Made by a program: the position numbers and the translations under genes. The notes under the pieces are model-generated. The model was not told where the DNA came from, did no database searches, and saw only the letters and a list, made by a program, of their open reading frames with translations. Of a stretch of 64,000 nt of DNA, positions 1 through 64,000 are shown in pieces. Source of the stretch: Brevibacillus laterosporus DSM 25 (GTDB taxonomy: Bacteria > Bacillota > Bacilli > Brevibacillales > Brevibacillaceae); the NCBI RefSeq assembly GCF_002706795.1, contig NZ_CP017705.1:3881501-3945500 (forward strand), read 5' to 3'. How positions within the stretch are numbered: the first letter of the stretch is position 1; each line of letters begins with the position of its first letter.

Positions 1-480
1 ACTACGTGTCGTACTGTTGGATATCACAATTTCATACAACGGTAAGCTGTAGTTTCGTTGGTCAGAGGAAAAAATATGCTCTGCCATCCTAAATGTCTTG
101 TCAAGAATCCTTTTTCTATCTGTTTCTTCGTTGATAAAATACATGATTTTCTTTGTAATATCATATCTTTCTGCTTTAATGCAACCGATGAAAAAGTCAG
201 CGGTTTTTATAGGGGACATACTCCCAGATTCATTGAAGCATTCACCTAGAAAATCTTCATAGAAGGTATCTTTTTGTAATCCCAAGGCTTCTGTCATCGA
301 ATCTAATTGGGGCAATGTCATCTTCCTTTTGGAATTCAATATTTGGCTGATGATAACTGAGTCAATTCCAGTAGCTAGTCCAAGGTCTTTTCGTTTCCAC
401 CCTTTACCATCAAGTGCTTCTTGTAAACGTTGGCGTAATTCTATCTGCGCACCTTCATAATTGTAATCTAAGACGTGCAT
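1..480 (-). CDS. XRE-family transcriptional regulator (partial)
   Basis: Reading the minus strand from the ATG at 480 gives 160 codons with no stop, so the gene runs off the left edge. Residues about 11-65 look like an XRE/Cro-CI helix-turn-helix: a first helix around LRQRLQEAL, then KRKDLGLATGI and SVIISQILNSKRK as the likely scissor pair, then LPQLDSMTEALGL. The rest (Phe/Lys/Glu-rich, helical) is unfamiliar and may be a C-terminal sensing or dimerisation region. The ATG is preceded by AGGGGATAGGTAA, a plausible ribosome binding site. A second small regulator lies 180 bases upstream on the same strand, so the two may form a regulatory unit of an accessory element. DNA binding follows from the motif; the target is unknown. 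Confidence 0.75.
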   Translation of the reverse strand, partial: MHVLDYNYEGAQIELRQRLQEALDGKGWKRKDLGLATGIDSVIISQILNSKRKMTLPQLDSMTEALGLQKDTFYEDFLGECFNESGSMSPIKTADFFIGCIKAERYDITKKIMYFINEETDRKRILDKTFRMAEHIFSSDQRNYSLPLYEIVISNSTTRS

Positions 481-606
481 TTACCTATCCCCTTTTTCGT
501 TTGTGGAAATATAAGGAAAATATAATTTTCCATTATCATACTGTAATTAGATAATATTGTAAATAAAAATGAAAGTAAATGAGTAATGTTTTTAAAAATA
601 TTAAGT

Positions 607-616
607 ACCTATAGGT
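607..616. promoter_or_regulatory. CCTATAGG palindrome, copy 2
   Basis: ACCTATAGGT is a perfect 10-base palindrome in the gap between the two HTH genes. It shares its core with the site at 906-915 and could be a second operator controlling the downstream XRE gene. Confidence 0.3.
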
Positions 617-660
617 TCTTAAATACCGCAGGAGAGAGTAGAAAATCTACTCATCAATGC

Positions 661-894
661 CTATTGTTCCCGTTCCCATTCGTAGAGGTGTTCCATGCGG
701 AAGTTTGGCATGTACATCTGAATGATAGAAGTAATGGAATACATAGCTTCTGGAGACATCAGTTTGGTATTAGTGGCATAATGCGAGATCATTCTAGCTG
801 AAAAACCTGTTCGTCTCGCTAACTCAGCTTGTTTCATACCAATAAGATTCAGAACGGGTTGTAATAGGCATTTCCCACGTATGTAAGATGCCAT
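661..894 (-). CDS. small HTH (XRE-like) regulator
   Basis: Seventy-seven residues from the ATG at 894, chosen because an AGGGA ribosome binding site sits nine bases upstream; an in-frame ATG at 903 is too close to it. Residues 15-60 resemble a Cro/CI-type helix-turn-helix: MKQAELARRTGFSARMISHY followed by a segment that selects a state (KLMSPEAMYSITSIIQ). Such compact proteins are common as regulators in prophages and conjugative elements. The C-terminus (MEHLYEWEREQ) is acidic. An ACCTATAGGT palindrome lies just downstream and CCTATAGG lies over the ribosome binding site, which would suit autoregulation. Family assignment is good; function is inferred. Confidence 0.65.
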   Translation of the reverse strand: MASYIRGKCLLQPVLNLIGMKQAELARRTGFSARMISHYATNTKLMSPEAMYSITSIIQMYMPNFRMEHLYEWEREQ

Positions 895-905
895 TACATT
901 CATTC

Positions 906-915
906 CCTATAGGTT
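906..915. promoter_or_regulatory. CCTATAGG palindrome, copy 1
   Basis: CCTATAGGTT overlaps the ribosome binding site of the small HTH gene at 661-894. The same palindromic core occurs at 607-616. Two copies flanking a small regulator gene suggest an operator; this is inference from placement only. Confidence 0.3.
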
Positions 916-1469
916 ACTATTTTGACTCTGTCGTCTAGTGATAATTTAAGCAGGTAAGTGATCTTTCCGTTCACTACATAAAAGTGTGTATTACAAGGGT
1001 AGATGTTCAAGAAATATAATTGTCCTGTTGAGATTAGTATATTACGTAATTTGTCATTACGAAACTGACATTTTACAATTTGTGCAAATGTTTATTTGTG
1101 ATGACGATAGAGTAATGAAGCAATATCTCTTATAGAAGGATCATAATTTCTAAAACTCTGAACCAATCACATCCTTGTTACACTAGTCAATCGGGCACGC
1201 AGTTGCTAGTGGGCAAGCCTTTAAAAAACATAATAACTTTATCGGTTGGAGCATTGGCTTTATTGATTGGAATATTCTATTTAGCGATTAAATTTATGAA
1301 GAAGACCAAGAACTAATGGTGTTGAAAAACAAAAAATGGCTATGTTAATTTATATTGGTGTTTTAAGCTGAAAAAAATAGAGTCGGCTCTACGAATATGT
1401 AGAATCAACTCTATTACACTATGGTATATCAAGCACCAAATATTCCAGAAGCCGCCTTAATTAACTCAG
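916..1469. other. gene-poor accessory stretch
   Basis: No convincing gene. At 1182-1316 (+) an open stretch without a usable start codon encodes a hydrophobic segment (IITLSVGALALLIGIFYLAI) ending in KFMKKTKN, resembling the membrane tail of a wall-anchored or small membrane protein; it may be a gene remnant. At 1375-1415 there is a long imperfect inverted repeat (AATAGAGTCGGCTCTAC / GTAGAATCAACTCTATT) allowing wobble pairs, which could terminate the leftward gene at 1470-1739, though no T-run follows. Confidence 0.4.
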
Positions 1470-1739
1470 CTACATTTTCTTATTTAAAATAGCTTCCAAT
1501 TTACGTTGACACTTCATTTGATAATTTTTCTGATTTAATTTTTCTGTATTAAATCGTCCGATTACCGTTCTAACATCTGTATTATAGATGATTAGTTTTC
1601 TATACTCGTCATTTTCTAATAAGACTTTGTACCAATTACATTTTCTTATTTTTTTAATGTTTTTCGTAATTTGTTCTTCGTCTGGCTTTAAAAATGGTAC
1701 ATACATTAATAAATTTAAAAAATCAAGAATCAGTGGCAT
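1470..1739 (-). CDS. hypothetical protein
   Basis: Eighty-nine residues from the ATG at 1739, which has GGGAGG eight bases upstream; a further ATG at 1757 precedes that site and is less likely. I do not recognise the family. The N-terminus (MPLILDFLNLLMYVPFL) is hydrophobic, the rest is basic and Lys/Asn-rich with no metal-binding or catalytic motif that I can see. It is flanked by hairpins at 1375-1415 and 1848-1896 and sits in low-coding accessory DNA beside the small regulators. The good ribosome binding site supports a real gene. Confidence 0.5.
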   Translation of the reverse strand: MPLILDFLNLLMYVPFLKPDEEQITKNIKKIRKCNWYKVLLENDEYRKLIIYNTDVRTVIGRFNTEKLNQKNYQMKCQRKLEAILNKKM

Positions 1740-1847
1740 TCGTAATACCTCCCACAAAAATATCTACTTCTCTTTATTTATGGTTTAAGCTGAAAAGAGT
1801 CTCAAATTTCTGTATTTTAGTTAAACAGCAGTGCCTTCCAACCTTAT

Positions 1848-1897
1848 ACAAAAACATTCACGCTTGGTCTTAGAAGGGACTGACATGAGTGTTTTTG
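1848..1897. terminator. inverted repeat, possible terminator of the LysR gene
   Basis: ACAAAAACATTCAC pairs with ATGAGTGTTTTTGT across a loop of about 22 bases. It lies downstream of the leftward LysR gene and upstream of the hypothetical gene at 1470-1739. Rich in T/A at the stem base, so it may act as a terminator in either direction. Confidence 0.4.
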
Positions 1898-1949
1898 TAT
1901 TTCTAAAGTAGAAATGCTCTTCTTACTCTCACTAACTACCTAGTTTTAA

Positions 1950-2831
1950 CTAAAAATTGTAACCAAATTCCTGCATCAATAAAAGCCACTTTTCTATACT
2001 TGGACGGTCTTTCTTTTCCTTTGGTAGAACAATGTAGGCAGGGCGTTTAGGAGGGATGCTTCCTGTTAGCTTAATTTGACAGATACTCCCATCCTCTAAA
2101 GCTCTGCGAACCATAGAGCGTGTTACTAGTGATAAACCTAGTCCTTCTTGTACCAAATCGAGGGCGAGATGAGCCCCATCTACTTGTAGACGTGGGATAT
2201 AGCTAGGTGGGAGAGTCTTGATAATCCACTCGGTGAAGGGTGTACCCCAATTGACTAGAATCAATGGTATTTTACTTAGATCGTCTACATCAATACTTTT
2301 TGCTGAACTGAGCGGATGATGAGGTGATCCTACCAACAGAATCTCATCTTCGTAAAACGGGATAATTTCATAATTAGGCAGTGAGGGCGGGGTATATACC
2401 ATACCAATTTGGATAATTTGATCATGCAGATAGGTGTTAATGTCTGAAGAATGCCCGGTTTTCGTCCTAACAGCAATGGTTGGATAACGTAGATAGTATT
2501 CCTTTAGAATTGGCTCTAGAACGTAAGACCAGAGCGAAGAGACACTACCGATTGTAAGACGATCTTCATAGGGTTGTAAGGAGGCAACCTCCTGCATACC
2601 CTCCTGAGCTAGCTTGATGATACGCTCTGCGTATGGCAATAATGCGAGTCCAGCTTGTGTGATTTCAACACTCCGTTTATCCCGAACAAATAAGGGCCTG
2701 CCAATTCGTTCTTCCAATTGCTTAATACGCATAGTAACTGTGGATTGAACCAAATGGAGAATTTCAGCGGTGCGTGTGAAATTGCGGGTTTGCGCTAGTG
2801 TATAAAAAGCTTTTAACTGCTCAAAGTCCAT
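1950..2831 (-). CDS. LysR-family transcriptional regulator
   Basis: Full-length (293 residues) LysR-type regulator. Residues 1-60 form the winged helix-turn-helix (MDFEQLKAFYTLAQTRNFTR, then AEILHLVQSTVTMRIKQLEE and a wing RIGRPLFVRDKRSVEIT). Residues about 90-293 form the periplasmic-binding-like effector domain. It is transcribed away from the MFS exporter at 2957-4165, with 119 to 125 bases between start codons, the classic layout for a LysR protein that controls its divergent neighbour and itself. Two short inverted repeats in that gap (2893-2906, 2925-2938) are candidate binding sites. The effector is unknown. Confidence 0.92.
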   Translation of the reverse strand: MDFEQLKAFYTLAQTRNFTRTAEILHLVQSTVTMRIKQLEERIGRPLFVRDKRSVEITQAGLALLPYAERIIKLAQEGMQEVASLQPYEDRLTIGSVSSLWSYVLEPILKEYYLRYPTIAVRTKTGHSSDINTYLHDQIIQIGMVYTPPSLPNYEIIPFYEDEILLVGSPHHPLSSAKSIDVDDLSKIPLILVNWGTPFTEWIIKTLPPSYIPRLQVDGAHLALDLVQEGLGLSLVTRSMVRRALEDGSICQIKLTGSIPPKRPAYIVLPKEKKDRPSIEKWLLLMQEFGYNF

Positions 2832-2892
2832 AATATAACCTCTTATGCATATATTTGATTACTGTGAACAAAAAGATTCGTTTCTCAAATCA

Positions 2893-2938
2893 TACAATAC
2901 TTTGTAATCTGTTGATACTGATAATTCGAAAAATCGAA
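2893..2938. promoter_or_regulatory. candidate LysR operators
   Basis: Two dyads lie between the divergent starts: TACAA-N4-TTGTA (2893-2906) and TTCGA-N4-TCGAA (2925-2938). LysR proteins bind interrupted dyads in such gaps. Which one is used is not known. Confidence 0.4.
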
Positions 2939-2956
2939 AGTGAGTGACAGTTGATG

Positions 2957-4165
2957 ATACAGGGATTTCACATTTTAAAGAAAACGCCAGGCGCCATTAG
3001 ATGGTTGCTAGCCTTGTCCTTCTGCATGAACCTTGGCTTTTATGCCTTAATTCCATATTTGACACTTTATTTGACCGGTAGCTATGGATGGGCATTATCG
3101 ATGGCGGGATTGGTTTTGAGTGTACGCCAGTTTTCTCAACAGGGCGTAGCCTTTTTGGGAGGAATTATTGCCGATCGATGTGGATATAAGCTAACGATGA
3201 TATTAGGGATGATTGTGAGAGGTTTAGGTTTTCTCGCCTTTGCCTTTTGTACCGAAACCTGGCATTTTTTCATTGCAGCAATCTTTTCTGGACTGGGAGG
3301 TTCGCTATTTGAACCAGCTGTTAGTGCTTCGTATGCTGTATTGACACCTGAAGGAATCCGTAAAGATGTATTTGGTGTAAAGAATGTCCTAAACAATGTA
3401 AGTGTTGTGGGTTCACAATTGGTCGGTACAGCATTAATTATGGTCGATTTCTATTGGCTGTCCATCTTCGCTGGTGGGTTATACTTCTTATGTGCAGGGC
3501 TTGCCTTGCTAGTGTTACCACCGCTGGCTGTAAAAGCTACTAAATCAAATGTGCTGAGGAGTTTTCAGACTGTCATTTTGGATCGAAGCTTTATGCTTTA
3601 TACGTTTATATTGATAGGACATTATTATATTTATATGCAATTGTTTTTGGCCATTCCACAATTTGTTGAAGATACCTTGCAAAATAAAATGGCAGTAGGA
3701 ACTGTGTTGTCAACAGTAGCTATCGTAACAATTCTGTTTCAAATGAAGGTACTCCAATGGTTGAGCAACTATAGTCAACGGTTTACATTGATTGGGTTGG
3801 GCACTTTGATAATGGCATTTGGACTATTTTTATTTAGCTTTTCAAATCAATTATGGATGATTTTGCTTGATGCTAGTATTTTTGCGATCGGCACAATGAT
3901 CTCTGTTCCTTATTTAATTGATATGGTGCCGTATTTTGCCCCTAAACACCAATTAGGCGCTTATTACGGGTTTAATGGCTATGCACTTGCTATAGGTGGC
4001 TCTATTGGGACCTCATTAGGAGGATGGGCTTATGAGCTTGGAAAACAATTGTATATGCCATGGTTGCCGTGGGGAATCTGTTTAGCAATCGGATTTCTTG
4101 TATGCTGGCATATGTATCGAATGGAGCAAAGAATGGCGGTACAAACTAAGAGAGTGGCTATCTAA
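2957..4165 (+). CDS. MFS transporter (drug-efflux type)
   Basis: A major facilitator superfamily protein of about 402 residues, read from the second or first of adjacent starts (TTG ATG ATG region, 2951-2957). Twelve or so hydrophobic segments alternate with short loops. Motif A of the DHA1 group is visible after the second segment (GIIADRCGYKLTM, near residue 75). The N-terminal ILKKTPGAIRWLLALSF and the central loop are typical of Bacillus multidrug exporters such as YttB or MdrP, but the substrate cannot be deduced. It diverges from a LysR regulator that probably controls it. Membrane protein, proton-driven by family. Confidence 0.88.
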   Translation: MQGFHILKKTPGAIRWLLALSFCMNLGFYALIPYLTLYLTGSYGWALSMAGLVLSVRQFSQQGVAFLGGIIADRCGYKLTMILGMIVRGLGFLAFAFCTETWHFFIAAIFSGLGGSLFEPAVSASYAVLTPEGIRKDVFGVKNVLNNVSVVGSQLVGTALIMVDFYWLSIFAGGLYFLCAGLALLVLPPLAVKATKSNVLRSFQTVILDRSFMLYTFILIGHYYIYMQLFLAIPQFVEDTLQNKMAVGTVLSTVAIVTILFQMKVLQWLSNYSQRFTLIGLGTLIMAFGLFLFSFSNQLWMILLDASIFAIGTMISVPYLIDMVPYFAPKHQLGAYYGFNGYALAIGGSIGTSLGGWAYELGKQLYMPWLPWGICLAIGFLVCWHMYRMEQRMAVQTKRVAI

Positions 4166-4325
4166 TTCTTGCTGGATATTTTCACTGTTGTCGATTCAAC
4201 GCAGAAATTGGGGGTAAAAAGAAAGAGAAGAGTGCATAAAAATTGAAACGAAATGGGCTTCTCATACGTATGGATATATATAATACTACCGGAGTTGGAT
4301 TCTGGTTGAAAGCGAGGGACATAAG

Positions 4326-4436
4326 GTGGAAGATAAAAAGAAAATTCGCCACATGCTATTCTTCACTGGTTCATTCGGGTTTGCTGTCTTCGCTATGGTT
4401 GTTGTCACAGAGATTATTCGTGTCTCTATGCATTAG
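4326..4436 (+). CDS. small membrane protein, 36 residues
   Basis: A GTG start at 4326 with GCGAGGG eight bases upstream opens a 36-codon frame: a basic N-terminus (VEDKKKIRHM) followed by one hydrophobic segment (LFFTGSFGFAVFAMVVV) and a short tail. A strong terminator follows at 4492. The layout, positive-inside charge and ribosome binding site support a real single-pass membrane peptide. I do not recognise the family. A longer frame over the same bases (4243-4563) runs through the terminator and has no ribosome binding site. Confidence 0.6.
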   Translation: MEDKKKIRHMLFFTGSFGFAVFAMVVVTEIIRVSMH

Positions 4437-4491
4437 CCTTATACTCAGAAAAGCGAATGTAGAATGTAAACGTGAATCGGATAGAAAGAGG

Positions 4492-4518
4492 GGCGGCCAT
4501 TATGGCCGTCTTTTTTTA
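4492..4518 (+). terminator. rho-independent terminator
   Basis: GGCGGCCA, a three-base loop and TGGCCGTC, then seven or more T residues; ends the small membrane protein transcript. Confidence 0.85.
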
Positions 4519-4554
4519 TGGTACATCTATATTTTTCGACAATATGTAATCGTT

Positions 4555-4662
4555 TGTGGATAATTAAAAAAAGAAATCCACAAGGATATATACCTGTTTA
4601 ACCACCTTTTGCACAATTGCCCCACAGGCTATCAACAGGATTTCCACAGCACTTGTGGATAT
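4555..4662. promoter_or_regulatory. cluster of DnaA-box-like sites upstream of sda
   Basis: Against the DnaA box TTATNCACA, 4555-4563 (minus strand) is perfect (TGTGGATAA read on +), 4654-4662 has one mismatch (TGTGGATAT), 4607-4615 has one mismatch (TTTTGCACA), and 4574-4582 and 4640-4648 have two. In Bacillus subtilis DnaA activates sda through such boxes, so the same control is likely here. Confidence 0.7.
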
Positions 4663-4670
4663 CGGAACGA

Positions 4671-4699
4671 TTGTTCGTTTTTTTATAAGCTGTTACAAT
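4671..4699 (+). promoter_or_regulatory. probable sda promoter
   Basis: TTGTTC, 17 bases, TACAAT: a weak -35 with a good -10, 31 bases before the sda start and directly downstream of the DnaA-box cluster, as expected for an activated promoter. Confidence 0.5.
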
Positions 4700-4729
4700 A
4701 CGGTATAGAACAAAAGGGAGGTGACAAGC

Positions 4730-4861
4730 GTGAGATACTTAAGTGATACGATGTTGATAGAAGTATATCAACGTGCAGTCGCCCTTCATCTCGATGCCGA
4801 TTTTATTTTCCTGGTAGAAGCTGAAATGGCGCGTAGGAAACTCTCTGTTCAAAGTGCTTAA
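4730..4861 (+). CDS. sda: sporulation histidine kinase inhibitor Sda
   Basis: Forty-three residues from a GTG at 4730 with GGGAGGTGA upstream. The sequence (RYLSDTMLIEVYQRAVALHL, then DADFIFLVEAEMARRKL) matches the two-helix hairpin of Sda, which binds the dimerisation domain of sporulation kinase KinA and blocks its autophosphorylation. Sda is a checkpoint: it stops sporulation when replication initiation is disturbed or under way. The length agrees with the family (about 46). Its upstream region carries several DnaA-box-like sequences, consistent with the known DnaA control of sda. Terminator at 4918. Confidence 0.9.
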   Translation: MRYLSDTMLIEVYQRAVALHLDADFIFLVEAEMARRKLSVQSA

Positions 4862-4917
4862 GTCATGAAGGTATTAGAATTACAGACATATAAATAGAAA
4901 ACGGGCAAATAGAGATA

Positions 4918-4946
4918 GCCACCCTATGTAAGGGTGGCACTTATTT
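4918..4946. terminator. bidirectional terminator
   Basis: GCCACCCT-N5-AGGGTGGC followed by TTATTTTT; lies between convergent sda and the gene at 4953-5453. Confidence 0.8.
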
Positions 4947-4952
4947 TTCTAC

Positions 4953-5453
4953 TTAGAGTAGGATTTCAAACATCGTAATATTATTCAAGGGTTGCTTATT
5001 TTCATGCAAATCTTCTGGGAAATATAAAAACACTGGACCTTTCTCTCGAATTGGTCTACCGTCTTTTGAGAATTGGAGAATTATTTGCTTGGATTTTTCC
5101 AAAGAAACATCTACATAATCTTCTTGTTCACGGTGAATACGAAGAGTCGTAGCATTTGCATAAGGCTTGGCATTTTCCAAGAAAGGTGCAAATTTGATTG
5201 CATAATCGCCCTCTAGCACTTTTCGTTCTTCTACCAAGCTTTTGCGTTGACTAGGAGGGGTGGAGCCTTCCTTCATTTCTTTTTCCCAATGTAGAGCTGC
5301 ACCACGGATATATTTCTGCGTCTCTTGTAGCTCCAGATTATCCTGTTCCATATAAGTAGACAGTTCGAATTTTCGGTCATCAAATACCCAAACACTTGGA
5401 TCAATGGTGATAGGGAATTCTACAGCTCCCTTTACTACAATCACGTCTGCCAT
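4953..5453 (-). CDS. conserved hypothetical protein
   Basis: 166 residues. No signal peptide or membrane segment. The N-terminal half (VIVVKGAVEFPITIDPSVWV, FDDRKFEL) reads as beta strands; the middle is charged and helical (LELQETQKYIRGAALHWEKE); the end returns to strands (GPVFLYFPEDL). I think I have seen similar proteins in Brevibacillus and Paenibacillus, but cannot name a function. The ATG follows AGAGAGGAAGACCGAA, an acceptable ribosome binding site. Monocistronic, convergent with sda, and divergent from ylaN. Confidence 0.7.
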   Translation of the reverse strand: MADVIVVKGAVEFPITIDPSVWVFDDRKFELSTYMEQDNLELQETQKYIRGAALHWEKEMKEGSTPPSQRKSLVEERKVLEGDYAIKFAPFLENAKPYANATTLRIHREQEDYVDVSLEKSKQIILQFSKDGRPIREKGPVFLYFPEDLHENKQPLNNITMFEILL

Positions 5454-5675
5454 TTCGGTCTTCCTCTCTGTTAGCGCTCTTACTACTTAATTATTGTATC
5501 GCAGGATGTAGAGAGCTGCAATGAATGTGCTTGGTTACAAGTGTTTATTGACAGCGTTTTCAAAGGCATTTAACATATTATACACTATGAATAAAAGGTT
5601 ATCCCCTTTTCAAATGACGCGTTATGACGTACTATGTATGTATGGTAAGGACGTGTCCAAACGGAGGGATAGGTT

Positions 5676-5963
5676 TTGACAGACGTAAAAATTCATAACG
5701 ATATGGCCAATAAAGCTTTAGCGTTATTAAGAGCAGATGCGGATAAAATATATAAATTAATTGATGTTCAGATGGAGAACTTGAACATGCCACAGTGCCC
5801 TTTGTATGAAGAGGTGCTTGATACACAGATGTTTGGTCTGTCGCGTGAAATTGAGTTCGCGGTTCGCCTAGGAGTAGTAGTAGAAGATGAAGGCAGAACT
5901 ATTCTGGAAAATCTTGAACACAAATTAGCCGATTTACATGAGCTCTTTAACGAAAAAAAATAA
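5676..5963 (+). CDS. ylaN: YlaN family protein (DUF1507)
   Basis: 95 residues starting at a TTG (5676) with CGGAGGGA nine bases upstream; no better ATG fits. The stretch [20 protein letters not shown] is a hallmark of YlaN. The protein is small, helical and cytoplasmic. In Bacillus subtilis ylaN is essential under normal iron supply, and later work links it to Fur and iron homeostasis; that role is from the literature on the family. In B. subtilis ylaN neighbours ftsW; here ftsW lies 3 kb further on in the opposite orientation, so the order has been rearranged. Confidence 0.93.
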
Positions 5964-5964
5964 A

Positions 5965-6003
5965 AACTCGCTAGGAAAGCTTTCTTTCCTTAGCGAGTTT
6001 TTG
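5965..6003. terminator. bidirectional terminator
   Basis: AAAACTCGCTAGGAAAG and CTTTCCTTAGCGAGTTTTT form a long stem between convergent ylaN and the Ca2+/H+ exchanger. Confidence 0.85.
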
Positions 6004-6018
6004 TTACGTGTGGACGAT

Positions 6019-7065
6019 CTAATCAAAGAAGAAGGCTGTACCAAGAATAAGATACACAATTAACAATAATACTCCTTCGAACCAGTTGGTTTTACCGTCC
6101 CGACAGATCGAAATCGTGATAATGGTTGATACGGCAATTGCTGTGAGTTCTGGAACAGTAAAGACGATGTTCATAGGGGACCCGAATAAGAGACTGATTA
6201 AGACCAGTGTAGGAGCTACGAACAAAGCTACTTGTAAACTAGAGCCCACAGCAATTTCCACAGCTGCTCCGATACGCCCCTTCATAGCGAGCAGGATTGC
6301 GGCACTATGTTCAGCGGCATTTCCAATAATGGCAATGACAAAAGCTCCCACAAACAGCTCTGACCAGCCGAAGGTATGTGAGACTGCTTCCACACTATGT
6401 ACTAACCACTCGGATACGACTGCTACAAAGAAAGTAGATACCACGAGCATGATGATGGATACTGGCTTAGACCAGACAGCCTCGCTCTCGTGCTGTTCCA
6501 CATCAGTGAGAAATGATTTATGTGTTACCATGGAGAAGATCAGCCACAGCGCATATGCAAGAATTAATAATATAGCGATTACGATCGACAAGGTGTTAAT
6601 CTTTTCAAGGGATAGTTCAGACATAAAGATAGCAGGAATAAACAAGGAAACTAAGGCTAAAGTCATCATGGAAGCGTTGTGTCCGGCTAGTTGACTATTA
6701 AAGATTTGTTCTTTAAACTTTAAGCCACCAAGCAATACGCTTAATCCTAACACTAATAAAAGATTTCCGATAACGGAACCTGTGATAGACGCTTTCACCA
6801 TTTCAAACAAACCTTCTCTAACTAAAAAGAACGCAATAATTAATTCAGCTGCATTGCCGAAGGTTGCGTTTAAGAATCCCCCAATACGATCACCTGCATA
6901 ATGAGCGACATTCTCGGTAGCTTTTCCTAACCAGGATGCGAGAAAGATAATAGCTATGGAAGCTGTGATAAATCGTAATACTTCATTGTCAGTGAAATAG
7001 TGAAAACCAGTTGCCAGAGCAAAGCTTCCTCCTACCAACGAATAAAATAGTCGCATGCTTTTCAT
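6019..7065 (-). CDS. calcium/proton exchanger (CaCA family)
   Basis: 348 residues with about eleven hydrophobic segments. Two alpha repeats define the family: GNAAELIIAF near residue 70 and GNAAEHSAAI near residue 250, each followed by a small-residue helix. These glutamates bind Ca2+ in Cax/ChaA-type exchangers; Bacillus subtilis YfkE is the closest well-studied relative in length and motif. It exports Ca2+ (or other cations) in exchange for protons. Monocistronic, ending at the terminator shared with ylaN. Start: ATG at 7065; GAGGGG lies eight bases upstream. Confidence 0.93.
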   Translation of the reverse strand: MKSMRLFYSLVGGSFALATGFHYFTDNEVLRFITASIAIIFLASWLGKATENVAHYAGDRIGGFLNATFGNAAELIIAFFLVREGLFEMVKASITGSVIGNLLLVLGLSVLLGGLKFKEQIFNSQLAGHNASMMTLALVSLFIPAIFMSELSLEKINTLSIVIAILLILAYALWLIFSMVTHKSFLTDVEQHESEAVWSKPVSIIMLVVSTFFVAVVSEWLVHSVEAVSHTFGWSELFVGAFVIAIIGNAAEHSAAILLAMKGRIGAAVEIAVGSSLQVALFVAPTLVLISLLFGSPMNIVFTVPELTAIAVSTIITISICRDGKTNWFEGVLLLIVYLILGTAFFFD

Positions 7066-7203
7066 ACCATATAACCCCTCATTTCTTTCCGGATTATTTC
7101 AATCTTACTTTTCTGCTCTATGAGGTAAAGATTATCGAGATTCATGAGTGCATATTCCACTAACATTAGAGGAAAACTAAGGAAAAATTGTAGGAGGTGC
7201 TTT

Positions 7204-7458
7204 ATGTCTGCTCCCTATTGTTGTCCGGTATGTCGCACCAATCGTATGAGATTTACCATTATACGACAACAACCACAGTATGTCCGCTTACATCCACAAA
7301 CAGGTGAGACCATAGAAGAGTTGACCCAAACCGAACTAGATGCTTTTCATCAACCCTATAAAGGGGATGATTATCTTATTCAATGTGGTATCTGTGGCAC
7401 GATTGAAAGCGAAGAACGATTCGTAAAGATGGCACAACACTCATTTGGCCCAAAATGA
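7204..7458 (+). CDS. small zinc-ribbon-like protein
   Basis: 84 residues from the ATG at 7204 (AGGAGG seven bases upstream). Cysteines at CCPVC near the N-terminus and CGIC near residue 63 are spaced like a zinc ribbon. Between them lies a strand-rich section (RFTIIRQQPQYVRLHPQTGE). I do not recognise a named family. It may bind nucleic acid or protein through zinc; this is inference. It stands alone with its own terminator at 7495. A frame upstream in phase to 7144 lacks a ribosome binding site. Confidence 0.7.
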   Translation: MSAPYCCPVCRTNRMRFTIIRQQPQYVRLHPQTGETIEELTQTELDAFHQPYKGDDYLIQCGICGTIESEERFVKMAQHSFGPK

Positions 7459-7494
7459 GTAAGCTGAAACAATATAATGTCATTAAAAAGGGAG

Positions 7495-7531
7495 AAACCT
7501 GGTAATTTATTTATACCAGGTTTTACATTTT
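7495..7531. terminator. terminator
   Basis: AAACCTGGTA and TACCAGGTTT around an AT-rich loop, then a T-rich tail; lies between convergent genes. Confidence 0.8.
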
Positions 7532-7551
7532 TATATGGTTTAATATAAATA

Positions 7552-8277
7552 TTATCTACAAAAAATGTGTTTACCAATTTTTTTAATTTGTGGTCGACTC
7601 CAGATCCAAGCAGAGGTTGCTGTATCTGGATTAAAATAATAGGTTGCCCCTTCACTAGGATCCCAGCCTTTTAGGGCGTCTTGGACAGCCTTTCGCGCTG
7701 ATTCATCCGGTGAAAGATAAATTTGACCGTCAGCTACAGCTGTAAATGCACGTGGCTCAAACACAACAGCTGCTGGTGAATTAGGAAATGAGGGGCTTTG
7801 TGTGCGATTTAAAATAACGGCAGCGACTGCAACTTGTCCGATATAAGGCTCACCGCGTGCTTCTCCATATACAGCTTGGGCCATGATTTTCAGATCATTG
7901 GCAGAAAAGCCATTAGAAGGCGTCATTACTTGATTTCCTTTTTCTTTTGGTTTAAAAGTACCCATGACATAATTTTTTGTTGAATTGTACAATCTAACTT
8001 TCGTTTTATCATCCAACTCCCCCGTAATCGTCATACCAAACTCATATTGAAAAAGACGTAGAGCTGCTTTTGTACGTGGACCGAAAATAGAATCAATATC
8101 TCCTGTATAAAAACCAATATGTTTAAGTCGTTCTTGTAGTTCTCTTACATTGGCACCTGTGTTCCCTTCTTTATAAGTAGGACCCATAGTAAATGCCTGC
8201 GTGATACTTGGAATGCTACTAACCAGAAATGCAGTACACAAGATTACTCCGAAACACCAATACATAACTTTTTGCAC
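7552..8277 (-). CDS. sleB: spore cortex-lytic enzyme SleB
   Basis: 241 residues. An N-terminal hydrophobic signal segment (residues 5-28), a peptidoglycan-binding domain at about 40-97 (GANVRELQERLKHIGFYTGD, FGPRTKAALRLFQ), and a Hydrolase_2 domain from about 128 to the end (MAQAVYGEARGEPYIGQVAV, VILNR). SleB is a germination-specific lytic transglycosylase that degrades cortex peptidoglycan containing muramic delta-lactam. The catalytic glutamate is in the YGEARGE motif. The peptidoglycan-binding domain separates it from CwlJ. In Bacillus species sleB is followed by ypeB, needed for SleB stability; no ypeB is adjacent here. It is shorter than B. subtilis SleB (305), with a shorter linker. 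AAGGGAGG precedes the start. Confidence 0.9.
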   Translation of the reverse strand: MQKVMYWCFGVILCTAFLVSSIPSITQAFTMGPTYKEGNTGANVRELQERLKHIGFYTGDIDSIFGPRTKAALRLFQYEFGMTITGELDDKTKVRLYNSTKNYVMGTFKPKEKGNQVMTPSNGFSANDLKIMAQAVYGEARGEPYIGQVAVAAVILNRTQSPSFPNSPAAVVFEPRAFTAVADGQIYLSPDESARKAVQDALKGWDPSEGATYYFNPDTATSAWIWSRPQIKKIGKHIFCR

Positions 8278-8514
8278 TGTATGTATGCCTCCCTTTTTGT
8301 AAAAAAGCTACGTTTGTAAACGGTAGTTAGTTTGTCCGATTTTCTCTCGGTTTAAAAGCTGGTAAAATTTTCGAGAATAGTGCTTCAAGCTGTTGACTAA
8401 ACCCGTTATAATAAAAGAAAAAACATTTTGAAGCAGTACATGATTAGTTGGGTAAACTATGTACAACAGGCAAGTAGCGCTACATAAGGCGGTTCACATA
8501 AGGAGGCGGTAGGG

Positions 8515-8856
8515 ATGGAATCCGTGAAAGACCAAATCAGAGTGGCAGATCAAGTAGTTGCAGTCATTGCAGGAGTAGCAGCGCAAGAGATTGAAGAGGT
8601 AGCTGTAGGTGGTTCTAGTTCATTTTATGATGAATGGACGAAACGATTGGGTCCGAAAAATAATGCAAAAGGAATAATGGTTGAAATAGGGGATTTGGGT
8701 GCTTCTATTACATTATGGGTTTCTGTTCGCTACGGTACCATCATTAGCAAGACCTGCCAGCATCTTCAAGAGAAAGTAAAAGAAACAGTGGAGTTTTTAA
8801 CAGGATTGACGGTGTATGAGGTAAATGTACGAGTAGAGGGCCTCACTATTGAATAA
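8515..8856 (+). CDS. Asp23/Gls24 family protein
   Basis: 113 residues with the Asp23 pattern: an N-terminal VADQVVAVIAGVAAQEIEEV, a central EIGDLGASITLWVSVRYGTI and a C-terminal VKETVEFLTGLTVYEVNVRV. Family members (Asp23, AmaP partners, YloU, YqhY) are cytosolic proteins linked to cell-envelope stress or lipid metabolism. There is no signal peptide or membrane helix. AAGGAGG precedes the ATG. It is a single gene between sleB and ftsW, closed by a strong terminator at 8888. Which Asp23 paralogue it represents cannot be said. Confidence 0.88.
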   Translation: MESVKDQIRVADQVVAVIAGVAAQEIEEVAVGGSSSFYDEWTKRLGPKNNAKGIMVEIGDLGASITLWVSVRYGTIISKTCQHLQEKVKETVEFLTGLTVYEVNVRVEGLTIE

Positions 8857-8887
8857 CAAGAGTAAGATAGGTATAAACAGGAATATA

Positions 8888-8927
8888 AAAAAACCAACGA
8901 CAGATTTTCTGCTGTCGTTGGTTTTTT
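8888..8927. terminator. bidirectional terminator
   Basis: AAAAAACCAACGACAG and CTGTCGTTGGTTTTTT form a perfect stem with A-run and T-run, between convergent asp23-like gene and ftsW. Confidence 0.92.
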
Positions 8928-8955
8928 ATGTTCTTGAAAGGATAGGAACGTATCC

Positions 8956-10113
8956 TTACATCGAGGAGCTCTGGGTATGCTTTTGTCTGTTAACATCTCG
9001 AGAGACACTTAATAGGATTCCCATACTTGTCATACAAATTAACAAGGATGATCCACCATAACTGATAAACGGCAAGGGTACGCCTGTCATTGGTATAGCA
9101 CCTGTTACACCGCCGATGTTGATTATTGCTTGAATACTAAGCATGGTAACAATGCCTGTTCCAGCAAGTGTGGCAAAGGTATCAGTAGATCGTAAGCTGA
9201 TCTGTAGTCCTCGAATGATTAATAACAGATACAAAAGTAGGAAGATAGAGGTTCCGATTAAGCCCATCTCTTCAGCAATAACGGAAAAGATAAAATCTGT
9301 ATGAGCCTCTGGTAGGTACAGATATTTTTGCAAGCTTTTACCGAACCCTGTACCGAAGATTCCGCCTCGCGCAATAGCAAATAAGGATTGAACCATTTGA
9401 AATCCTTTATCTAATCGATCACTCCAAGGATCAGTAAAAGAGGTTATTCGGGCCCAAGCATGTGGTTTTACTAAGATATAGGTAGTAATAAACAGAGTCG
9501 ATGGAGGGACAGTAAGCAAAAAGATATGCTTAATATTAGCTCCACCTACTATTAAGATAACCCCAGCCGTTCCCAAAATAATGGCAGCTGTCCCTAAGTC
9601 AGGCTGTCCCAAAATCATTAAAAAGAAAATACCCGTAACTGTCAAAGGTGGTATTAAGCCTGTTTTGAAACTTCGGAAGGCATCTCCTTTTTTAGCAATG
9701 AGGGCTGACAGATACAGAATTAGTCCCAGCTTGGCAACCTCTGAGGTTTGTAAGGTCATAAAGCCTAAGTTAACCCATGAATGCGCTCCGTTCGTCTTGA
9801 TCGCAAATCCGGGAATATAAACAAGTAAAAGTAAGAAAAAGCTACCAGCGGCAATCAGCAGGAAGTTTTTCTTATAAAAGGAGAAGGGGATGTTCATAAC
9901 AAAGAGCATGAGAAACAGACCCAAAATGGCAAAGATGATTTGTTTTTTTGCGAAGTACAAACCGTCACCTAGACATTGATTACAACCTTTGGCTGTCAAT
10001 ATTCCGGTTTGAGCATAGATGTAGCTGGAGCTCATTACCATCGTAATTCCAAAGCCTACAAGTAGCAATGTTAAAAAAAGTAGGAGAAAATCTGGTACGC
10101 CCCGAGTTTTCAT
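8956..10113 (-). CDS. ftsW: cell-division SEDS protein FtsW
   Basis: 385 residues from the ATG at 10113. AGGGGTG lies 12 bases upstream; an in-frame GTG at 10128 overlaps that site, so the ATG is preferred. About ten membrane segments. SEDS signatures: QPDLGTAAIIL, the region GKSLQKYLYLPEAHTDFIFS (close to the GxSxxKxxYLPexHtDFIFa pattern), and the C-terminal TGVPLPFISYGGSSL. SEDS proteins polymerise lipid II glycan strands with a partner class B PBP; FtsW does so at the septum. The ylaN-ftsW association supports FtsW over SpoVE, although SpoVE cannot be excluded. A second SEDS gene is at 59577. Confidence 0.85.
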   Translation of the reverse strand: MKTRGVPDFLLLFLTLLLVGFGITMVMSSSYIYAQTGILTAKGCNQCLGDGLYFAKKQIIFAILGLFLMLFVMNIPFSFYKKNFLLIAAGSFFLLLLVYIPGFAIKTNGAHSWVNLGFMTLQTSEVAKLGLILYLSALIAKKGDAFRSFKTGLIPPLTVTGIFFLMILGQPDLGTAAIILGTAGVILIVGGANIKHIFLLTVPPSTLFITTYILVKPHAWARITSFTDPWSDRLDKGFQMVQSLFAIARGGIFGTGFGKSLQKYLYLPEAHTDFIFSVIAEEMGLIGTSIFLLLYLLLIIRGLQISLRSTDTFATLAGTGIVTMLSIQAIINIGGVTGAIPMTGVPLPFISYGGSSLLICMTSMGILLSVSRDVNRQKHTQSSSM

Positions 10114-10206
10114 TGAAAAAGAAATCACCCCTAGAAATGAAACAGAGAGGTGGGTATGTCCTCTCTGCTTGTGTAAAGTATTTGAACAAACTGAACCTTC
10201 ATACTG

Positions 10207-10545
10207 TTATGCTAATTTGTCTTTTAAACCTTGTAAAACTTGCTTTGCATTGTTTAGTACGCCATCTGGCATAGGACAGTCATAATCGATTCCGTGTGGG
10301 AACAGATGCTTGCCGATGAATGGCTCGTCCAATTTTAATACAGTGTCTGGATCTTCCATTTTGCCTTCTACACAATGTGCTTGAATGCGAAGATAGTACG
10401 TAGTGTCCCTATCCTTTAGCTTGTAATCGTAGGTTGCGTGGGCATAATCCCAAGCAAAACGCGTGAAACCTGAGCTATTCATAGCAATGTCTAAGTCGGC
10501 TAAAGTTCCTTGGTGGCCGCCGATTCCCGTTTCTTTGAGAAGCAT
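10207..10545 (-). CDS. YugN-like family protein
   Basis: 112 residues from the ATG at 10545, with AAGGAGG eight bases upstream; the open frame extends upstream to 10872 but that part crosses the divergent CBS gene and is not coding. The sequence (LADLDIAMNSSGFTRFAWDY, TTYYLRIQAHCVEGK, FIGKHLFPHGIDY) matches the YugN-like family, cytoplasmic proteins of unknown role in bacilli. It diverges from the CBS-domain gene at 10700, with 154 bases between. Confidence 0.85.
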   Translation of the reverse strand: MLLKETGIGGHQGTLADLDIAMNSSGFTRFAWDYAHATYDYKLKDRDTTYYLRIQAHCVEGKMEDPDTVLKLDEPFIGKHLFPHGIDYDCPMPDGVLNNAKQVLQGLKDKLA

Positions 10546-10699
10546 TCTGCCTTCCTCCTTCGTGATATTCACTCCCTTATGATAGTAGGTTTTTCCTGTT
10601 TGTGCAATGATTATGAGACGTAAAAAATAGCTGGATTGCATGAAAGAATACGGGAGGGGGGAAACTAACCTTTGTTTAAGAACGGAAGGAGGAAGAAAA

Positions 10700-11134
10700 A
10701 TGGCAACAAGAACACTACGCCAAATTATGACAGATAACTTGGCTACCGTTACGTTACAGGATAATGTATATGAAGTAGCAGTGAAAATGAAAGATTGGAA
10801 CGTTGGCGTCATTCCAGTTGTGAATGAACAAAAAGATGTTATCGGAGTCATTACAGACCGTGATATCGTCATTCGTGGCCTTGCTGAAAAACATCAAGGC
10901 TCTAGTAAGGTCGAAGAGGTCATGAGTAAAGATGTCGTGCTGGGAACTCCAGAAATGACTGTAGATGCAGCAGCTAAGCTGATGGCTAAGCATCAAATTC
11001 GCCGTCTGCCAGTAGTGGATAACGGAAAGTTAGTAGGAATTGTGGCGATTGGAGACATGGCAATCCGCAACATTTTACAAGATGAAGCAGGAGAAGCATT
11101 AGCAGAGATTTCTGAAACAGCTTCACGCCATTAA
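10700..11134 (+). CDS. CBS-domain pair protein
   Basis: 144 residues from the ATG at 10700, with GGAAGGAGGAAG upstream. Two CBS motifs fill the protein: residues 8-62 (IMTDNLATVTLQDNVYEVAV ... GVITDRDIVIRG) and 73-127 (VMSKDVVLGTPEMTVDAAAK ... LVGIVAIGDMAIRN). A CBS pair binds adenosyl nucleotides and often senses energy or redox state. Similar stand-alone proteins (YhcV type) are common and increase under stress or sporulation; no partner domain is present here. Terminator at 11163. Target unknown. Confidence 0.9.
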   Translation: MATRTLRQIMTDNLATVTLQDNVYEVAVKMKDWNVGVIPVVNEQKDVIGVITDRDIVIRGLAEKHQGSSKVEEVMSKDVVLGTPEMTVDAAAKLMAKHQIRRLPVVDNGKLVGIVAIGDMAIRNILQDEAGEALAEISETASRH

Positions 11135-11162
11135 TTTTTCTAATGAAGAGAGAACATTTGTG

Positions 11163-11188
11163 GACACTCGGAAACGAGTGTCTTTTTT
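11163..11188 (+). terminator. rho-independent terminator
   Basis: GACACTCG, GAAA loop region, CGAGTGTC and six T residues after the CBS gene. Confidence 0.92.
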
Positions 11189-11223
11189 ATGTGTCACTTT
11201 ATAACATTTGGGCTTGTCTTTTT

Positions 11224-11278
11224 TGGACCCAAATTATTCCTTTCGCATAGGCTGTAACGAAGAGGAAAGGAGGGTCCA
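11224..11278 (+). promoter_or_regulatory. hairpin that masks the ribosome binding site of the 36-residue gene
   Basis: TGGACCC (11224-11230) can pair with GGGTCCA (11272-11278), and TCCTTT (11238-11243) with AAAGGA (11266-11271). The two 3' arms are contiguous and contain the whole AAAGGAGGG Shine-Dalgarno sequence before the ATG at 11280. There is no T-run, so it does not look like a terminator. A translational switch is inferred. Confidence 0.5.
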
Positions 11279-11279
11279 C

Positions 11280-11390
11280 ATGGGTTTTTTCGATTTTGAC
11301 TTCTTAAATGGAGATAGCGAGGAACTGATATGGATCATCGTAATTGTTGTTGTTTTATTTTTTCTACTTGTTGATTGGGACTGGGAATAA
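11280..11390 (+). CDS. 36-residue single-pass membrane protein
   Basis: Starts at the ATG 11280 with AAAGGAGGG seven bases upstream. An acidic, Phe-rich head (MGFFDFDFLNGDSEE) precedes a strongly hydrophobic segment (LIWIIVIVVVLFFLL) and a short acidic tail (VDWDWE). In general design it resembles the tiny Gly/Phe-rich membrane peptides expressed during sporulation (YjcZ type), but I cannot assign it to a family. Its ribosome binding site lies within a two-part hairpin (11224-11278), suggesting translation control. Followed by a wobble-rich terminator. Confidence 0.7.
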   Translation: MGFFDFDFLNGDSEELIWIIVIVVVLFFLLVDWDWE

Positions 11391-11401
11391 ATGACCAGAT
11401 A

Positions 11402-11437
11402 AAAAGGCGGCCTACCAAGTCATGTGGGTCGTTTTTT
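11402..11437 (+). terminator. terminator with wobble pairs
   Basis: GGCGGCCTAC pairs with GTGGGTCGTT (several G-T pairs) and is followed by TTTTTGTTTT. Confidence 0.6.
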
Positions 11438-11527
11438 GTTTTGGAAGATTAGAAAAACTGTAGACAAGCACGTATGTTTGGTATGATGGGAAAGGTAGAG
11501 TTAATCAAAAACATGGAGGATATGTAC

Positions 11528-12289
11528 ATGAGGACAATGATAACCAATACAAAGCATTTATTTGCCATCCTTTCCCTTGGAGTAGCCTTAGCGGTAAGTG
11601 GATGTGCTACTGACAAAGACACGCAAGAGAACAATGAGCCCACACCCAATGGGAAAATGAAAGTTAAAATAGAGAGAGTTGTCGATGGTGATACCTTTAA
11701 AACAACGAAGGGAGATAAGGTAAGACTGATCGGAGTGGACACGCCTGAGACTGTGAAGCCCAATAGTCCTGTGGAGCCATATGGAAAAGAAGCGAGTGAC
11801 TATACGAAAAAGATGTTAGAAGGCAAAGAAGTTACCCTTCAATTTGATGTACAGCCTTTCGATAAATATCAGAGACTATTAGCTTATGTTTATTTAGAAG
11901 ATGGCACATTCTATAATGAACATCTCGTATATGAAGGATATGCGCGCATCATGACAGTGCCACCTAATGTTGCTCAGTCAGAAGTGTTCTTGAAAGCAGA
12001 ACAGAATGCTAGAGAAAACAACCGAGGACTCTGGGCTTTAGATGTTTATAAGAAAGCGGATCAAGGTAAGAAAAAGAACACTTCTTCCTCAAAGAACCTT
12101 CCCGAAAAAAAGGAAAGTAGTTCGCAAAGGGAAGACAGCAAGCAACAAATCAAAGGAAATATTAATTCAAAGGGTGAAAAAATCTACCATGTATCTGGTG
12201 GACGTTATTATGAACAAACGAAACCAGAAGAGTGGTTTGATACAGAAGAAGATGCTATAAAAGCAGGTTTTAGAAAATCAAAGGAATAA
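11528..12289 (+). CDS. thermonuclease-family lipoprotein
   Basis: 253 residues from the ATG at 11528, eight bases after GGAGG; an upstream ATG (11522) is too close. A lipoprotein signal ends in VSGC near residue 24. The SNase fold covers about residues 45-165: VKIERVVDGDTFKTTKGDKV, RLIGVDTPETVKP, YGKEASDYTKKML, QPFDKYQRLLAYVYLEDG and ARENNRGLW, with the Asp/Arg/Glu active-site set of staphylococcal nuclease present. A Lys/Ser-rich linker leads to a C-terminal module (IYHVSGGRYYEQTKPEEWF ... EDAIKAGFRKS) also seen in other secreted nucleases. Ca2+-dependent hydrolysis of DNA and RNA at the cell surface is expected from the family. It precedes the CadA-like ATPase but no functional link is evident. 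Confidence 0.9.
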   Translation: MRTMITNTKHLFAILSLGVALAVSGCATDKDTQENNEPTPNGKMKVKIERVVDGDTFKTTKGDKVRLIGVDTPETVKPNSPVEPYGKEASDYTKKMLEGKEVTLQFDVQPFDKYQRLLAYVYLEDGTFYNEHLVYEGYARIMTVPPNVAQSEVFLKAEQNARENNRGLWALDVYKKADQGKKKNTSSSKNLPEKKESSSQREDSKQQIKGNINSKGEKIYHVSGGRYYEQTKPEEWFDTEEDAIKAGFRKSKE

Positions 12290-12368
12290 CATTTCGATGA
12301 TTGTTTGAATATTATAATGTTATCTGATACACTACGAGAAGAGAGATCGGAAAACGAGGTGCTGCGGG

Positions 12369-14786
12369 ATGAGGAAAAATTTGAATGATAAGCATAATGG
12401 TCAAGAAAAAAACTCCAATTATTCTCACGTAGAACATCAAGATAACGAGATTGTAACGAAAACATGTTGTGGTGAACAGGGGCATCATTCCCATACGGAT
12501 CACCATCAGCACGAACATTGTGGAGACACAGGTCATTCTCATCATGACCATCATCACAACGATCATAGTCACAAACATCACGAACATAATCATCACGAAC
12601 ATCACGAACACAAACATACAGGGCATTCTCACGGTGCAGGGTGTTGTTTTGCTGAACGCGAATTGGCGACTACGGTATTAGCTAATAAAACCGCTGCACA
12701 GGTATATCATATTGAGGGTATGGATTGCGGCTCATGCGCTCTAACTTTACAGAAGCACGTGCAGAAAACCTTGAACATGCCAGAAGTAGAAGTAAACTTT
12801 AGTACAGCCAAAATGCGATTAGGAAAAAAGGCTAATGTAGAAAAAGTCTTACAAGCTATTACAGAAGCTGGTTACAAAGGTACATATCAGGATGGGAGTG
12901 ACCGTTTTTCTAACATTGAACCAGAAGCTTGGTGGCAAAATGAAGCAGTTCAACGTACAGGAATAGCAGGATTTTTTATTCTGGTAGGGCTTTTGTTAAA
13001 AGCGTACCAGATAGAACTGCTCGGGAATACTGCTTATGCTATTGCGATGGTAGTTGCTGGTTTAAAACCCTTAAAAGCCGCATGGTATGCCCTAAAAAGT
13101 AAATCAGCTGATATGAACCTGCTAATGAGTTTGGCGGCAATAGGAGCAGCTTTTATCGGTGAATGGTTAGAAGGGGCAACGGTTGTTTTCTTATTTGGAC
13201 TTGGGAACTCTTTGCAAACCTTATCTATCAATAAGACTCGTCAATCCATTCGCTCCTTACTACGTTTGGCACCAAAAGAAGCTATGGTTTACAGAGAACA
13301 AGAATGGGTTAGTATCCCAGTAAAAGATGTGGAAGTTGGAGAGCGTTTATTAATTAAAGCAGGTGAAGGAATTCCACTTGATGGGTTTATCGTTAAAGGG
13401 GTATCTACTTTTAATCAGGCACCAATCACTGGGGAGTCTATGCCAGTTGACAAAGGTGTGGGTGACACTCTCTTCGCTGGTAGCATTAATGAAACAGCGG
13501 TTGTTGAGATGGAAGTGACGAAGATAGGTTCTGATTCCACACTAGCTCGCATTATTCATTTAGTGGAGGAAGCACAGGAGAAGAAAGCACCAACGGAACA
13601 ATTTGTAGAGAAATTTGCTAGAATTTATACTCCAATCGTAATTGTAGTGGCCCTTGCTGTTATTATTTTGCCACCTTTATTTACAGGAGAGTGGCAACAT
13701 TGGTTTTACCGTGGCCTAGAGCTATTGGTTATCGCTTGCCCTTGCGCCTTGGTTATTTCCACCCCTGTTGCAGTAGTGTCTGCTATTGGAAGTGCGGCAC
13801 GTCACGGTGTATTAATTAAAGGTGGAGCAGCCTTGGAAATTATTGGTCATTTAAAGCAAGTAGCTTTTGATAAAACAGGTACGATCACAACAGGAAAGCT
13901 ACATGTTGAAAAAATACTTACTCTCCAGCAACACACCGAGTCAGAGATACTTGAAAAGGCAGCCATGATCGAGCAATCTTCACATCATCCCATTGCTACT
14001 GCTATCTTGTTACAGGCAAAGGAAAATGGCATTCTAACACAGGATTCTGATAATCATCAAACCATTGTTGGTAAGGGTGCTAGTGCTACGTTATCAGGAA
14101 TCACGTATTTGGCGGGAAATGAGAAGCTGTTTACCGAACATAAGGTTGAACTGGGACTTTTACAAGAGCAGATTAAGGAAGAGCAACAAGCTGGTAAAAC
14201 GATCGTATTAGTGGGTACGACGAAAGAGATTTGGGGTGCTCTTATCATATCTGATACCATTCGACCAACAAGTCAAAGGGTGATGCAGCAATTACATGGC
14301 ATTGGCGTAAAAACTTTGTTGCTTACGGGTGATAATGCAGGAGCGGCCCAACATATGGCTCAAAAAGTAGGGATTGGACACGTACAAGCAGGATTGTTGC
14401 CAGAAGATAAGCTTGAGGCAATAAAGGTAGCTAAAAAGCGCGAAAGTGGTACAATTGCAATGGTAGGTGACGGTATTAATGATGCTCCAGCTCTAGCTAC
14501 TGCTGATGTTGGTATTGCGATGGGAGGAGCAGGAACGGACACTGCTATGGAAACAGCAGGAATCGTATTGATGGCTGATGACTTAGAAAAATTACCATAT
14601 GTAATTGGGCTTAGCCAACAAGCGCTAGCGATTATCAAGCAAAACATATATTTCTCTTTATTGATCAAAGCTATAGCACTACTCTTGATCATACCAAACT
14701 GGCTCACACTGTGGATGGCAGTCATCAGTGATACAGGAGCAGCGATGATTGTCATTCTTAATAGCATGAGATTATTGAGAAAGTGA
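12369..14786 (+). CDS. cadA: heavy-metal P-type ATPase (CadA/ZntA type)
   Basis: 805 residues, P1B-2 type. Order: a His-rich tail (about residues 39-88, nearly half His), one HMA domain at about 112-178 with MDCGSC (Cys120, Cys123), membrane helices, the actuator loop (TGESMPVDKGVGD), the CPC ion-channel motif (Cys457-Pro-Cys459), phosphorylation site DKTGT (Asp501), SSHHPIA, and the hinge MVGDGINDAPAL. Expected to export Zn2+, Cd2+ or Pb2+. The extreme His tail suggests Zn2+ buffering or sensing. No ArsR/CadC-type regulator gene is adjacent. GAGGTG precedes the ATG. TATAAT at 12313-12318 may be a -10 box. Confidence 0.93.
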   Translation: MRKNLNDKHNGQEKNSNYSHVEHQDNEIVTKTCCGEQGHHSHTDHHQHEHCGDTGHSHHDHHHNDHSHKHHEHNHHEHHEHKHTGHSHGAGCCFAERELATTVLANKTAAQVYHIEGMDCGSCALTLQKHVQKTLNMPEVEVNFSTAKMRLGKKANVEKVLQAITEAGYKGTYQDGSDRFSNIEPEAWWQNEAVQRTGIAGFFILVGLLLKAYQIELLGNTAYAIAMVVAGLKPLKAAWYALKSKSADMNLLMSLAAIGAAFIGEWLEGATVVFLFGLGNSLQTLSINKTRQSIRSLLRLAPKEAMVYREQEWVSIPVKDVEVGERLLIKAGEGIPLDGFIVKGVSTFNQAPITGESMPVDKGVGDTLFAGSINETAVVEMEVTKIGSDSTLARIIHLVEEAQEKKAPTEQFVEKFARIYTPIVIVVALAVIILPPLFTGEWQHWFYRGLELLVIACPCALVISTPVAVVSAIGSAARHGVLIKGGAALEIIGHLKQVAFDKTGTITTGKLHVEKILTLQQHTESEILEKAAMIEQSSHHPIATAILLQAKENGILTQDSDNHQTIVGKGASATLSGITYLAGNEKLFTEHKVELGLLQEQIKEEQQAGKTIVLVGTTKEIWGALIISDTIRPTSQRVMQQLHGIGVKTLLLTGDNAGAAQHMAQKVGIGHVQAGLLPEDKLEAIKVAKKRESGTIAMVGDGINDAPALATADVGIAMGGAGTDTAMETAGIVLMADDLEKLPYVIGLSQQALAIIKQNIYFSLLIKAIALLLIIPNWLTLWMAVISDTGAAMIVILNSMRLLRK

Positions 14787-14906
14787 TCTTATAAGAGAGT
14801 AAATCGTACTTGGTACCCGATGTACGAAGTAGAGAATTTGTGGCATAAACAGGGAGAAACAGGGCACTCTAGGGCTATATTCACCAAAAAGTAAGGAGTG
14901 TCCTGT

Positions 14907-15338
14907 ATGATCCAAAAATTGCGTGGACGTCGTTTTTACTTATTTATTTTGTTTGTAGCTATTTTGGAGCTATCCATGATGGGATTGCATTCTTTGGAAG
15001 GAAAAAAAGCAACTCACAGCAATCAGACACATGTACTTGCTGAGGAAGTGAAGAAGCCTTCACTAATCGTGGAACATCAAGTAAAAGGTAATGATCTTGA
15101 ATTGAAATTGGTCGTTCAAGGATTCCAATTCTCGTTGGAAAACATGGGAAAAGAAAATAAAGTTGGTGAAGGGCATGTCCATTTATATGTGGATGGGAAA
15201 AAAATAGCCAAGATTTTTGGCCCGCAATTTACCTTAGCAGATGTAGCTCCCGGAAAGCACAAAATAGAAGTAGAATTAGCCCATAACAACCATGAATCAT
15301 ATGGTGTCAAACAGACCTTTGAAATCGTAGTCAACTAA
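14907..15338 (+). CDS. secreted GHVH-motif protein
   Basis: 143 residues from the ATG at 14907; AAGGAG lies nine bases upstream and overlaps a GTG at 14898 that I reject as start. An N-terminal membrane/signal segment (FYLFILFVAILELSMMGL) is followed by a beta-rich domain with GEGHVHLYVDGKKIAKIFGP and APGKHKIEVELAHNNHESYG. The histidines recur as in small extracellular metal-associated or DUF4399-like proteins. It is 120 bases after the CadA-like gene on the same strand with no clear terminator between, so co-transcription and a role in metal handling are possible; both are inference. Confidence 0.7.
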   Translation: MIQKLRGRRFYLFILFVAILELSMMGLHSLEGKKATHSNQTHVLAEEVKKPSLIVEHQVKGNDLELKLVVQGFQFSLENMGKENKVGEGHVHLYVDGKKIAKIFGPQFTLADVAPGKHKIEVELAHNNHESYGVKQTFEIVVN

Positions 15339-15381
15339 GCGGATGAAACATGAAAGTCCAAATGCGACCCCGCTTACATAG

Positions 15382-15425
15382 GAAAAAGCTGTGGAGTCCA
15401 TTAAAGACCATCCACAGCTTTTTGC
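15382..15425. terminator. bidirectional terminator
   Basis: AAAAAGCTGTGGA and TCCACAGCTTTTT stem between convergent genes. Confidence 0.9.
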
Positions 15426-15446
15426 TTTTGCCCTGCGCGTTCGTTA

Positions 15447-15902
15447 TTATAGATAGTTTATGGTTACGTGTTGTGCATCTTGAGGTAAGGTAATCACCGC
15501 AGTTGGATAGGTAATTACTTGAAGCAACATTGTTTTTTGAGGGCGTTCCTCTACGACATGGATGACATAAGTTCCGTCAGTCTCTTGCTGGACATTGTCA
15601 ACCTTGATAGAATAGCCACTGGTAGGGCGCTCACCAAGCGCAATGGCTACATAGGTGAGATCATTTTCATGGATCAGCTGATAGCCACCCTGCTCTTGTA
15701 TATTGGCAAGCGCCAGGTCTACAGAAGTGGGGTAGGGAGTAGGAGCAGTGCTAAAATCACTCATAGATACAACTCCTTTTTGGTTGGACTGTTGAGTATT
15801 TTGATGCAAAGAGCCATCCTGAGCTGTTACAGTTGGAGTCATGTTGACGTAGGAGACCAGGATTCCTCCCATTAGCAATAAACCTGCTAATACTTGTTTC
15901 AT
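15447..15902 (-). CDS. secreted PrcB C-terminal domain protein
   Basis: 151 residues. Signal peptide at 1-28 (KQVLAGLLLMGGILVSYV ... TVTA). The C-terminal half carries the PrcB_C signature: YVAIALGERPTSGYSIKVDN, a central strand YVIHVVEERPQ and YPTAVITLPQDA. PrcB in Treponema stabilises a protease complex; in bacilli this domain occurs in secreted proteins of unknown role. The linker 30-55 is Gln/Ser-rich. AGGAGGGAT precedes the ATG. Divergent from the helicase-associated gene. Confidence 0.8.
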   Translation of the reverse strand: MKQVLAGLLLMGGILVSYVNMTPTVTAQDGSLHQNTQQSNQKGVVSMSDFSTAPTPYPTSVDLALANIQEQGGYQLIHENDLTYVAIALGERPTSGYSIKVDNVQQETDGTYVIHVVEERPQKTMLLQVITYPTAVITLPQDAQHVTINYL

Positions 15903-15957
15903 TCTCTATCCCTCCTATGATTTCCTCCATCCACCGTTACGAATAGAGGTGAGCTTC

Positions 15958-17913
15958 ATGAATATACATAAATGTCTGGATATGTTGTCAGAACGTACAA
16001 TTGAAGAAATTATCCAGGAACAAAATCGCCGATTAAACATAAAATGCGACAACTCTTTAATTAACCGACTGCAAGATTCGGCTTTCTGCCAAACATTATG
16101 GGATGCCTTAACAGAGCACGAGCGCCAAGCAGTGTCTCTTTTTTATACAAATGCTCAACAAGGCTTTATACGTAAGCGTGACTTTGAGACAATTACTCAA
16201 CAAGATATTCTGTTAACAGCGGGTCTTACCAAGCTACGTCGGCTAGGTATTATTTATACGGTTCGAAAAATGTGGAGCGAAATAGGCTACATGATGCCAT
16301 TTGAATTACGAAAAAATTTATACCCTCTTAGTAATCAAACACACAAAAAAAGGATAGAACCATCAATAAAAGAGGAAGCCATCCCGCATGTATTTTCCTA
16401 TGCACTTCCAGCAGGGCGAGGTATCCATATGGACATACTTGCCTTTCTGCTGTTCTTAAGAGAACAATCGGTTTCTTTAACACAAAAAAATGGAATACCC
16501 CGGCGAATGGTACTCAAATGGATGGAACGCATTTCTTTGAGAGGTGAACATATGCGGGGCTGGTTTTCTAGTCTTTTGCCGTCTGAAGTAAAGGTAGATG
16601 ATCAAACGCCCGTTTCTTTTCTCTTTGATCTATCTTTACGAATGCGGCTTGTCTACCTACAAGATAAAAGAATTTGCCTGCATTACGCAATATTAAATGA
16701 TTGGTTACATAAGAAAAATGTGGAACAAATTGAGGAGATAAAAGCAAATTTATTCCGATACTACGCACCAAAGGAGTCATGGCAAGAAGCATTTTTGTTT
16801 GAGCTGCAATTGTTTGATGAAGAGTGGTACAGGGTAGATGAAATTCTTTCCAAACTTACACAGATAGGCTATAAACTACCAGAACAGGGTCAGGAGCAAT
16901 TGAAAGAGACCTGGTTACATCCCTTGCTGGGTTTGGGCATGGTTCAACTAGGGGAAGATAATCAACAAAACCTATGGATTCGTCATAATCCGTACCATCA
17001 GGAAAAGGGGGATCATCAGCCTAAATGGTATTTGGATTCGACTGGTGAAGTCATGGTACCCCCAGGTATGGTCTTAGCTCAACTATGGGAGCTGAGCCGT
17101 TTGGGAGAAATGAATGTTGCTGGAGATTTTATAACGTGCAATCTTACCTCCCGAGGCGTGCAATCCTACTTATCTACAGGAGGAAGTGTGGATCAAATCC
17201 TACAATTTCTCCAAGAGAATACAGCACACCCAGTGCCGGATTCTGTAGCTCAATTAATAATAAAATGGTCAGGTGAAGCAAAACAGCTCTCCTTTGAGCA
17301 GGTGATTCGTTTTAAAACAGCAAGCTCTACCTTGTTAGCTGAATTACGTGATATAGGAATTCTTGCTCCGTATATTTCGGAGGTTATCTCTCCTGTTGCA
17401 TTTTTAATTCCTACAAGCAAATTAGATGAATTTGTTACCTTGCTTAGGGAATGTGGGTATGAGCCACAATCAGGGGAAATTCGTCGTTTTCAATCTATAG
17501 GCTTCCATTTAGGTAAGGATCATTCGAACAACAATCAAATTCCATTAGAGATAAATACGGATAGAGAAGGCTTTTTTCCCTTGATAACACCCTTTTTTGA
17601 TTTTAAGGTTGAAAATGTTTTTCCTGATGTTGGTGAAGCTATCCCAGGCTTGTCAACCTTACCAAAAATGTGGACGGAACATTATCAAAGCTATCATCCA
17701 AATACGGTACGCGTTATGCTAAAACGAGCTCAGGAGCTTCGATTGGAGATACAATGTCAAACGCATCGACAAGTTGAATGGACGGGCAGAGTGCAGGAAG
17801 TTGCATTGGAACATGGATACTGGCAAGTACGTATGATGTCAAAAGATCAATCATGGACAGAAAAAGTGGATGAAATATCGCGTCTACGTATCCTTATTCC
17901 GGCGTATTTATAG
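15958..17913 (+). CDS. helicase-associated domain protein
   Basis: About 651 residues from the ATG at 15958, five to eight bases after AGAGGTGAG; a GTG at 15949 overlaps that site. No Walker A or DEAD motifs are present, so this is not a complete helicase. The C-terminal 200 residues (SVAQLIIKWSGEAKQLSFEQ, LRDIGILAPYISEVISPVAF, LIPTSKLDEFVTLLRECGYE) resemble the XPB/Ssl2-like Helicase_C_3 domain. Similar long proteins occur in Brevibacillus and Paenibacillus as 'helicase-associated' proteins. The N-terminal part has winged-helix-like segments (LTAGLTKLRRLGIIYTVRK). A DNA-related role is inferred from the domain. Precedes ylbF, about 100 bases on. Confidence 0.75.
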   Translation: MNIHKCLDMLSERTIEEIIQEQNRRLNIKCDNSLINRLQDSAFCQTLWDALTEHERQAVSLFYTNAQQGFIRKRDFETITQQDILLTAGLTKLRRLGIIYTVRKMWSEIGYMMPFELRKNLYPLSNQTHKKRIEPSIKEEAIPHVFSYALPAGRGIHMDILAFLLFLREQSVSLTQKNGIPRRMVLKWMERISLRGEHMRGWFSSLLPSEVKVDDQTPVSFLFDLSLRMRLVYLQDKRICLHYAILNDWLHKKNVEQIEEIKANLFRYYAPKESWQEAFLFELQLFDEEWYRVDEILSKLTQIGYKLPEQGQEQLKETWLHPLLGLGMVQLGEDNQQNLWIRHNPYHQEKGDHQPKWYLDSTGEVMVPPGMVLAQLWELSRLGEMNVAGDFITCNLTSRGVQSYLSTGGSVDQILQFLQENTAHPVPDSVAQLIIKWSGEAKQLSFEQVIRFKTASSTLLAELRDIGILAPYISEVISPVAFLIPTSKLDEFVTLLRECGYEPQSGEIRRFQSIGFHLGKDHSNNNQIPLEINTDREGFFPLITPFFDFKVENVFPDVGEAIPGLSTLPKMWTEHYQSYHPNTVRVMLKRAQELRLEIQCQTHRQVEWTGRVQEVALEHGYWQVRMMSKDQSWTEKVDEISRLRILIPAYL

Positions 17914-18015
17914 GAAAATTAAGCAAAAAGTGTGTGATGTTTAAATCTTTCCTGTGCGCCCATAAGGGGTTTCGTGCTAAAATAATAGTAGGTTTGCCTG
18001 TAAAGGAGGTAAAAC

Positions 18016-18480
18016 ATGATAGAAATACCAAGTGAATTAGATATGGCTAGCTTACTACTTGAGGCTGACGACTTAGCCATTATGATAAATGAATCACGAG
18101 AAGTGAATGATTATTTACAAACGAAGCAAGCTATGGAAGATGACGAGGCAGTGTTATTATATATCCAGCGCTTCAACCGTAAAAGGCAAGATTATGAGGA
18201 AGTGCAACGGTTTGGCAAATATCACCCAGATTTTCACAAGGTAATGGCTGAGATTAGGGAATTAAAGCAATCATACGAAGCATTGCCAGCTGTTCGTAAT
18301 TTTAAGAAGGCGGAAGCACGTTTAGACCAGTTATTGTATCAAGTAGGCCGTGTTATAGCAGACTCTGTATCAGAGAGTGTTAAAGTACCTAGCAATAACC
18401 CAATTATGGAGGCAATGGCCAGCGGTTGCGGTACTGGTGGCAGTTGCGGTTGTGGTAATAAAGAAAAAAAATACGCTTAA
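18016..18480 (+). CDS. ylbF: YlbF/RicF family regulator
   Basis: 154 residues; AAGGAGG precedes the ATG. The core (residues 15-128) matches YlbF: helices around LADDLAIMINESREVNDYL, YEEVQRFGKYHPDFHKVMAE and LDQLLYQVGRVIADSVSES then VKVPSNNPIMEA. In Bacillus subtilis YlbF (RicF), YmcA and YaaT form an Fe-S-bearing complex that aids Spo0A phosphorylation, competence, biofilm formation and RNase Y activity. This protein ends in a Cys-rich tail, SGCGTGGSCGCGNKEKK, with three cysteines well placed for cluster or metal binding. ylbG follows, as in B. subtilis. Confidence 0.93.
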   Translation: MIEIPSELDMASLLLEADDLAIMINESREVNDYLQTKQAMEDDEAVLLYIQRFNRKRQDYEEVQRFGKYHPDFHKVMAEIRELKQSYEALPAVRNFKKAEARLDQLLYQVGRVIADSVSESVKVPSNNPIMEAMASGCGTGGSCGCGNKEKKYA

Positions 18481-18507
18481 ATTAAAAATACGAAAGAGCT
18501 CATAAAA

Positions 18508-18542
18508 CTACGCCTTTTGGTTTGCTAAAAAGGCGTAGCTGA
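18508..18542 (+). other. hairpin between ylbF and ylbG
   Basis: CTACGCCTTTT and AAAAAGGCGTAG form a strong stem inside a flanking GAGCTCA/TGAGCTT pair. No T-run follows, so it may process or attenuate the ylbF-ylbG message rather than end it. Confidence 0.55.
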
Positions 18543-18590
18543 GCTTGATTACATAGGATTGTTAGTAGAGGAAGGAGTTTTCAGGGTACG

Positions 18591-18962
18591 ATGAGACTGA
18601 AAAGATTGGGAGTAGCTGTTTGGATTAAAAATCCTCGTGTTGCGAAGAATTTACGAAAATTCGGCACCATTCATTACGTATCCAAGAGGCTCAATTACGT
18701 TGCGATGTATGTGGACGCAGACGAAATTGAGCAAGTGATATCACAATTGGAACGGCTCCACTTTGTATTAAAGGTAGAACGTTCACATCGCCACGAAATC
18801 CCAACCGAGTATAACAATGCGAAGCCGGATAAGGCGAAAGAATTTGACTATCAATTAGAGAAAAATCAGCTGATGGCTTTGGCAGAATCGTTAATCTGTG
18901 ATACTTCGTCGATTGGTAAGTCGGAACATCAGGCTGTAAGGTCTGTACCGGTTCAAAGCTAG
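18591..18962 (+). CDS. ylbG: YlbG family protein (DUF2129)
   Basis: 123 residues. The N-terminal 90 match YlbG: RLGVAVWIKNPRVAKNLRKF, GTIHYVSKRLNYVAMYVDAD and YNNAKPDKAKEFDYQL. The protein is cytoplasmic and its role is unknown. B. subtilis YlbG is about 90 residues; this one has an extra C-terminal 30 residues of low similarity (ending RSVPVQS). It follows ylbF in the usual order, 110 bases downstream of an internal hairpin. GAAGGAG is 17 bases from the ATG and AGGG closer, so the ribosome binding site is moderate. Confidence 0.88.
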   Translation: MRLKRLGVAVWIKNPRVAKNLRKFGTIHYVSKRLNYVAMYVDADEIEQVISQLERLHFVLKVERSHRHEIPTEYNNAKPDKAKEFDYQLEKNQLMALAESLICDTSSIGKSEHQAVRSVPVQS

Positions 18963-18990
18963 CAAGCTGTATGTTCGAACAAAAAACACA

Positions 18991-19047
18991 TAGGGGGCTT
19001 TTCTCATGTAACCAATTAGGTGTGATGGGAGAAGCCCTTTGCTATTT
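18991..19047 (+). terminator. rho-independent terminator
   Basis: GGGGGCTTTTCTCAT pairs with ATGGGAGAAGCCC; a TATTTTTC tail follows. Ends ylbF-ylbG. Confidence 0.75.
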
Positions 19048-19084
19048 TTCTTGACATGATCTAAGGTAAAGAACCCGTAAAATT

Positions 19085-19110
19085 AAAAGTGAAATTTGTT
19101 TCACTTTTTT
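19085..19110 (+). terminator. short hairpin with T-run
   Basis: AAAAGTGAAA, TTTG loop, TTTCACTTTTTT. Lies in the ylbG-pxpA gap and may be a second terminator or the end of a small transcript. Confidence 0.6.
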
Positions 19111-19127
19111 GTAATTGGGCCACGTGG

Positions 19128-19133
19128 TATGAT
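19128..19133 (+). promoter_or_regulatory. extended -10 of a probable pxpA promoter
   Basis: TGGTATGAT is an extended -10 element (TGN followed by TATGAT) 100 bases before pxpA; no good -35 precedes it, which extended -10 promoters tolerate. Confidence 0.4.
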
Positions 19134-19232
19134 AAGGAAATAAGGTTTAAGGTAAGGTAAATTATTACAGTTCGATTTGAATGCGCTTACAATAATATGG
19201 ACAATAAGAGAGAGCGAGGGGACAAAGACAGG

Positions 19233-19994
19233 ATGAAACTAGATATTAACTGCGATATGGGAGAGATGTTTGGGCGTCACAGACTCGATGAAGACATGGG
19301 GATTTTACGCTGGATTACATCGGTCAATATTGCTTGTGGTTTTCACTCTGGGGACCCACACGTGATATGCCGTACGGTAGAAGCAGCACTGAAACAAGGT
19401 GTGAAAATAGGTGCTCATCCCGGTTATCCTGACGTTCACGGGTTTGGGCGTCGTTCTATGAATTTGTCCATGCGCGAGGTTTATGAATTGATTTTATATC
19501 AGGTGTCTGCTTTAGAAGGAATTACGAGAGCACTGGGAGGCACATTACATCATGTGAAGCTACATGGAGCTCTATACAATGAAGCAGCCGAGCGACCAGA
19601 ATTGGCAGAAGCAGTTGTACGTGCTATTACAGATATTCGAGATGATTTAATTTTGTACGCATTATCAGGGAGTTCGTTGGTTCAGGTAGGTTTGGAGCAT
19701 GGTTTGTATGTGGCGGAGGAAGTATTTGCGGATCGAGCATACCTGCCTAATGGGCGCTTAGCTCCACGAGAATTGGAAGGAAGTATTTTAATTAGTAAGG
19801 AGGAGCAATTGCATCAGGCAAGCCAGCTTGTAAAAGAACAGCAAGTACGAACGGTAGATGGAAGTGTAATCGAATTAGCGGCTGATACGCTTTGTATTCA
19901 TAGAGAAAGCCCTGATTCCTTGCACGTTCTAAAGGAATTACATCGCTGGGCAAAGCAAAATGAGGTTCGTTTAGAAGCAATTGCCGTTTGTTAA
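19233..19994 (+). CDS. pxpA: 5-oxoprolinase subunit A (LamB/YcsF family)
   Basis: 253 residues from the ATG at 19233 (MKLDINCDMGEMFGRH); an earlier in-frame ATG at 19197 has no ribosome binding site. The family motifs are complete: VNIACGFHSGDPHVICRTVE, IGAHPGYPDVHGFGRRSM, VKLHGALYNEA and EVFADRAYLPNGRLAPR, and the length fits (about 250). PxpA acts with PxpB and PxpC in ATP-dependent opening of 5-oxoproline to glutamate. Neither pxpB nor pxpC is adjacent; both neighbours are unrelated. The partners may lie elsewhere. Confidence 0.93.
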   Translation: MKLDINCDMGEMFGRHRLDEDMGILRWITSVNIACGFHSGDPHVICRTVEAALKQGVKIGAHPGYPDVHGFGRRSMNLSMREVYELILYQVSALEGITRALGGTLHHVKLHGALYNEAAERPELAEAVVRAITDIRDDLILYALSGSSLVQVGLEHGLYVAEEVFADRAYLPNGRLAPRELEGSILISKEEQLHQASQLVKEQQVRTVDGSVIELAADTLCIHRESPDSLHVLKELHRWAKQNEVRLEAIAVC

Positions 19995-19997
19995 ATG

Positions 19998-20026
19998 GAA
20001 AGGCGACTTAGGTCGCCTTTCTACAT
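19998..20026 (+). terminator. terminator after pxpA
   Basis: GAAAGGCGAC, TTAG, GTCGCCTTTC; a compact stem with only a short T tail. Confidence 0.7.
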
Positions 20027-20083
20027 ACATGATATGTTTAATATTATTTCTTATTTTAGTGATTTCAAATTGAGGTGATATAT

Positions 20084-21547
20084 CTGAAAAGTAAGTTAAT
20101 TAATTTTGTACAACATAATTCCTCGATCATTCCATGTGCTCACAGTGTTACGGTGCAATCCTTTGATGGCAAAGCTGGAAATTGGCTAACTACAAAAAAC
20201 CCTGTTCAATATGAGGCAGCTACTGTGCATGGAAATGATAGCTTAGCTCCCCTGGCTTGGGGGGAGCCTGAGCAAGGAACGGGCTGGTATCATATGTACA
20301 AGCCCGGAGAGGTTACAGGAAAGCAGATCAATGGCATGCTTGACGACGCCAAATTCCTTATTCGTATCCCGGACGAATGGAATGGAAAATTAGTCGTGTC
20401 TGGGATACCAGCAACGCGTAATGAAACATCAACCGATTTATTATTTAGTGATTATGTTCTTGGCCAAGGCTACGCTTTCGCAGCCATCGATAAAGGAACC
20501 CAGGGATGGAACGATCCAGATGATCCGCTGGCAAAAGTGAAAAATGCACTTGTAGCAGAAGATGACAGTATAGCTAAATGGCATAGGTGCTTTCGACAGG
20601 TAACAAAGGCTGCTCAAAGATACTTAGCAACGCATCATCGAGATCAATTAATTTCTGCCAAGGATGTTTGTAATCCGGCTTATGTCTTACTTACTGATCA
20701 TCATCTTATTCCTACCTATGCGATAGGGATTTCTAACGGTGGCTATGTAGTGCGATTTGCGCTAGAACATGACGATCCTCAACTTACTGGAGAACCTGCT
20801 TTATTTGATGGAGGGGTAGAGCTTGAAGGGGTGATGTGGCAAGCAGAGGCTCCAAATTTGATTAGCTCGCTCACCACTATTGTACAAAAAGCGCATGCTG
20901 CCATATATGAAACAGGGCATATACAGCAGCAAGCACGTGAATGTATCTATGCGGCTGGAATGCCGAAAGGATCTGAAAAATTATGGGCGTACTACGATCA
21001 GATCTATTGGTTTGTAAGCCTGAATATTTATCGAGATAAGTTTGATCCCACTGCTCCTAATCGATTGGCTTGGCAGAATTATCTTTGCTTTGATCAAACT
21101 GGCTTGCGTGACCGAAGATACGACCATATTTATGCTTCTTATGATTATAAGAAAAGACCTTCATCCGTCAAACGAGGAGTTCAGCAGATTGCAAATACAG
21201 GTCGTATACACGTACCGCTTATTTCACTTGCTGGAACCTGGGACGCTCTGATTTTTCCTGATCTGCATGCCAAAGCCTATGCAGAGTTAGTCCAGCAAGC
21301 AGGCCAAGCAAAGAAGCATCGGTTGTACATGATAAAACAGGCTAATCATGTGGACGGTTTGGTTTGGAGTAAGGTTGACCCTGAGCATGAATTACAACCT
21401 ATGCTACCTTATGCACATCAGTGTTTTGATTTACTAGTCGAATGGGTTGAAAAAGGAATTAGCCCTCCTGCTAATAAAACCATTTCTATACCAACTAACC
21501 CAACGCGTGTAATTGATGTAGTGACTGGAGAGGAAAGGGAACCATAG
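20084..21547 (+). CDS. alpha/beta hydrolase (esterase / oligomer hydrolase-like)
   Basis: About 487 residues. The start is uncertain: GAGGTGAT (20072-20079) is an excellent ribosome binding site that overlaps a GTG at 20075, whereas the CTG at 20084 is correctly spaced, so a rare CTG start is my choice. The nucleophile elbow GISNGGY (Ser near residue 217) fits GxSx[21 protein letters not shown] probably supplies the acid and ANHVDGL the His. The architecture recalls 3-hydroxybutyrate oligomer hydrolases or tannase-like esterases. No clear signal peptide, so it may be cytoplasmic. Stand-alone gene with its own terminator. Substrate not assignable. Confidence 0.75.
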
Positions 21548-21581
21548 GGAGTTATGAAAAAGATAAAGGCAGTAGTAACAG

Positions 21582-21636
21582 AGAAACGCAGAGGTATTTC
21601 CTGTCAGGATACAGGTTTATTCTGCGTTTCTTCTTA
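21582..21636 (+). terminator. rho-independent terminator
   Basis: AGAAACGCAGA pairs with TCTGCGTTTCT across a structured loop; TTCTTAATTTC follows. Confidence 0.8.
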
Positions 21637-21774
21637 ATTTCATTTGAAATGATGTGCCACAGTAGAAAACGACTATGATACAATCTGTAAAGAAGTTTCT
21701 TGCATTAGCCGATTGTACCAGTAAGAGGAATTATTATTCAGCTTTGGCTTGGGAAGTAGTGGGGAGAGTTCTAC

Positions 21775-23616
21775 ATGAAAGTAATACATAAGAAAAGTTT
21801 AGCAGTATGTATAGGCCTATTGATTTGCTTCGGAGCGATAGGAGCCTACATGAAATCGCCTGAAATCAAGGATTTTTTGTCTTCTTTACAGTCAGATTCT
21901 TTATTTTATTCCGGTGGAACATCGGTAGATCCATTTCGTAAAGAAGAGTTGTTACCGCCAGTCGTCAAAGAGCTTAATCCTTCATATATGATTAAAGCAA
22001 CCTTGTCGCCTGATCAAGCGATAATAGCAGGGACCGTTACCATGACTTTTGATAATCCACAGACGGATAAGCTTTATCTGTATTATTACGGTTATAAATG
22101 GAACAACAACAAAGTTTCCGCGATTCGCTGGAAAGGAAAAAATATCCCGTTTAGCCGTCGCGATCCTGTCATTGTGTTGGACAACCCAGCTAAAAAAGAG
22201 ACGCGCACGCAACTAGAAGTAATTTTTGAAACAAAGGTTCCACGTGAGCCAACTCGATTTGGTGTGCATGAAGGAATTTGGACCTTAACGCATTGGTATC
22301 CTATGCTTGGGGCCATGGATCAACAAAAGCGCTGGTATGAACCACCACAGGTCATTGGTTATGGAGACCCTTATATTTATCATTATGCTGATTATGAAGT
22401 CACTATGGTGGCACCCTCTTCATTTGAATGGGTAACTTCATGGGGGAGAGGAATGAAATCCAGTAATGGGGACGGACGCTCTACTTATCATTTTACTGGT
22501 AGAAAGTTGCTTAATTTTACGATGGTAGGCAGTCCATTATACAAAGTTGAAACGGTCAAAATTTCGCCAAAGTTAACAGTGGATATTGGGTCGACGGATG
22601 CAGCCCACTTGGCTAGATTAAAGGATATAGCGAGACAGGTTCTGCCTATCTACACCAAACTAATGGGAGAGCTTCCTTATCCCCGTATTGGTATTGCAGA
22701 GACAGGAAATAAAACAGTGTACGCTATGGAATACGCTAATATGGCTATTATCGCTAAGCATATGTTTAACGCTAATCAGGTCGAGCATTGGTTACCGCAT
22801 GAGTTAGCCCATTTGTGGTGGTACAATTCTGTAGAAAATATCGAGCCATATACAGGATGGATGGATGAAGGGTTAGTAGAGGCGAGTGTCACCTTCTATT
22901 ATCGAGAGCGATTTGGAGAAAAAGCCGCAGCAAAAATATTAGCTGAATATCAAGCAGATGTTAATAAATTAGCAAAAGCTTATCCATATGGGAAACTCTC
23001 CAATCACCTGACACAGTTTAAGGATTACTATGAATTCGATTGGACCTGGTACTCCAATGCAGCCTTATTATACGATAATTTACGAAAGCAGCTTGGGGAT
23101 GAATTGTTCTTTGACTTTTTAAAAAGGGTGCAAAGTAATTACCAGCATCAAGTCATTGGCCCAGAGCATTTGGATCAGGCGTTAGGTCAAATCTTAGGAG
23201 CCGAAGCCCAGTATTTTGTGCCAAATGTACACAAACAAAATCAAAAGAGCTTTATTCCAATTGCTGCTGAGTATTATGTAAATATTATTATCGGTCAAAC
23301 TCATTTTTATCCGGCTACAAGGGCACGCATCCGTAATCAAGTGGTTTATTTACCTCTACGAGAAACCTTGGAACAGCTAGGATTTAAGGTAACATCGGAT
23401 CAAGCCAATCGTATCATACGAGCGGAGTCAAAACGTAACGTGATTGTTTTCCACGAAAAATCAGATCGTTATGTGTTAAATGGTATCGAGCAGAAAATGC
23501 CGGTTCCTTTGTTAGAGTGGCACGCACGTAGCTTATTCCCTCTCGCACTGTTGGAGGAGGGCTTAGGATACCGAGTTACCTATCAGAAGGAAAAAAGGAC
23601 GGTCACCATTCAATAA
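21775..23616 (+). CDS. M1-type metallopeptidase with copper-amine-oxidase-like tail
   Basis: 613 residues. N-terminal membrane/signal segment (LAVCIGLLICFGAIGAYM). The gluzincin site is complete: His342-Glu343-x-x-His346 with Glu365 eighteen residues on (HELAHLWWYN ... WMDEGLVEA), as in M1 aminopeptidases. The GAMEN-like substrate element appears as YAMEYANMAI. The last 110 residues (from YYVNIIIGQTHFYPATRA to VTIQ) form a copper-amine-oxidase N-terminal (stalk) domain, also found at the end of the surface protein at 60975. Exported or membrane-anchored zinc peptidase by inference. GGGGAGAG lies before the ATG. Confidence 0.87.
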   Translation: MKVIHKKSLAVCIGLLICFGAIGAYMKSPEIKDFLSSLQSDSLFYSGGTSVDPFRKEELLPPVVKELNPSYMIKATLSPDQAIIAGTVTMTFDNPQTDKLYLYYYGYKWNNNKVSAIRWKGKNIPFSRRDPVIVLDNPAKKETRTQLEVIFETKVPREPTRFGVHEGIWTLTHWYPMLGAMDQQKRWYEPPQVIGYGDPYIYHYADYEVTMVAPSSFEWVTSWGRGMKSSNGDGRSTYHFTGRKLLNFTMVGSPLYKVETVKISPKLTVDIGSTDAAHLARLKDIARQVLPIYTKLMGELPYPRIGIAETGNKTVYAMEYANMAIIAKHMFNANQVEHWLPHELAHLWWYNSVENIEPYTGWMDEGLVEASVTFYYRERFGEKAAAKILAEYQADVNKLAKAYPYGKLSNHLTQFKDYYEFDWTWYSNAALLYDNLRKQLGDELFFDFLKRVQSNYQHQVIGPEHLDQALGQILGAEAQYFVPNVHKQNQKSFIPIAAEYYVNIIIGQTHFYPATRARIRNQVVYLPLRETLEQLGFKVTSDQANRIIRAESKRNVIVFHEKSDRYVLNGIEQKMPVPLLEWHARSLFPLALLEEGLGYRVTYQKEKRTVTIQ

Positions 23617-23638
23617 TAATGACGAAAGGAAATTCACC

Positions 23639-24136
23639 ATGCAACCAAATAACATCATTCTCATTGGATTTATGGGCACAGGTAAGTCAACAGTTGGTGA
23701 ACAGCTAGCACAACAACTACAGTATGAGCGCTGTGACTTAGATGAAGAGATTGTCAAAGCAACGGGGAAAACAATCTCCCAAATTTTTGCTAAGGATGGC
23801 GAAGAGATGTTTCGGCAGTTGGAGTCGGATGTGCTACGCCGATTAATTGACGGGAATCGTCGAGTGATAATTACGGGTGGCGGAGCGGTGCTGCGACCTG
23901 AAAATGTTCAGGTAATGCTTCAGCATGGAATCGTAGTAGCACTTACCGCTGAAGAGCAGGAGATTATTCGCCGAGTTGAGCAAGATCAGAATAGACCACT
24001 TCTCCAAGGGAATGTTAAGGTAAAAGTGCGAGAACTGCTACAAGCACGTGCAGGGGCATACGATTTTGCCCCTATTCAAGTAGATACAACTGGGAAAACG
24101 ATAGAAGAAATTGTCGATGAAATAACGAACGCGTAA
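23639..24136 (+). CDS. aroK: shikimate kinase
   Basis: 165 residues, normal length. Walker A GFMGTGKST at residues 10-18; DLDEEI and the shikimate-binding arginines (FRQLESDVLRRL); GGGAVLRPEN; the lid segment with QDQNRPLLQ. Phosphorylates shikimate in the chorismate pathway using ATP. It starts 20 bases after the peptidase gene and precedes yqzE and a YkuS gene; aroK next to yqzE is also the arrangement in Bacillus subtilis. Confidence 0.95.
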   Translation: MQPNNIILIGFMGTGKSTVGEQLAQQLQYERCDLDEEIVKATGKTISQIFAKDGEEMFRQLESDVLRRLIDGNRRVIITGGGAVLRPENVQVMLQHGIVVALTAEEQEIIRRVEQDQNRPLLQGNVKVKVRELLQARAGAYDFAPIQVDTTGKTIEEIVDEITNA

Positions 24137-24187
24137 CGATTAAAATCCTTCTCTTCGGCAAAACTAATGCCAAGGGAGGGATGCGCG

Positions 24188-24352
24188 ATGTCATCACAAG
24201 AATATGTAAAATATATGACCAAGCGCTTTGTGCAATATTTGGAGACACCTAAGGAAGAGCGTCGGCGTCAGCGTGAAATGCCACGTGAACCTTGGTCTTC
24301 GAAATGGTTTGGCGCCATCCCGATGTCCATCAAGCTATTATTCAAAAAATAA
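24188..24352 (+). CDS. yqzE: YqzE family protein
   Basis: 54 residues from the ATG at 24188, with AAGGGAGGG about ten bases upstream; an upstream in-frame ATG at 24167 precedes that site. SQEYVKYMTKRFVQYLETP, then KEERRRQREMPREPWSSKWF and IPMSIKLLF match YqzE, a short basic protein with a weakly hydrophobic end. In B. subtilis yqzE sits between the comG operon and aroK. No comG genes are visible here. Function unknown. Confidence 0.88.
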   Translation: MSSQEYVKYMTKRFVQYLETPKEERRRQREMPREPWSSKWFGAIPMSIKLLFKK

Positions 24353-24367
24353 CATCTGGGGGTTCTT

Positions 24368-24628
24368 ATGCCAAAAGTAGCCGTAGAAAAAACATTATCC
24401 CATGTGAGCACGATGTTGCGTCGTAATGGATTTGATGTGGTTGAATTAGGAAATTGGCAACAGATGGTAGATGCTGTAGTCATTACAGGTATGGATGAAA
24501 ACTTGATTGGAGATCAGTCTAAAAGCATTGCAGGAGCACCTGTAATCAATGCAGAGGGTATGACACTTGATGAAATTTTTCATCAGGTAAATGAGCGGTG
24601 CTCCCCTGCCGATGGTGGTTTTCGCTGA
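24368..24628 (+). CDS. YkuS family protein (UPF0180)
   Basis: 86 residues, 15 bases after yqzE and with TGGGGGTTCTT before the ATG. VAVEKTLSHVSTMLRRNGFD, VVITGMDENLIGDQS and INAEGMTLDEIFHQVNER match the UPF0180/YkuS family, small cytoplasmic proteins of unknown function. Likely the last gene of an aroK-yqzE-ykuS transcript, closed by a long terminator. Confidence 0.85.
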   Translation: MPKVAVEKTLSHVSTMLRRNGFDVVELGNWQQMVDAVVITGMDENLIGDQSKSIAGAPVINAEGMTLDEIFHQVNERCSPADGGFR

Positions 24629-24636
24629 ATAAAGGT

Positions 24637-24690
24637 CAAAACGGTGGTATTCTCCCAAGTCAAAGGAGAGAACCACCGTTTTGCTATTTT
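24637..24690. terminator. bidirectional terminator
   Basis: AAAACGGTGGTATTCTCC pairs with GGAGAGAACCACCGTTTT; convergent gene ends on both sides. Confidence 0.88.
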
Positions 24691-24698
24691 ACATTGAT

Positions 24699-25553
24699 TT
24701 ATGAGGGGTGTACGATACTGCCCACTTGTTTGATATATGAGTAGGGTAAGAAACGTAATCCCGAGTCCCAGACACCTATGTAGGGTTCATTATCCCATAC
24801 ATGAACGGTTCCAATGGTAAAGGGAGCCATCACTTCTTTTTCGAACAAATCAGCAGTAATAACAATCGGCTCTTTTGTTTTTTGAGTAAGTAAGTAGGTA
24901 AGCTCCTGAGTCTGAGTAGTGGAACGATTAACTTTGGCAGTTAACCAATCAATGCGGGAAAAAGGGTCAGCCTCCGTAGATAGTAACGTCCGACTCAAGG
25001 TTAGTTGAGCCTCTTTATCCACTAATTTCTGACTAGCTATACGATGCATAACAGAGGGATCGGGCTTAAGTCGAGCAGGGAACTTTTCACCAGATTTGGC
25101 ATCGATGTATTCATGCGTATCTGCTATAGGTATTCGCCAAAACGAAGTAAAACCATCATAATATAATTCAGCACCCGCATCTCTCGGGGCTAACTTTTCA
25201 TCAAATAATGTGTATTCACCGAGTCCGTATTCCATTAGTACAAATTCAGGAGTTGTTTGATTTGCTGTCTTCTGTGACTCAGCGACGATCATATAGCCAA
25301 GGGGTTTTTTGTTTTCTTTCATAGTGACTAGCCATTCATGTGAACCAGGGCCTAATGTTTGGATTTCGATGCTAGCATGTTGCCAAGTTTTAAACTGACT
25401 ATCCTTTTCTTCTAATTTTTTCATCCATGTCTGAATGTGTTGAGTGAAAGCAGTAGTCCATGGACCTTCTTGGGCAGCATGCGCTTGAGAAGAGGAAAGC
25501 GAGAATAGGAGGAGGAGCAACAAGAATCGGCTCGCTAGTGAACGTAGTTTCAT
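24699..25553 (-). CDS. secreted protein of unknown function
   Basis: 284 residues from the ATG at 25553; the frame extends upstream to 25601 but the signal peptide begins here (KLRSLASRFLLLLLLFSLSS ... AHA). The mature part is mixed alpha/beta, with Trp/Lys-rich helices at the start (WTTAFTQHIQTWMKKLEE) and a C-terminal VHVWDNEPYIGVWDSGLRFL motif. Two repeated-looking segments mention 'ADPFSRIDWLTAKV'. I do not recognise a family. It lies downstream of yqhG on the same strand with a 160-base gap. Confidence 0.65.
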   Translation of the reverse strand: MKLRSLASRFLLLLLLFSLSSSQAHAAQEGPWTTAFTQHIQTWMKKLEEKDSQFKTWQHASIEIQTLGPGSHEWLVTMKENKKPLGYMIVAESQKTANQTTPEFVLMEYGLGEYTLFDEKLAPRDAGAELYYDGFTSFWRIPIADTHEYIDAKSGEKFPARLKPDPSVMHRIASQKLVDKEAQLTLSRTLLSTEADPFSRIDWLTAKVNRSTTQTQELTYLLTQKTKEPIVITADLFEKEVMAPFTIGTVHVWDNEPYIGVWDSGLRFLPYSYIKQVGSIVHPS

Positions 25554-25712
25554 ACACTGAGACACCATCCCTTCGTAAGGTACGTTACCTATTGTAACCA
25601 AATGCCACCAAAAGATTTGTTGGTTGCTGTCAGCTCTCCTCTATTTTTCTTCGCTGTTGTTTTACAAATTTCTGCGCTATGTAGAATCAGGTCTAACGAA
25701 GCGAGCACAGGG

Positions 25713-26900
25713 TTAGATTGGTGGTAAATTAAACAAATAAAACAAGCCACCATTAATCAGCTTTACCTCGACACGCGGTTCGTATTGCCAACGTAATTCA
25801 CTCATACGTCGCTCCTTTTCTTCCTCTATACTACTTGCTTTCCATTCCTCTTGTTCTAATTGCTCTTTTGGTGTTTCTTGAATTCCGTTTAATCGTAGAA
25901 AATCAAGAATACGTCCACCTTTTTGCACATGCTCCTCCATCGTAGCAGGAGATGGTGAGAGTGTGATAGGAGTGGAATCGTCAGCCAATGGTGTCGGACG
26001 TTTCACAGAGAGCAACTGTCCTAATGAGGAAGGAGAATCAGGTAGAGTAACTGAAGTTGTACTTGTTTCACTTTGTATACTATTGATGATTTGGCCCTTT
26101 GTATGAGGGGAAGGGGGGACGATTTCTATGGAAGCCTTTGAAGCCTTTTCTATATCGTCTTCTCCTTCAGGAACCGATTTTGAAACTTTTTCTTGCTCTA
26201 GTGCTACATGCTTGTAATATTCCTCTAAGATATCTAATTCCTCTTGAAGGCGGAGGCGAGCCTGGTCAGCCCATGAATGATCTTGATTATCTAAAAAATG
26301 GTACACTTCCTTTTTTGCCATCTCAATTGCTTGGAGAATGTCCAGACGACGATCCAATGTATAAAAATAATCAGGTATAGCAGGGGTAAGGTGTAAGCGC
26401 TTGAGAAACGGATAAAAATCCTGAACAACTCGCGCTTGATGTAGATTTACCCCGAGAGAAAGAAGGAAATCGCGTTTTTTGTCACAGATAAAAGAAACTT
26501 TAATATTTAGATGGAGCCAAGGGGTTAGCGCTGTCGATCGTCGTGTCGACATACTTGTTTTTTGTAAAATGCCTTTGGGAGCTTCGTACATACAAACAAA
26601 ACGTCCGTGCTTAGAGGTAGATTCAAAGATTTGTTGTAGCCGCTTTGAACCAAAATGAATATGCTCAGCCCGTAGCTCCTTTGGAATCTCGGTCTGAGGA
26701 AAGAAAAGGGTAAGGTGGAGTGGCTGAGGAGCGATGCTCATCTTCTCCACCCAAGACCAGTAAAACGGGCGATTGCCGATATCCTTATCTACATCCTCTG
26801 GTAATTTTACAGTGACATAGTCGGGATGATTCTCAACCACGTGTGACTGAAAGGCAGCAAAATATTTTTCTACGAATTCCCGTACTTCCGTCTGTTGCAT
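25713..26900 (-). CDS. yqhG: YqhG family protein
   Basis: 395 residues. The core (1-235) matches YqhG: VREFVEKYFAAFQSHVVENH, NRPFYWSWVEKM, FGSKRLQQIFESTSKHGRFV and TLDRRLDILQAIEMAKKEVY. B. subtilis YqhG is about 260 residues. The extra length comes from a Ser/Pro/Thr/Glu-rich insertion at about 235-355, before a short conserved end (RWQYEPRVEVKLINGGLFYL). Function unknown. It follows yqhH on the same strand, 72 bases downstream, as in B. subtilis, so the two likely work together. Confidence 0.9.
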   Translation of the reverse strand: MQQTEVREFVEKYFAAFQSHVVENHPDYVTVKLPEDVDKDIGNRPFYWSWVEKMSIAPQPLHLTLFFPQTEIPKELRAEHIHFGSKRLQQIFESTSKHGRFVCMYEAPKGILQKTSMSTRRSTALTPWLHLNIKVSFICDKKRDFLLSLGVNLHQARVVQDFYPFLKRLHLTPAIPDYFYTLDRRLDILQAIEMAKKEVYHFLDNQDHSWADQARLRLQEELDILEEYYKHVALEQEKVSKSVPEGEDDIEKASKASIEIVPPSPHTKGQIINSIQSETSTTSVTLPDSPSSLGQLLSVKRPTPLADDSTPITLSPSPATMEEHVQKGGRILDFLRLNGIQETPKEQLEQEEWKASSIEEEKERRMSELRWQYEPRVEVKLINGGLFYLFNLPPI

Positions 26901-26971
26901 GAGGGGGAACGTCCTTTCTCGATAAGTGATGAAGGTGTGAGAATTTCCTGTACCACTGGTTACAAAGATGC

Positions 26972-28678
26972 TTATGATTGCGAAAGAGATTGTGGGTGGT
27001 TTTGCAACTCTTTTGTATTTTGGCGTAAAGTGCGAAGCACACTACCCATATTATCCATCTTTAGTGCCATTTCTTTATTGGATCGAGAATCCATAATAAT
27101 TTCTACAAGGCTTTGCTCCAATGATTTTGTTAAGGCAAGGCGCTCTACAATATCATCTAGCTCGCCAATAACCATTTCAAATAGATCAATTTTTTCATAT
27201 AGCAAACGAAGGATATGTTCTTCAATCGTATCTGTGGTAGATAGGTTATAGATGAACACATCTTTTGTTTGCCCGAGTCGATGAACACGTCCGATTCTTT
27301 GTTCAATGCGCATCGGATTCCAGGGCAAGTCATAATTGATGACGTGATTGCAAAATTGCAGGTTAATTCCTTCTCCGCCAGCTTCAGTAGCAATAAGAAC
27401 CTGTGCTCGATTTTGGAACAGATCAGTCATCCAGTCTTTTTTACTACGCTTAAAACCACCTCGAAATGGTACCGATGTAATACCGTTCTCGCTTAAATAT
27501 TTTTGTAAATAGTTTTGAGTCGCACGATATTCGGTAAATATGATCACCTTATCATTGATTTTTTTTAGCAGCTCAACGGTTTTAGCCGCTTTAGAATGCG
27601 TCTCAATTTGTTTGATCATATCTACTAAGCGCATGATTTCTGCACGTTTGGGAGAGTCCTCTGGAGCTTTTTGATGCATATGATATAACGTCATAAAAGC
27701 AGCTTCACGACTTGAGCATACCTCCCGCTGTAACGTTAACAAAGCCAGAGCATTAACCTTACCCGTCTCCTGCTGATATCTTTCCTTGACGAAGTGAGTT
27801 ACTCCATCGTAGAGTGCACGTTCTTCAGGGGATAACTCAATCGGAATAGATTGAACACGGCGAGGAGTAAAATGAACGCCGCCATCACTACGACGATTAC
27901 GGATCATAATTTTTTTGATTTCCTTTTGCAATTTACCACTGTTCTTAGCTTGGCGTTTGCCATCTACATAAGTGGATGAGAAAGACTGCGTATGTCCTAA
28001 ATGACCAGGCCGAAGTAAGTTGATCAGATTGTAGAGCTCGTCCATCTCGTTTTGAATAGGGGTTGCAGTCAATAACAGACAATATTTTTTCTTAATCTCT
28101 TTTACGAACTGATAGTTTTTAGTTCGCTTATTTTTAAGCTTGTGTGCCTCATCAATGATTAACATATCATAATCAATATCAAGCACATGACGCCGGTGAG
28201 GGTCTCGTTTAGCTGTATCAATTGAGGCCACAACAACATCATATTGGCGCCACATGTACTCCTTCTTCTGTGGCATGGCAGAAATACCAAATTTTTGATT
28301 AAGCTCTTTGGTCCATTGTATGACAAGAGAAGCGGGCACAAGGATCAGAATTTTTTTGGCTAATCCACGAACCATATACTCTTTCATAATGAGTCCGGCC
28401 TCGATTGTTTTTCCTAGCCCTACCTCATCGGCCAAAATAGCCCGACCTCTCATCTGATTCAAGACGCGATTAGCTGTTTCGATTTGATGAGGGAAGGGTT
28501 CTACGTAAGGGAGATACTTTAAACATTGAAGCTGATCAAAATCAGTTACTGCCATTGCTTCCTCTGCCTGTAATGCGAGCTGAAACAACTCCCATTTATT
28601 CCAAGGTCCATCCTGTTGAATTAATTCTTCCAAAGGAGCAGCCCAGCTCGTATCGAATGAAAGTGAGAAATTCGTCAT
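26972..28678 (-). CDS. yqhH: SNF2-family helicase YqhH
   Basis: 568 residues. Helicase motifs in order: Walker A DEVGLGKTIEAG (about residue 88), DEAH (IIDEAHKLKN), motif III (LLTATPIQNEMDELYNLINL), motif V (ATEAGGEGINLQFCNHVINY) and motif VI (QRIGRVHRLGQTKDVFIYNL). RapA/SNF2-like ATP-dependent DNA translocase. Divergent from the glycine riboswitch and gcv operon, as in Bacillus subtilis. ATG preceded by AAGGGAG. Cellular role not established. Confidence 0.93.
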   Translation of the reverse strand: MTNFSLSFDTSWAAPLEELIQQDGPWNKWELFQLALQAEEAMAVTDFDQLQCLKYLPYVEPFPHQIETANRVLNQMRGRAILADEVGLGKTIEAGLIMKEYMVRGLAKKILILVPASLVIQWTKELNQKFGISAMPQKKEYMWRQYDVVVASIDTAKRDPHRRHVLDIDYDMLIIDEAHKLKNKRTKNYQFVKEIKKKYCLLLTATPIQNEMDELYNLINLLRPGHLGHTQSFSSTYVDGKRQAKNSGKLQKEIKKIMIRNRRSDGGVHFTPRRVQSIPIELSPEERALYDGVTHFVKERYQQETGKVNALALLTLQREVCSSREAAFMTLYHMHQKAPEDSPKRAEIMRLVDMIKQIETHSKAAKTVELLKKINDKVIIFTEYRATQNYLQKYLSENGITSVPFRGGFKRSKKDWMTDLFQNRAQVLIATEAGGEGINLQFCNHVINYDLPWNPMRIEQRIGRVHRLGQTKDVFIYNLSTTDTIEEHILRLLYEKIDLFEMVIGELDDIVERLALTKSLEQSLVEIIMDSRSNKEMALKMDNMGSVLRTLRQNTKELQNHPQSLSQS

Positions 28679-28907
28679 AAATGGATAGCTCCCTTCTTTC
28701 TATCGTGAAAATACATTTTAAATCTATTAAAAAACGAACATTTTTTGTGTGAAAACGCTTAAATGTTAATGAATAATTGCTGGTTTGCAAATTTCTGTTT
28801 TCTTCTTTCCAAAGTCATGTTAGGATAAAGAAGACAACAGGAAGACACGTTATAGTATGCGTTTCTTCCATAGATTTTATAACCCTTCTTTTGCGAATGA
28901 AGGTAGT

Positions 28908-29098
28908 AGGGAGAGACTGCGAGTATTATCTGTGCAGCGCCGAAGGAGCAAACCAGAAATGGTGAATCTCTCAGGCAAAAGAACCTCTACTGGACGCACC
29001 TCTGGAGAGAGCTTTTTCATAGAAGCCACCAAAGGGGAAACCTGCTTATGGGCAGGGTAACTCTCAGGTACCGGGACAGAGAACTTGGAGAGCGGGCG
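28908..29098 (+). ncRNA. tandem glycine riboswitch
   Basis: Two glycine aptamers in series. First: GAGAGACTGC, GCGCCGAAGGAGCAAACC, CTCTCAGGCAAAAGAAC. Second begins GGAGAGAGC at 29004, has GCCACCAAAGGGGAAACC, GGTAACTCTCAGGTACCGGG and ends near ACAGAG. Directly upstream of gcvT; in Bacillus subtilis such a switch turns on gcv when glycine is abundant. Confidence 0.95.
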
Positions 29099-29138
29099 CT
29101 TATTTGCGTTGGCTGTCACAGGTTTGCTGTCTTTTTTT
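29098..29138 (+). terminator. expression-platform terminator of the glycine riboswitch
   Basis: GC-rich pairing elements (AGCGGGCGC/GCGTTGGCT and ACAG/CTGT) end in a run of seven T residues at 29131-29137, between the aptamers and gcvT. The exact stem alternatives were not folded. Confidence 0.6.
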
Positions 29139-29254
29139 GTGCTATCCGAAAACGATAAATAGGTAGGAAAGATAGTAAAAGAGCAACGAAGACTCTACCG
29201 GCGCCAAGTTTACTTTAGGTGAAAAACAAAGAGACGAAGAAAGCGAGTGGTTAC

Positions 29255-30358
29255 ATGTCAGAGTTGAAGCAAACGCCATTGTATCCGATCTATGCTACAC
29301 ACGGTGCCAAAACCATTGATTTTGGCGGCTGGGATTTACCTGTCCAATTTAGTAGCATAACGCTAGAACATGAAGCAGTTCGTACAAAAGCAGGACTATT
29401 TGATGTATCACATATGGGGGAAGTGGAAGTAAAAGGGGAAGGTGCACTGTATTATTTACAGCGCTTAACTACTAATGACGTATCTAAATTAGAAGACGGT
29501 CAGGCTCAATATGCAGCGATGTGTTACCCAGATGGTGGTACTGTCGATGATTTAATCATTTATAAAAAACGAGATCATGACTACTTGCTGGTTATTAATG
29601 CAGGCAATATTGATAAGGATTTTGCTTGGATGCAAGAAAATATAACAGAAAATGTCACGGTTACTAATATTTCATCCAAAATAGCGCAACTTGCGATTCA
29701 AGGTCCGCTTGCTGAAACCATTTTACAGAAAATGACGGATGTGAACCTGCAAGAGATCGGTTTCTTCCAATTTAAAGAAAACGTTTCCATTGAGGGGATT
29801 AACGCGTTAGTATCGCGTAGTGGCTACACTGGGGAAGATGGCTTTGAACTGTATGTAGATCAAGCAGATGCCATTGAACTGTGGGGAAAATTGTTGGTAA
29901 ATGGCAAAGAGGATGGTTTGGTTCCATGCGGGTTAGGTGCACGTGACACCTTGCGATTTGAAGCTAAGTTACCGTTATATGGCCAGGAGCTATCTCAAAA
30001 CATTACTCCAATAGAGGCAGGCATTGGTTTTGCGGTAAAGGTAGATAAAGATGTACCTAGTATTGGACATGATGTATTGCTGGAGCAAAAAACGAACGGG
30101 GCGCCACGCAAGCTGGTTGGGTTAGAAATGATTGATCGTGGTATTCCACGTACACATTACCCTGTATTTGTTGGGGATAAACAGATTGGAGAAGTTACCA
30201 CTGGGACACAATCCCCCACTTTAAAAAAGAATGTAGGGCTAGCGTTGATTCAAACTGCTCATGCTGGTATCGACAATGAGGTGGAAGTAGAGATTCGTGG
30301 GAAACGCCTGCGTGCTAAAATTATCGCTACTCCATTTTATAAACGACCTAAAAAGTAA
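29255..30358 (+). CDS. gcvT: glycine cleavage T protein (aminomethyltransferase)
   Basis: 367 residues from the ATG at 29255 ([18 protein letters not shown]); an earlier GTG at 29219 adds 12 residues unlike the family. Motifs: [56 protein letters not shown] and the C-terminal barrel [20 protein letters not shown]. GcvT takes the aminomethyl group from GcvH-lipoamide and passes methylene to tetrahydrofolate, releasing ammonia. First gene of gcvT-gcvPA-gcvPB under the glycine riboswitch. The ribosome binding site is weak. Confidence 0.96.
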
Positions 30359-30394
30359 GGAAATCGAGAAGTTAAATCAGAGGGGGAACCATCC

Positions 30395-31750
30395 GTGACA
30401 TATCGTTATCTACCAACAACGGAACAAGATAAGAAAGAGATGCTGGAATTTCTGGGTGTTTCCAGTGTGGATGAATTGTTTTCCGATATACCTGAAGAAG
30501 TACGTTTTCCAAGAGAACTAGCAATAGACGAAGCACTATCTGAACCAGATTTAGTGAAATTTATGGGCGGATTAGCTTCAAAAAATGCTAACTTTACAAC
30601 TCATGTAAACTTTTTAGGCGCTGGGGTTTATCAGCATTATACGCCAAGCACCGTTAACCATATGTTATTACGTGGTGAGTTTTTTACCGCTTATACCCCG
30701 TATCAACCCGAAATCAGCCAAGGGGAGCTACAGGCTATCTTTGAGTTTCAAACGATGGTTTGTGAACTGACAGGTATGGAGGTAGCCAATTCCTCAATGT
30801 ATGACGGGTACACATCGATGGCGGAAGCGGCAATGATGGCTGCTGGTCATAAAGGAAAACCACGTGTAATTGTTTCCAAGACAGTTCATCCAGAAACACG
30901 CGCTGTACTCGCTACCTATGCATATGGTCAACAAGTAGAGGTAGTTGAGGTAGACTTTACTCAAGAGGGTGCCACTAATTTATCGCAGCTACAGGCTGCC
31001 TTAGAGATAGAAACAGCTGCCGTACTGGTTCAATACCCGAACTTTTTTGGTAGCGTAGAAGATTTACGTGCGATTGAACAGCTTACTCATGAAAAAGGTG
31101 CTCTTCTCATTGTCTCCTCTAATCCAGTCGCACTCGGCTTGTTAGAAGCACCGGGAAAATTAGGAGCAGACGTCGTGGTTGGCGATATGCAACCGTTCGG
31201 AATTCCTGTGTCTTTCGGAGGTCCTCACTGCGGATATTTTGCTACGACTTCTAAATTAATGCGGAAAATGCCAGGTCGTATTGTGGGTCAGACTAAGGAC
31301 GAGGATGGCAAACGAGGATTTGTTCTTACCCTTCAAGCACGCGAACAACATATTCGTCGAGAAAAAGCGACTTCTAATATATGTTCCAATCAAGCATTGT
31401 TAGCCCTAGCGTCTTCGATTGCCTTAACCGGACTTGGTAAACAGGGTGTGCAAGAAATGTCACAAATGAACCTGCATAAAGCACATTATGCTAAACAAGT
31501 GCTTTGCCAGTTAGATGGGGTGGAAGATGTATTTACAGCTCCATTCTTTAATGAATTTGTCATCAAGCTGCCAAAAGCGGTAGCTGATGTGAATCATAGC
31601 TTATTACAAAAAGGCATCATTGGCGGTTATGATCTGGGTCTCGCTTATCCAGGACTTGCCAACCATATGCTGGTCGCCGTGACAGAGTTAAGAACGAAAG
31701 CGGAAATTGATCAGTTGGCAAAAGAAATGGAGGCGATTCTACATGCGTAA
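30395..31750 (+). CDS. gcvPA: glycine dehydrogenase (decarboxylating) subunit 1
   Basis: 451 residues from a GTG at 30395, with AGAGGGGG ten bases before. Matches the N-terminal half of P protein: [51 protein letters not shown] and [20 protein letters not shown]. GcvPA and GcvPB together form the PLP-dependent P protein that decarboxylates glycine onto GcvH. The split into two genes is the usual Firmicute form. Its last eight bases overlap the start of gcvPB, suggesting coupled translation. Confidence 0.96.
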
Positions 31751-33209
31751 CGACAAACAAAAAGAAATCATTTTTGAAATGAGCAAGCCAGGCCGTGTAG
31801 CTTATAGCTTACCGAAAAACGATGTACCAGAAGCTGAGCTCTCCTCCTATTTGCCAGAGCATCTGATCAGAAAAACGCCAGCAGAATTGCCAGAAGTCTC
31901 CGAATTACAATTAGTGCGTCACTATACCGAACTATCTCGTCGCAATCATGGTATTGACAATGGGTTCTATCCATTAGGTTCTTGCACGATGAAGTATAAT
32001 CCAAAAATTAATGAAGATATCGCTCGTTATGCTGGATTTGCTCAGGTACATCCTTATCAACCAGAAGAATCGATACAAGGTTCACTCGAAATGCTGTATA
32101 ACTTGCAAAATGAGCTAGCTGAAATCACAGGTATGGACGCCGTCACCTTACAACCCGCGGCAGGTGCAGCAGGAGAATGGACAGGGTTGCTATTGATTCG
32201 TGCTTATCATGAAAGTCGTGGAGAAAAGCGTACAAAGGTTATCGTGCCAAACTCTGCACACGGTACAAATCCTGCGTCTGCAACGATTGCGGGACTAGAG
32301 ACAATCACGATTCCGTCTGATGAGCGTGGACTTGTTGATATTGAAGCATTGCGTCAGGTAGTAGGTCCAGATACGGCAGCCTTGATGCTCACCAATCCAA
32401 ATACTCTCGGTCTATTCGAAGAAAATATTGTGGAAATGGCTAAGATCGTACACGAAGCAGGTGGAAAACTGTATTATGATGGAGCGAATGCGAATGCCAT
32501 TTTAGGGATTGCTCGACCTGGTGATATGGGCTTTGATGTTGTGCATTTGAATTTGCATAAAACATTCACAGGTCCTCACGGTGGCGGTGGGCCAGGAGCA
32601 GGTCCTGTAGGTGTAAAAGATGATTTGATTCCATTCTTGCCAAAACCAATGGTGAAGAAGACTGAGGAAGGAAGCTTTACACTTGATTACAACATTCCTG
32701 CTTCAATCGGGCGGGTAAAAGGCTTCTATGGTAACTTTGGTATTCTGGTTCGCGCGTATAGCTATATTCGCACGATGGGCCCAGATGGCTTGCTGCAAGT
32801 GTCTCAAAACGCCGTGTTAAACGCTAACTATATGATGCGTAAGTTAGCTACTGCATTTGAGCTACCATTTGACCGAGTATGTAAACACGAATTTGTTCTC
32901 TCCGGTGTTCGTCAGAAGAAATTAGGGGTACGTACGCTTGATATGGCTAAGCGTTTACTAGATTTCGGCTATCATCCACCCACAATCTACTTCCCATTGA
33001 TTGTAGATGAGTGTTTGATGATTGAACCAACCGAGACAGAAAGCAAGGAAACCCTTGATGAATTTATCGAGGTTCTAATACAGATTGCTAGAGAATGTGA
33101 AGAAAGTCCAGAGGTGGTGCAAGAAGCACCACATACAACGGTAGTAAAACGACTAGACGAAGCAACGGCAGCGAGAAAACCAATCTTGCGATATCAACCA
33201 GAAGCTTAG
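31743..33209 (+). CDS. gcvPB: glycine dehydrogenase (decarboxylating) subunit 2
   Basis: 488 residues from the ATG at 31743, which has GGAGGCG upstream inside gcvPA. Motifs: [41 protein letters not shown] and the PLP-lysine segment [19 protein letters not shown]. Catalytic half of P protein. The two subunits overlap by eight bases (ATGCGTAA), which favours one-to-one production. Followed by two hairpins. Confidence 0.96.
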
Positions 33210-33226
33210 TTTTATATGTTGAAATC

Positions 33227-33265
33227 AAACATCCCGTGTCCTTTGAAAAGGTACACGGGATGTTT
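33227..33265 (+). terminator. terminator of the gcv operon
   Basis: AAACATCCCGTGT pairs with ACACGGGATGTTT around a CCTTTGAAAAGGT loop that can itself pair. Confidence 0.88.
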
Positions 33266-33271
33266 CTGTAT

Positions 33272-33306
33272 GAACCCCTGTTTAAAAGATAGGGGGTTTT
33301 TGTTGT
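33272..33306 (+). terminator. second terminator after gcvPB
   Basis: AACCCC and GGGGGTT around a 13-base loop, followed by TTTGTTGTTC. Confidence 0.65.
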
Positions 33307-33586
33307 TCTCTTACTTTTGAATGAATACATCTCTTCTACTATTTGAAAGTCAGATCATCTTGAAGTATCCAACGAATCAAAGCAAATGGGGATTAGGTAT
33401 CGTCAGCTATATTTTTAAGATGAAAGTAGCAGGTTACCCCCTTATACGGTGAAAATTGACTGTTTGGAGTATCGAAATATCCATAATTCAAAAATAGTTT
33501 TCAAATTTGTAACATATTTATCATTTATTTTGATACTTTCGTCCGATATAAAAGTGTATATGAATGACTGGAGGGAATCATACCGA
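33307..33586 (+). promoter_or_regulatory. upstream region of the chemoreceptor, with a SigD-like -10
   Basis: TCCGATAT at 33542-33549 matches the sigma-D -10 consensus GCCGATAT in seven of eight places, 38 bases before the MCP start. I could not find a TAAA -35 at the right spacing (ATTT instead). Motility genes in bacilli use sigma-D. The rest of the gap shows no gene or other signal. Confidence 0.4.
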
Positions 33587-35296
33587 ATGAAAGTAATTAA
33601 CATGTGTAAGAAAATTAGCCTAGTGACCAATATTCGCATCCTTGTTGCGATTGGTTTACTTTTCAACTTGATCATGAGTGGGCTAGGAATGTATTTTATG
33701 GATGATATTAATAATTCATCTACGTTAATTAATCGAGATGTCGTAGATCCTTTAGTGAAAGCGAATAATTTACGCTCAGACTTTTATAAGCTAAGAATTG
33801 CTGTTCTGCAAACACTAAGTGATTATGATGCACAAAAAAATGCAGAGGTTGACAAGCTATACCAAACTGTTTTGGCTACTGAAGCTGATTATTTTACTAA
33901 TCGTGATCAATATGAGTTTGATCGAGAAAAGAAAATCAAGCTGGATCAATTGTTAAGTGATTATCGTGACAAGTGGATGATTATTCACGATACATATTTA
34001 AAAGCAAACAAACCAGTCCCGGATGAAGTAGAGCAGACTTTTGCTGAGTTCTCGAATAGATTAGATACAAATGTAAATGATATCATTCTTTACTTAACAA
34101 CAAATGGAGACAAGCTAGATTCAGATGCAACAGAAAAATATGATTATGCATGGAACTATTACGCTGTTTTAATGGGATGTGTTGTTTTTTGTGTCATTTT
34201 GGTATCATATATACTTTCTACTTCAATTAATAGTTCAGCTAAAGAAATGATTCAGTACTGTGAAGAGTTTGGAAAAGGGAATCTCACAATTAAGATTGAG
34301 GAAGCTGACAATACAGAGTTTGGTAGGATGAGAGGCGCATTGGCTAATGCCGTAATAACTACCTCATCAATGATTGATATTGTACAACGAAAATCAGATG
34401 ATTTAACAAAGGCTTCGCATAATCTAAGTGCTATATCTGAGCAATTAAGTGCAGCGTTTGAAACAGTCTCGCAATCTGTCCATGAAACCTCTACAGGGGT
34501 GGGGGAACAAACCAGAGATCTAGTAGTGATTGCTGAGACCATGGCAGAATTCGGCGAACAGCTAACGGAAATTGTCCAATCTATTCAAGTAGTTGATGGA
34601 TTAACTCGTGACATTCAAGACATTGCAAGTGAAAGTGACATACATATGAATAAAGCAGCTCAATCTGTAGAGCATACCAATGAAGTGTTTTTGGGACTAA
34701 TTAAAAATATTTCAAAAGTAAATGAGAATGTGAATAAGATTGATGAAATTACTAGTTTAATAAATACAATAGCCGATCAGACTAATTTGTTAGCCTTAAA
34801 TGCAGCGATTGAATCGGCGCGTGCCGGTGAACATGGAAAGGGCTTTGCCGTAGTAGCAAATGAAGTGAGAAAGCTAGCAGAACAGTCTCGCATTTTCTCT
34901 CAACGTATCAGTGACCAGATTGGTACCATTTCGAAAGATGCCGAGCATATGTTACAAACAGCAGATGAAATGCAGATGGAAATGTATACTCAGAAAAACG
35001 ATATTGCTAATGCATTGAACTCCTTTACCAACATTACAAAAGCAGTTGAAGATATCGGACCAAAAATTCATCACCTTAGCCAAAGTGCTGGTCATATTCT
35101 TGAAGAAAAAGAAACGATCTCTTCGAAAGTGGAAAATAGTACAGCCGTTGCGGAAGAAATATTTGCGAAGACAGAAGAGATTGCCAGCACCTCTGAACAG
35201 ACAACAGCGTCTTCACAGGAAGTGGCTACGACAGCAGAGGTTATGTTTGAGATGACCAATGAAATGCAGAATGTCATGAAAAATTTCAAAGTATAA
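33587..35296 (+). CDS. methyl-accepting chemotaxis protein
   Basis: 569 residues from the ATG at 33587 with GGAGGG upstream; the frame is open to 33449 but without a ribosome binding site. Topology: membrane helix at about 18-38, an extracytoplasmic four-helix-type sensor (about 40-190), a second helix ([19 protein letters not shown]), a HAMP linker ([20 protein letters not shown]) and a long coiled signalling domain. The kinase-binding tip is intact ([20 protein letters not shown], then [14 protein letters not shown]). Ligand unknown. Stand-alone gene between gcvPB and lipM. Confidence 0.93.
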
Positions 35297-35493
35297 TTTG
35301 GTAAGAGCATGTAGGTAGCAACAGGCTGTTTGACAGTTGGCGCTTGTCTCTTACTCTATAGAAGCCTTACAATGAGGAGTGTACTATGTCTTGGCAGCGT
35401 TGTTTGCTAATGATATAGAGTGCGAGCAGTCCTCATTAACACAGATTGCTCCCAGCCGCATGATTGGATGTAGATATATGGGAGGTATTTAGC

Positions 35494-36330
35494 ATGGAAA
35501 TGGAAAAATGGCGTTATTTGGTGACTCCACCTATGTCACCTGAAATGAATATGGCGATAGACGAAGCCATTTTAACTTTGCACAGCCAAGGAAAAGTACC
35601 GCCTACCGTTCGTTTTTATACATGGAACCCGGCGACTCTCTCCATCGGTTATTTTCAAAAAATGGAAAAAGAGATTAAAATTGATGAAGTGAAGCGTCTT
35701 GGGCTTGGATTGGTACGACGCCCAACAGGAGGTCGAGCAGTCCTTCATGATGCTGAACTTACTTATAGCGTGATTGTGTCTGAGGATCATCCGCAGATGC
35801 CAAAAAGTGTAACAGAAGCTTATAAAGTGATCTCCATGGGCTTATTACATGGATTTCAGAAGTTAGGTTTACAAGCGGAGATGGTGTCACTTGCTTCAGA
35901 GGAAGAGAAGGCAAAATACAATTCCCCTGGCTCGTCTGCATGCTTCGATTCGCCTTCTTGGTATGAATTAGTGGTAGAAGGGAAAAAAGTGGCAGGAAGC
36001 GCACAAACACGTCAGAAGGGTGTTATCTTACAACATGGCTCCATCTTGTTGGACATGGATGTTGATCTGCTATTTTCTCTGTTAACGTTCCCAAGTGAAC
36101 GTGTCAAGGAACGCATGATCAAAAGCTTTAAACAAAAAGCTGTTACAATAAACGAGGTAAGTTCAAAACCAATTTCATTAGAAGAAGCTATTGAAGCCTT
36201 CTATCAGGGCTTTGCCGAGGGACTGGGCATTGAGCTTGTCCCGATGGAATTGACAGATGAAGAGCAACAATTGGCAAATGAATTAGCGCAAACTCGCTAT
36301 AGTACGGATGAATGGAATTTCCGTCGATAG
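35494..36330 (+). CDS. lipM: octanoyl-[GcvH]:protein octanoyltransferase LipM
   Basis: 278 residues from the ATG at 35494 (GGGAGG upstream). Belongs to the lipoate-protein ligase A/BirA fold: [20 protein letters not shown] and [24 protein letters not shown]-type motifs. The nucleophile Cys150 ([13 protein letters not shown]) is at the same position as in Bacillus subtilis LipM, separating it from ligases. LipM moves octanoyl from ACP to GcvH, the first step of lipoylation. Its place after the gcv operon, also seen in B. subtilis, fits with GcvH as its substrate. gcvH itself is not in the window. Confidence 0.93.
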
Positions 36331-36425
36331 AAGTAAATACCCACCTTTACGTAAAAGCTATCGTAAAACGCAATAAAGCATTGGGGCAAGTAAACATAAT
36401 GTGATTCAAAAAATGCAATAATAGT

Positions 36426-36471
36426 AAAAAAGTCGTTTCCTCAAAACAACAACGAGGGGAACGGCTTTTTT
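36426..36471. terminator. bidirectional terminator
   Basis: AAAAAAGTCGTTTCCTC and GAGGGGAACGGCTTTTTT; between convergent lipM and dat. Confidence 0.9.
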
Positions 36472-36557
36472 ATAGACATGTATTTTACTGGTAGAGGGCA
36501 TCTCTCTTTTTAAAGGCAAATTCGCTCTATTTTATACACCATAGACTACTTAGTGCT

Positions 36558-37394
36558 TTAAGTGGCGATGTGATCTTCAAAGGCTTTTTGTAAAAGTCGA
36601 ACGATAGAACCTACTTTACCATCTCCTACAGGAGCACCTTGAAGCTCAACGAGGGGAGTGATTTCGCTGGTGGTTCCAGTAATGAATAATTCATCAGACA
36701 TTTGCGCAAAATTCACAGAAAATGCTTCTTCTAATACCGGTAGGTCAAGATTTTTGGCTAATTGAATAACGGTTTGACGAGTAATACCATGCAAAATAAG
36801 ATTGGTAGCTGGATGTGTATATATTTTGCCATCTTTAACAGCAAATAGATTAGCTGAAGTCGCTTCTGTAATGGTGCCACTTCGATGAAGAATAGCTTCA
36901 TCCACCCTTTGTTCCACTGCCTGTTGCTTTGCCCAACTGGCGCCGAGTAGATTTAAGCTTTTAATATCACAACGCAACCAACGAATGTCATCGACAAGCA
37001 CTGCGCGTATACCGTTTTGCATCTGTTGAATCGGGCGTAATTTGGATGTAGCATACATGGTTAAAGTAGGTCGGGTATTTGAAGGAAATGGAAATTGCCG
37101 ATCTGATACTCCGCGCGTAATTTGCATGTAGAGTATAGCATCTTCAGAAAATTGCAACAAATACTGTTTAAGGACTTTTTGGGCAATATCAGTTAATTCT
37201 TTGCGAGAGGGAATCGTTAGGGAAAGTTCCTTTGCACTGCGTTCCAAGCGAATCATGTGGTCATCCCATTGATATAAGTGACCATTATAGATACGCACAA
37301 CTTCATAAATTCCGTCACCGAACTGGTAGCCTCGATCCTCTGGAAAAATGGCAGGCTCATCTGGCTTGTACCAAGCTCCATCTACATAATACAT
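36558..37394 (-). CDS. dat: D-amino-acid (D-alanine) aminotransferase
   Basis: 278 residues from the ATG at 37394, preceded by GGGAGGAAC; the reading frame upstream of that has no ribosome binding site. Fold type IV PLP enzyme: the PLP lysine is Lys145 (CDIKSLNLL), at the same number as in Bacillus D-amino-acid aminotransferase. Other features: YVDGAWYKPDEPAIFPEDRG, GDGIYEVVR, TEATSANLFAVKDGKI and ITGTTSEITPLVE. Interconverts D-alanine and D-glutamate via 2-oxo acids, supplying D-amino acids for peptidoglycan. Stand-alone, divergent from nrdJ. Confidence 0.94.
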   Translation of the reverse strand: MYYVDGAWYKPDEPAIFPEDRGYQFGDGIYEVVRIYNGHLYQWDDHMIRLERSAKELSLTIPSRKELTDIAQKVLKQYLLQFSEDAILYMQITRGVSDRQFPFPSNTRPTLTMYATSKLRPIQQMQNGIRAVLVDDIRWLRCDIKSLNLLGASWAKQQAVEQRVDEAILHRSGTITEATSANLFAVKDGKIYTHPATNLILHGITRQTVIQLAKNLDLPVLEEAFSVNFAQMSDELFITGTTSEITPLVELQGAPVGDGKVGSIVRLLQKAFEDHIAT

Positions 37395-37583
37395 GAAAGT
37401 TCCTCCCAAGGGAATAGGATGATAGTAACACAATATCTAGTGATAAATGTCGAAAAAAATTCTTATATATTCAATATATTGATTTGTGGACGGGCGTATG
37501 GTATCGTTAGAACCGTCTTACATAAAGATAACAAAATGATCTGAGAGGGTCAATTTGAAATATATTTTGGAGGGGAAAAGACC

Positions 37584-40178
37584 GTGGGTTTAGTAGAACA
37601 TAAGCCATTAGAAGGCCTAAGTGAAAAGATCTTTTTGGACCGGTATGCGATGAAAGATCTAAATTACAAAAATACAAAGGTGGGAGATACGGTTCTCTTA
37701 TTAACCAAGGATGACCCGAAGTTTCCGCAAAAAGAAGTGGGTGAAATTATTGCCCTCGAGGGAAATCAAGTCTCCATTCTACTAAGAAGCGGCAATACCA
37801 TTACCACAACGGTAGAAAAAACTACCCGTCCAATTGAAGTACAGCCAGAAGCAATGTGGGATCGGTTAGCTACCGCAATTGCTTCTGTGGAGAAAACAGA
37901 AGAGAAACAAGCAGAATGGACAAGCAAATTTCGTGAATTGCTAGACGATTGGAAATTGGTACCAGGTGGTCGCATTGCAGCAGGCGCAGGAGCAAGCGAA
38001 GAATTAACCTTGTTTAACTGCTATGTGATTCCGTCCCCGCATGATTCTCGAGGTGGCATCATGGATACTCTGACACAAATGACAGAGATTATGTCACGAG
38101 GAGGCGGGGTTGGTATTAACTTGTCCAGTTTACGCCCACGTCGTGCGTTGGTACGTGGAGTAAATGGCTCCTCAAGTGGTTCAGTATCCTGGGGTGGTTT
38201 GTTCAGTTATACCACGGGTTTAATTGAGCAAGGAGGCTCGCGTCGCGGTGCTCTTATGCTAATGATGAATGACTGGCACCCAGACCTAATGGAGTTTATT
38301 ACTGTAAAACAGACAATGGGTCTTGTCACAAATGCCAATCTATCGGTTTGTGTATCGAATAGCTTCATGAAAGCTGTAAAAGAAGATTTAGATTGGGAAC
38401 TCGTGTTTCCAGATGTGAATGACCCAGATTATGATGCCATGTGGGACGGAAACATGAAAAAGTGGCGCGAGGAGCTAGGTAAACCAGTTACAGTGGTTAA
38501 AACCGTACGTGCTCGGGAGGTTTGGCATACAATCATCGAATCAGCTTGGAAATCAGCTGAGCCTGGTGTCGTATTCACAGAGTATTATAATGACATGTCC
38601 AATAGCTGGTATTTTAACCCAATTATTTGTACGAATCCGTGTGGAGAGCAAGGACTTCCAGCTTGGGGCGTATGTAATTTGTCCTCTTTAAATCTGTCTA
38701 AATTTGTTCGCGATAATGAAGTAGACTGGGGAAGTTTAGGTGAGGCAGTTCGCTATTCTATTCGTTTCTTGGATAATGTAATTGATGCAACTCCATATCA
38801 TTTTGAAGAGAACAGAGAAAATCAACAATCAGAACGTCGAGTAGGATTAGGAACCATGGGCCTTGCCGAAATGATGATTAAATTAGAGATTCGATATGGT
38901 AGTCCTGAGTCTTTAGATTTTTTGGACAAGCTGTATAACTTTATTGCCCGTGAAGCATATCTGGCGTCGGCCGATATTGCAAAGGAAAAAGGTAGCTTTC
39001 CTAAATTTGACGCAGAAAAGTACCTCATGAGCGGTTTTATGAAACAGTTTGATGAAGAAGTACGTGGTGCCATACGTGAAAAGGGAATACGTAATGTTAC
39101 CTTACTAACACAAGCACCAACTGGATCTACTGGAACGATGGTAGGTACATCTACAGGAATTGAGCCCTATTATGCATTTGAATATTTCCGTCAAAGCCGC
39201 CTCGGTTTTGATAAGCAGTATGTACCGATCGCTCAAGAATGGATGGATACGCATCCGGGGCAAGACTTGCCAGTGCATTTTGTTTGTGCGATGGACTTAG
39301 CAGCTGAAGATCATGTACGTGTTCAAGCTGCGATTCAAAAGTGGGTGGACTCATCCATTTCGAAGACAGCAAATGCTCCACACGATTTTACAGTAGAAGA
39401 TACAAAAAATCTGTATGAGTTGGCTTTTGACTTAGGGTGCAAAGGGGTAACGATCTACCGAGATGGTAGTCGTGATGTCCAAGTATTGTCTACGGAGAAA
39501 AAGGAAGAGAAAGTAGAAGCAGGTGCAAATCAAGAACAAGCGAAAGCAGTAGAGCACCTGAGGTCAAATACAAGCGAGGAAGCTTCATCTACTATACAGA
39601 CTCAGGGTGTGAAGAGCGTAAAAGGGGGCACCGCGGATCGTGCTTATAACAAACGTCCGAAACGCTTAAGTGGCGCTACCTATAAAATGAACACACCATT
39701 GGGAAAAGCTTATATTACGATTAATGATGTAGATCATGCCCCGTTTGAAGTAATTGTGAATGTAGGAAAAGCAGGCAGTGATGTCTTTGCAATGTCAGAG
39801 GCATTAGGGCGGGTATCCACATTATTCCTGCGTTTTGGAGAGTTACCTGATGGCAACAAGGCTCGTTTGTTAATTAAGCATTTAAAAGGAATTGGTGGCT
39901 CAGGAGCGGTTGGTTTTGGAGCAAACCGTGTGGAATCAATCCCAGATGCTGTAGCGAAAGCCTTGGAAATGCATCTTGACGGAGAAGACGAGCATCAGGC
40001 AGTAGCAGCTACTAATAGCTATCCGATTACCCCAGCGCCAGACAAGGAAGAGGCACATCACGATGTATACGGTGATGCTGATCACAAAGATTTTTGCCCA
40101 TCGTGCGGATCTGCAACATTATTGCATGCAGAAGGATGTAAGACATGTACCACTTGCGGTTTTTCGAAGTGTTCGTAG
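37584..40178 (+). CDS. nrdJ: vitamin B12-dependent ribonucleotide reductase (class II)
   Basis: 864 residues from a GTG at 37584 with GGAGGGG 11 bases before. Catalytic elements: LTLFNCYVIPSPHDSRGGIM, GGGVGINLSSLRPRRALVRG, FNPIICTNPCGEQGLPAWGV CNLSSLNLS-type loop and LTQAPTGSTGTMVGTSTGIE, all typical of NrdJ. The C-terminus carries a TSCPD-like segment (VNVGKAGSDVFAMSEALGRV) and a Cys-rich end (FCPSCGSATLL ... CKTCTTCGFSKC). Makes deoxyribonucleotides using adenosylcobalamin, so needs no oxygen. I found no cobalamin riboswitch in the 190-base upstream gap. Confidence 0.95.
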   Translation: MGLVEHKPLEGLSEKIFLDRYAMKDLNYKNTKVGDTVLLLTKDDPKFPQKEVGEIIALEGNQVSILLRSGNTITTTVEKTTRPIEVQPEAMWDRLATAIASVEKTEEKQAEWTSKFRELLDDWKLVPGGRIAAGAGASEELTLFNCYVIPSPHDSRGGIMDTLTQMTEIMSRGGGVGINLSSLRPRRALVRGVNGSSSGSVSWGGLFSYTTGLIEQGGSRRGALMLMMNDWHPDLMEFITVKQTMGLVTNANLSVCVSNSFMKAVKEDLDWELVFPDVNDPDYDAMWDGNMKKWREELGKPVTVVKTVRAREVWHTIIESAWKSAEPGVVFTEYYNDMSNSWYFNPIICTNPCGEQGLPAWGVCNLSSLNLSKFVRDNEVDWGSLGEAVRYSIRFLDNVIDATPYHFEENRENQQSERRVGLGTMGLAEMMIKLEIRYGSPESLDFLDKLYNFIAREAYLASADIAKEKGSFPKFDAEKYLMSGFMKQFDEEVRGAIREKGIRNVTLLTQAPTGSTGTMVGTSTGIEPYYAFEYFRQSRLGFDKQYVPIAQEWMDTHPGQDLPVHFVCAMDLAAEDHVRVQAAIQKWVDSSISKTANAPHDFTVEDTKNLYELAFDLGCKGVTIYRDGSRDVQVLSTEKKEEKVEAGANQEQAKAVEHLRSNTSEEASSTIQTQGVKSVKGGTADRAYNKRPKRLSGATYKMNTPLGKAYITINDVDHAPFEVIVNVGKAGSDVFAMSEALGRVSTLFLRFGELPDGNKARLLIKHLKGIGGSGAVGFGANRVESIPDAVAKALEMHLDGEDEHQAVAATNSYPITPAPDKEEAHHDVYGDADHKDFCPSCGSATLLHAEGCKTCTTCGFSKCS

Positions 40179-40257
40179 TTTGACTAATGTCAGTGTCATG
40201 AGTAAAGAAACATAAAATCTGCTTTTGATCCTGTAAACATGTAAGAGAAAGTAATTG

Positions 40258-40306
40258 TAAAACGGCTCTTTTCGTATCTTTTGCGGGAGAGCCGTTTTTC
40301 ATTTTT
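40258..40306. terminator. terminator after nrdJ
   Basis: AAAACGGCTCT and AGAGCCGTTTTT with an 18-base loop and T-rich tail. Confidence 0.85.
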
Positions 40307-40464
40307 TGGAAGCCTTTTTCACTATGAGCGATTTCTTGAATAGTAACGTTGATCTCTATTTGAAACAATTACATACTTAACAGAAAGGGGACTTTCAATT
40401 TTTTTGAGGAATTGGACTAGCAGGGGTCTTTCTATATCCTTGATTTTGATTTGATTACAAGTAT

Positions 40465-41115
40465 TCACTGATTTAATTCAGTAAATACTACCAATCTTTT
40501 TGCATGTTCTTGTGTTTTTTTATTAAACTTTCCAGAACAAGTAATAAGATTCAGATTGGATGTACCTGTTTCGCCGAAAATTCTCTCCAAGGGAGCCTCT
40601 TTTGTTTTAAAGGCTGTTACCTCTTTGACTACATAAATAAGCTGATGATCGTTTGAATCTGAGACGATAACGTGATCACCATGCTTCAATTTTTTCAAAT
40701 GATAGAAGATTGCTGGACCAGTATAATGATCAAAATGGCCTGCAATAACGGCATTCCCTTTTTCACCTGGTTTGGTCCAGGGAGTTAAGATACCTACTTT
40801 ATCAAATGACTTTGGAACATCCATATTCCCTTCCACTGTTATACCTACTGTTTCTATTGCTGTATCCAACCCAATAGAAGGAATTTGCAGACGATTTGGT
40901 ATGAAGCTTATTGTATTCATTTCCGGTTTTGTCTGTGAATTCGGAGAGGGAATAGCTTTAGATTGTTTCGTGTGTAATTGTTTTTCTTGTACTTGAGGAA
41001 AGGGTTGATCAATAGGTAGAGGAGTGGATATATTTGGCTTTTTTTCTGGACTAGCAGAGTTTGAACATCCAGAAAGTATACATATAAGTAAAGTAAGGAA
41101 AATTATTCTTCTCAT
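40465..41115 (-). CDS. class F sortase-like lipoprotein
   Basis: 216 residues. A lipoprotein signal with LSGC (Cys17) rather than the usual transmembrane anchor, a Pro/Gln/Lys-rich linker to about residue 65, then a sortase barrel: RLQIPSIGLDTAIETVG, AVIAGHFDHYTGPAIF (His127), LNLITCSGKF (Cys193) and AKRLVVF (Arg207), the full His-Cys-Arg triad. Sortases cleave a sorting signal between Thr and Gly and transfer the protein to an amine. Immediately upstream on the same strand is a tiny secreted protein ending in PKTGMGGASN, a likely substrate. Confidence 0.87.
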   Translation of the reverse strand: MRRIIFLTLLICILSGCSNSASPEKKPNISTPLPIDQPFPQVQEKQLHTKQSKAIPSPNSQTKPEMNTISFIPNRLQIPSIGLDTAIETVGITVEGNMDVPKSFDKVGILTPWTKPGEKGNAVIAGHFDHYTGPAIFYHLKKLKHGDHVIVSDSNDHQLIYVVKEVTAFKTKEAPLERIFGETGTSNLNLITCSGKFNKKTQEHAKRLVVFTELNQ

Positions 41116-41228
41116 CTTACATACCTCTTATTCATAACTTCTTTCCTATTTGGTTCATTAATAAAATTCCATCAGGGATCGTTCAGAATCTGAGAGTTCC
41201 CTGATGGAAACACAAAATGGTTTATTGA

Positions 41229-41441
41229 TTAGTTACTTGCTCCACCCATGCCTGTTTTAGGCATACCTTTGATATGGAATTTGTGATGTTTTTTATGAGA
41301 CATTGTTTTCGCTTTGTGCTTTTTATGGGACATTGTTTTTGCCTTGTGATGTTTCTTATGGTGCCCTTCTTCCATAGCGAATACTGAAGCATTAGAGAAC
41401 ACAAAACAAATGGCAAGTGTAGCAGCTAATAATTTTTTCAT
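41229..41441 (-). CDS. small secreted His/Lys-rich protein with PKTG tail
   Basis: 70 residues from the ATG at 41441, with AAAGGACG before it. Signal peptide 1-21 (KKLLAATLAICFVFSNASVF, then A). The mature part is about half His and Lys and contains a duplicated block KAKTMSHKKH. It ends in FHIKGMPKTGMGGASN: a sortase-like PKTG motif with no hydrophobic helix or basic tail after it, quite unlike ordinary LPXTG proteins. The sortase-like gene lies 113 bases downstream on the same strand. His/Lys richness suggests binding of metal or polyanions. A shared transcript and sortase-substrate relation are inferred. Confidence 0.75.
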   Translation of the reverse strand: MKKLLAATLAICFVFSNASVFAMEEGHHKKHHKAKTMSHKKHKAKTMSHKKHHKFHIKGMPKTGMGGASN

Positions 41442-41759
41442 TTTATTCGTCCTTTCCAATTCTAATGGTGTACTACATTTCATATACTCTCCACTCGGTA
41501 AGGGGATATGACAGTAAAATATTCCTAGCTAAGATTACATTGTGTATCCTTTTAGGAAGTGAAATGAAATTTATCAAAGCAAACATCTTCTATTGGAGTA
41601 ATCTCTTCATTTCGAATTGTAACTGGTAACTTAATCCTAAATACTCCTGATAGTCAATGGATAACCTATAAAATGAATTATTTTTATTGCCATCAGGTAA
41701 GTTAGGCTTACTATACCAAATAAAAAATCGAACAAAATACGAAATGTAGGGGACTCAAA
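41442..41759. other. intergenic region
   Basis: Divergent promoter region for the PKTG protein and the Amidase_6 gene. It is AT-rich and holds an imperfect dyad, CCTGAT (41648-41653) with ATCAGG (41692-41697). No gene or RNA recognised. Confidence 0.35.
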
Positions 41760-42854
41760 ATGAAAAAGGTATTTTGGATTCTTGTAGCTTTGGTCATTAT
41801 TTTCATAAATAATACAAAAGAGGTCAAAGCAGAGCATGCAGAAATTGAGAGTTTGTTGCATAGCATGTTTAAAGAACGTTCGAACGCAATGATCACCAAG
41901 GAGTATGAAGCAATAAAACATCATTATCTTTCTAATCATAAAAGTAGTCGATCTGCCCTGGAACATGAAAGGGATCGAAGTACTTATATTCATACATGGG
42001 GGTCAAAAAGAAATCTATCATTTATTGATGCTGAAAGTAAAATTCAGATTGTACATATCAAACGCATAGGTACGAAAGCAAAGGTTTTTTTAAAACAATC
42101 GCAATTAATCACGTACCAGCATCACGGTATTCCATTCAATCCGCAAAAATTTGGGATTGGAACACGACATCTCTTGACTCTAGAGCAAAAAGATAGGAAA
42201 TGGCACATTGTAAAAGAATGGTACCTTGATCCTTTGGAGGAAAACCCCAATTTAATTCCTGTATCAAAAAAAGCAGTTACCAAAGAAGAGTTAGTCGTAT
42301 ATAAGCAAAGAAAGAATAGAACAAGATATAACCGTGAAAAAGCTGTTTCTTATGCGGAAAAGTATGCTGGAGCAGCTTCCATGTCAGGAAACAAACACCG
42401 ATACAATCCGAAATACGTAGATTATACCTACGAAGGAGGGGATTGTACCAATTTCACCTCTCAAGTTCTGGGCGATCGGCTAGAGGGTGGAGGCTTACCT
42501 ATGCATGGAAGCTGGTTTTATAAAAAAGGTGGGAGCGTTGCTTGGATTAGAACCGATTCCTTATATCAATTTCTTATTCATAGCGGGTACGGTAAGCTAA
42601 TTACGCGAGGAACCTATGAAGAGGTAGCTAAACCGAACAAAAAATTCCCTCAAGGTGCACTTTCCCATCTTCAACCAGGTGATTTAATTGCTTATGAACT
42701 TGAAGGGAATATTGACCATTTCTCCATCGTAACTGCTAGGGATGATCAGGGCTATGTATTAGTAAATTCTCATACTGCTGATCGTTATCATGTACCGTGG
42801 GATTTAGGATGGGATAAGAAAACAAAATTTTATCTGATCCATATTAGAGATTAA
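41760..42854 (+). CDS. secreted Amidase_6 domain protein
   Basis: 364 residues. Signal peptide (KKVFWILVALVIIFINNTKE). The N-terminal half (30-190) is an unassigned basic domain; residues about 195-364 are an Amidase_6 (PF12671-like) domain: YNREKAVSYAEKYAGAASMS, GGDCTNFTSQVL with the likely catalytic Cys, HGSWFYKKGGSVAWIRTDSL, LQPGDLIAYE and DHFSIVTARDDQGYVLVNSH with the His. Papain-like fold, probably a cell-wall amidase or peptidase. GTAGGGG precedes the ATG. It is followed by a flippase and an NlpC/P60 gene, all on the same strand. Confidence 0.82.
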   Translation: MKKVFWILVALVIIFINNTKEVKAEHAEIESLLHSMFKERSNAMITKEYEAIKHHYLSNHKSSRSALEHERDRSTYIHTWGSKRNLSFIDAESKIQIVHIKRIGTKAKVFLKQSQLITYQHHGIPFNPQKFGIGTRHLLTLEQKDRKWHIVKEWYLDPLEENPNLIPVSKKAVTKEELVVYKQRKNRTRYNREKAVSYAEKYAGAASMSGNKHRYNPKYVDYTYEGGDCTNFTSQVLGDRLEGGGLPMHGSWFYKKGGSVAWIRTDSLYQFLIHSGYGKLITRGTYEEVAKPNKKFPQGALSHLQPGDLIAYELEGNIDHFSIVTARDDQGYVLVNSHTADRYHVPWDLGWDKKTKFYLIHIRD

Positions 42855-42883
42855 CAGGGGAGAATTTATGGTATAACATGGGA

Positions 42884-42943
42884 CAGCCCCACATAAACAT
42901 TTCTTAATGAAAACTCTTCATAAGGAGTAAACATATGGGGCTG
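42884..42943 (+). promoter_or_regulatory. inverted repeat spanning the start of the flippase gene
   Basis: CAGCCCCACAT (42884-42894) can pair with ATATGGGGCTG (42933-42943), which contains the ATG at 42935. The loop of about 38 bases holds the AAGGAG ribosome binding site. This could mask translation initiation; inferred, with one mismatch in the stem. Confidence 0.4.
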
Positions 42944-44395
42944 CCGCTTATTATACGTCAATTTCTTTTACGAAGTGGTCTTTTATTCCTTGTCAAAATA
43001 ATTGGTGCAATCGGACGTATTTTGTTATTCCGTATTTTTGGAGCAGAAGGCATGGGATTGTATCAAATGGTGTATGCCTTTTATGGGTTTGTTTTAACTT
43101 TAGTAACAGCAGGACTACCTACCTCTTTGTCTTTATCAACAGCTAAGGATGTTCATAAAGGCATTTATTTTCTAAAGGTATCGATAATTCTTACGTGTAT
43201 TTTAGGTGGAAGTGCAACAGTACTATCATATAGTTACGCCGAGATAATTGCTGATTGGTATGGGGATTCGAAATTAACTGTGGCCATTCAACTCTTGTCA
43301 CCCGTTTTTTTGTTTGTACCACAACTCCATTTATTTCGTGGCTTTTTTCAAGGGGTTGAAATATACGGTGTCATCTCCTTTTCTGAGCTACTAGAGCAAT
43401 CAATGCGAATTATTACGATGCTGGTTTTAGCGAATCTATGGATAGCGTATGGAGTTTCTGTTGCGGTTGGAGGAGCGATACTTGGAGCTGTACTAGGTGG
43501 ATTGTCAGCTCTTCTTTTTTTTATCGGGATATATATTCAGCAACGAAAGAAACTACGTTACTTGAGTTTACCTTCTCGTTTTAATCATAGTACCGAAACA
43601 TCAGTCTTTTTAAAAATGTCTGTAAGTGTGCTTGCAACTAGGCTTTTGCTTCCATTAACGGATTTTATAGACTCCATATTAATTCCCAACCGTCTCATGC
43701 ATTCAGGTTTAACTGCCCATCAGTCTACCATCATCTATGGGGAAATAACAGGTATGGCATTAACCATTGTTTATTTACCTTCGATGGTTACCTCTGCTTT
43801 TCTACATGTAATTATTCCGAAAATTGCTGGTAATTTGGAAAAAAACAATGTTGGGCAATTTAGGAGCCGTGTCAACAAAGCCATGAAGGTTGGCTGGTTA
43901 TGGGGAATTAGTACATCCTTGTATTTCTTTTTATATGGACAAAACATTTCACAAGCGATTACGGGAGATGGGTCGCTCGCTTATTCTTTAATTTGTTTGT
44001 CTTTGATTCCTTTTTTATCAGGGATTCGAGATATTTCCACTAACATACTATGGGTGAAAGGTAGGAAAAAAGGACCGTTAGTAGGTGTAGTATTAGGCGC
44101 TATTATTTCAATCATTATCAACTATTATCTGGTTGGAATTCCGTCATTTCAATACAGTGGGATTGTTATTGGAATTTTATCGTTTGAACTAACCTCTTTA
44201 CTTTGGAATTTACAATACATGCGACATTTTTTATCATTGAAAATATTAATTGAATCTGTCATATTTCTTGTTTTGTGCTATGCATTTGCAAGCATTTTAG
44301 ATAGTTTACCTTTATTCATTCATGTTGTACTTTACTTTGGTTGTATATCTCTATACGTTCTTCTGCGTTTTTCGAGAAGAATAATCTATATGTAG
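42935..44395 (+). CDS. SpoVB-like polysaccharide/lipid flippase
   Basis: 486 residues with about 14 hydrophobic segments, MOP superfamily. The N-terminus (FLLRSGLLFLVKIIGAIGRI, FRIFGAEGMGLYQMVYAFYG) and PLTDFIDSILIPNRL are characteristic of SpoVB/MurJ-like proteins of Bacillales. SpoVB is needed for spore cortex formation, probably moving lipid-linked precursors across the membrane. Several SpoVB paralogues exist in these bacteria, so I do not name it spoVB. AAGGAG precedes the ATG. The start codon lies in a possible hairpin. Confidence 0.87.
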   Translation: MGLPLIIRQFLLRSGLLFLVKIIGAIGRILLFRIFGAEGMGLYQMVYAFYGFVLTLVTAGLPTSLSLSTAKDVHKGIYFLKVSIILTCILGGSATVLSYSYAEIIADWYGDSKLTVAIQLLSPVFLFVPQLHLFRGFFQGVEIYGVISFSELLEQSMRIITMLVLANLWIAYGVSVAVGGAILGAVLGGLSALLFFIGIYIQQRKKLRYLSLPSRFNHSTETSVFLKMSVSVLATRLLLPLTDFIDSILIPNRLMHSGLTAHQSTIIYGEITGMALTIVYLPSMVTSAFLHVIIPKIAGNLEKNNVGQFRSRVNKAMKVGWLWGISTSLYFFLYGQNISQAITGDGSLAYSLICLSLIPFLSGIRDISTNILWVKGRKKGPLVGVVLGAIISIIINYYLVGIPSFQYSGIVIGILSFELTSLLWNLQYMRHFLSLKILIESVIFLVLCYAFASILDSLPLFIHVVLYFGCISLYVLLRFSRRIIYM

Positions 44396-44507
44396 TGTAT
44401 TCAGTTTGCCGTGATTTGAAAGTATTTTTATGTTGGAAAGCTTTTACTAATGGAAAGTATCGATTACTTTGGTAGGATTGTGTGAGGAAAGAAGGGAGGA
44501 TATAGGT

Positions 44508-45104
44508 ATGGCTTCAAGAATAAAACTCAGCTCAATCCTAACAAAGTCCGTGTTTATATGTTCCATTGGTCTTCTTTTTACCTGTGGCACTGCTTTTGCA
44601 ACGGCGACAGATGAAAAAAAGGATAAAGGAACAACAGATAGTAGCTCTACTATAACTGTATCGAAACCAAAGTGGGAAGATACGGCCGATCATATTATTT
44701 CTTTGGGGAAAACCTATATGGGAACTCCTTATGTTTATGGTGCAGAACGTTTTCAAGATACAACATTTGATTGTTCCTCTTATGTTCAGTACCTGTATGG
44801 TAAATTTGGCATTTCACTAGGGTGGCACGCTAGAGAGCAAGCTAAACAGGGTACATGGATTCCATTTGATCAAATTCAAAAGGGAGATCTTTTATTTTTT
44901 GCAGATGAAAAATTCCCTAATGAAACGGGTCTAAATAAGGTTCGACATGTTGGAATCTACTTGGGAAATGGAAAAATCCTGCACACCTATGAAGAGGGAA
45001 TAGGTGTAATTATTAGTGATTTCCGAAATGATAAACTTGAGGAAGACTATTGGTACAACTACTTCCTTTTTGCAAAAAGGGTTATTCCTGAAACAACCAA
45101 ATAG
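44508..45104 (+). CDS. secreted NlpC/P60 peptidase
   Basis: 198 residues from the ATG at 44508 (GGGAGG nine bases upstream); the open frame begins at 44469 but lacks a ribosome binding site. Signal peptide to about residue 32 (GLLFTCGTAFA). The NlpC/P60 domain: DTTFDCSSYVQYLYGKFGIS with the catalytic Cys, KGDLLFFADEKF, KVRHVGIYLGNGKILHTYEE with the His and a polar third residue. Cleaves D-gamma-glutamyl-meso-diaminopimelate linkages in peptidoglycan stems, by family. No SH3 or LysM targeting domain is present. Confidence 0.9.
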   Translation: MASRIKLSSILTKSVFICSIGLLFTCGTAFATATDEKKDKGTTDSSSTITVSKPKWEDTADHIISLGKTYMGTPYVYGAERFQDTTFDCSSYVQYLYGKFGISLGWHAREQAKQGTWIPFDQIQKGDLLFFADEKFPNETGLNKVRHVGIYLGNGKILHTYEEGIGVIISDFRNDKLEEDYWYNYFLFAKRVIPETTK

Positions 45105-45347
45105 AGTGAGAATTGAAATGTGATCTACACCTCATGAGACCAGATAGCTCCCATGCATGTATTGGAGATATGGTTGAATGAGGTTTTTTTATAAGCAAAG
45201 CGAGGTATCAAGGAAAGCTTTAAAAGGGGGACAATAATGCAACATAGGCTATAGATAAGGCATGCATTTGAATGAAACGACAGCTCGCTACTGATAAGGT
45301 ATATGTATTTATACAATTGGTCAAAACTGTACGTGAGGTGAGCAATC

Positions 45348-46058
45348 GTGTATGAATATATTGAAACAATAGGGCGAACAATCATTTCATTTGTTCTTCT
45401 TTTACTGATAGCGAGAATTCTAGGAAAGCAGACAGTCTCCAATATGACGTTTCACGATTTTGTGACAGGGATTACGATGGGGGCGATTGCAGCCAATCTT
45501 GCCTTTAATGAAAAAATTAAATCGTTAGAATTGATTTTATCTTTAGTGGTATTTTCAGGGACTTCTTATCTTATATCAGGTTTAGCTATTAAAGTGAAAA
45601 AATCCAGAAAATGGATATCTGGAGCACCTACAGTACTTATTGAAAATGGAAAAATTTTAGAGGAGAATATGAGAAAAAATAAATATACACTGGATTCCCT
45701 TAACCAATCACTTCGGCAAAAAGATATTTTTAATATCCAAGAGGTCGAGAATGCGATTGTAGAGAGTAATGGGAAATTATCTGTACAAAAGAAAAAAGAA
45801 TTTCAAAGTGTAACAAAGAAAGATTTGAAGGTATATACAGGAGAAAAGGAAAAATTTCCCATAGAGCTAGTTATGGACGGACAAATTATAGAAGACAATC
45901 TACGCGAAAATAATTTGTCAAAGGACTGGCTGTATAAAGAAATAAACCGTATTGGAAAGGAACTAGATGAGGTTTTCTATGCTGTAAAAACAACAAACGG
46001 GACTATTGTTTATGATTTTTATGCAGATCATATAAAATCTCCTATTGATAAAGAGTAG
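45348..46058 (+). CDS. DUF421 (YetF-type) membrane protein
   Basis: 236 residues from a GTG at 45348 with GAGGTGAG upstream. Three N-terminal membrane helices (ISFVLLLLIARILGKQTVSN MTFHDFV-type segment, then LILSLVVFSGTSYLISGLAI) and a cytosolic alpha/beta part with SGAPTVLIENGKILEENMRK and LVMDGQIIEDNLRENNLS. These two halves are the paired DUF421/DUF3290-like repeats of YetF, YrbG and YcaP. Bacilli carry several copies; some act in spore coat or surface functions. Role unknown. Preceded by a 240-base gap with no gene. Confidence 0.88.
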   Translation: MYEYIETIGRTIISFVLLLLIARILGKQTVSNMTFHDFVTGITMGAIAANLAFNEKIKSLELILSLVVFSGTSYLISGLAIKVKKSRKWISGAPTVLIENGKILEENMRKNKYTLDSLNQSLRQKDIFNIQEVENAIVESNGKLSVQKKKEFQSVTKKDLKVYTGEKEKFPIELVMDGQIIEDNLRENNLSKDWLYKEINRIGKELDEVFYAVKTTNGTIVYDFYADHIKSPIDKE

Positions 46059-46125
46059 CAGTCTTATGGAAACTACATATTTGATTTTATCATGTTAGTA
46101 AACAACTAACCATAACTTGTAAATC

Positions 46126-46170
46126 ATGACAAAGAGACAACGGCTTCATTTCGTTGTCTCTTTGTTATGA
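46126..46170. terminator. bidirectional terminator
   Basis: ACAAAGAGACAACG and CGTTGTCTCTTTGT around a nine-base loop between convergent DUF421 and SET genes. Confidence 0.88.
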
Positions 46171-46191
46171 TCCTTTGGTTTCAGCCTTTTG

Positions 46192-46587
46192 TTATTGATT
46201 TAGTTCTTTTTCAAACCATAGTGGATCCTCGTTATCGACTTCACCATTATAGTTGATCAGTATCTCTTCTCCTGCCTTTATATCTGTGTAAGCATAGAAA
46301 TCGATTGTGAGATTCTCAAAATTATTTTCATAAGTGGCATTAGGCTGATAGGAATGGTTAAATAGCATACCGTAGCCCAAGAGGAGAGCTGTATGGTCAT
46401 TGCCATATTCAAACGCGTAGTCAGCAAGTAGCGTTTTCTCGATGAAAACATGCTCATGATTTGGATAAGGAATAACAGGTGCATCATGTATAAGCTCACC
46501 TTTTTTAATATCTCGAGTTGCAAAAACTCCTCTATTAAATTCGCCATTACTAAGTTTAGAATTTCTAATTTCAATCATGTTAGTCAT
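46192..46587 (-). CDS. SET-domain protein (putative protein methyltransferase)
   Basis: 131 residues, essentially one SET domain. N-terminal strand-turn RGVFATRDIKKGELIHDAPV; the knot-forming motif LFNHSYQPNATYENN (NHS) and the end GEEILINYNGEVD (the ELxxNY motif), with the Tyr that shapes the active site. SET enzymes use S-adenosylmethionine to methylate lysines. Bacterial members are compact and their targets mostly unknown. No histone-like or partner gene is adjacent. GAAGGAACG precedes the ATG. Confidence 0.85.
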   Translation of the reverse strand: MTNMIEIRNSKLSNGEFNRGVFATRDIKKGELIHDAPVIPYPNHEHVFIEKTLLADYAFEYGNDHTALLLGYGMLFNHSYQPNATYENNFENLTIDFYAYTDIKAGEEILINYNGEVDNEDPLWFEKELNQ

Positions 46588-46870
46588 CTACTCGTTCCTT
46601 CTATGAAATTGATTATCTTTATAGCTTACTAGTTCATCAGATTAAACGCAACTGATAAAAATAATCCAAATTATTTTTATTGTAAAATATTGTAAAAATT
46701 AATAAGATAATATATGTTATTACTAGATGTTATTTTATAGAAAACTAATTTGTAGATGAAAGGAGTGTTCTCCATTTTAACTGCCTTGTTCTAGGTGTAT
46801 TTGGTTTCCTATTGCTATATTGCACGGGTGTATCATCATTCAAATCTTATTTGATAGGAGGAGAAGGAAT

Positions 46871-48136
46871 ATGAAGAAAGCGATTTTGCTCTTGGTTATT
46901 TCATTGATGACATATGCCTGTATGGGGCTTTTACCTGCTGTAAAGGCGAATGAATTATCAGAAAATAAAAACAAAGAACCGATCATTCTTGTGAATGGGT
47001 TTCTAGGCTGGGGACGTGAAGAAGCACTTGGTTTTAAGTATTGGGGTGGATTTCATGATATACAGGAAAAGTTAAAAACAGATGGTTACCAAGTATTTAC
47101 CTCAGCTGTAGGGCCTGTTTCAAGTAACTGGGATCGTGCTTGTGAGCTGTATGCTCAAATAAATGGAGGAACAGTGGATTATGGAGCGGCCCATGCTGAA
47201 GAACATGGACATGCCCGTTTTGGTCGTACTTATGAAGGATTTGGGGTGAATTGGAATGAGGACAATAAAGTTCACCTAGTCGGTCATAGTATGGGAGGAC
47301 AGACAAGCCGTACTCTTGTCCAATTATTAAAAGAAGGTAGTCATGAGGAACAGGAATATAAAAACCAGCATCCTGAAGTAGAAATCTCTTCCTTGTTTGA
47401 AGGTGGGAAATCATTCGTTCGGAGTGTTACAACAATTGCTAGTCCTCATAATGGGACAACCCTAGCTGATGGGATAGGAACGTTTATCCCGTTTGCTAAG
47501 GATCTTCTTGTCGCTACTGCCTTTTTTGTGCATAGCTCAGATTACATGGTGTATGATTTTAAACTGGATCAATGGGGCATTAAGAAGAACAAAGGTGAAT
47601 CGTTTTTCGATTATTCAAAGCGAGTATGGAATAGTCCCATTTGGAGTGATACCAAAGATACTTGTCAATGGGATCTTAGCACAGATGGGGCTAGAGAATT
47701 AAATAACTGGGTAAAGACTCAACCAGATGTATATTATTTCTCTTATAGTGCTAGCGCAACAAAGCAGGGAGTATTGACAGGGGTGCATATACCAATCTTA
47801 TCAATGAATAAAGCATTAATGGGAAATGCACTATTTATGGGAGCATATTTGCGAAATGATAATAATCGACCGACTATTGATGAATCCTGGTGGGAAAATG
47901 ATGGAGTAATCAATACAAAATCTATGATCGGTCCCGAAACAGATGAAATTGTTCCGTATAATCAGCAAGCACAAATCGGAAAATGGAACTATTTAGGCAA
48001 AAAAGCAGGATGGGATCATCTAGATCTTATTGGACTAAGTATCTCTGATTCATTAGGCTTTTCGGATATTACTACGTATTATCGGGAAATTGCTAAGATG
48101 GTAACAAAATTACCGGAAAATGAGATAGTATATTGA
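46871..48136 (+). CDS. secreted lipase, family I.5
   Basis: 421 residues from the ATG at 46871 with AGGAGGAGAAGG upstream. Signal peptide 1-27. The features are those of Geobacillus-type lipases: PIILVNGFLGWGREE (oxyanion), VDYGAAHAEEHGHARFGRTY with the zinc-binding histidines, nucleophile VGHSMGGQT (family usually AHSQGG), and the catalytic Asp/His region near VHIPILS and WDHLDLIG. Hydrolyses triacylglycerols outside the cell. Length as in the family (about 390-420). Single gene with a terminator. Confidence 0.95.
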   Translation: MKKAILLLVISLMTYACMGLLPAVKANELSENKNKEPIILVNGFLGWGREEALGFKYWGGFHDIQEKLKTDGYQVFTSAVGPVSSNWDRACELYAQINGGTVDYGAAHAEEHGHARFGRTYEGFGVNWNEDNKVHLVGHSMGGQTSRTLVQLLKEGSHEEQEYKNQHPEVEISSLFEGGKSFVRSVTTIASPHNGTTLADGIGTFIPFAKDLLVATAFFVHSSDYMVYDFKLDQWGIKKNKGESFFDYSKRVWNSPIWSDTKDTCQWDLSTDGARELNNWVKTQPDVYYFSYSASATKQGVLTGVHIPILSMNKALMGNALFMGAYLRNDNNRPTIDESWWENDGVINTKSMIGPETDEIVPYNQQAQIGKWNYLGKKAGWDHLDLIGLSISDSLGFSDITTYYREIAKMVTKLPENEIVY

Positions 48137-48183
48137 AGGCGTTTTCATCTTATCTAGATAAAATGAAATATGTCATATGCTTT

Positions 48184-48222
48184 TGAGAGGAGTGTTTATT
48201 TAAAACATTCCTCTATTTTTTC
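48184..48222 (+). terminator. rho-independent terminator
   Basis: AGAGGAGTGTTT, ATTT loop, AAACATTCCTCT and ATTTTTTC after the lipase. Confidence 0.92.
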
Positions 48223-48233
48223 TCAACCATTTT

Positions 48234-48264
48234 GTTCACAATCATCATGATCTCTTGATTGTGA
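48234..48264. repeat. 10-bp inverted repeat
   Basis: TTCACAATCA and TGATTGTGAA (perfect) separated by about ten bases. Lies between the lipase terminator and the truncated FecCD gene. Could be an operator or a remnant end of a lost element. Confidence 0.4.
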
Positions 48265-48336
48265 AATAATAGCTGGACGAATTTCATTCTATAAATCAAT
48301 TAACATTAAACAGCACCGCGTTTTTGGGTTGCTAGC

Positions 48337-49311
48337 ATGATGTTTACAATTGGTGCTTTCCTACTAATACTTGGATTTGTACTTTCTATTTCATATGGTA
48401 CCGCGGACGTCGGTTTTCGTGAAGTATGGGATATGATCTTTTTTTTCAACTCTGATTCACCGGCACATTTGCTCGTATACGAATTGCGAATGCCAAGAGC
48501 ATTAAGTGGAATTTTTGTCGGTGCTTGCCTTGCGGTATCCGGATCAATTATGCAGGGGATCACTCGTAATCCATTAGCAACTCCTTCCATTATGGGCCTG
48601 TCACAAGGTTCAGGGCTGGCGATTGCGATCACTATGATTTTCTTCCCAGCAATTAATTATTTTAAAATGGTCATTTTTTCCTTTTGCGGGGCTGCGGTTG
48701 GGGTCATGGTTGTTTATGCTATCAGTGCGTTATCACCAGGAGGGATGTCACCAGTTAAGCTCGTTTTGGCTGGAACAGCGGTAAGCACTCTATTTGGTGC
48801 TCTATCAACTGGACTAGCGATTTATTTTAAAATCGCTCAGGACATGAGCTTTTTTGCAGTGGGTGGATTAACGATGGTGCGATGGTATGCAATTGGTATG
48901 CTTGTGCCAGTTAGCGCCGTTTGCCTTATCCTGGCGATTATGCTGTCGCGTTTTGTGACAGTTCTCAGTTTTGGTGAAGACGTTGCTACTGGGCTTGGGC
49001 AACGAACCTTGTTGATTAAGACATGTTGCACGATCATCGTATTGTTCATGACTGGGGCAGCAGTATCTGTTGCAGGGGGAGTTGGATTTGTAGGATTGAT
49101 TGTTCCCCATATCATGCGTTCGATTGTTGGTGTTGATTATCGGTTGATTATACCTTGTTCGGCAGTATTTGGTGGCGTACTCGTCACCTTTGCAGATATT
49201 GCAGCAAGATGGTTCAACTCACCATACGAAACACCAATCGGTACTGTTACAGCTGTTATTGGTGTACCGTTCTTCCTTTATATGGCTCGTAGGGAAGGAA
49301 GGAGTTTATGA
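48337..49311 (+). CDS. iron-siderophore ABC permease (FecCD), 5' end damaged
   Basis: 324 residues. The FecCD fold is present from the first helix: LVYELRMPRALSGIFVGACL, IMQGITRNPLATPSIMGLSQ, GAAVSVAGGVGFVGLIVPH, SAVFGGVLVTFADIAARW. The ATG at 48337 has no ribosome binding site. In frame upstream the sequence reads A-P-R-F-W-V-A-S, which looks like a normal FecCD N-terminus, but it stops at a TAA at 48310-48312 with no start codon. The native start and any Fur box therefore appear lost. Its end overlaps the next gene by ATGA. Confidence 0.75.
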   Translation: MMFTIGAFLLILGFVLSISYGTADVGFREVWDMIFFFNSDSPAHLLVYELRMPRALSGIFVGACLAVSGSIMQGITRNPLATPSIMGLSQGSGLAIAITMIFFPAINYFKMVIFSFCGAAVGVMVVYAISALSPGGMSPVKLVLAGTAVSTLFGALSTGLAIYFKIAQDMSFFAVGGLTMVRWYAIGMLVPVSAVCLILAIMLSRFVTVLSFGEDVATGLGQRTLLIKTCCTIIVLFMTGAAVSVAGGVGFVGLIVPHIMRSIVGVDYRLIIPCSAVFGGVLVTFADIAARWFNSPYETPIGTVTAVIGVPFFLYMARREGRSL

Positions 49312-49796
49312 TGCAATCAAGTTTATACAAACGAGCACCTCTCATCATGGGATTGCTTGTTGCCATGATTATTACAGTGGTCTTAATTAGCTTGAATTCA
49401 GGTTCAATTCCCATTTCACCGCTGGAAGTGTGGGATACGTTGCTAAACGGTGGGACACGTCAACAAGAAACTGTGCTATTTCAATTTCGCATGCCACGTT
49501 TGGTCATTGCTTTACTCATCGGTTGTGGCCTGGCTGTTTCTGGTGTGATTTTACAGGGATTGTCTCGAAATGCATTGGCAGACCCAGGTATTCTGGGAAT
49601 TAACGCAGGTGCTGGATTAGCCGTAGTGCTCTTCATGTATTTTGCATTCGAAACAAAGGATATTAAGAATGTTTTGCCTGTTATGATGATTCCTTTGTTC
49701 GCATTAATTGGTGCCGGTGTATCCTCATTACTTATCTGTACTATTGTTTGTCTTTGCAGGTTGCAGTCAGAAGGATTCGGCTTCAGTAGCAGGTAA
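49308..49796 (+). pseudogene. FecCD permease, 3' truncated and fused out of frame
   Basis: The start is normal: AAGGAAGGAG before an ATG that overlaps the preceding stop. FecCD sequence continues for about 145 residues (ETVLFQFRMPRLVIALLIGC, ILQGLSRNALADPGILGINA, PLFALIGAGVSSLLI) and then abruptly becomes CLCRLQSEGFGFSSR and stops. FecCD proteins are about 330 residues, so about 190 are missing. The odd tail is an out-of-frame reading of the binding-protein gene that follows, which marks a deletion junction near 49737-49750. Confidence 0.88.
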
Positions 49797-50658
49797 TCAA
49801 GAGGGAGCTTCCCAACAAGCAGGGGATACTGAGTTTAAAACAGTAAAAACTTCCCGTGGAGAAGTCAAAATTCCGGTACATCCAAAACGTGTTGTTGATC
49901 TCGCTTATGCAACTGAAGAGTTATTGATTATGGGGATCAAGCCGGTGATGTCTTCTTCAGGACCTGATTTGAAGGATTATCTAAAAGAAAAGCTTGACGG
50001 AGTACCGTTAGTTGAAACCAGTTCTGTTAAAGTAGAAGATGTGATGGCCCTAAATCCGGATTTAATTATTACGAGCAACCGTACTGAAAAGCTTTACGAC
50101 CAGCTTTCACAAATTGCACCAACGGTACAGCTTGAAGGAGACTTTTACACTTGGCGTGAACGCTTCCTAGAAATGGCAAGCATTTTGGGCAAGGAAAAAG
50201 AAATGAACGAATGGCTCGCACAATACAATGAAAAAGCGAAAAAAATTGGGGATGAAATTAAAAGGAAAACGAAAGATGCAACGTTTGCACTATATGTTAC
50301 AAACGCTTCCCAATACCGTATCTATGGTAAGGCTCTTTTAGGAGACGTCCTATTTACTGATTTAGGCTTGCCTATGGCAGAAGGAGCACCGAAAGAAAAG
50401 CTTGTGGAAATCGTATCGCTTGAAAGCTTATTCAAGTTTGATCCAGACTATATTTTCTTAGGATTATACGGTGATAATCTAGCCGTGGCGCAGAAAAAGC
50501 TAGATGATATGCAGAAATCAGAGCTTTGGGGTAAGCTAAAAGCAGCAAAAAATGGACATGTTTATATGTTAGATAACCCTACATGGTCTCTTGGAACATT
50601 CCCACTGGGAAAAGAGAAAGCGATTGAAAAGGTTCGCGACACCGTTTTAAAACAATAG
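49708..50658 (+). pseudogene. iron-siderophore binding protein lacking its start
   Basis: From about 49738 the frame encodes the end of a lipoprotein signal (LLFVFAGC, lipobox FAGC), then a full siderophore-binding protein: VKIPVHPKRVVDLAYATEEL, VEDVMALNPDLIITSNRTEK, LFKFDPDYIFLGLYGDN and a complete C-terminus. No ATG/GTG start with a ribosome binding site precedes it; the only candidate is a TTG at 49708 whose encoded N-terminus (VPVYPHY) has no Lys or Arg, so export would be poor. The bases before the lipobox belong to the permease. A deletion joining two genes of one operon explains both. Confidence 0.85.
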
Positions 50659-50701
50659 AGTTTAATAGAATCAAAATCATGATCAAGCATACGTATGAAA
50701 G

Positions 50702-50737
50702 TAAAGCTACCTTTCCTTTTCGGAAGGTAGCTTTTTA
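50702..50737 (+). terminator. rho-independent terminator
   Basis: AAAGCTACCTT and AAGGTAGCTTTTT after the binding-protein remnant. Confidence 0.88.
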
Positions 50738-50878
50738 CGTTTTCATATACACGTACTATGGTTAAAACAACAAGAATAATCGAATATAGTGAATTCGGAT
50801 GCTACCTTACTTATCGCAGGAATCGTTTATTTCTTTGATGAATTCTATGAGTTGGTATTTATATTAGGGGAATACCAA

Positions 50879-52228
50879 CTAGGATGTTTTGTATAGGACA
50901 TCTTCTTTTTCATTCAGCGGTTTTATGATACTAGCTTTTTTCGTATTAGCTGAAAACCGTGGGAAGTTAATCAAGATTGAAATAAAGCCACAAACAGCTA
51001 CTAACAATGGATAAAAAGCAAATGGTAATAATTCGATTGGTGAGAGTGCAGCAAATCCTGCCGCAGTTAACATTTGCGCTCCATAAGGAATGATTCCTTG
51101 TACGCTACAAGAAAATAAATCTAGTAAGCTTGCTGATTTTCTCGGATCGATTCCATATTGATCTGAAATGTTTTTAGCAAGTGGACCTGCGAAAATAATA
51201 GCGATTGTATTGTTAGCCGTACACATATTTGTCAGACCCACAAGACCAGCAATACTAAACTCTGCGCCTTTTTTCGAACGAATATTGCGCGTCAATACAT
51301 TCAATAGATATTGAATCCCGCCATTATGTTGAATAATTTCAATCATTCCACCGATAAGCATGGTTAATAAGACGAGCTCCATCATCCCACTAATCCCTAA
51401 CGTCACATTTTTGAAGAAAGTGGCAAGTGTGTAGCTTCCATCTATCATGCCGATAATACCTGCTAATATAGTTCCTCCCATTAGAACTACTAGTACATTC
51501 CATCCAAGTAAGGCTGCAAGCAGAACTCCTGCATACGGTAACACTTTCACCCAATTGAAGGTCCCTATTGTAATATTTGTATGATTTCCTAATGTAAAAA
51601 CGACTAAAAGTATGCACGTCAGAATGGCAGCTGGTAATACAATTAAAAAGTTTGTTTTGAATTTATCTTTCATTTCCGTTCCTTGCGTGCGTACTGCGGC
51701 AATTGTCGTATCGGAAATAAATGATAAATTATCACCGAACATAGCTCCTCCGACAACGGTTGCCATTGTGAATGCAACCGAGATATCTGTTTGTTGGCTA
51801 ATCCCTACTGCAATCGGAGCTAACGCAGCAATCGTTCCCATGGATGTCCCCATTGCTAGTGAGATAAATGATCCAATTACAAATAAGCCAACTACTAAGA
51901 GACTCTGAGGTAATACAGAAAGTGCTAGGTTCACGGTAGCTTCAACGCTACCCATGCCTTTTGCTGTTTGAGAAAACGCTCCAGCCAACACAAAGATTAA
52001 TAACATAACGACGATATTTGGATTGCCGGCTCCTTTAGCAAACCGTTCTACCTTTGTCTGAAAGCTTTCCTTTCGGTTCATTACTAATGCAACTGTACTT
52101 GCAATGATAATGGCAACGATGATTGGGAGCTGATAAAAATCTCCTGTAATAACTCCAGAGCCGATAAATAGTGCTAAAAATATACCAAGCGGCAATAAAG
52201 CCAACGCACTCCCTTTTGTTTGATTCAT
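50879..52228 (-). CDS. metT: NhaC-family transporter, probable methionine transporter MetT
   Basis: 449 residues from the ATG at 52228 (GAGAGGGTG upstream); the frame stays open to 52363 but that is the riboswitch leader. About twelve hydrophobic segments. The NhaC/IT signatures are GTSMGTIAALAPIAVGISQQ, FGDNLSFISDTTIAAVRTQG and LTNMCTANNTIAIIFAGPLA. The family includes Na+/H+ antiporters and amino-acid carriers. A SAM-I riboswitch directly upstream indicates control by S-adenosylmethionine, as for the predicted methionine transporter MetT. Substrate is therefore inferred from regulation. Confidence 0.87.
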   Translation of the reverse strand: MNQTKGSALALLPLGIFLALFIGSGVITGDFYQLPIIVAIIIASTVALVMNRKESFQTKVERFAKGAGNPNIVVMLLIFVLAGAFSQTAKGMGSVEATVNLALSVLPQSLLVVGLFVIGSFISLAMGTSMGTIAALAPIAVGISQQTDISVAFTMATVVGGAMFGDNLSFISDTTIAAVRTQGTEMKDKFKTNFLIVLPAAILTCILLVVFTLGNHTNITIGTFNWVKVLPYAGVLLAALLGWNVLVVLMGGTILAGIIGMIDGSYTLATFFKNVTLGISGMMELVLLTMLIGGMIEIIQHNGGIQYLLNVLTRNIRSKKGAEFSIAGLVGLTNMCTANNTIAIIFAGPLAKNISDQYGIDPRKSASLLDLFSCSVQGIIPYGAQMLTAAGFAALSPIELLPFAFYPLLVAVCGFISILINFPRFSANTKKASIIKPLNEKEDVLYKTS

Positions 52229-52264
52229 CAATAACACCCTCTCTATTTCTAAACTTTTCCTAGA

Positions 52265-52303
52265 GAAAAATGAAGAAGACCTCTTCTTATGAGAAGAGGT
52301 CTT
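52265..52303 (-). terminator. SAM-riboswitch terminator
   Basis: On the minus strand AAGACCTCTTCTC pairs with GAAGAGGTCTT, followed by CTTCATTTTT. It is formed when SAM is bound; the downstream antiterminator alternative uses the TTATATGCCATATAAG region. Confidence 0.88.
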
Positions 52304-52322
52304 ATATGGCATATAAGAAACA

Positions 52323-52433
52323 CTCTTCTCATCTTTCAAGCACATGCTTGCTGGATTTGGCACAGCACTCTAAATACGAGTCCGCTGCCGAGGCATCAAA
52401 GGGCCAGTCCCTCCGCCTCTCTTGATAAGAAGG
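52323..52433 (-). ncRNA. SAM-I riboswitch (S-box)
   Basis: Minus strand: CTTATCAAGAGAGGCGGAGG, GACTGGCCC, GATGCCTCGGCAGC, then GTGCTGTGCCAAATCCAGC and a closing GATGAGAAG that pairs with CTTCTTATC. All core elements of the S-box are present. It precedes a terminator and the metT-like gene. Confidence 0.95.
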
Positions 52434-52648
52434 TTTCATATTTTATTCTCTATTGATTAATCTTTTTTTACTTTACTCTTTCCTACACAAAATGTCAAAT
52501 ATTTTTTAGTACTATTTAACTTATGCAAGTGATCCGGCTATATTTGGCTTGCTCCAATTGATAGAACAGCTACATGAGTATAAATGGAAATATCGTCCAT
52601 CAAGCGATATAATAAAGAAAGATGCAATGAAAAAGGGAGTGAATGTAA

Positions 52649-53881
52649 GTGAAGCAAGATATCATAGAGCGGTTTACAAGATATGTAAAGATTGATACAC
52701 AGTCCAATGCACAAAGCCAGACAGTTCCGTCAACACCAGGACAGTTAGAGTTGGGTAATTTGCTAGTCGAAGAATTAAAGGCGATGGGACTCTCGGAAGT
52801 TACAATCGATGCAAATGGATATGTAATGGCGACACTCCCTGCAAATACGGATAAGCAAGTTCCAGTGATCGGTTTTTTATCCCATTTAGATACGGCTACG
52901 GATTTTACAGGTAAAAATGTCAATCCGCAAGTCCACGAAAATTTTGACGGAAAAGCTATTACATTAAATAAAGAACTTGGCGTTGTTCTAACACCAGAAT
53001 TATTCCCAGAGCTACCGTCCTACAAAGGTCATACATTGATTACTACCGATGGGACAACATTGCTCGGAGCAGATGATAAAGCTGGAATTACTGAGATTAT
53101 GACAGCGATGGATTACTTACTAAAGCATCCAGAAATCAAGCATGGAAAAATTAGAGTAGCATTCACTCCTGATGAAGAAATCAGTAGAGGACCAGCTCAT
53201 TTTGATGTAGCTGCTTTCGGCGCGAAATTTGCCTACACGATGGATGGAGGGCCTCTAGGTGGATTGGAGTATGAAAGCTTTAATGCCGCAGAACTCAAGC
53301 TCACCTTTAAGGGGATTAGCACGCATCCTGGAACGGCCAAGAATAAAATGCTTAACGCAAGTAAGCTAGCAATGGAATTCCATGCACAACTACCTGTAGA
53401 TGAGGCACCAGAGTATACAGATGGCTATGAAGGCTTTTACCACCTTAGCTCCATAAATGGCGATGTTGAACAAAGCAAATCTCAATATATTATTAGAGAT
53501 TTTGATAAAGACAACTTTAACAGCAGAAAAGAGAAAGCAGCAAGCATCGTGAAACAGATGCAGGAGAAATACGGAGCAGAAAATATCATTATGGAGATGA
53601 ATGATCAATACTACAACATGCGTGATAAAATTGAACCGGTTAAGGAAGTTGTTGATATTGCTTATGAAGCGATGAAAAACCTCGGAATCGAGCCAGTAAT
53701 CAGCCCGATCCGAGGTGGTACGGATGGTTCTCAATTATCGTATATGGGTCTGCCAACACCTAATATTTTTACTGGCGGGGAAAACTATCACGGAAAATTT
53801 GAATACGCTTCTGTAGATATTATGGAAAAAGCTGTTCATGTTATTGTCGAGATAGCCCGGGTGTTTGAAGAAAAAGCATGA
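52649..53881 (+). CDS. pepT: peptidase T (tripeptide aminopeptidase)
   Basis: 410 residues from a GTG at 52649 (GGGAGTGA upstream). M20 family: zinc-ligand motifs [50 protein letters not shown] and [20 protein letters not shown]. Removes N-terminal residues from tripeptides in the cytosol. Length standard (about 410). Divergent from the SAM riboswitch. Confidence 0.96.
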
Positions 53882-53903
53882 TGATAGTCAGCTAAAATGA
53901 AAG

Positions 53904-53981
53904 CAAATCCCCTTAGTGTCAACAACTAATGAAGTTCCATGCAAGCATGGATTCGTTGATGTTGAGCAAAGGGGATATTTT
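53904..53981. terminator. long bidirectional terminator
   Basis: AATCCCCTT ... AAGGGGATATTTTT encloses an inner stem (TCAACAAC/GTTGATG and CCATGCAAGCATGG). Between convergent pepT and azlD. Confidence 0.85.
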
Positions 53982-54313
53982 TATAAATAAGTACTACATA
54001 ATCTCAATAATCCCATAAAAATAACGCCGAAAATGACAGTAATCGCCAGACTTTTCGTCCGCAATGCTAATAATAAGGTAGGAACGATCGCTATGAGTGT
54101 TAGCCAATTCACTGCGATTGAATGACTGGTTTTCACAATGACACTCTCTACAACTAAGGCTGTGAGAATACAAATAGGTATAAAAGAAAGCCATTTCAGT
54201 ACAGGTGCAGGCAATTGTAAATTACGAACCACTAAAAATGGCAAAATACGTGGAAGGAATGTCACTAATGTACATCCTAAAATCAGAAGGAGAATTGATT
54301 GATTAAGGCTCAT
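53981..54313 (-). CDS. azlD: AzlD family branched-chain amino-acid exporter subunit
   Basis: 110 residues, four hydrophobic segments: ILLLILGCTLVTFLPRILPF, LSFIPICILTALVVES, and LTLIAIVPTLLLALRTKSLA. Pairs with AzlC in exporting branched-chain amino acids (by family). Its ATG overlaps the stop of azlC in ATGA, so the two are translationally coupled. Confidence 0.9.
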   Translation of the reverse strand: MSLNQSILLLILGCTLVTFLPRILPFLVVRNLQLPAPVLKWLSFIPICILTALVVESVIVKTSHSIAVNWLTLIAIVPTLLLALRTKSLAITVIFGVIFMGLLRLCSTYL

Positions 54314-55035
54314 TTATCTGTCACCACCCCAATAGTAGCTACAATGACCGTTGCTAAAATAACTGCAACGTGCGAAGGTACAATAAAGGATAAAACTAGC
54401 ATAGCTATGATCATATAAAGAATTAGACAGAGAGAATGCTTTAGTTTTGAAGGCTGCATAGATTGCAACTGCAAGACCAGTAAGGCAACAAACATTGCTG
54501 TTAAAGCAAAATCTAATCCGAATATCGTTGGATTCGGAATCCATTTCCCAAGAATAGCTCCTAGCATACACGAAAAGATCCAAATGATATATGCAGTAAG
54601 ATTTAGACCATTCATCCAGCGATCATTAATCTGTTCTCCCTTTGTAATTTTATTGATGGCAACACCGAAGGATTCATCGGTAACCAGTGCACCAATACCA
54701 ATGTTTTTTAATAAAGAATATTTTGTAAAATAAGGAGCGAGAGTTGCGCTTAGTAAAAAGTTACGTAGGTTTACAATAAAAGTTGTTACAATAATTGCTG
54801 ATGAGGGACTGTTTGTTGCTAATAGGGCACAAATGATAAATTGAGCCGACCCTGCATACACCAAAGCTGATAGTAAAGTAATTTCTAAGATGCTCAAGTG
54901 AGAAGATACACCTATCACACCAGCTGCTACTCCAATACTAATGTATCCCAACAAAGTAGGGATACAATCTTTGACACCTTGCAGGAATGTAGGGGCATTT
55001 GCTTCCTCCATCCTTGATTCTTTTCCTATATTCAT
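54310..55035 (-). CDS. azlC: AzlC family branched-chain amino-acid exporter
   Basis: 241 residues from the ATG at 55035 with AGAGGGTGG upstream; a GTG at 55050 is possible but overlaps that site. Membrane protein: LLGYISIGVAAGVIG, LLSALVYAGSAQFIICALLA, FIVNLRNFLLSATLAPYF and TDESFGVAINKITKG are AzlC hallmarks. The large subunit of the AzlCD exporter. Divergent from manR-like gene; no Lrp/AzlB regulator is adjacent. Confidence 0.93.
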   Translation of the reverse strand: MNIGKESRMEEANAPTFLQGVKDCIPTLLGYISIGVAAGVIGVSSHLSILEITLLSALVYAGSAQFIICALLATNSPSSAIIVTTFIVNLRNFLLSATLAPYFTKYSLLKNIGIGALVTDESFGVAINKITKGEQINDRWMNGLNLTAYIIWIFSCMLGAILGKWIPNPTIFGLDFALTAMFVALLVLQLQSMQPSKLKHSLCLILYMIIAMLVLSFIVPSHVAVILATVIVATIGVVTDK

Positions 55036-55303
55036 TTCCAGTGTGACCACCCTCTGCTGTTTAGTTTATTTTTACATATGGGATTATTCTTACGACTTTT
55101 AAAAATATAGAAAGAACATTTTGTCTTTGTTAAAAAGTACATTTTATCAAGCATATTTGATATTAGCAACTATTATATAGACATAGGAACCTATCACTAG
55201 AACCGGTATGTAGTATTTTCACCAATTCTATGGTATAAAAAGTGATGTTAAATCCGATAGATAATTTATATACGATTGCTACGTAGATAAGCAGGTGAAT
55301 CAA

Positions 55304-57262
55304 ATGAAGGCCAGACAAATAGATATCTTGCGTATTCTATTAACTCAATCCGATCAGCATGTATTGGTACAAGAGATTGCAGAAACGGTAGGCTGCTCGG
55401 AAAAAACCATTCGTAATGATTTTAGAAGTATTCAGGACTATCTTAAAGAACATTCACATGCCACCTTAATTCGAAAACCAGGATTAGGTGTTTTCTTAGA
55501 GATAGAGGAGCATGAAAAAGCAAGCTTATTTCACAAATTACACATGGTGAATCATCCAATCAAATATGTATCTGATGAAAAAATGATTCTTGAAATAGCT
55601 TATCAGTTAGTAATGAACGTAAAGCCAATATCAGCTCAGGACCTTGCCTCCAAATACTTTGTCAACAAATCGGTCATCAAAAAAAGTTTGGATAAAATAG
55701 AAAACTGGTTAAACGTTTGGGGGCTAACCTTGGTTTCTAAGCAAAAAGTAGGTCTTATAATCGAAGGTAACGAAAAGGATAAAAGAACCGCGTTAGCTCG
55801 GTTATCACAGTTGACCAATAATTCTCAGCTTAGTGATTCATTTATTAAGGAGCAATTTTCATCGCATGAGGTTGAAATTGTCAAGAATGAATTGAAACAG
55901 CTACAAAAGCGGCATTCCTTCTTTTTTACGGATGAAACGCTTGAAGGATTAATTGTACATGCTCTTTTGATGATTAGGCGAACGAAGCTTAAACAGCCTA
56001 TTACTCTCTCGGAAAAAGAAAAAACACTTCTACAAGATAAAAAAGAATATGAATGGACCGCTGAATTACTTAAACAACTGGAATCTATTTTTGCAGTAAA
56101 GTTTCCACAAGCTGAAATAACTTATTTGGCCTTACACATTCTGGGCGGTAAATTTCGTTATCAACAAAAGAATGAACCATTGAAAATCGATGATTTTACT
56201 GAAGATAACCCTGTTCTTTCTCAGCTTTTATCACTATTAATTAAGCGAATGTCTGAGTTTAATATGATTGAATTTGTGAATGATCAAACCTTAATAGACG
56301 GTTTGAAGGTTCATTTATATACAACTTTAAATCGCCTTAATTACGGGCTTTCTGTACCGAATCCGATGCTAAGTGATATAAAAAGAATGTATCCATATAT
56401 GTTTGATATGGTGCTTTGTGTACTAGAAGAAGTATACCAATCGCTTTCTCTTTCCATACCTGAGGAGGAAGCAGCTTATCTTGTTTTACATTTCCAAGCG
56501 TCAATTGAACGATTTCATAGCAATCGAGAAAAAACGAAGGATGTTGTCATCGTTTGCCATATGGGAATTGGAATGTCGCAACTCTTGCGAACAAAGCTCG
56601 AACGGAAATTTATTTCCATTCATATTATAGCGTGTCTAGCCAAAGCTGACGTAAAAGAGTATCTTGCCACCAATGACGTAGACTTTATTATATCTACCGT
56701 TCCACTGCCTGAAATAAATATTCCATATATTGTTATTTCTCCTTTATTAGAAGTAACGGAAGAAAAAAGACTGGAGAATTTTATAAAACATCTGAATGAA
56801 CCTATGCAAAAAGCACCAAAAGAATCTGTGCTTTTGAAGTTCACAACCCCTTTTTTAGTTTTTTTACATCAGGATATCGAGCATCGTTATGAATTGATTG
56901 AAATGCTTGCAACTGTCTTACATGAAAAAGGATTTGTGGAAAAGGAATATACCCATAATGCAATTACCCGGGAAAGAATGTCGTCGACTAATATTGGCGC
57001 AGGCGTTGCTATTCCACATGGCAATCCAAGACTGATTAGACATTCGGCCATTGCTATTGCTACATTAAAAGAGCCAATTGAGTGGGGAGCGGAGAAGGTG
57101 TCACTCGTATTTATGCTGGCAGTAAAGAATGACAATCAAGAAGATACAAGACAGCTATTCCATGAATTATCATTTATCAGTGAGCAACCTGCTTTTATCC
57201 AAACCCTCATGAAGGAAACGGATACCATGCAATTTCTGTCTCATCTCCACCACAAAAAATAA
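55304..57262 (+). CDS. manR: PRD-containing transcriptional activator (ManR-type)
   Basis: 652 residues from the ATG at 55304, five bases after AGGTGA; a GTG at 55295 overlaps that site. Domains: DeoR-like HTH (1-60, VGCSEKTIRNDFRSIQDYL), a second winged helix (about 95-160), PRD1 and PRD2 with conserved His (TYLALHILGGKFRYQ; AAYLVLHFQASIERF), an EIIB-Bgl-like domain (VVIVCHMGIGMSQLLRTKLE, with Cys replaced by CHMG context) and a C-terminal EIIA-Mtl/Fru domain (GAGVAIPHGNPRLIRHSAIA). PTS-dependent phosphorylation of these domains controls DNA binding. manP follows directly, so it probably activates manP. Confidence 0.92.
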   Translation: MKARQIDILRILLTQSDQHVLVQEIAETVGCSEKTIRNDFRSIQDYLKEHSHATLIRKPGLGVFLEIEEHEKASLFHKLHMVNHPIKYVSDEKMILEIAYQLVMNVKPISAQDLASKYFVNKSVIKKSLDKIENWLNVWGLTLVSKQKVGLIIEGNEKDKRTALARLSQLTNNSQLSDSFIKEQFSSHEVEIVKNELKQLQKRHSFFFTDETLEGLIVHALLMIRRTKLKQPITLSEKEKTLLQDKKEYEWTAELLKQLESIFAVKFPQAEITYLALHILGGKFRYQQKNEPLKIDDFTEDNPVLSQLLSLLIKRMSEFNMIEFVNDQTLIDGLKVHLYTTLNRLNYGLSVPNPMLSDIKRMYPYMFDMVLCVLEEVYQSLSLSIPEEEAAYLVLHFQASIERFHSNREKTKDVVIVCHMGIGMSQLLRTKLERKFISIHIIACLAKADVKEYLATNDVDFIISTVPLPEINIPYIVISPLLEVTEEKRLENFIKHLNEPMQKAPKESVLLKFTTPFLVFLHQDIEHRYELIEMLATVLHEKGFVEKEYTHNAITRERMSSTNIGAGVAIPHGNPRLIRHSAIAIATLKEPIEWGAEKVSLVFMLAVKNDNQEDTRQLFHELSFISEQPAFIQTLMKETDTMQFLSHLHHKK

Positions 57263-57305
57263 CCCCCCCATCTTGCTTTGCCTATTTCAAGGGAGATAAA
57301 ATCCA

Positions 57306-57328
57306 TTTTTCCGGAATCTACGGAAAAA
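57306..57328 (+). promoter_or_regulatory. candidate ManR operator
   Basis: TTTTTCCG-N7-CGGAAAAA is a perfect inverted repeat just upstream of a probable manP -35/-10 region (TATAGT at 57359-57364). Position suits an activator site. Inference. Confidence 0.5.
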
Positions 57329-57367
57329 AACTAAACTTTTGTCTGAAAGATCTCGCAGTATAGTATG

Positions 57368-57381
57368 TGTAAGCGATTTCG
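57368..57381. promoter_or_regulatory. cre site (CcpA binding)
   Basis: TGTAAGCGATTTCG matches the cre consensus TGWNANCGNTNWCA at 13 of 14 positions. It lies just downstream of the putative manP -10, 24 bases before the start codon, as expected for catabolite repression. Confidence 0.75.
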
Positions 57382-57404
57382 AAATAGATAAAGGGGGATT
57401 AGTG

Positions 57405-59345
57405 ATGAAACTCTTAGCAATTACTTCATGTCCTAATGGAATTGCCCATACGTATATGGCGGCAGAAAATCTACAAAAAGCTGCTGATAAATTAGGTGTC
57501 CAAATGAAAGTTGAAACGCAGGGCTCGATTGGAGTAGAAAATAAACTTACGGAACAGGATATACGTGAAGCGGATGCTATTATAATAGCAGCTGATAAAA
57601 CAGTCGACAAAGATCGCTTCATTGGGAAAAAAGTATTACTTGTTGGAGTTCAGGATGGTATTCGTAAACCCGAAGAGCTAATCAACTTAGTATCAAGTGG
57701 AGAGGTACCTGTCTATCAGGCTCAATCAAATGTGGTAGAGAACAAGAATAGTGAGAAAGCTGATAAACAAAATTCATTTTATCGTCATTTGATGAGTGGT
57801 GTATCTTACATGGTCCCATTCATTGTTATCGGTGGATTATTGATCGCGATTGCTTTAACACTTGGAGGAGAAAAAACACCTGGTGGTTTGGTTATTCCAG
57901 ATGCTTCATTCTGGAAGACAATTGAAAAGCTTGGTGCCGCTTCATTCACTTTCATGGTTCCCATCCTTTCCGGTTTCATTGCTTTTAGTATTGCTGATAG
58001 ACCAGGTCTTGCTCCTGGTATGATTGGTGGATTAATTGCAGCGAATGGTAGCTTTTATGGAAGTGCAGCTGGTGCCGGTTTTATCGGTGGTATTATCGCA
58101 GGCTTTTTAGCTGGTTACGTAGCATTAGGCATTAAGAGCATCAAAGTTCCAAAAGCAATTCAGCCTATTATGCCAATCATTATCATTCCAGTATTTGCTT
58201 CCCTTATTGTAGGTCTGGTGTTTGTTTATGTAATAGGATCACCTATCGCACAGATTTTTGAGTCTTTAACAGCATGGTTATCAGGTATGCAAGGTACAAG
58301 CTCGATTCTCTTAGCCATTATCCTAGGTGCTATGATTTCCTTTGATATGGGTGGTCCAGTTAATAAAGTTGCTTTCTTGTTCGGTTCTGCCATGATTGCA
58401 GAGGGCAACTACGATATTATGGGAGCGGTTGCAGTCGCTATCTGTATTCCTCCGATTGGTATGGGTCTAGCTACTTTTATTGGTAAGAAGAAATATCACG
58501 ATACAGAACGAGAAGCAGGGAAAGCAACATTTACAATGGGGTTATTTGGAATTACAGAAGGAGCTATTCCGTTCGCGGCTCAGGACCCATTCCGTGTTAT
58601 CCCAAGTATCATGATCGGTTCAATCGTAGGTTCGGTAATTGCAATGGTGGGACATGTTGGAGATAAAGTAGCACATGGTGGACCAATTGTTGCTGTTCTT
58701 GGTGCTGTTGATAATGTGTTAATGTTCTTCATCGCAGTTATTGTGGGTGCAATTGTAACAGCTGTATTGGTCAATCTCTTAAAAAAAGATATACAAAAAG
58801 TAAATGTTGCTACTACACAAGCAGTAGAAGAATCCATAGCTCAGCAAAGCTTGCCAAAGGAAGAAACAAAAGTAGCACCTATGGAAATCAAAAAATTAAC
58901 TGACATTACCAGCTTAGAATTAATAGATGTAGACGTAGCAGGATCAACACGTGATGAGGTCATTGATGAAATGATTCAAAAATTAGATCGTGCAGGAACA
59001 ATTCGTTCCACATCAGAATTCAAGCAAGCGATACTCAGTCGTGAACAAGAAAGTTCCACAGGAATTGGTATGAACATTGCTATTCCTCATGGAAAATCAG
59101 ATACCGTCCAAAAAACAAGTGTGGTGTTTGGACTTAAACGAGACGGAGTAGACTGGAAAAGTCTTGATGGTACAGATGCAAAACTGATTTTTATGATCGC
59201 TGTTCCAAAAGAGAGCGAAGGAAATGAACACTTAAAAATTCTTCAAATGCTTTCTCGAAAGCTCATGGACGAGGGCTTTAGAGAACAACTATTGTCTATT
59301 AAAACAAAGGAAGAAGCATATCAACTATTAGCGTCTATCGAATAA
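57405..59345 (+). CDS. manP: mannose/fructose PTS EIIBCA (ManP-type)
   Basis: 646 residues from the ATG at 57405 (AAGGGGG ten bases upstream). Order B-C-A: EIIB-Fru (1-100, ITSCPNGIAHTYMAAENLQK with phospho-Cys), a membrane EIIC (about 125-470, IAVALTL-type segments, FDMGGPVNKVAFLFGSAM, FGITEGAIPFAAQDP), and a C-terminal EIIA (from about 500, IGMNIAIPHGKSDTV with phospho-His). The sequence strongly resembles Bacillus subtilis ManP, which takes up and phosphorylates mannose. The expected manA (mannose-6-phosphate isomerase) is absent downstream; a SEDS gene follows on the other strand. Confidence 0.93.
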   Translation: MKLLAITSCPNGIAHTYMAAENLQKAADKLGVQMKVETQGSIGVENKLTEQDIREADAIIIAADKTVDKDRFIGKKVLLVGVQDGIRKPEELINLVSSGEVPVYQAQSNVVENKNSEKADKQNSFYRHLMSGVSYMVPFIVIGGLLIAIALTLGGEKTPGGLVIPDASFWKTIEKLGAASFTFMVPILSGFIAFSIADRPGLAPGMIGGLIAANGSFYGSAAGAGFIGGIIAGFLAGYVALGIKSIKVPKAIQPIMPIIIIPVFASLIVGLVFVYVIGSPIAQIFESLTAWLSGMQGTSSILLAIILGAMISFDMGGPVNKVAFLFGSAMIAEGNYDIMGAVAVAICIPPIGMGLATFIGKKKYHDTEREAGKATFTMGLFGITEGAIPFAAQDPFRVIPSIMIGSIVGSVIAMVGHVGDKVAHGGPIVAVLGAVDNVLMFFIAVIVGAIVTAVLVNLLKKDIQKVNVATTQAVEESIAQQSLPKEETKVAPMEIKKLTDITSLELIDVDVAGSTRDEVIDEMIQKLDRAGTIRSTSEFKQAILSREQESSTGIGMNIAIPHGKSDTVQKTSVVFGLKRDGVDWKSLDGTDAKLIFMIAVPKESEGNEHLKILQMLSRKLMDEGFREQLLSIKTKEEAYQLLASIE

Positions 59346-59473
59346 ATAAGATAAAAAAGTTATTCTACCTCAGGCTTGCTACACGGTGCTATCGTTCTTC
59401 AATACGAGCTGGCTATATCTGGGGCAACTCCGGAGTTAACTCCTGTTGGAGCATACATGTAAGTTAAAACCAT

Positions 59474-59527
59474 AGGAAAAGCACCTTTAGAATCGTTAAT
59501 GGATCTGCTTCTAAAGGTGCTTTTACA
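59474..59527. terminator. bidirectional terminator
   Basis: AAAAGCACCTTTAGAA and TTCTAAAGGTGCTTTT; between convergent manP and the rodA-like gene. Confidence 0.88.
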
Positions 59528-59576
59528 TGCTCCATAAATGATAAAAATCAGTAATATACAGATTACTTGAAAATGT

Positions 59577-60734
59577 CTATCTCCTATACTGTTTACGCAT
59601 AGATAAAACAATCCCAATCAATAACATGTTGGAAAGGAGAGAACTACCACCATAAGATAAGAACGGTAAGGCTATTCCCTTTACTGGCATTAATCCAATG
59701 GTCATTCCAATGTTTTGAAAGGTTTGAAAGGTGAGAACAGCTACAATTCCTGAGCATATGCAGGCGCAAAATATATCATTTGATTCATTACCAATTTTTA
59801 TCACACGATACATAAGAATAAAGAAGAGTGAAACAATCAGTACTGCAATTAGATACCCGCCTTCTTCCCCAATCGTAGCAAAAATAAAATCAGAATGCTT
59901 TTCAGGAATATAAACATTTCCTTGTCCAATGCCTTTTCCTTCCAAGCCTCCAGAACCAATTGCTAACAGACTCTGCATGGATTGATAGCCTTCATCCTTA
60001 AAGGTAGAAGGATCAAGCCAACCCAGGATTCTTTGCTGTCTATGGCCACTAAAGAGCGAGAGGACATAGGTTCTGAATACATCAGGGAGTTCAAAGTACA
60101 AATACAGCAAAAAGGATACCAACAAGGCTGGAATTAATGAGAGTGCTAGGATTAATTTTGTTTGTAGCTGGGAAATGAACAAAATTGCTACTATGGAAAT
60201 TACGTATAAAATAACCATACCGGTATCTGGCTGGGTATATACTAAAAAGGAAGGAAGCAGGGTTATTCCTAGTAATTTAGCAATTAATAATAGATCGCTT
60301 CCAATTGTTTTAAAGGTATGTTTTTTTTGATGCTCCATTACCAAATGGCTAGCTAACAGAATAATAGCAACCTTTAAGAATTCTGATGGTTGAACGGAGC
60401 CTATTCCTGGTAGGGTAAACCATCGCTTTGCCCCATTAAGGATAGGTGCAATTTTTTCTGGAGCGAATTTAAGAACAATAATACCTAGCAGACAAAAAAC
60501 ATAAAAAACCCAAGACAATTTTTTAATCTGTTCAATGTCTAAAATAGAAATGTAGAGCATGAGAGCAAAACCAATTACATAGTAAATGGTTTGTTTTCCT
60601 ACAAAGTTTGTTTGTCCGTATTGACCGGTTTGTTGACTGCTATAAATAAAGAGAAGGCTAGTAGCGAGAAAAATAGCTAGAATTACCATGATGAGCCAAT
60701 CTAATTTTTTCAGATGTTTGAAAATCATATTCAT
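59577..60734 (-). CDS. rodA: RodA/FtsW family SEDS protein
   Basis: 385 residues from the ATG at 60734 (AGAGGAC seven bases upstream); an in-frame TTG at 60755 is less likely. About ten membrane segments. SEDS motifs: PSEFLKVAIILLASHLV, YTQPDTGMVILYVISIV, GKGIGQGNVYIPEKHSDFIF and MPVKGIALPFLSYGGSSLLS. The GNVYIPEKHSDFIF form is typical of RodA rather than FtsW. RodA polymerises glycan for the lateral wall. It stands alone, so it may be an extra copy; the sporulation-type SpoVE also cannot be ruled out. Confidence 0.85.
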   Translation of the reverse strand: MNMIFKHLKKLDWLIMVILAIFLATSLLFIYSSQQTGQYGQTNFVGKQTIYYVIGFALMLYISILDIEQIKKLSWVFYVFCLLGIIVLKFAPEKIAPILNGAKRWFTLPGIGSVQPSEFLKVAIILLASHLVMEHQKKHTFKTIGSDLLLIAKLLGITLLPSFLVYTQPDTGMVILYVISIVAILFISQLQTKLILALSLIPALLVSFLLYLYFELPDVFRTYVLSLFSGHRQQRILGWLDPSTFKDEGYQSMQSLLAIGSGGLEGKGIGQGNVYIPEKHSDFIFATIGEEGGYLIAVLIVSLFFILMYRVIKIGNESNDIFCACICSGIVAVLTFQTFQNIGMTIGLMPVKGIALPFLSYGGSSLLSNMLLIGIVLSMRKQYRR

Positions 60735-60932
60735 GTAAGAGTCCTCTGGTTTCAAATAAGTATAAGCCCTGGATCAATCTACGTGTTACGACTTAGGCTT
60801 ATATTATACTACGAATAATGTAGTCGTGAGGTAACAATATATTAAAACAATCCTGGAAAAAAATTGTCCCATATGACTAGAATCGAAACAGACAACAGGT
60901 ACCATGATGAAATAAATAGCTATTTTTTTATA

Positions 60933-60976
60933 AAAAAGGCACTTGCAAATGGTAGCTTCGCAAGTGCCTTTCTCTT
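60933..60976. terminator. terminator of the surface-protein gene
   Basis: AAAAAAGGCACTTGC and GCAAGTGCCTTTCTC around a 13-base loop; leftward T-run formed by the A-run on the plus strand. Confidence 0.9.
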
Positions 60977-63026
60977 ATTTAAAAATAACTACGCTAGAGG
61001 TTGCTTCATCCCAAGCCAGGTTAAAACGTAAATTGTCCGTAATCGTACGGATTGGTAGCATTGGGACGTTGTTTTTCAATTGAACCGCATCTGTCATGGT
61101 GTAGTTTTTACCATTAATGGAAACAACCTTTGATCCAACTTTAAATACCAGGGTTGTGTTTCCACTTTTAACGGTAGCACTTGTTTTTGTATAGGATGTG
61201 CTTACTTTCAACCCATCACGAACGAAAGTAGCAGGCACCATTGTGTTACCATTCACAGTTAGTGGTGCTACAGCTAATGGGAAGGTTTTACCTTGTGCTT
61301 TATAGGAAGCAGTGCCAACTTTGAAGCTGACCCCATTTTGTGCACCTACCATTACTTGACGAATGAACAGTGGATTTCTTTCCTCTGATGTATAAACACC
61401 AATATTGTAAACATTGGATGCTGCTGGTGTTTGGATTTTAGCATTTTCGTTGATTGTTACACTTACTGCTTGACCTGCAGGAAGAGCAAGTGATGGATAG
61501 ATAACTAGATTCTGACCACGAGTGCCTACAAAGCTAGGATATGCACCATTTACTGTCACAGCATTGGTTGGAATGGTAGTAGGTACACGGAAAGTAGTTG
61601 GCATCGCTACTTCAATGTAATCATTAGTACTGAGTCCAACCCCCAACGCTTTAATTCCAACTGTCATACCTGAAATCGCATTTGGATTCGGCTTACTCAA
61701 TTTTACCGTAGCAGCGCTGTTATTCACTGGCACTGGGGTTGGAGTTGGATTAGTCGGATATGTTGGGTTAGTTGGGTTCGTAGGTGTTACGGAAGTACCT
61801 GAAACAGTAAAGGATTTTGAACGATAGGTAACATCATTATGCTTAACAGCCAAGTCATAGCTACCTGATGTTGTTGGGTTCTTAATAAAGGCTTCCATTT
61901 TTACATCGACACGAATTTTATCAGTGCTAGAGAAATTACTTGGTGTTCTTAGAGAAACGGTACGTCCAGATACATTTGCAGTGCTGACTTGTGTACCATT
62001 AATTGTTACTGATGAAGCAGAAATATAACCAGGCACCATATCTTGGGACGGGAATTCGATATAAATATCATTTCCGTATCTTAGTTCTTCTTTTAATCTC
62101 AATTCCATAGAGACGCTTGTACGTGCGCCAACCGAGCTATCTGAGAGCGAAACACTATAGTCGCTGTTAACAGAAGAAGAGCCTTTCTTTACATCAAATT
62201 CTTTTGATGTATATGTGGTGCTTTTATACTCAACTTCGATTTTATAGGAAGAGCTGGATGATGGTGTTTTAAAGCCAGCTCCTTTTTTAAATGAGATCTC
62301 AAGTTTTTTCTCATCATTATCTTTGGAGCTCGGTTTAATTTTTACCGTTTTACCAGAGACGCTGACATCTTTAGGAGTGTGACCGTTAATTTCTACATCG
62401 TCCGTGCTGAGTCTGCTTGGAACCATGCCAGACTCAGGGAAAATAACCTCAATATATTTTGAATCATCCAATTTGTCTTCTAAAGTAAATTTAGAGAGTT
62501 CAATAGAGGTTTTCTCATCTGAGTAGCTACTGCCTAAAGACACAGAGAAGGCATTTTTTTCAGAGCCACTTTTACTAGAGGAGCCTTTTGTGATCTCGAT
62601 TTTTTCATCATCATCACTGTCGCCATCATCAACGGAGATTTTGTAATCGTCGGCTTTATCAGGGTTGATGACATCTTTAATGATAATTTTGACATCATCA
62701 CCTTTACCGATATTTTTGCTTAGTTTAATTGTAACTTTGCCTTTTTTAACAGTAACATCTTTTGGATCTTTACCATTTACTTCAACAGAATCAGTTTCTA
62801 CTTTGCTCAAGTCAAAGTCAGAATCAAAATCTACTTCAATCTCACTTGTTTTTTTGTCTGATTCAAACTTTATCGTATAAGTAGTTTTCTCACCTGCTTT
62901 GGTGCTCTTGGCGTCGATACTTAAATCTGATGCAGCATAAGCACCTTGTGGCACAGAGAGTAGGGGTGTGATTGCCAGAGTTGTGGCTAGCAGTAAGAAT
63001 GCGCTTTTCTTCATTTGTTTCCTCAT
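60975..63026 (-). CDS. repetitive surface protein with copper-amine-oxidase-like tail
   Basis: 683 residues from the ATG at 63026, AGGAGG six bases before. Signal peptide to about residue 31 (ends GAYAA). Four related modules of about 110-130 residues follow: each holds a motif like VEVNGKDPKDVTV, VEINGHTPKDVSV, VTINGTQVSTANV and VTVNGAYPSFVGT. The first two are very Asp/Lys/Ser-rich; modules 3 and 4 are separated by a Thr/Pro/Asn-rich linker (VTPTNPTNPTYPTNP). The last ~100 residues (NTMVPATFVRDGLKVSTSYT ... MLPIRTITDNL) are a copper-amine-oxidase N-terminal domain, common in exported Paenibacillaceae proteins. Probably a cell-wall or matrix protein; monocistronic. Confidence 0.85.
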   Translation of the reverse strand: MRKQMKKSAFLLLATTLAITPLLSVPQGAYAASDLSIDAKSTKAGEKTTYTIKFESDKKTSEIEVDFDSDFDLSKVETDSVEVNGKDPKDVTVKKGKVTIKLSKNIGKGDDVKIIIKDVINPDKADDYKISVDDGDSDDDEKIEITKGSSSKSGSEKNAFSVSLGSSYSDEKTSIELSKFTLEDKLDDSKYIEVIFPESGMVPSRLSTDDVEINGHTPKDVSVSGKTVKIKPSSKDNDEKKLEISFKKGAGFKTPSSSSSYKIEVEYKSTTYTSKEFDVKKGSSSVNSDYSVSLSDSSVGARTSVSMELRLKEELRYGNDIYIEFPSQDMVPGYISASSVTINGTQVSTANVSGRTVSLRTPSNFSSTDKIRVDVKMEAFIKNPTTSGSYDLAVKHNDVTYRSKSFTVSGTSVTPTNPTNPTYPTNPTPTPVPVNNSAATVKLSKPNPNAISGMTVGIKALGVGLSTNDYIEVAMPTTFRVPTTIPTNAVTVNGAYPSFVGTRGQNLVIYPSLALPAGQAVSVTINENAKIQTPAASNVYNIGVYTSEERNPLFIRQVMVGAQNGVSFKVGTASYKAQGKTFPLAVAPLTVNGNTMVPATFVRDGLKVSTSYTKTSATVKSGNTTLVFKVGSKVVSINGKNYTMTDAVQLKNNVPMLPIRTITDNLRFNLAWDEATSSVVIFK

Positions 63027-63395
63027 TGTTTTCCTCCTGAATATCCTTAAATTTTGCCTGTAGACAGCAACCTACTCCCTCTTTAAGCCAAAAAACAGGG
63101 CAAAACAGGGGAAGTCGTTGATAACCCCAAAGCATATTTTTGGTAATCGTAAATAGAGACGTTGGAGAAGGGAATAAGTTACACAGAAATTCAGATAAAA
63201 TAGCCATTTTCTTGCTCAAATGTGTTCCTTCATTAGTAAGGAGCTAGATTTACACCTTTTACCAAATGGCAAAATTTAATATAGACATCTTTTTAATAGA
63301 AAGTTAAAATGTGCAATGAAGAAAATGATTGATAATAGTTATCAAAATTATGAGTTTCTGATGAAAAGACCTGGCTTACATATTGGAGGATGAAC
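63027..63395. other. divergent promoter region with Fur box
   Basis: 369 bases between the surface-protein gene and the siderophore-binding gene. Contains a Fur box (63331-63345) and no recognisable gene. The rest is AT-rich with no other clear signal. Confidence 0.5.
63331..63345. promoter_or_regulatory. Fur box
   Basis: TGATAATAGTTATCA matches the 7-1-7 Fur consensus TGATAATNATTATCA except for one base, 50 bases before the start of the binding-protein gene. Predicts iron repression. Confidence 0.85.
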
Positions 63396-64000
63396 ATGCT
63401 ATATATCAAACAACGAGGCTTCATGCCGATTATAGTTATGCTACTACTAGCTATGATGGTTAGTGCTTGTAATACCACATCAAAGACAGTGTCACAGCTT
63501 AATAACGAGGGCAAATCATCTGCCGAAAAGAAGACGAAGGTGTTTAGGGATGCTACGGGTGAAATTGAAATTCCTATTCATCCAGAGCGTATCGTCAGCA
63601 TTACGTTTTTGGGAGATTTGGCAGCGCTTGGTGTTAAACCAGTCGGGGCGGGCTCTATTGCATTAGAGAATTCTGTATTGCTATCTAAAGAGCTTGAGGG
63701 TGTAGAAAATGTAGGGGATGTATCGATTGAGAAAGTGATGCAGTTGAAACCCGATTTAATCATTGTACCAACCTATTTACCTACAGAAATTACGGGGCAG
63801 TTGAAGAAAATTGCCCCGACTGTTTCTTTACCTTCGGGAACACTTGAAGGTACGGATCCGATTGAGGAAGTTCGGACCTTTGGAGAGCTAGTAGGAAAAG
63901 AAGCGGAAGCTGAAGCATTTATTACTCGTTATAAGCAAAAAGCTGAAGCAGCTAAAGAAAAAGTAAAAAGTATAATTGGATCAAATGAAACAGTAGGAAG
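63396..64000 (+). CDS. iron-siderophore binding lipoprotein (partial)
   Basis: 201 codons visible from the ATG at 63396 (GGAGG seven bases upstream) to the right edge; the open frame continues beyond. The lipoprotein signal (GFMPIIVMLLLAMMVSAC) ends in VSAC. The binding-protein fold: TGEIEIPIHPERIVSITFLG, DLAALGVKPVGAGSIALEN, IEKVMQLKPDLIIVPTYLP and IAPTVSLPSG. An FhuD/FecB-type periplasmic-binding protein that delivers ferric siderophores to an ABC transporter. A Fur box precedes it. This looks like an intact counterpart of the broken cluster at 48-50.7 kb. Confidence 0.9.
   Translation, partial: MLYIKQRGFMPIIVMLLLAMMVSACNTTSKTVSQLNNEGKSSAEKKTKVFRDATGEIEIPIHPERIVSITFLGDLAALGVKPVGAGSIALENSVLLSKELEGVENVGDVSIEKVMQLKPDLIIVPTYLPTEITGQLKKIAPTVSLPSGTLEGTDPIEEVRTFGELVGKEAEAEAFITRYKQKAEAAKEKVKSIIGSNETVG

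Follow-up and report, generated by a model that had tools for sequence, protein, structure and literature searches.

A conserved ten-residue tail beside class F-like sortases as a probable sorting signal without a membrane anchor

Sortase substrates are described as carrying a C-terminal helix, with integration into the membrane preceding their attachment (PMC10924467). For class F sortases, an mBio paper of 2026 states that physiological roles remain unknown; it mentions, as possible substrates, two sortase neighbours with a signal peptide, a helix and a basic end, and sets them aside for having no pentapeptide motif (PMC13251363). In the titles and the opening lines of abstracts of the open-access literature we found no report of a sortase substrate or sorting signal that lacks the helix; papers behind subscription may differ. 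Here we describe a class F-like sortase of Brevibacillus laterosporus DSM 25 whose neighbouring gene encodes a small exported protein with an LPXTG-like motif and no helix, and we consider how the two might work together.

The pair lies in a 64,000-nt stretch of DNA, which we refer to as the window, in a host genome (G000) of 5.4 Mb on a single contig. Both genes are on the minus strand, at the coordinates reported in a preliminary description of this DNA: the small-protein gene occupies 41229-41441, including the stop codon, and the sortase gene, at 40465-41115, begins 113 nt downstream of it. The small protein (P0002), recognized from its open reading frame and its relatives, has 70 residues. 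A Sec signal peptide (residues 1-22, MKK...SVFA; 41376-41441) was assigned by inspection, and is followed by a His/Lys-rich middle (residues 23-59; 41265-41375) with 12 Lys and 10 His among its 37 residues and two KAKTMSHKKH blocks encoded by a 30-nt DNA repeat with 87% identity. The protein closes with the tail PKTGMGGASN (residues 61-70; 41232-41261), which we picked out by its motif and by profile searches, and its C-terminus reads GMPKTGMGGASN. An LPXTG-like motif is thus present near the C-terminus, as MPKTG, but only GMGGASN follows PKT where a hydrophobic helix would be expected, and the protein ends in ASN rather than in a basic tail. The preliminary description of an exported protein of this length and ending, with nothing hydrophobic or basic after PKTG, is therefore borne out by the sequence. 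No curated Pfam or NCBIfam family matches P0002 above its cut-off, and Gram_pos_anchor (PF00746) is not among its matches at E<=1. The signal peptide also contains a Cys at position 12 (codon 41406-41408), as it does in 34 of the 36 unique small proteins that we collected. We considered this residue as a lipobox Cys and rejected the idea because in many Brevibacillus members the preceding residue is Ile, Leu or Val, and because just 11 residues lie N-terminal to the Cys.

The neighbouring enzyme (P0001, 216 residues) was assigned from family profiles, an alignment and a predicted structure. It scores 86.1 bits against the Pfam Sortase family (PF04203; cut-off 26.6) and, marginally above the cut-off of 20, 20.1 bits against the lipoprotein signal PF08139; the lipobox of the enzyme is LSGC, with Cys17 (41065-41076). 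His127 (40735-40737), Cys193 (40537-40539) and Arg207 (40495-40497) are invariant across the 13 sequences of the sortase alignment A2. The complete triad and the lipobox noted beforehand both stand. The best NCBIfam subfamily is class F (NF033748; 124.9 bits, E 2e-36), with class E second among the classes listed at 41.8 bits; since the class F score falls below the curated cut-off of 166 bits, we call the enzyme class F-like. Its AlphaFold model has a confident core, with block means of 73-98 from residue 71 onward, and every PDB match among the 50 that Foldseek listed is a sortase, at probability 1.00. As modelled, P0001 is thus a sortase with the sortase beta-barrel fold.

A profile search finds one sortase in the host genome, and PF00746 has no match there above its cut-off, with five weak matches below it. 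The DNA pattern for PxTGxGG occurs four times: in the small-protein gene and in three frames that we take for chance, one of 49 codons, one made of Gly/Cys repeats and one whose motif is interrupted by a stop. With one sortase and no good rival by anchor or motif, the small protein is the sole good candidate substrate found in this genome. Near the pair lie genes for an Amidase_6 protein (41760-42854, plus strand) and an NlpC/P60 protein (44469-45104, plus strand), and elsewhere the window contains two neighbouring glycine riboswitch aptamers (28898-29081, plus strand) and a SAM riboswitch (52326-52431, minus strand).

We searched for the pair in 59 related genomes and in 196 Paenibacillaceae genomes, and applied a tail profile to a class-wide sample of 398 genomes. 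A sortase match of some kind (E<=0.001) is found in 22 of the 59 relatives, and a close sortase, of at least 198 bits, in 16 (the next-best match has 136.5 bits). The small-protein profile matches the same 16 genomes, at their sortase loci; two weak partial matches, at E 5.3e-4 and 7.8e-4, lie elsewhere among the relatives (in G028 and G020). A tail-only profile of 15 columns, made solely from helix-less tails, likewise matches these 16 genomes (E<=5.5e-4), and its next match, in G048 (E 0.0016), is a 471-aa frame adjoining a broken sortase. Among the Paenibacillaceae, the sortase is present in 31 of 196 genomes at E<=1e-25 and the tail in the same 31 at E<=0.0021, as a comparison of the two sets confirms. 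At that cut-off 31 of the 32 tail matches adjoin the sortase, the other being a second, unlinked protein (L197 in G447), and the sortase-less genomes have no tail, the next match standing at E 0.022. By coordinates, the tail protein adjoins the sortase in each of the 47 genomes (16 plus 31), counts that are not independent since the genomes are related. Many of the tails in the profile derive from the very genomes scanned; what the tail scan adds is that no tail occurs in sortase-less genomes and that strong matches are almost never found elsewhere.

The full-length small-protein profile (A3) matches a slightly different set of 31 Paenibacillaceae genomes, 29 of them shared with the sortase set. 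It misses the two genomes with large partner proteins, G317 and G366, and adds G414 and G464, which have no sortase at the cut-off. In G414 the small gene is decayed, with an early frame stop and a stop in the tail region (L207), and two queries found no sortase remnant in its 3.2-kb locus; in G464 the match is weak and partial, in a 58-aa frame. Weak small-protein matches away from a sortase also occur across the class sample (G066, G118, G143, G241, G300, G020 and G026), and at the three such loci that were read (L220-L222) there is no tail. The preliminary description had asked whether the pair recurs, and it does, in 16 of 59 relatives and 31 of 196 Paenibacillaceae genomes. Because it recurs, we reject a chance motif at the end of a random short frame. 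Such an artefact would suit a low-complexity protein with no curated family above cut-off, but recurrence, co-occurrence with the sortase and synonymous codon change together make it extremely improbable.

The tail is better conserved than the rest of the small protein. Thirty distinct DNA sequences encode PKTG[MFY]GGAS, with synonymous changes at all eight constant codons. Mean pairwise identity in an alignment of 15 sequences (A1) is 88% for the tail, 61% for the middle and 54% for the signal peptide; in the 18 more diverse sequences of A3 the corresponding values are 80%, 40% and 42%. All 36 unique small proteins carry [ML]P[KSR][TS]GxGG[ATI]S and end within one to four residues of it. The bodies to which this tail is joined vary. 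In 34 of the 36 the middle, roughly cut, is Lys/His-rich, with a K+R+H fraction of 0.36-0.59, and in the other two, from Aneurinibacillus, it is Gly/Gln-rich, with fractions of 0.10 and 0.15. Two large Paenibacillaceae partners with Gly-rich linkers (L178 and L180) end in MPRTGEGGASEWTD and MPQTGGGGASEWTD, respectively; the L180 protein, with 25.7 bits, exceeds the CBM9 family cut-off of 23.4, and the L178 protein is CBM9-like by eye. In another family, G479 (L292) has a 242-aa frame, DUF4397-like by eye, that ends in NLPKTGLGGASEIR, and its sortase, with 132.8 bits to the A2 profile, begins 1 nt past the stop of that frame. Two sortase genomes have an additional, unlinked tail protein: one is the L197 protein mentioned above, and the other (L213, ending in MPKTGLGGASEIEE) occurs in G203 in addition to the linked Gly/Gln-rich partner of that genome (L130).

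This variety of bodies bears on two other readings of the small protein. The proposal that metal binding is its function does not extend to its relatives: the same tail is found on Gly/Gln-rich, CBM9-like and DUF4397-like partners, and we reject metal binding as a general function because some same-tail partners are Gly/Gln-rich. Binding of metal by the Lys/His-rich body is possible as a property not common to all partners. The small size of the protein, its strict linkage and its co-occurrence with the sortase would also fit a decoy, inhibitor or chaperone that sits in the sortase active site and is no substrate at all. However, the CBM9-like and DUF4397-like bodies and the two unlinked proteins that share the tail are easier to reconcile with a tag, and the host genome contains no other candidate substrate that we could find for a decoy to compete with, so we regard this reading as very unlikely.

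The same core motif is found beside related sortases in proteins of ordinary construction. The sortase profile led to 80 named loci, of which, on reading, 21 have a helix-less partner, 45 a helix-bearing one and 14 no adjoining partner. The 21 helix-less loci are all the Brevibacillus, Aneurinibacillus, Paenibacillus and Cohnella loci among the 80, and three of them have PKSG in place of PKTG. The 45 helix-bearing partners combine a PxTGxG motif with a helix and a basic end, most being proteins of about 445 aa with MPxTGxGG; 44 come from Bacilli (e.g. Bacillaceae and Exiguobacterium) and one from a Taylorbacteria bin. The partner at L024 matches DUF4397 at 168.6 bits. In the class-wide sample the tail profile matches 40 of 398 genomes at E<=0.01, and the seven matches read outside the helix-less families (L287 and L289-L294) comprise six helix types and L292; in the proteins of L289 and L290, which look similar to that of L292, a helix and a basic tail come after the motif. 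A further match outside the helix-less families, in G306, is a 40-aa frame. Some details of these partners are worth recording. Upstream of the sortase at the loci L054-L111 is a gene for an exported protein of about 445 aa, which has two repeats and carries PxTGxGG, a helix and a basic tail; the copy at L057 matches no Pfam family above cut-off and stays below the cut-off of NCBIfam GVDTG_CTERM. A 213-aa frame at L066 (minus strand) ends in MPQTGMGGTSNDGWFKNLWNSITSFLFN, in which an amphipathic-looking end, with no clear helix, comes after the motif.

Recurrence of the pair, conservation of the tail, its presence on unrelated bodies and a motif common to the helix-bearing partners of related sortases together make it very probable that the tail is a sorting signal that is portable and is used with no membrane anchor. 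The shorter sorting signal proposed in the preliminary description is supported by the comparison. Conservation of GxGG[AT]S past the predicted cut suggests that the enzyme also reads the leaving side of its substrate, and such reading might stand in for the holding function of the helix.

The predicted anchoring of the enzyme itself varies among relatives. The lipobox, helix and start-codon calls given here follow simple rules of our own, in place of SignalP and TMHMM. Among 108 non-redundant sortases, a lipobox is found in 42 of the 52 with a helix-less partner, in 8 of the 45 with a helix-bearing partner and in none of the 11 without a partner. The ten exceptions with helix-less partners also have no lipobox by eye, and one of them, L016, resembles a plain cleavable signal peptide. 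In the non-lipoprotein sortases L089, L096, L097, L105, L107 and L112-L115, several of which have no partner nearby, LAGY is found where lipoprotein sortases have LxGC, as though Tyr had taken the place of the lipobox Cys. A first tree of these enzymes left out 49 loci (37 near-duplicates, 11 that failed the domain pattern and one of low score), and a second, with a wider domain pattern, left out 42 (41 near-duplicates and L293). The second tree requires 3 changes of helix state and 10 of the lipobox, compared with 1 and 6 on the smaller first tree. The best tree has three helix-less groups, which would imply separate origins of the helix-less state, but a single origin is not rejected when all 52 helix-less rows are kept in one group (p-AU 0.486, or 0.469 without L292). 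Since a single helix-less group is not rejected, portability of the tail rests on the unrelated bodies.

Part of the preliminary description proposed that the lipid on the enzyme may replace the membrane anchor that the substrate lacks, an idea that is compatible with a helix-less sorting signal. The raw counts show the expected trend, with a lipobox in 42 of 52 against 8 of 45. They also show that the replacement is not a rule: ten sortases with helix-less partners lack the lipobox and eight of the helix type have one, and the helix-less pair at L292, on a long branch of unsure placement, has none while its neighbours L289 and L290 do. There is one independent contrast between helix and lipobox states on well supported branches and there are three on all branches (one on the first tree), with the lipobox direction over contrasts averaging 0.4 agreeing and 0.1 opposite; at most three contrasts are too few for a test of the link. 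A specific exchange of anchors therefore seems to us rather doubtful. With ten of 52 lacking a lipobox and so few contrasts, the lipid anchor of the enzyme is common but apparently not needed.

Between the two genes of the window lies a terminator-like hairpin (41167-41209, minus strand), located by a repeat search, with 21-nt arms that are 86% complementary and are followed by TTTTATT. Using a score cut-off of 10, set after a first survey whose lowest score was 10, we find such a hairpin in each of the 36 helix-less pairs tested (shuffles: 4 of 180) and in 21 of the 40 helix-bearing pairs (shuffles: 3 of 200). Its likely effect is to leave the substrate in large excess over the enzyme. An excess of this kind would also suit an enzyme that cuts the tail and whose acyl intermediate is then resolved either by water, which would set a trimmed peptide free, or by the substrate's own Lys side chains, which would yield cross-linked chains. 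The middle of the small protein offers 12 Lys per 37 residues for such a reaction, and no part of the substrate keeps it near lipid II. This reading accounts less well for the two Gly/Gln-rich partners, which have just 4 and 6 Lys in the middle, and for the CBM9-like and DUF4397-like partners, which on reading are not Lys-rich; related sortases, moreover, adjoin proteins with ordinary wall-sorting signals. We consider processing or polymerisation in place of wall sorting unlikely.

We think it probable, from the sequences, that the two genes form an enzyme-substrate pair in which the last ten residues are the whole sorting signal and the sortase cuts and transfers its substrate with no need of a substrate helix. 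The small protein would be exported by Sec and lose its signal peptide, with PKTGMGGASN as the entire signal. A membrane-held sortase, anchored by lipid here and by other N-termini in some relatives, would capture the tail at the translocon exit or from the wall space, cut at the predicted position between T63 and G64, by analogy with known sortases, and transfer the protein to an amine, most likely that of the peptidoglycan cross-bridge. The hairpin after the first gene would keep the sortase message low relative to that of the substrate, and the Lys/His-rich body would probably act as a polycation on the wall. Both cleavage and wall attachment of the small protein are what we infer from sequence, and the standard teaching that membrane integration comes before sorting (PMC10924467) counts against sorting without a helix.

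A broader proposal, which we hold tentatively and with somewhat less than even confidence, is that the class F-like sortases of Brevibacillus, Aneurinibacillus, Paenibacillus and Cohnella act on freely secreted proteins through a portable ten-residue tag, PxTGxGG[AT]S plus a few residues. If freely secreted substrates were sorted by such a short tag, retention of the substrate in the membrane would be no general need of sorting in cells. Tagged peptides rich in Lys may even be linked to one another besides being attached to the wall. The pair provides a class F-like sortase with a defined and linked candidate substrate, no other having been found in this single-sortase genome. The tag can be tested in vitro, with KGMPKTGMGGASN as the tail peptide spanning the motif, and nature supplies candidate substrates that share the motif with and without the helix, the DUF4397-like proteins being an example. 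If the proposal is true, it would offer a short native tag by which soluble proteins could be attached to Gram-positive walls.

Comparison with known systems places the pair among described sortases and sets it apart from each of them. Class C sortases cross-link pilins into chains; they resemble P0001 in being sortases with a linked substrate gene, but we noticed no pilin-like partner here, and polymerisation enters only as the rival reading discussed above. Class F sortases (NF033748) are the best-scoring named subfamily and share the catalytic residues and the sortase fold, whereas P0001 differs in its score below the class cut-off, its lipobox and its helix-less partner. The helix-bearing partners of Bacillaceae and Exiguobacterium, both the two-repeat proteins of about 445 aa and the DUF4397 type, are likewise encoded upstream of the sortase and have the PxTGxGG motif, but their C-termini include the helix and the basic tail, and their bodies are unrelated. 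Finally, the small proteins share with the LPXTG sorting signal (PF00746) a C-terminal P-x-T-G core on an exported protein with a sortase gene adjoining. They differ in having neither hydrophobic helix nor basic tail: in contrast to the PF00746 signal, the motif continues as xGG[ATI]S and the protein stops one to four residues on, in every one of the 36 unique small proteins.
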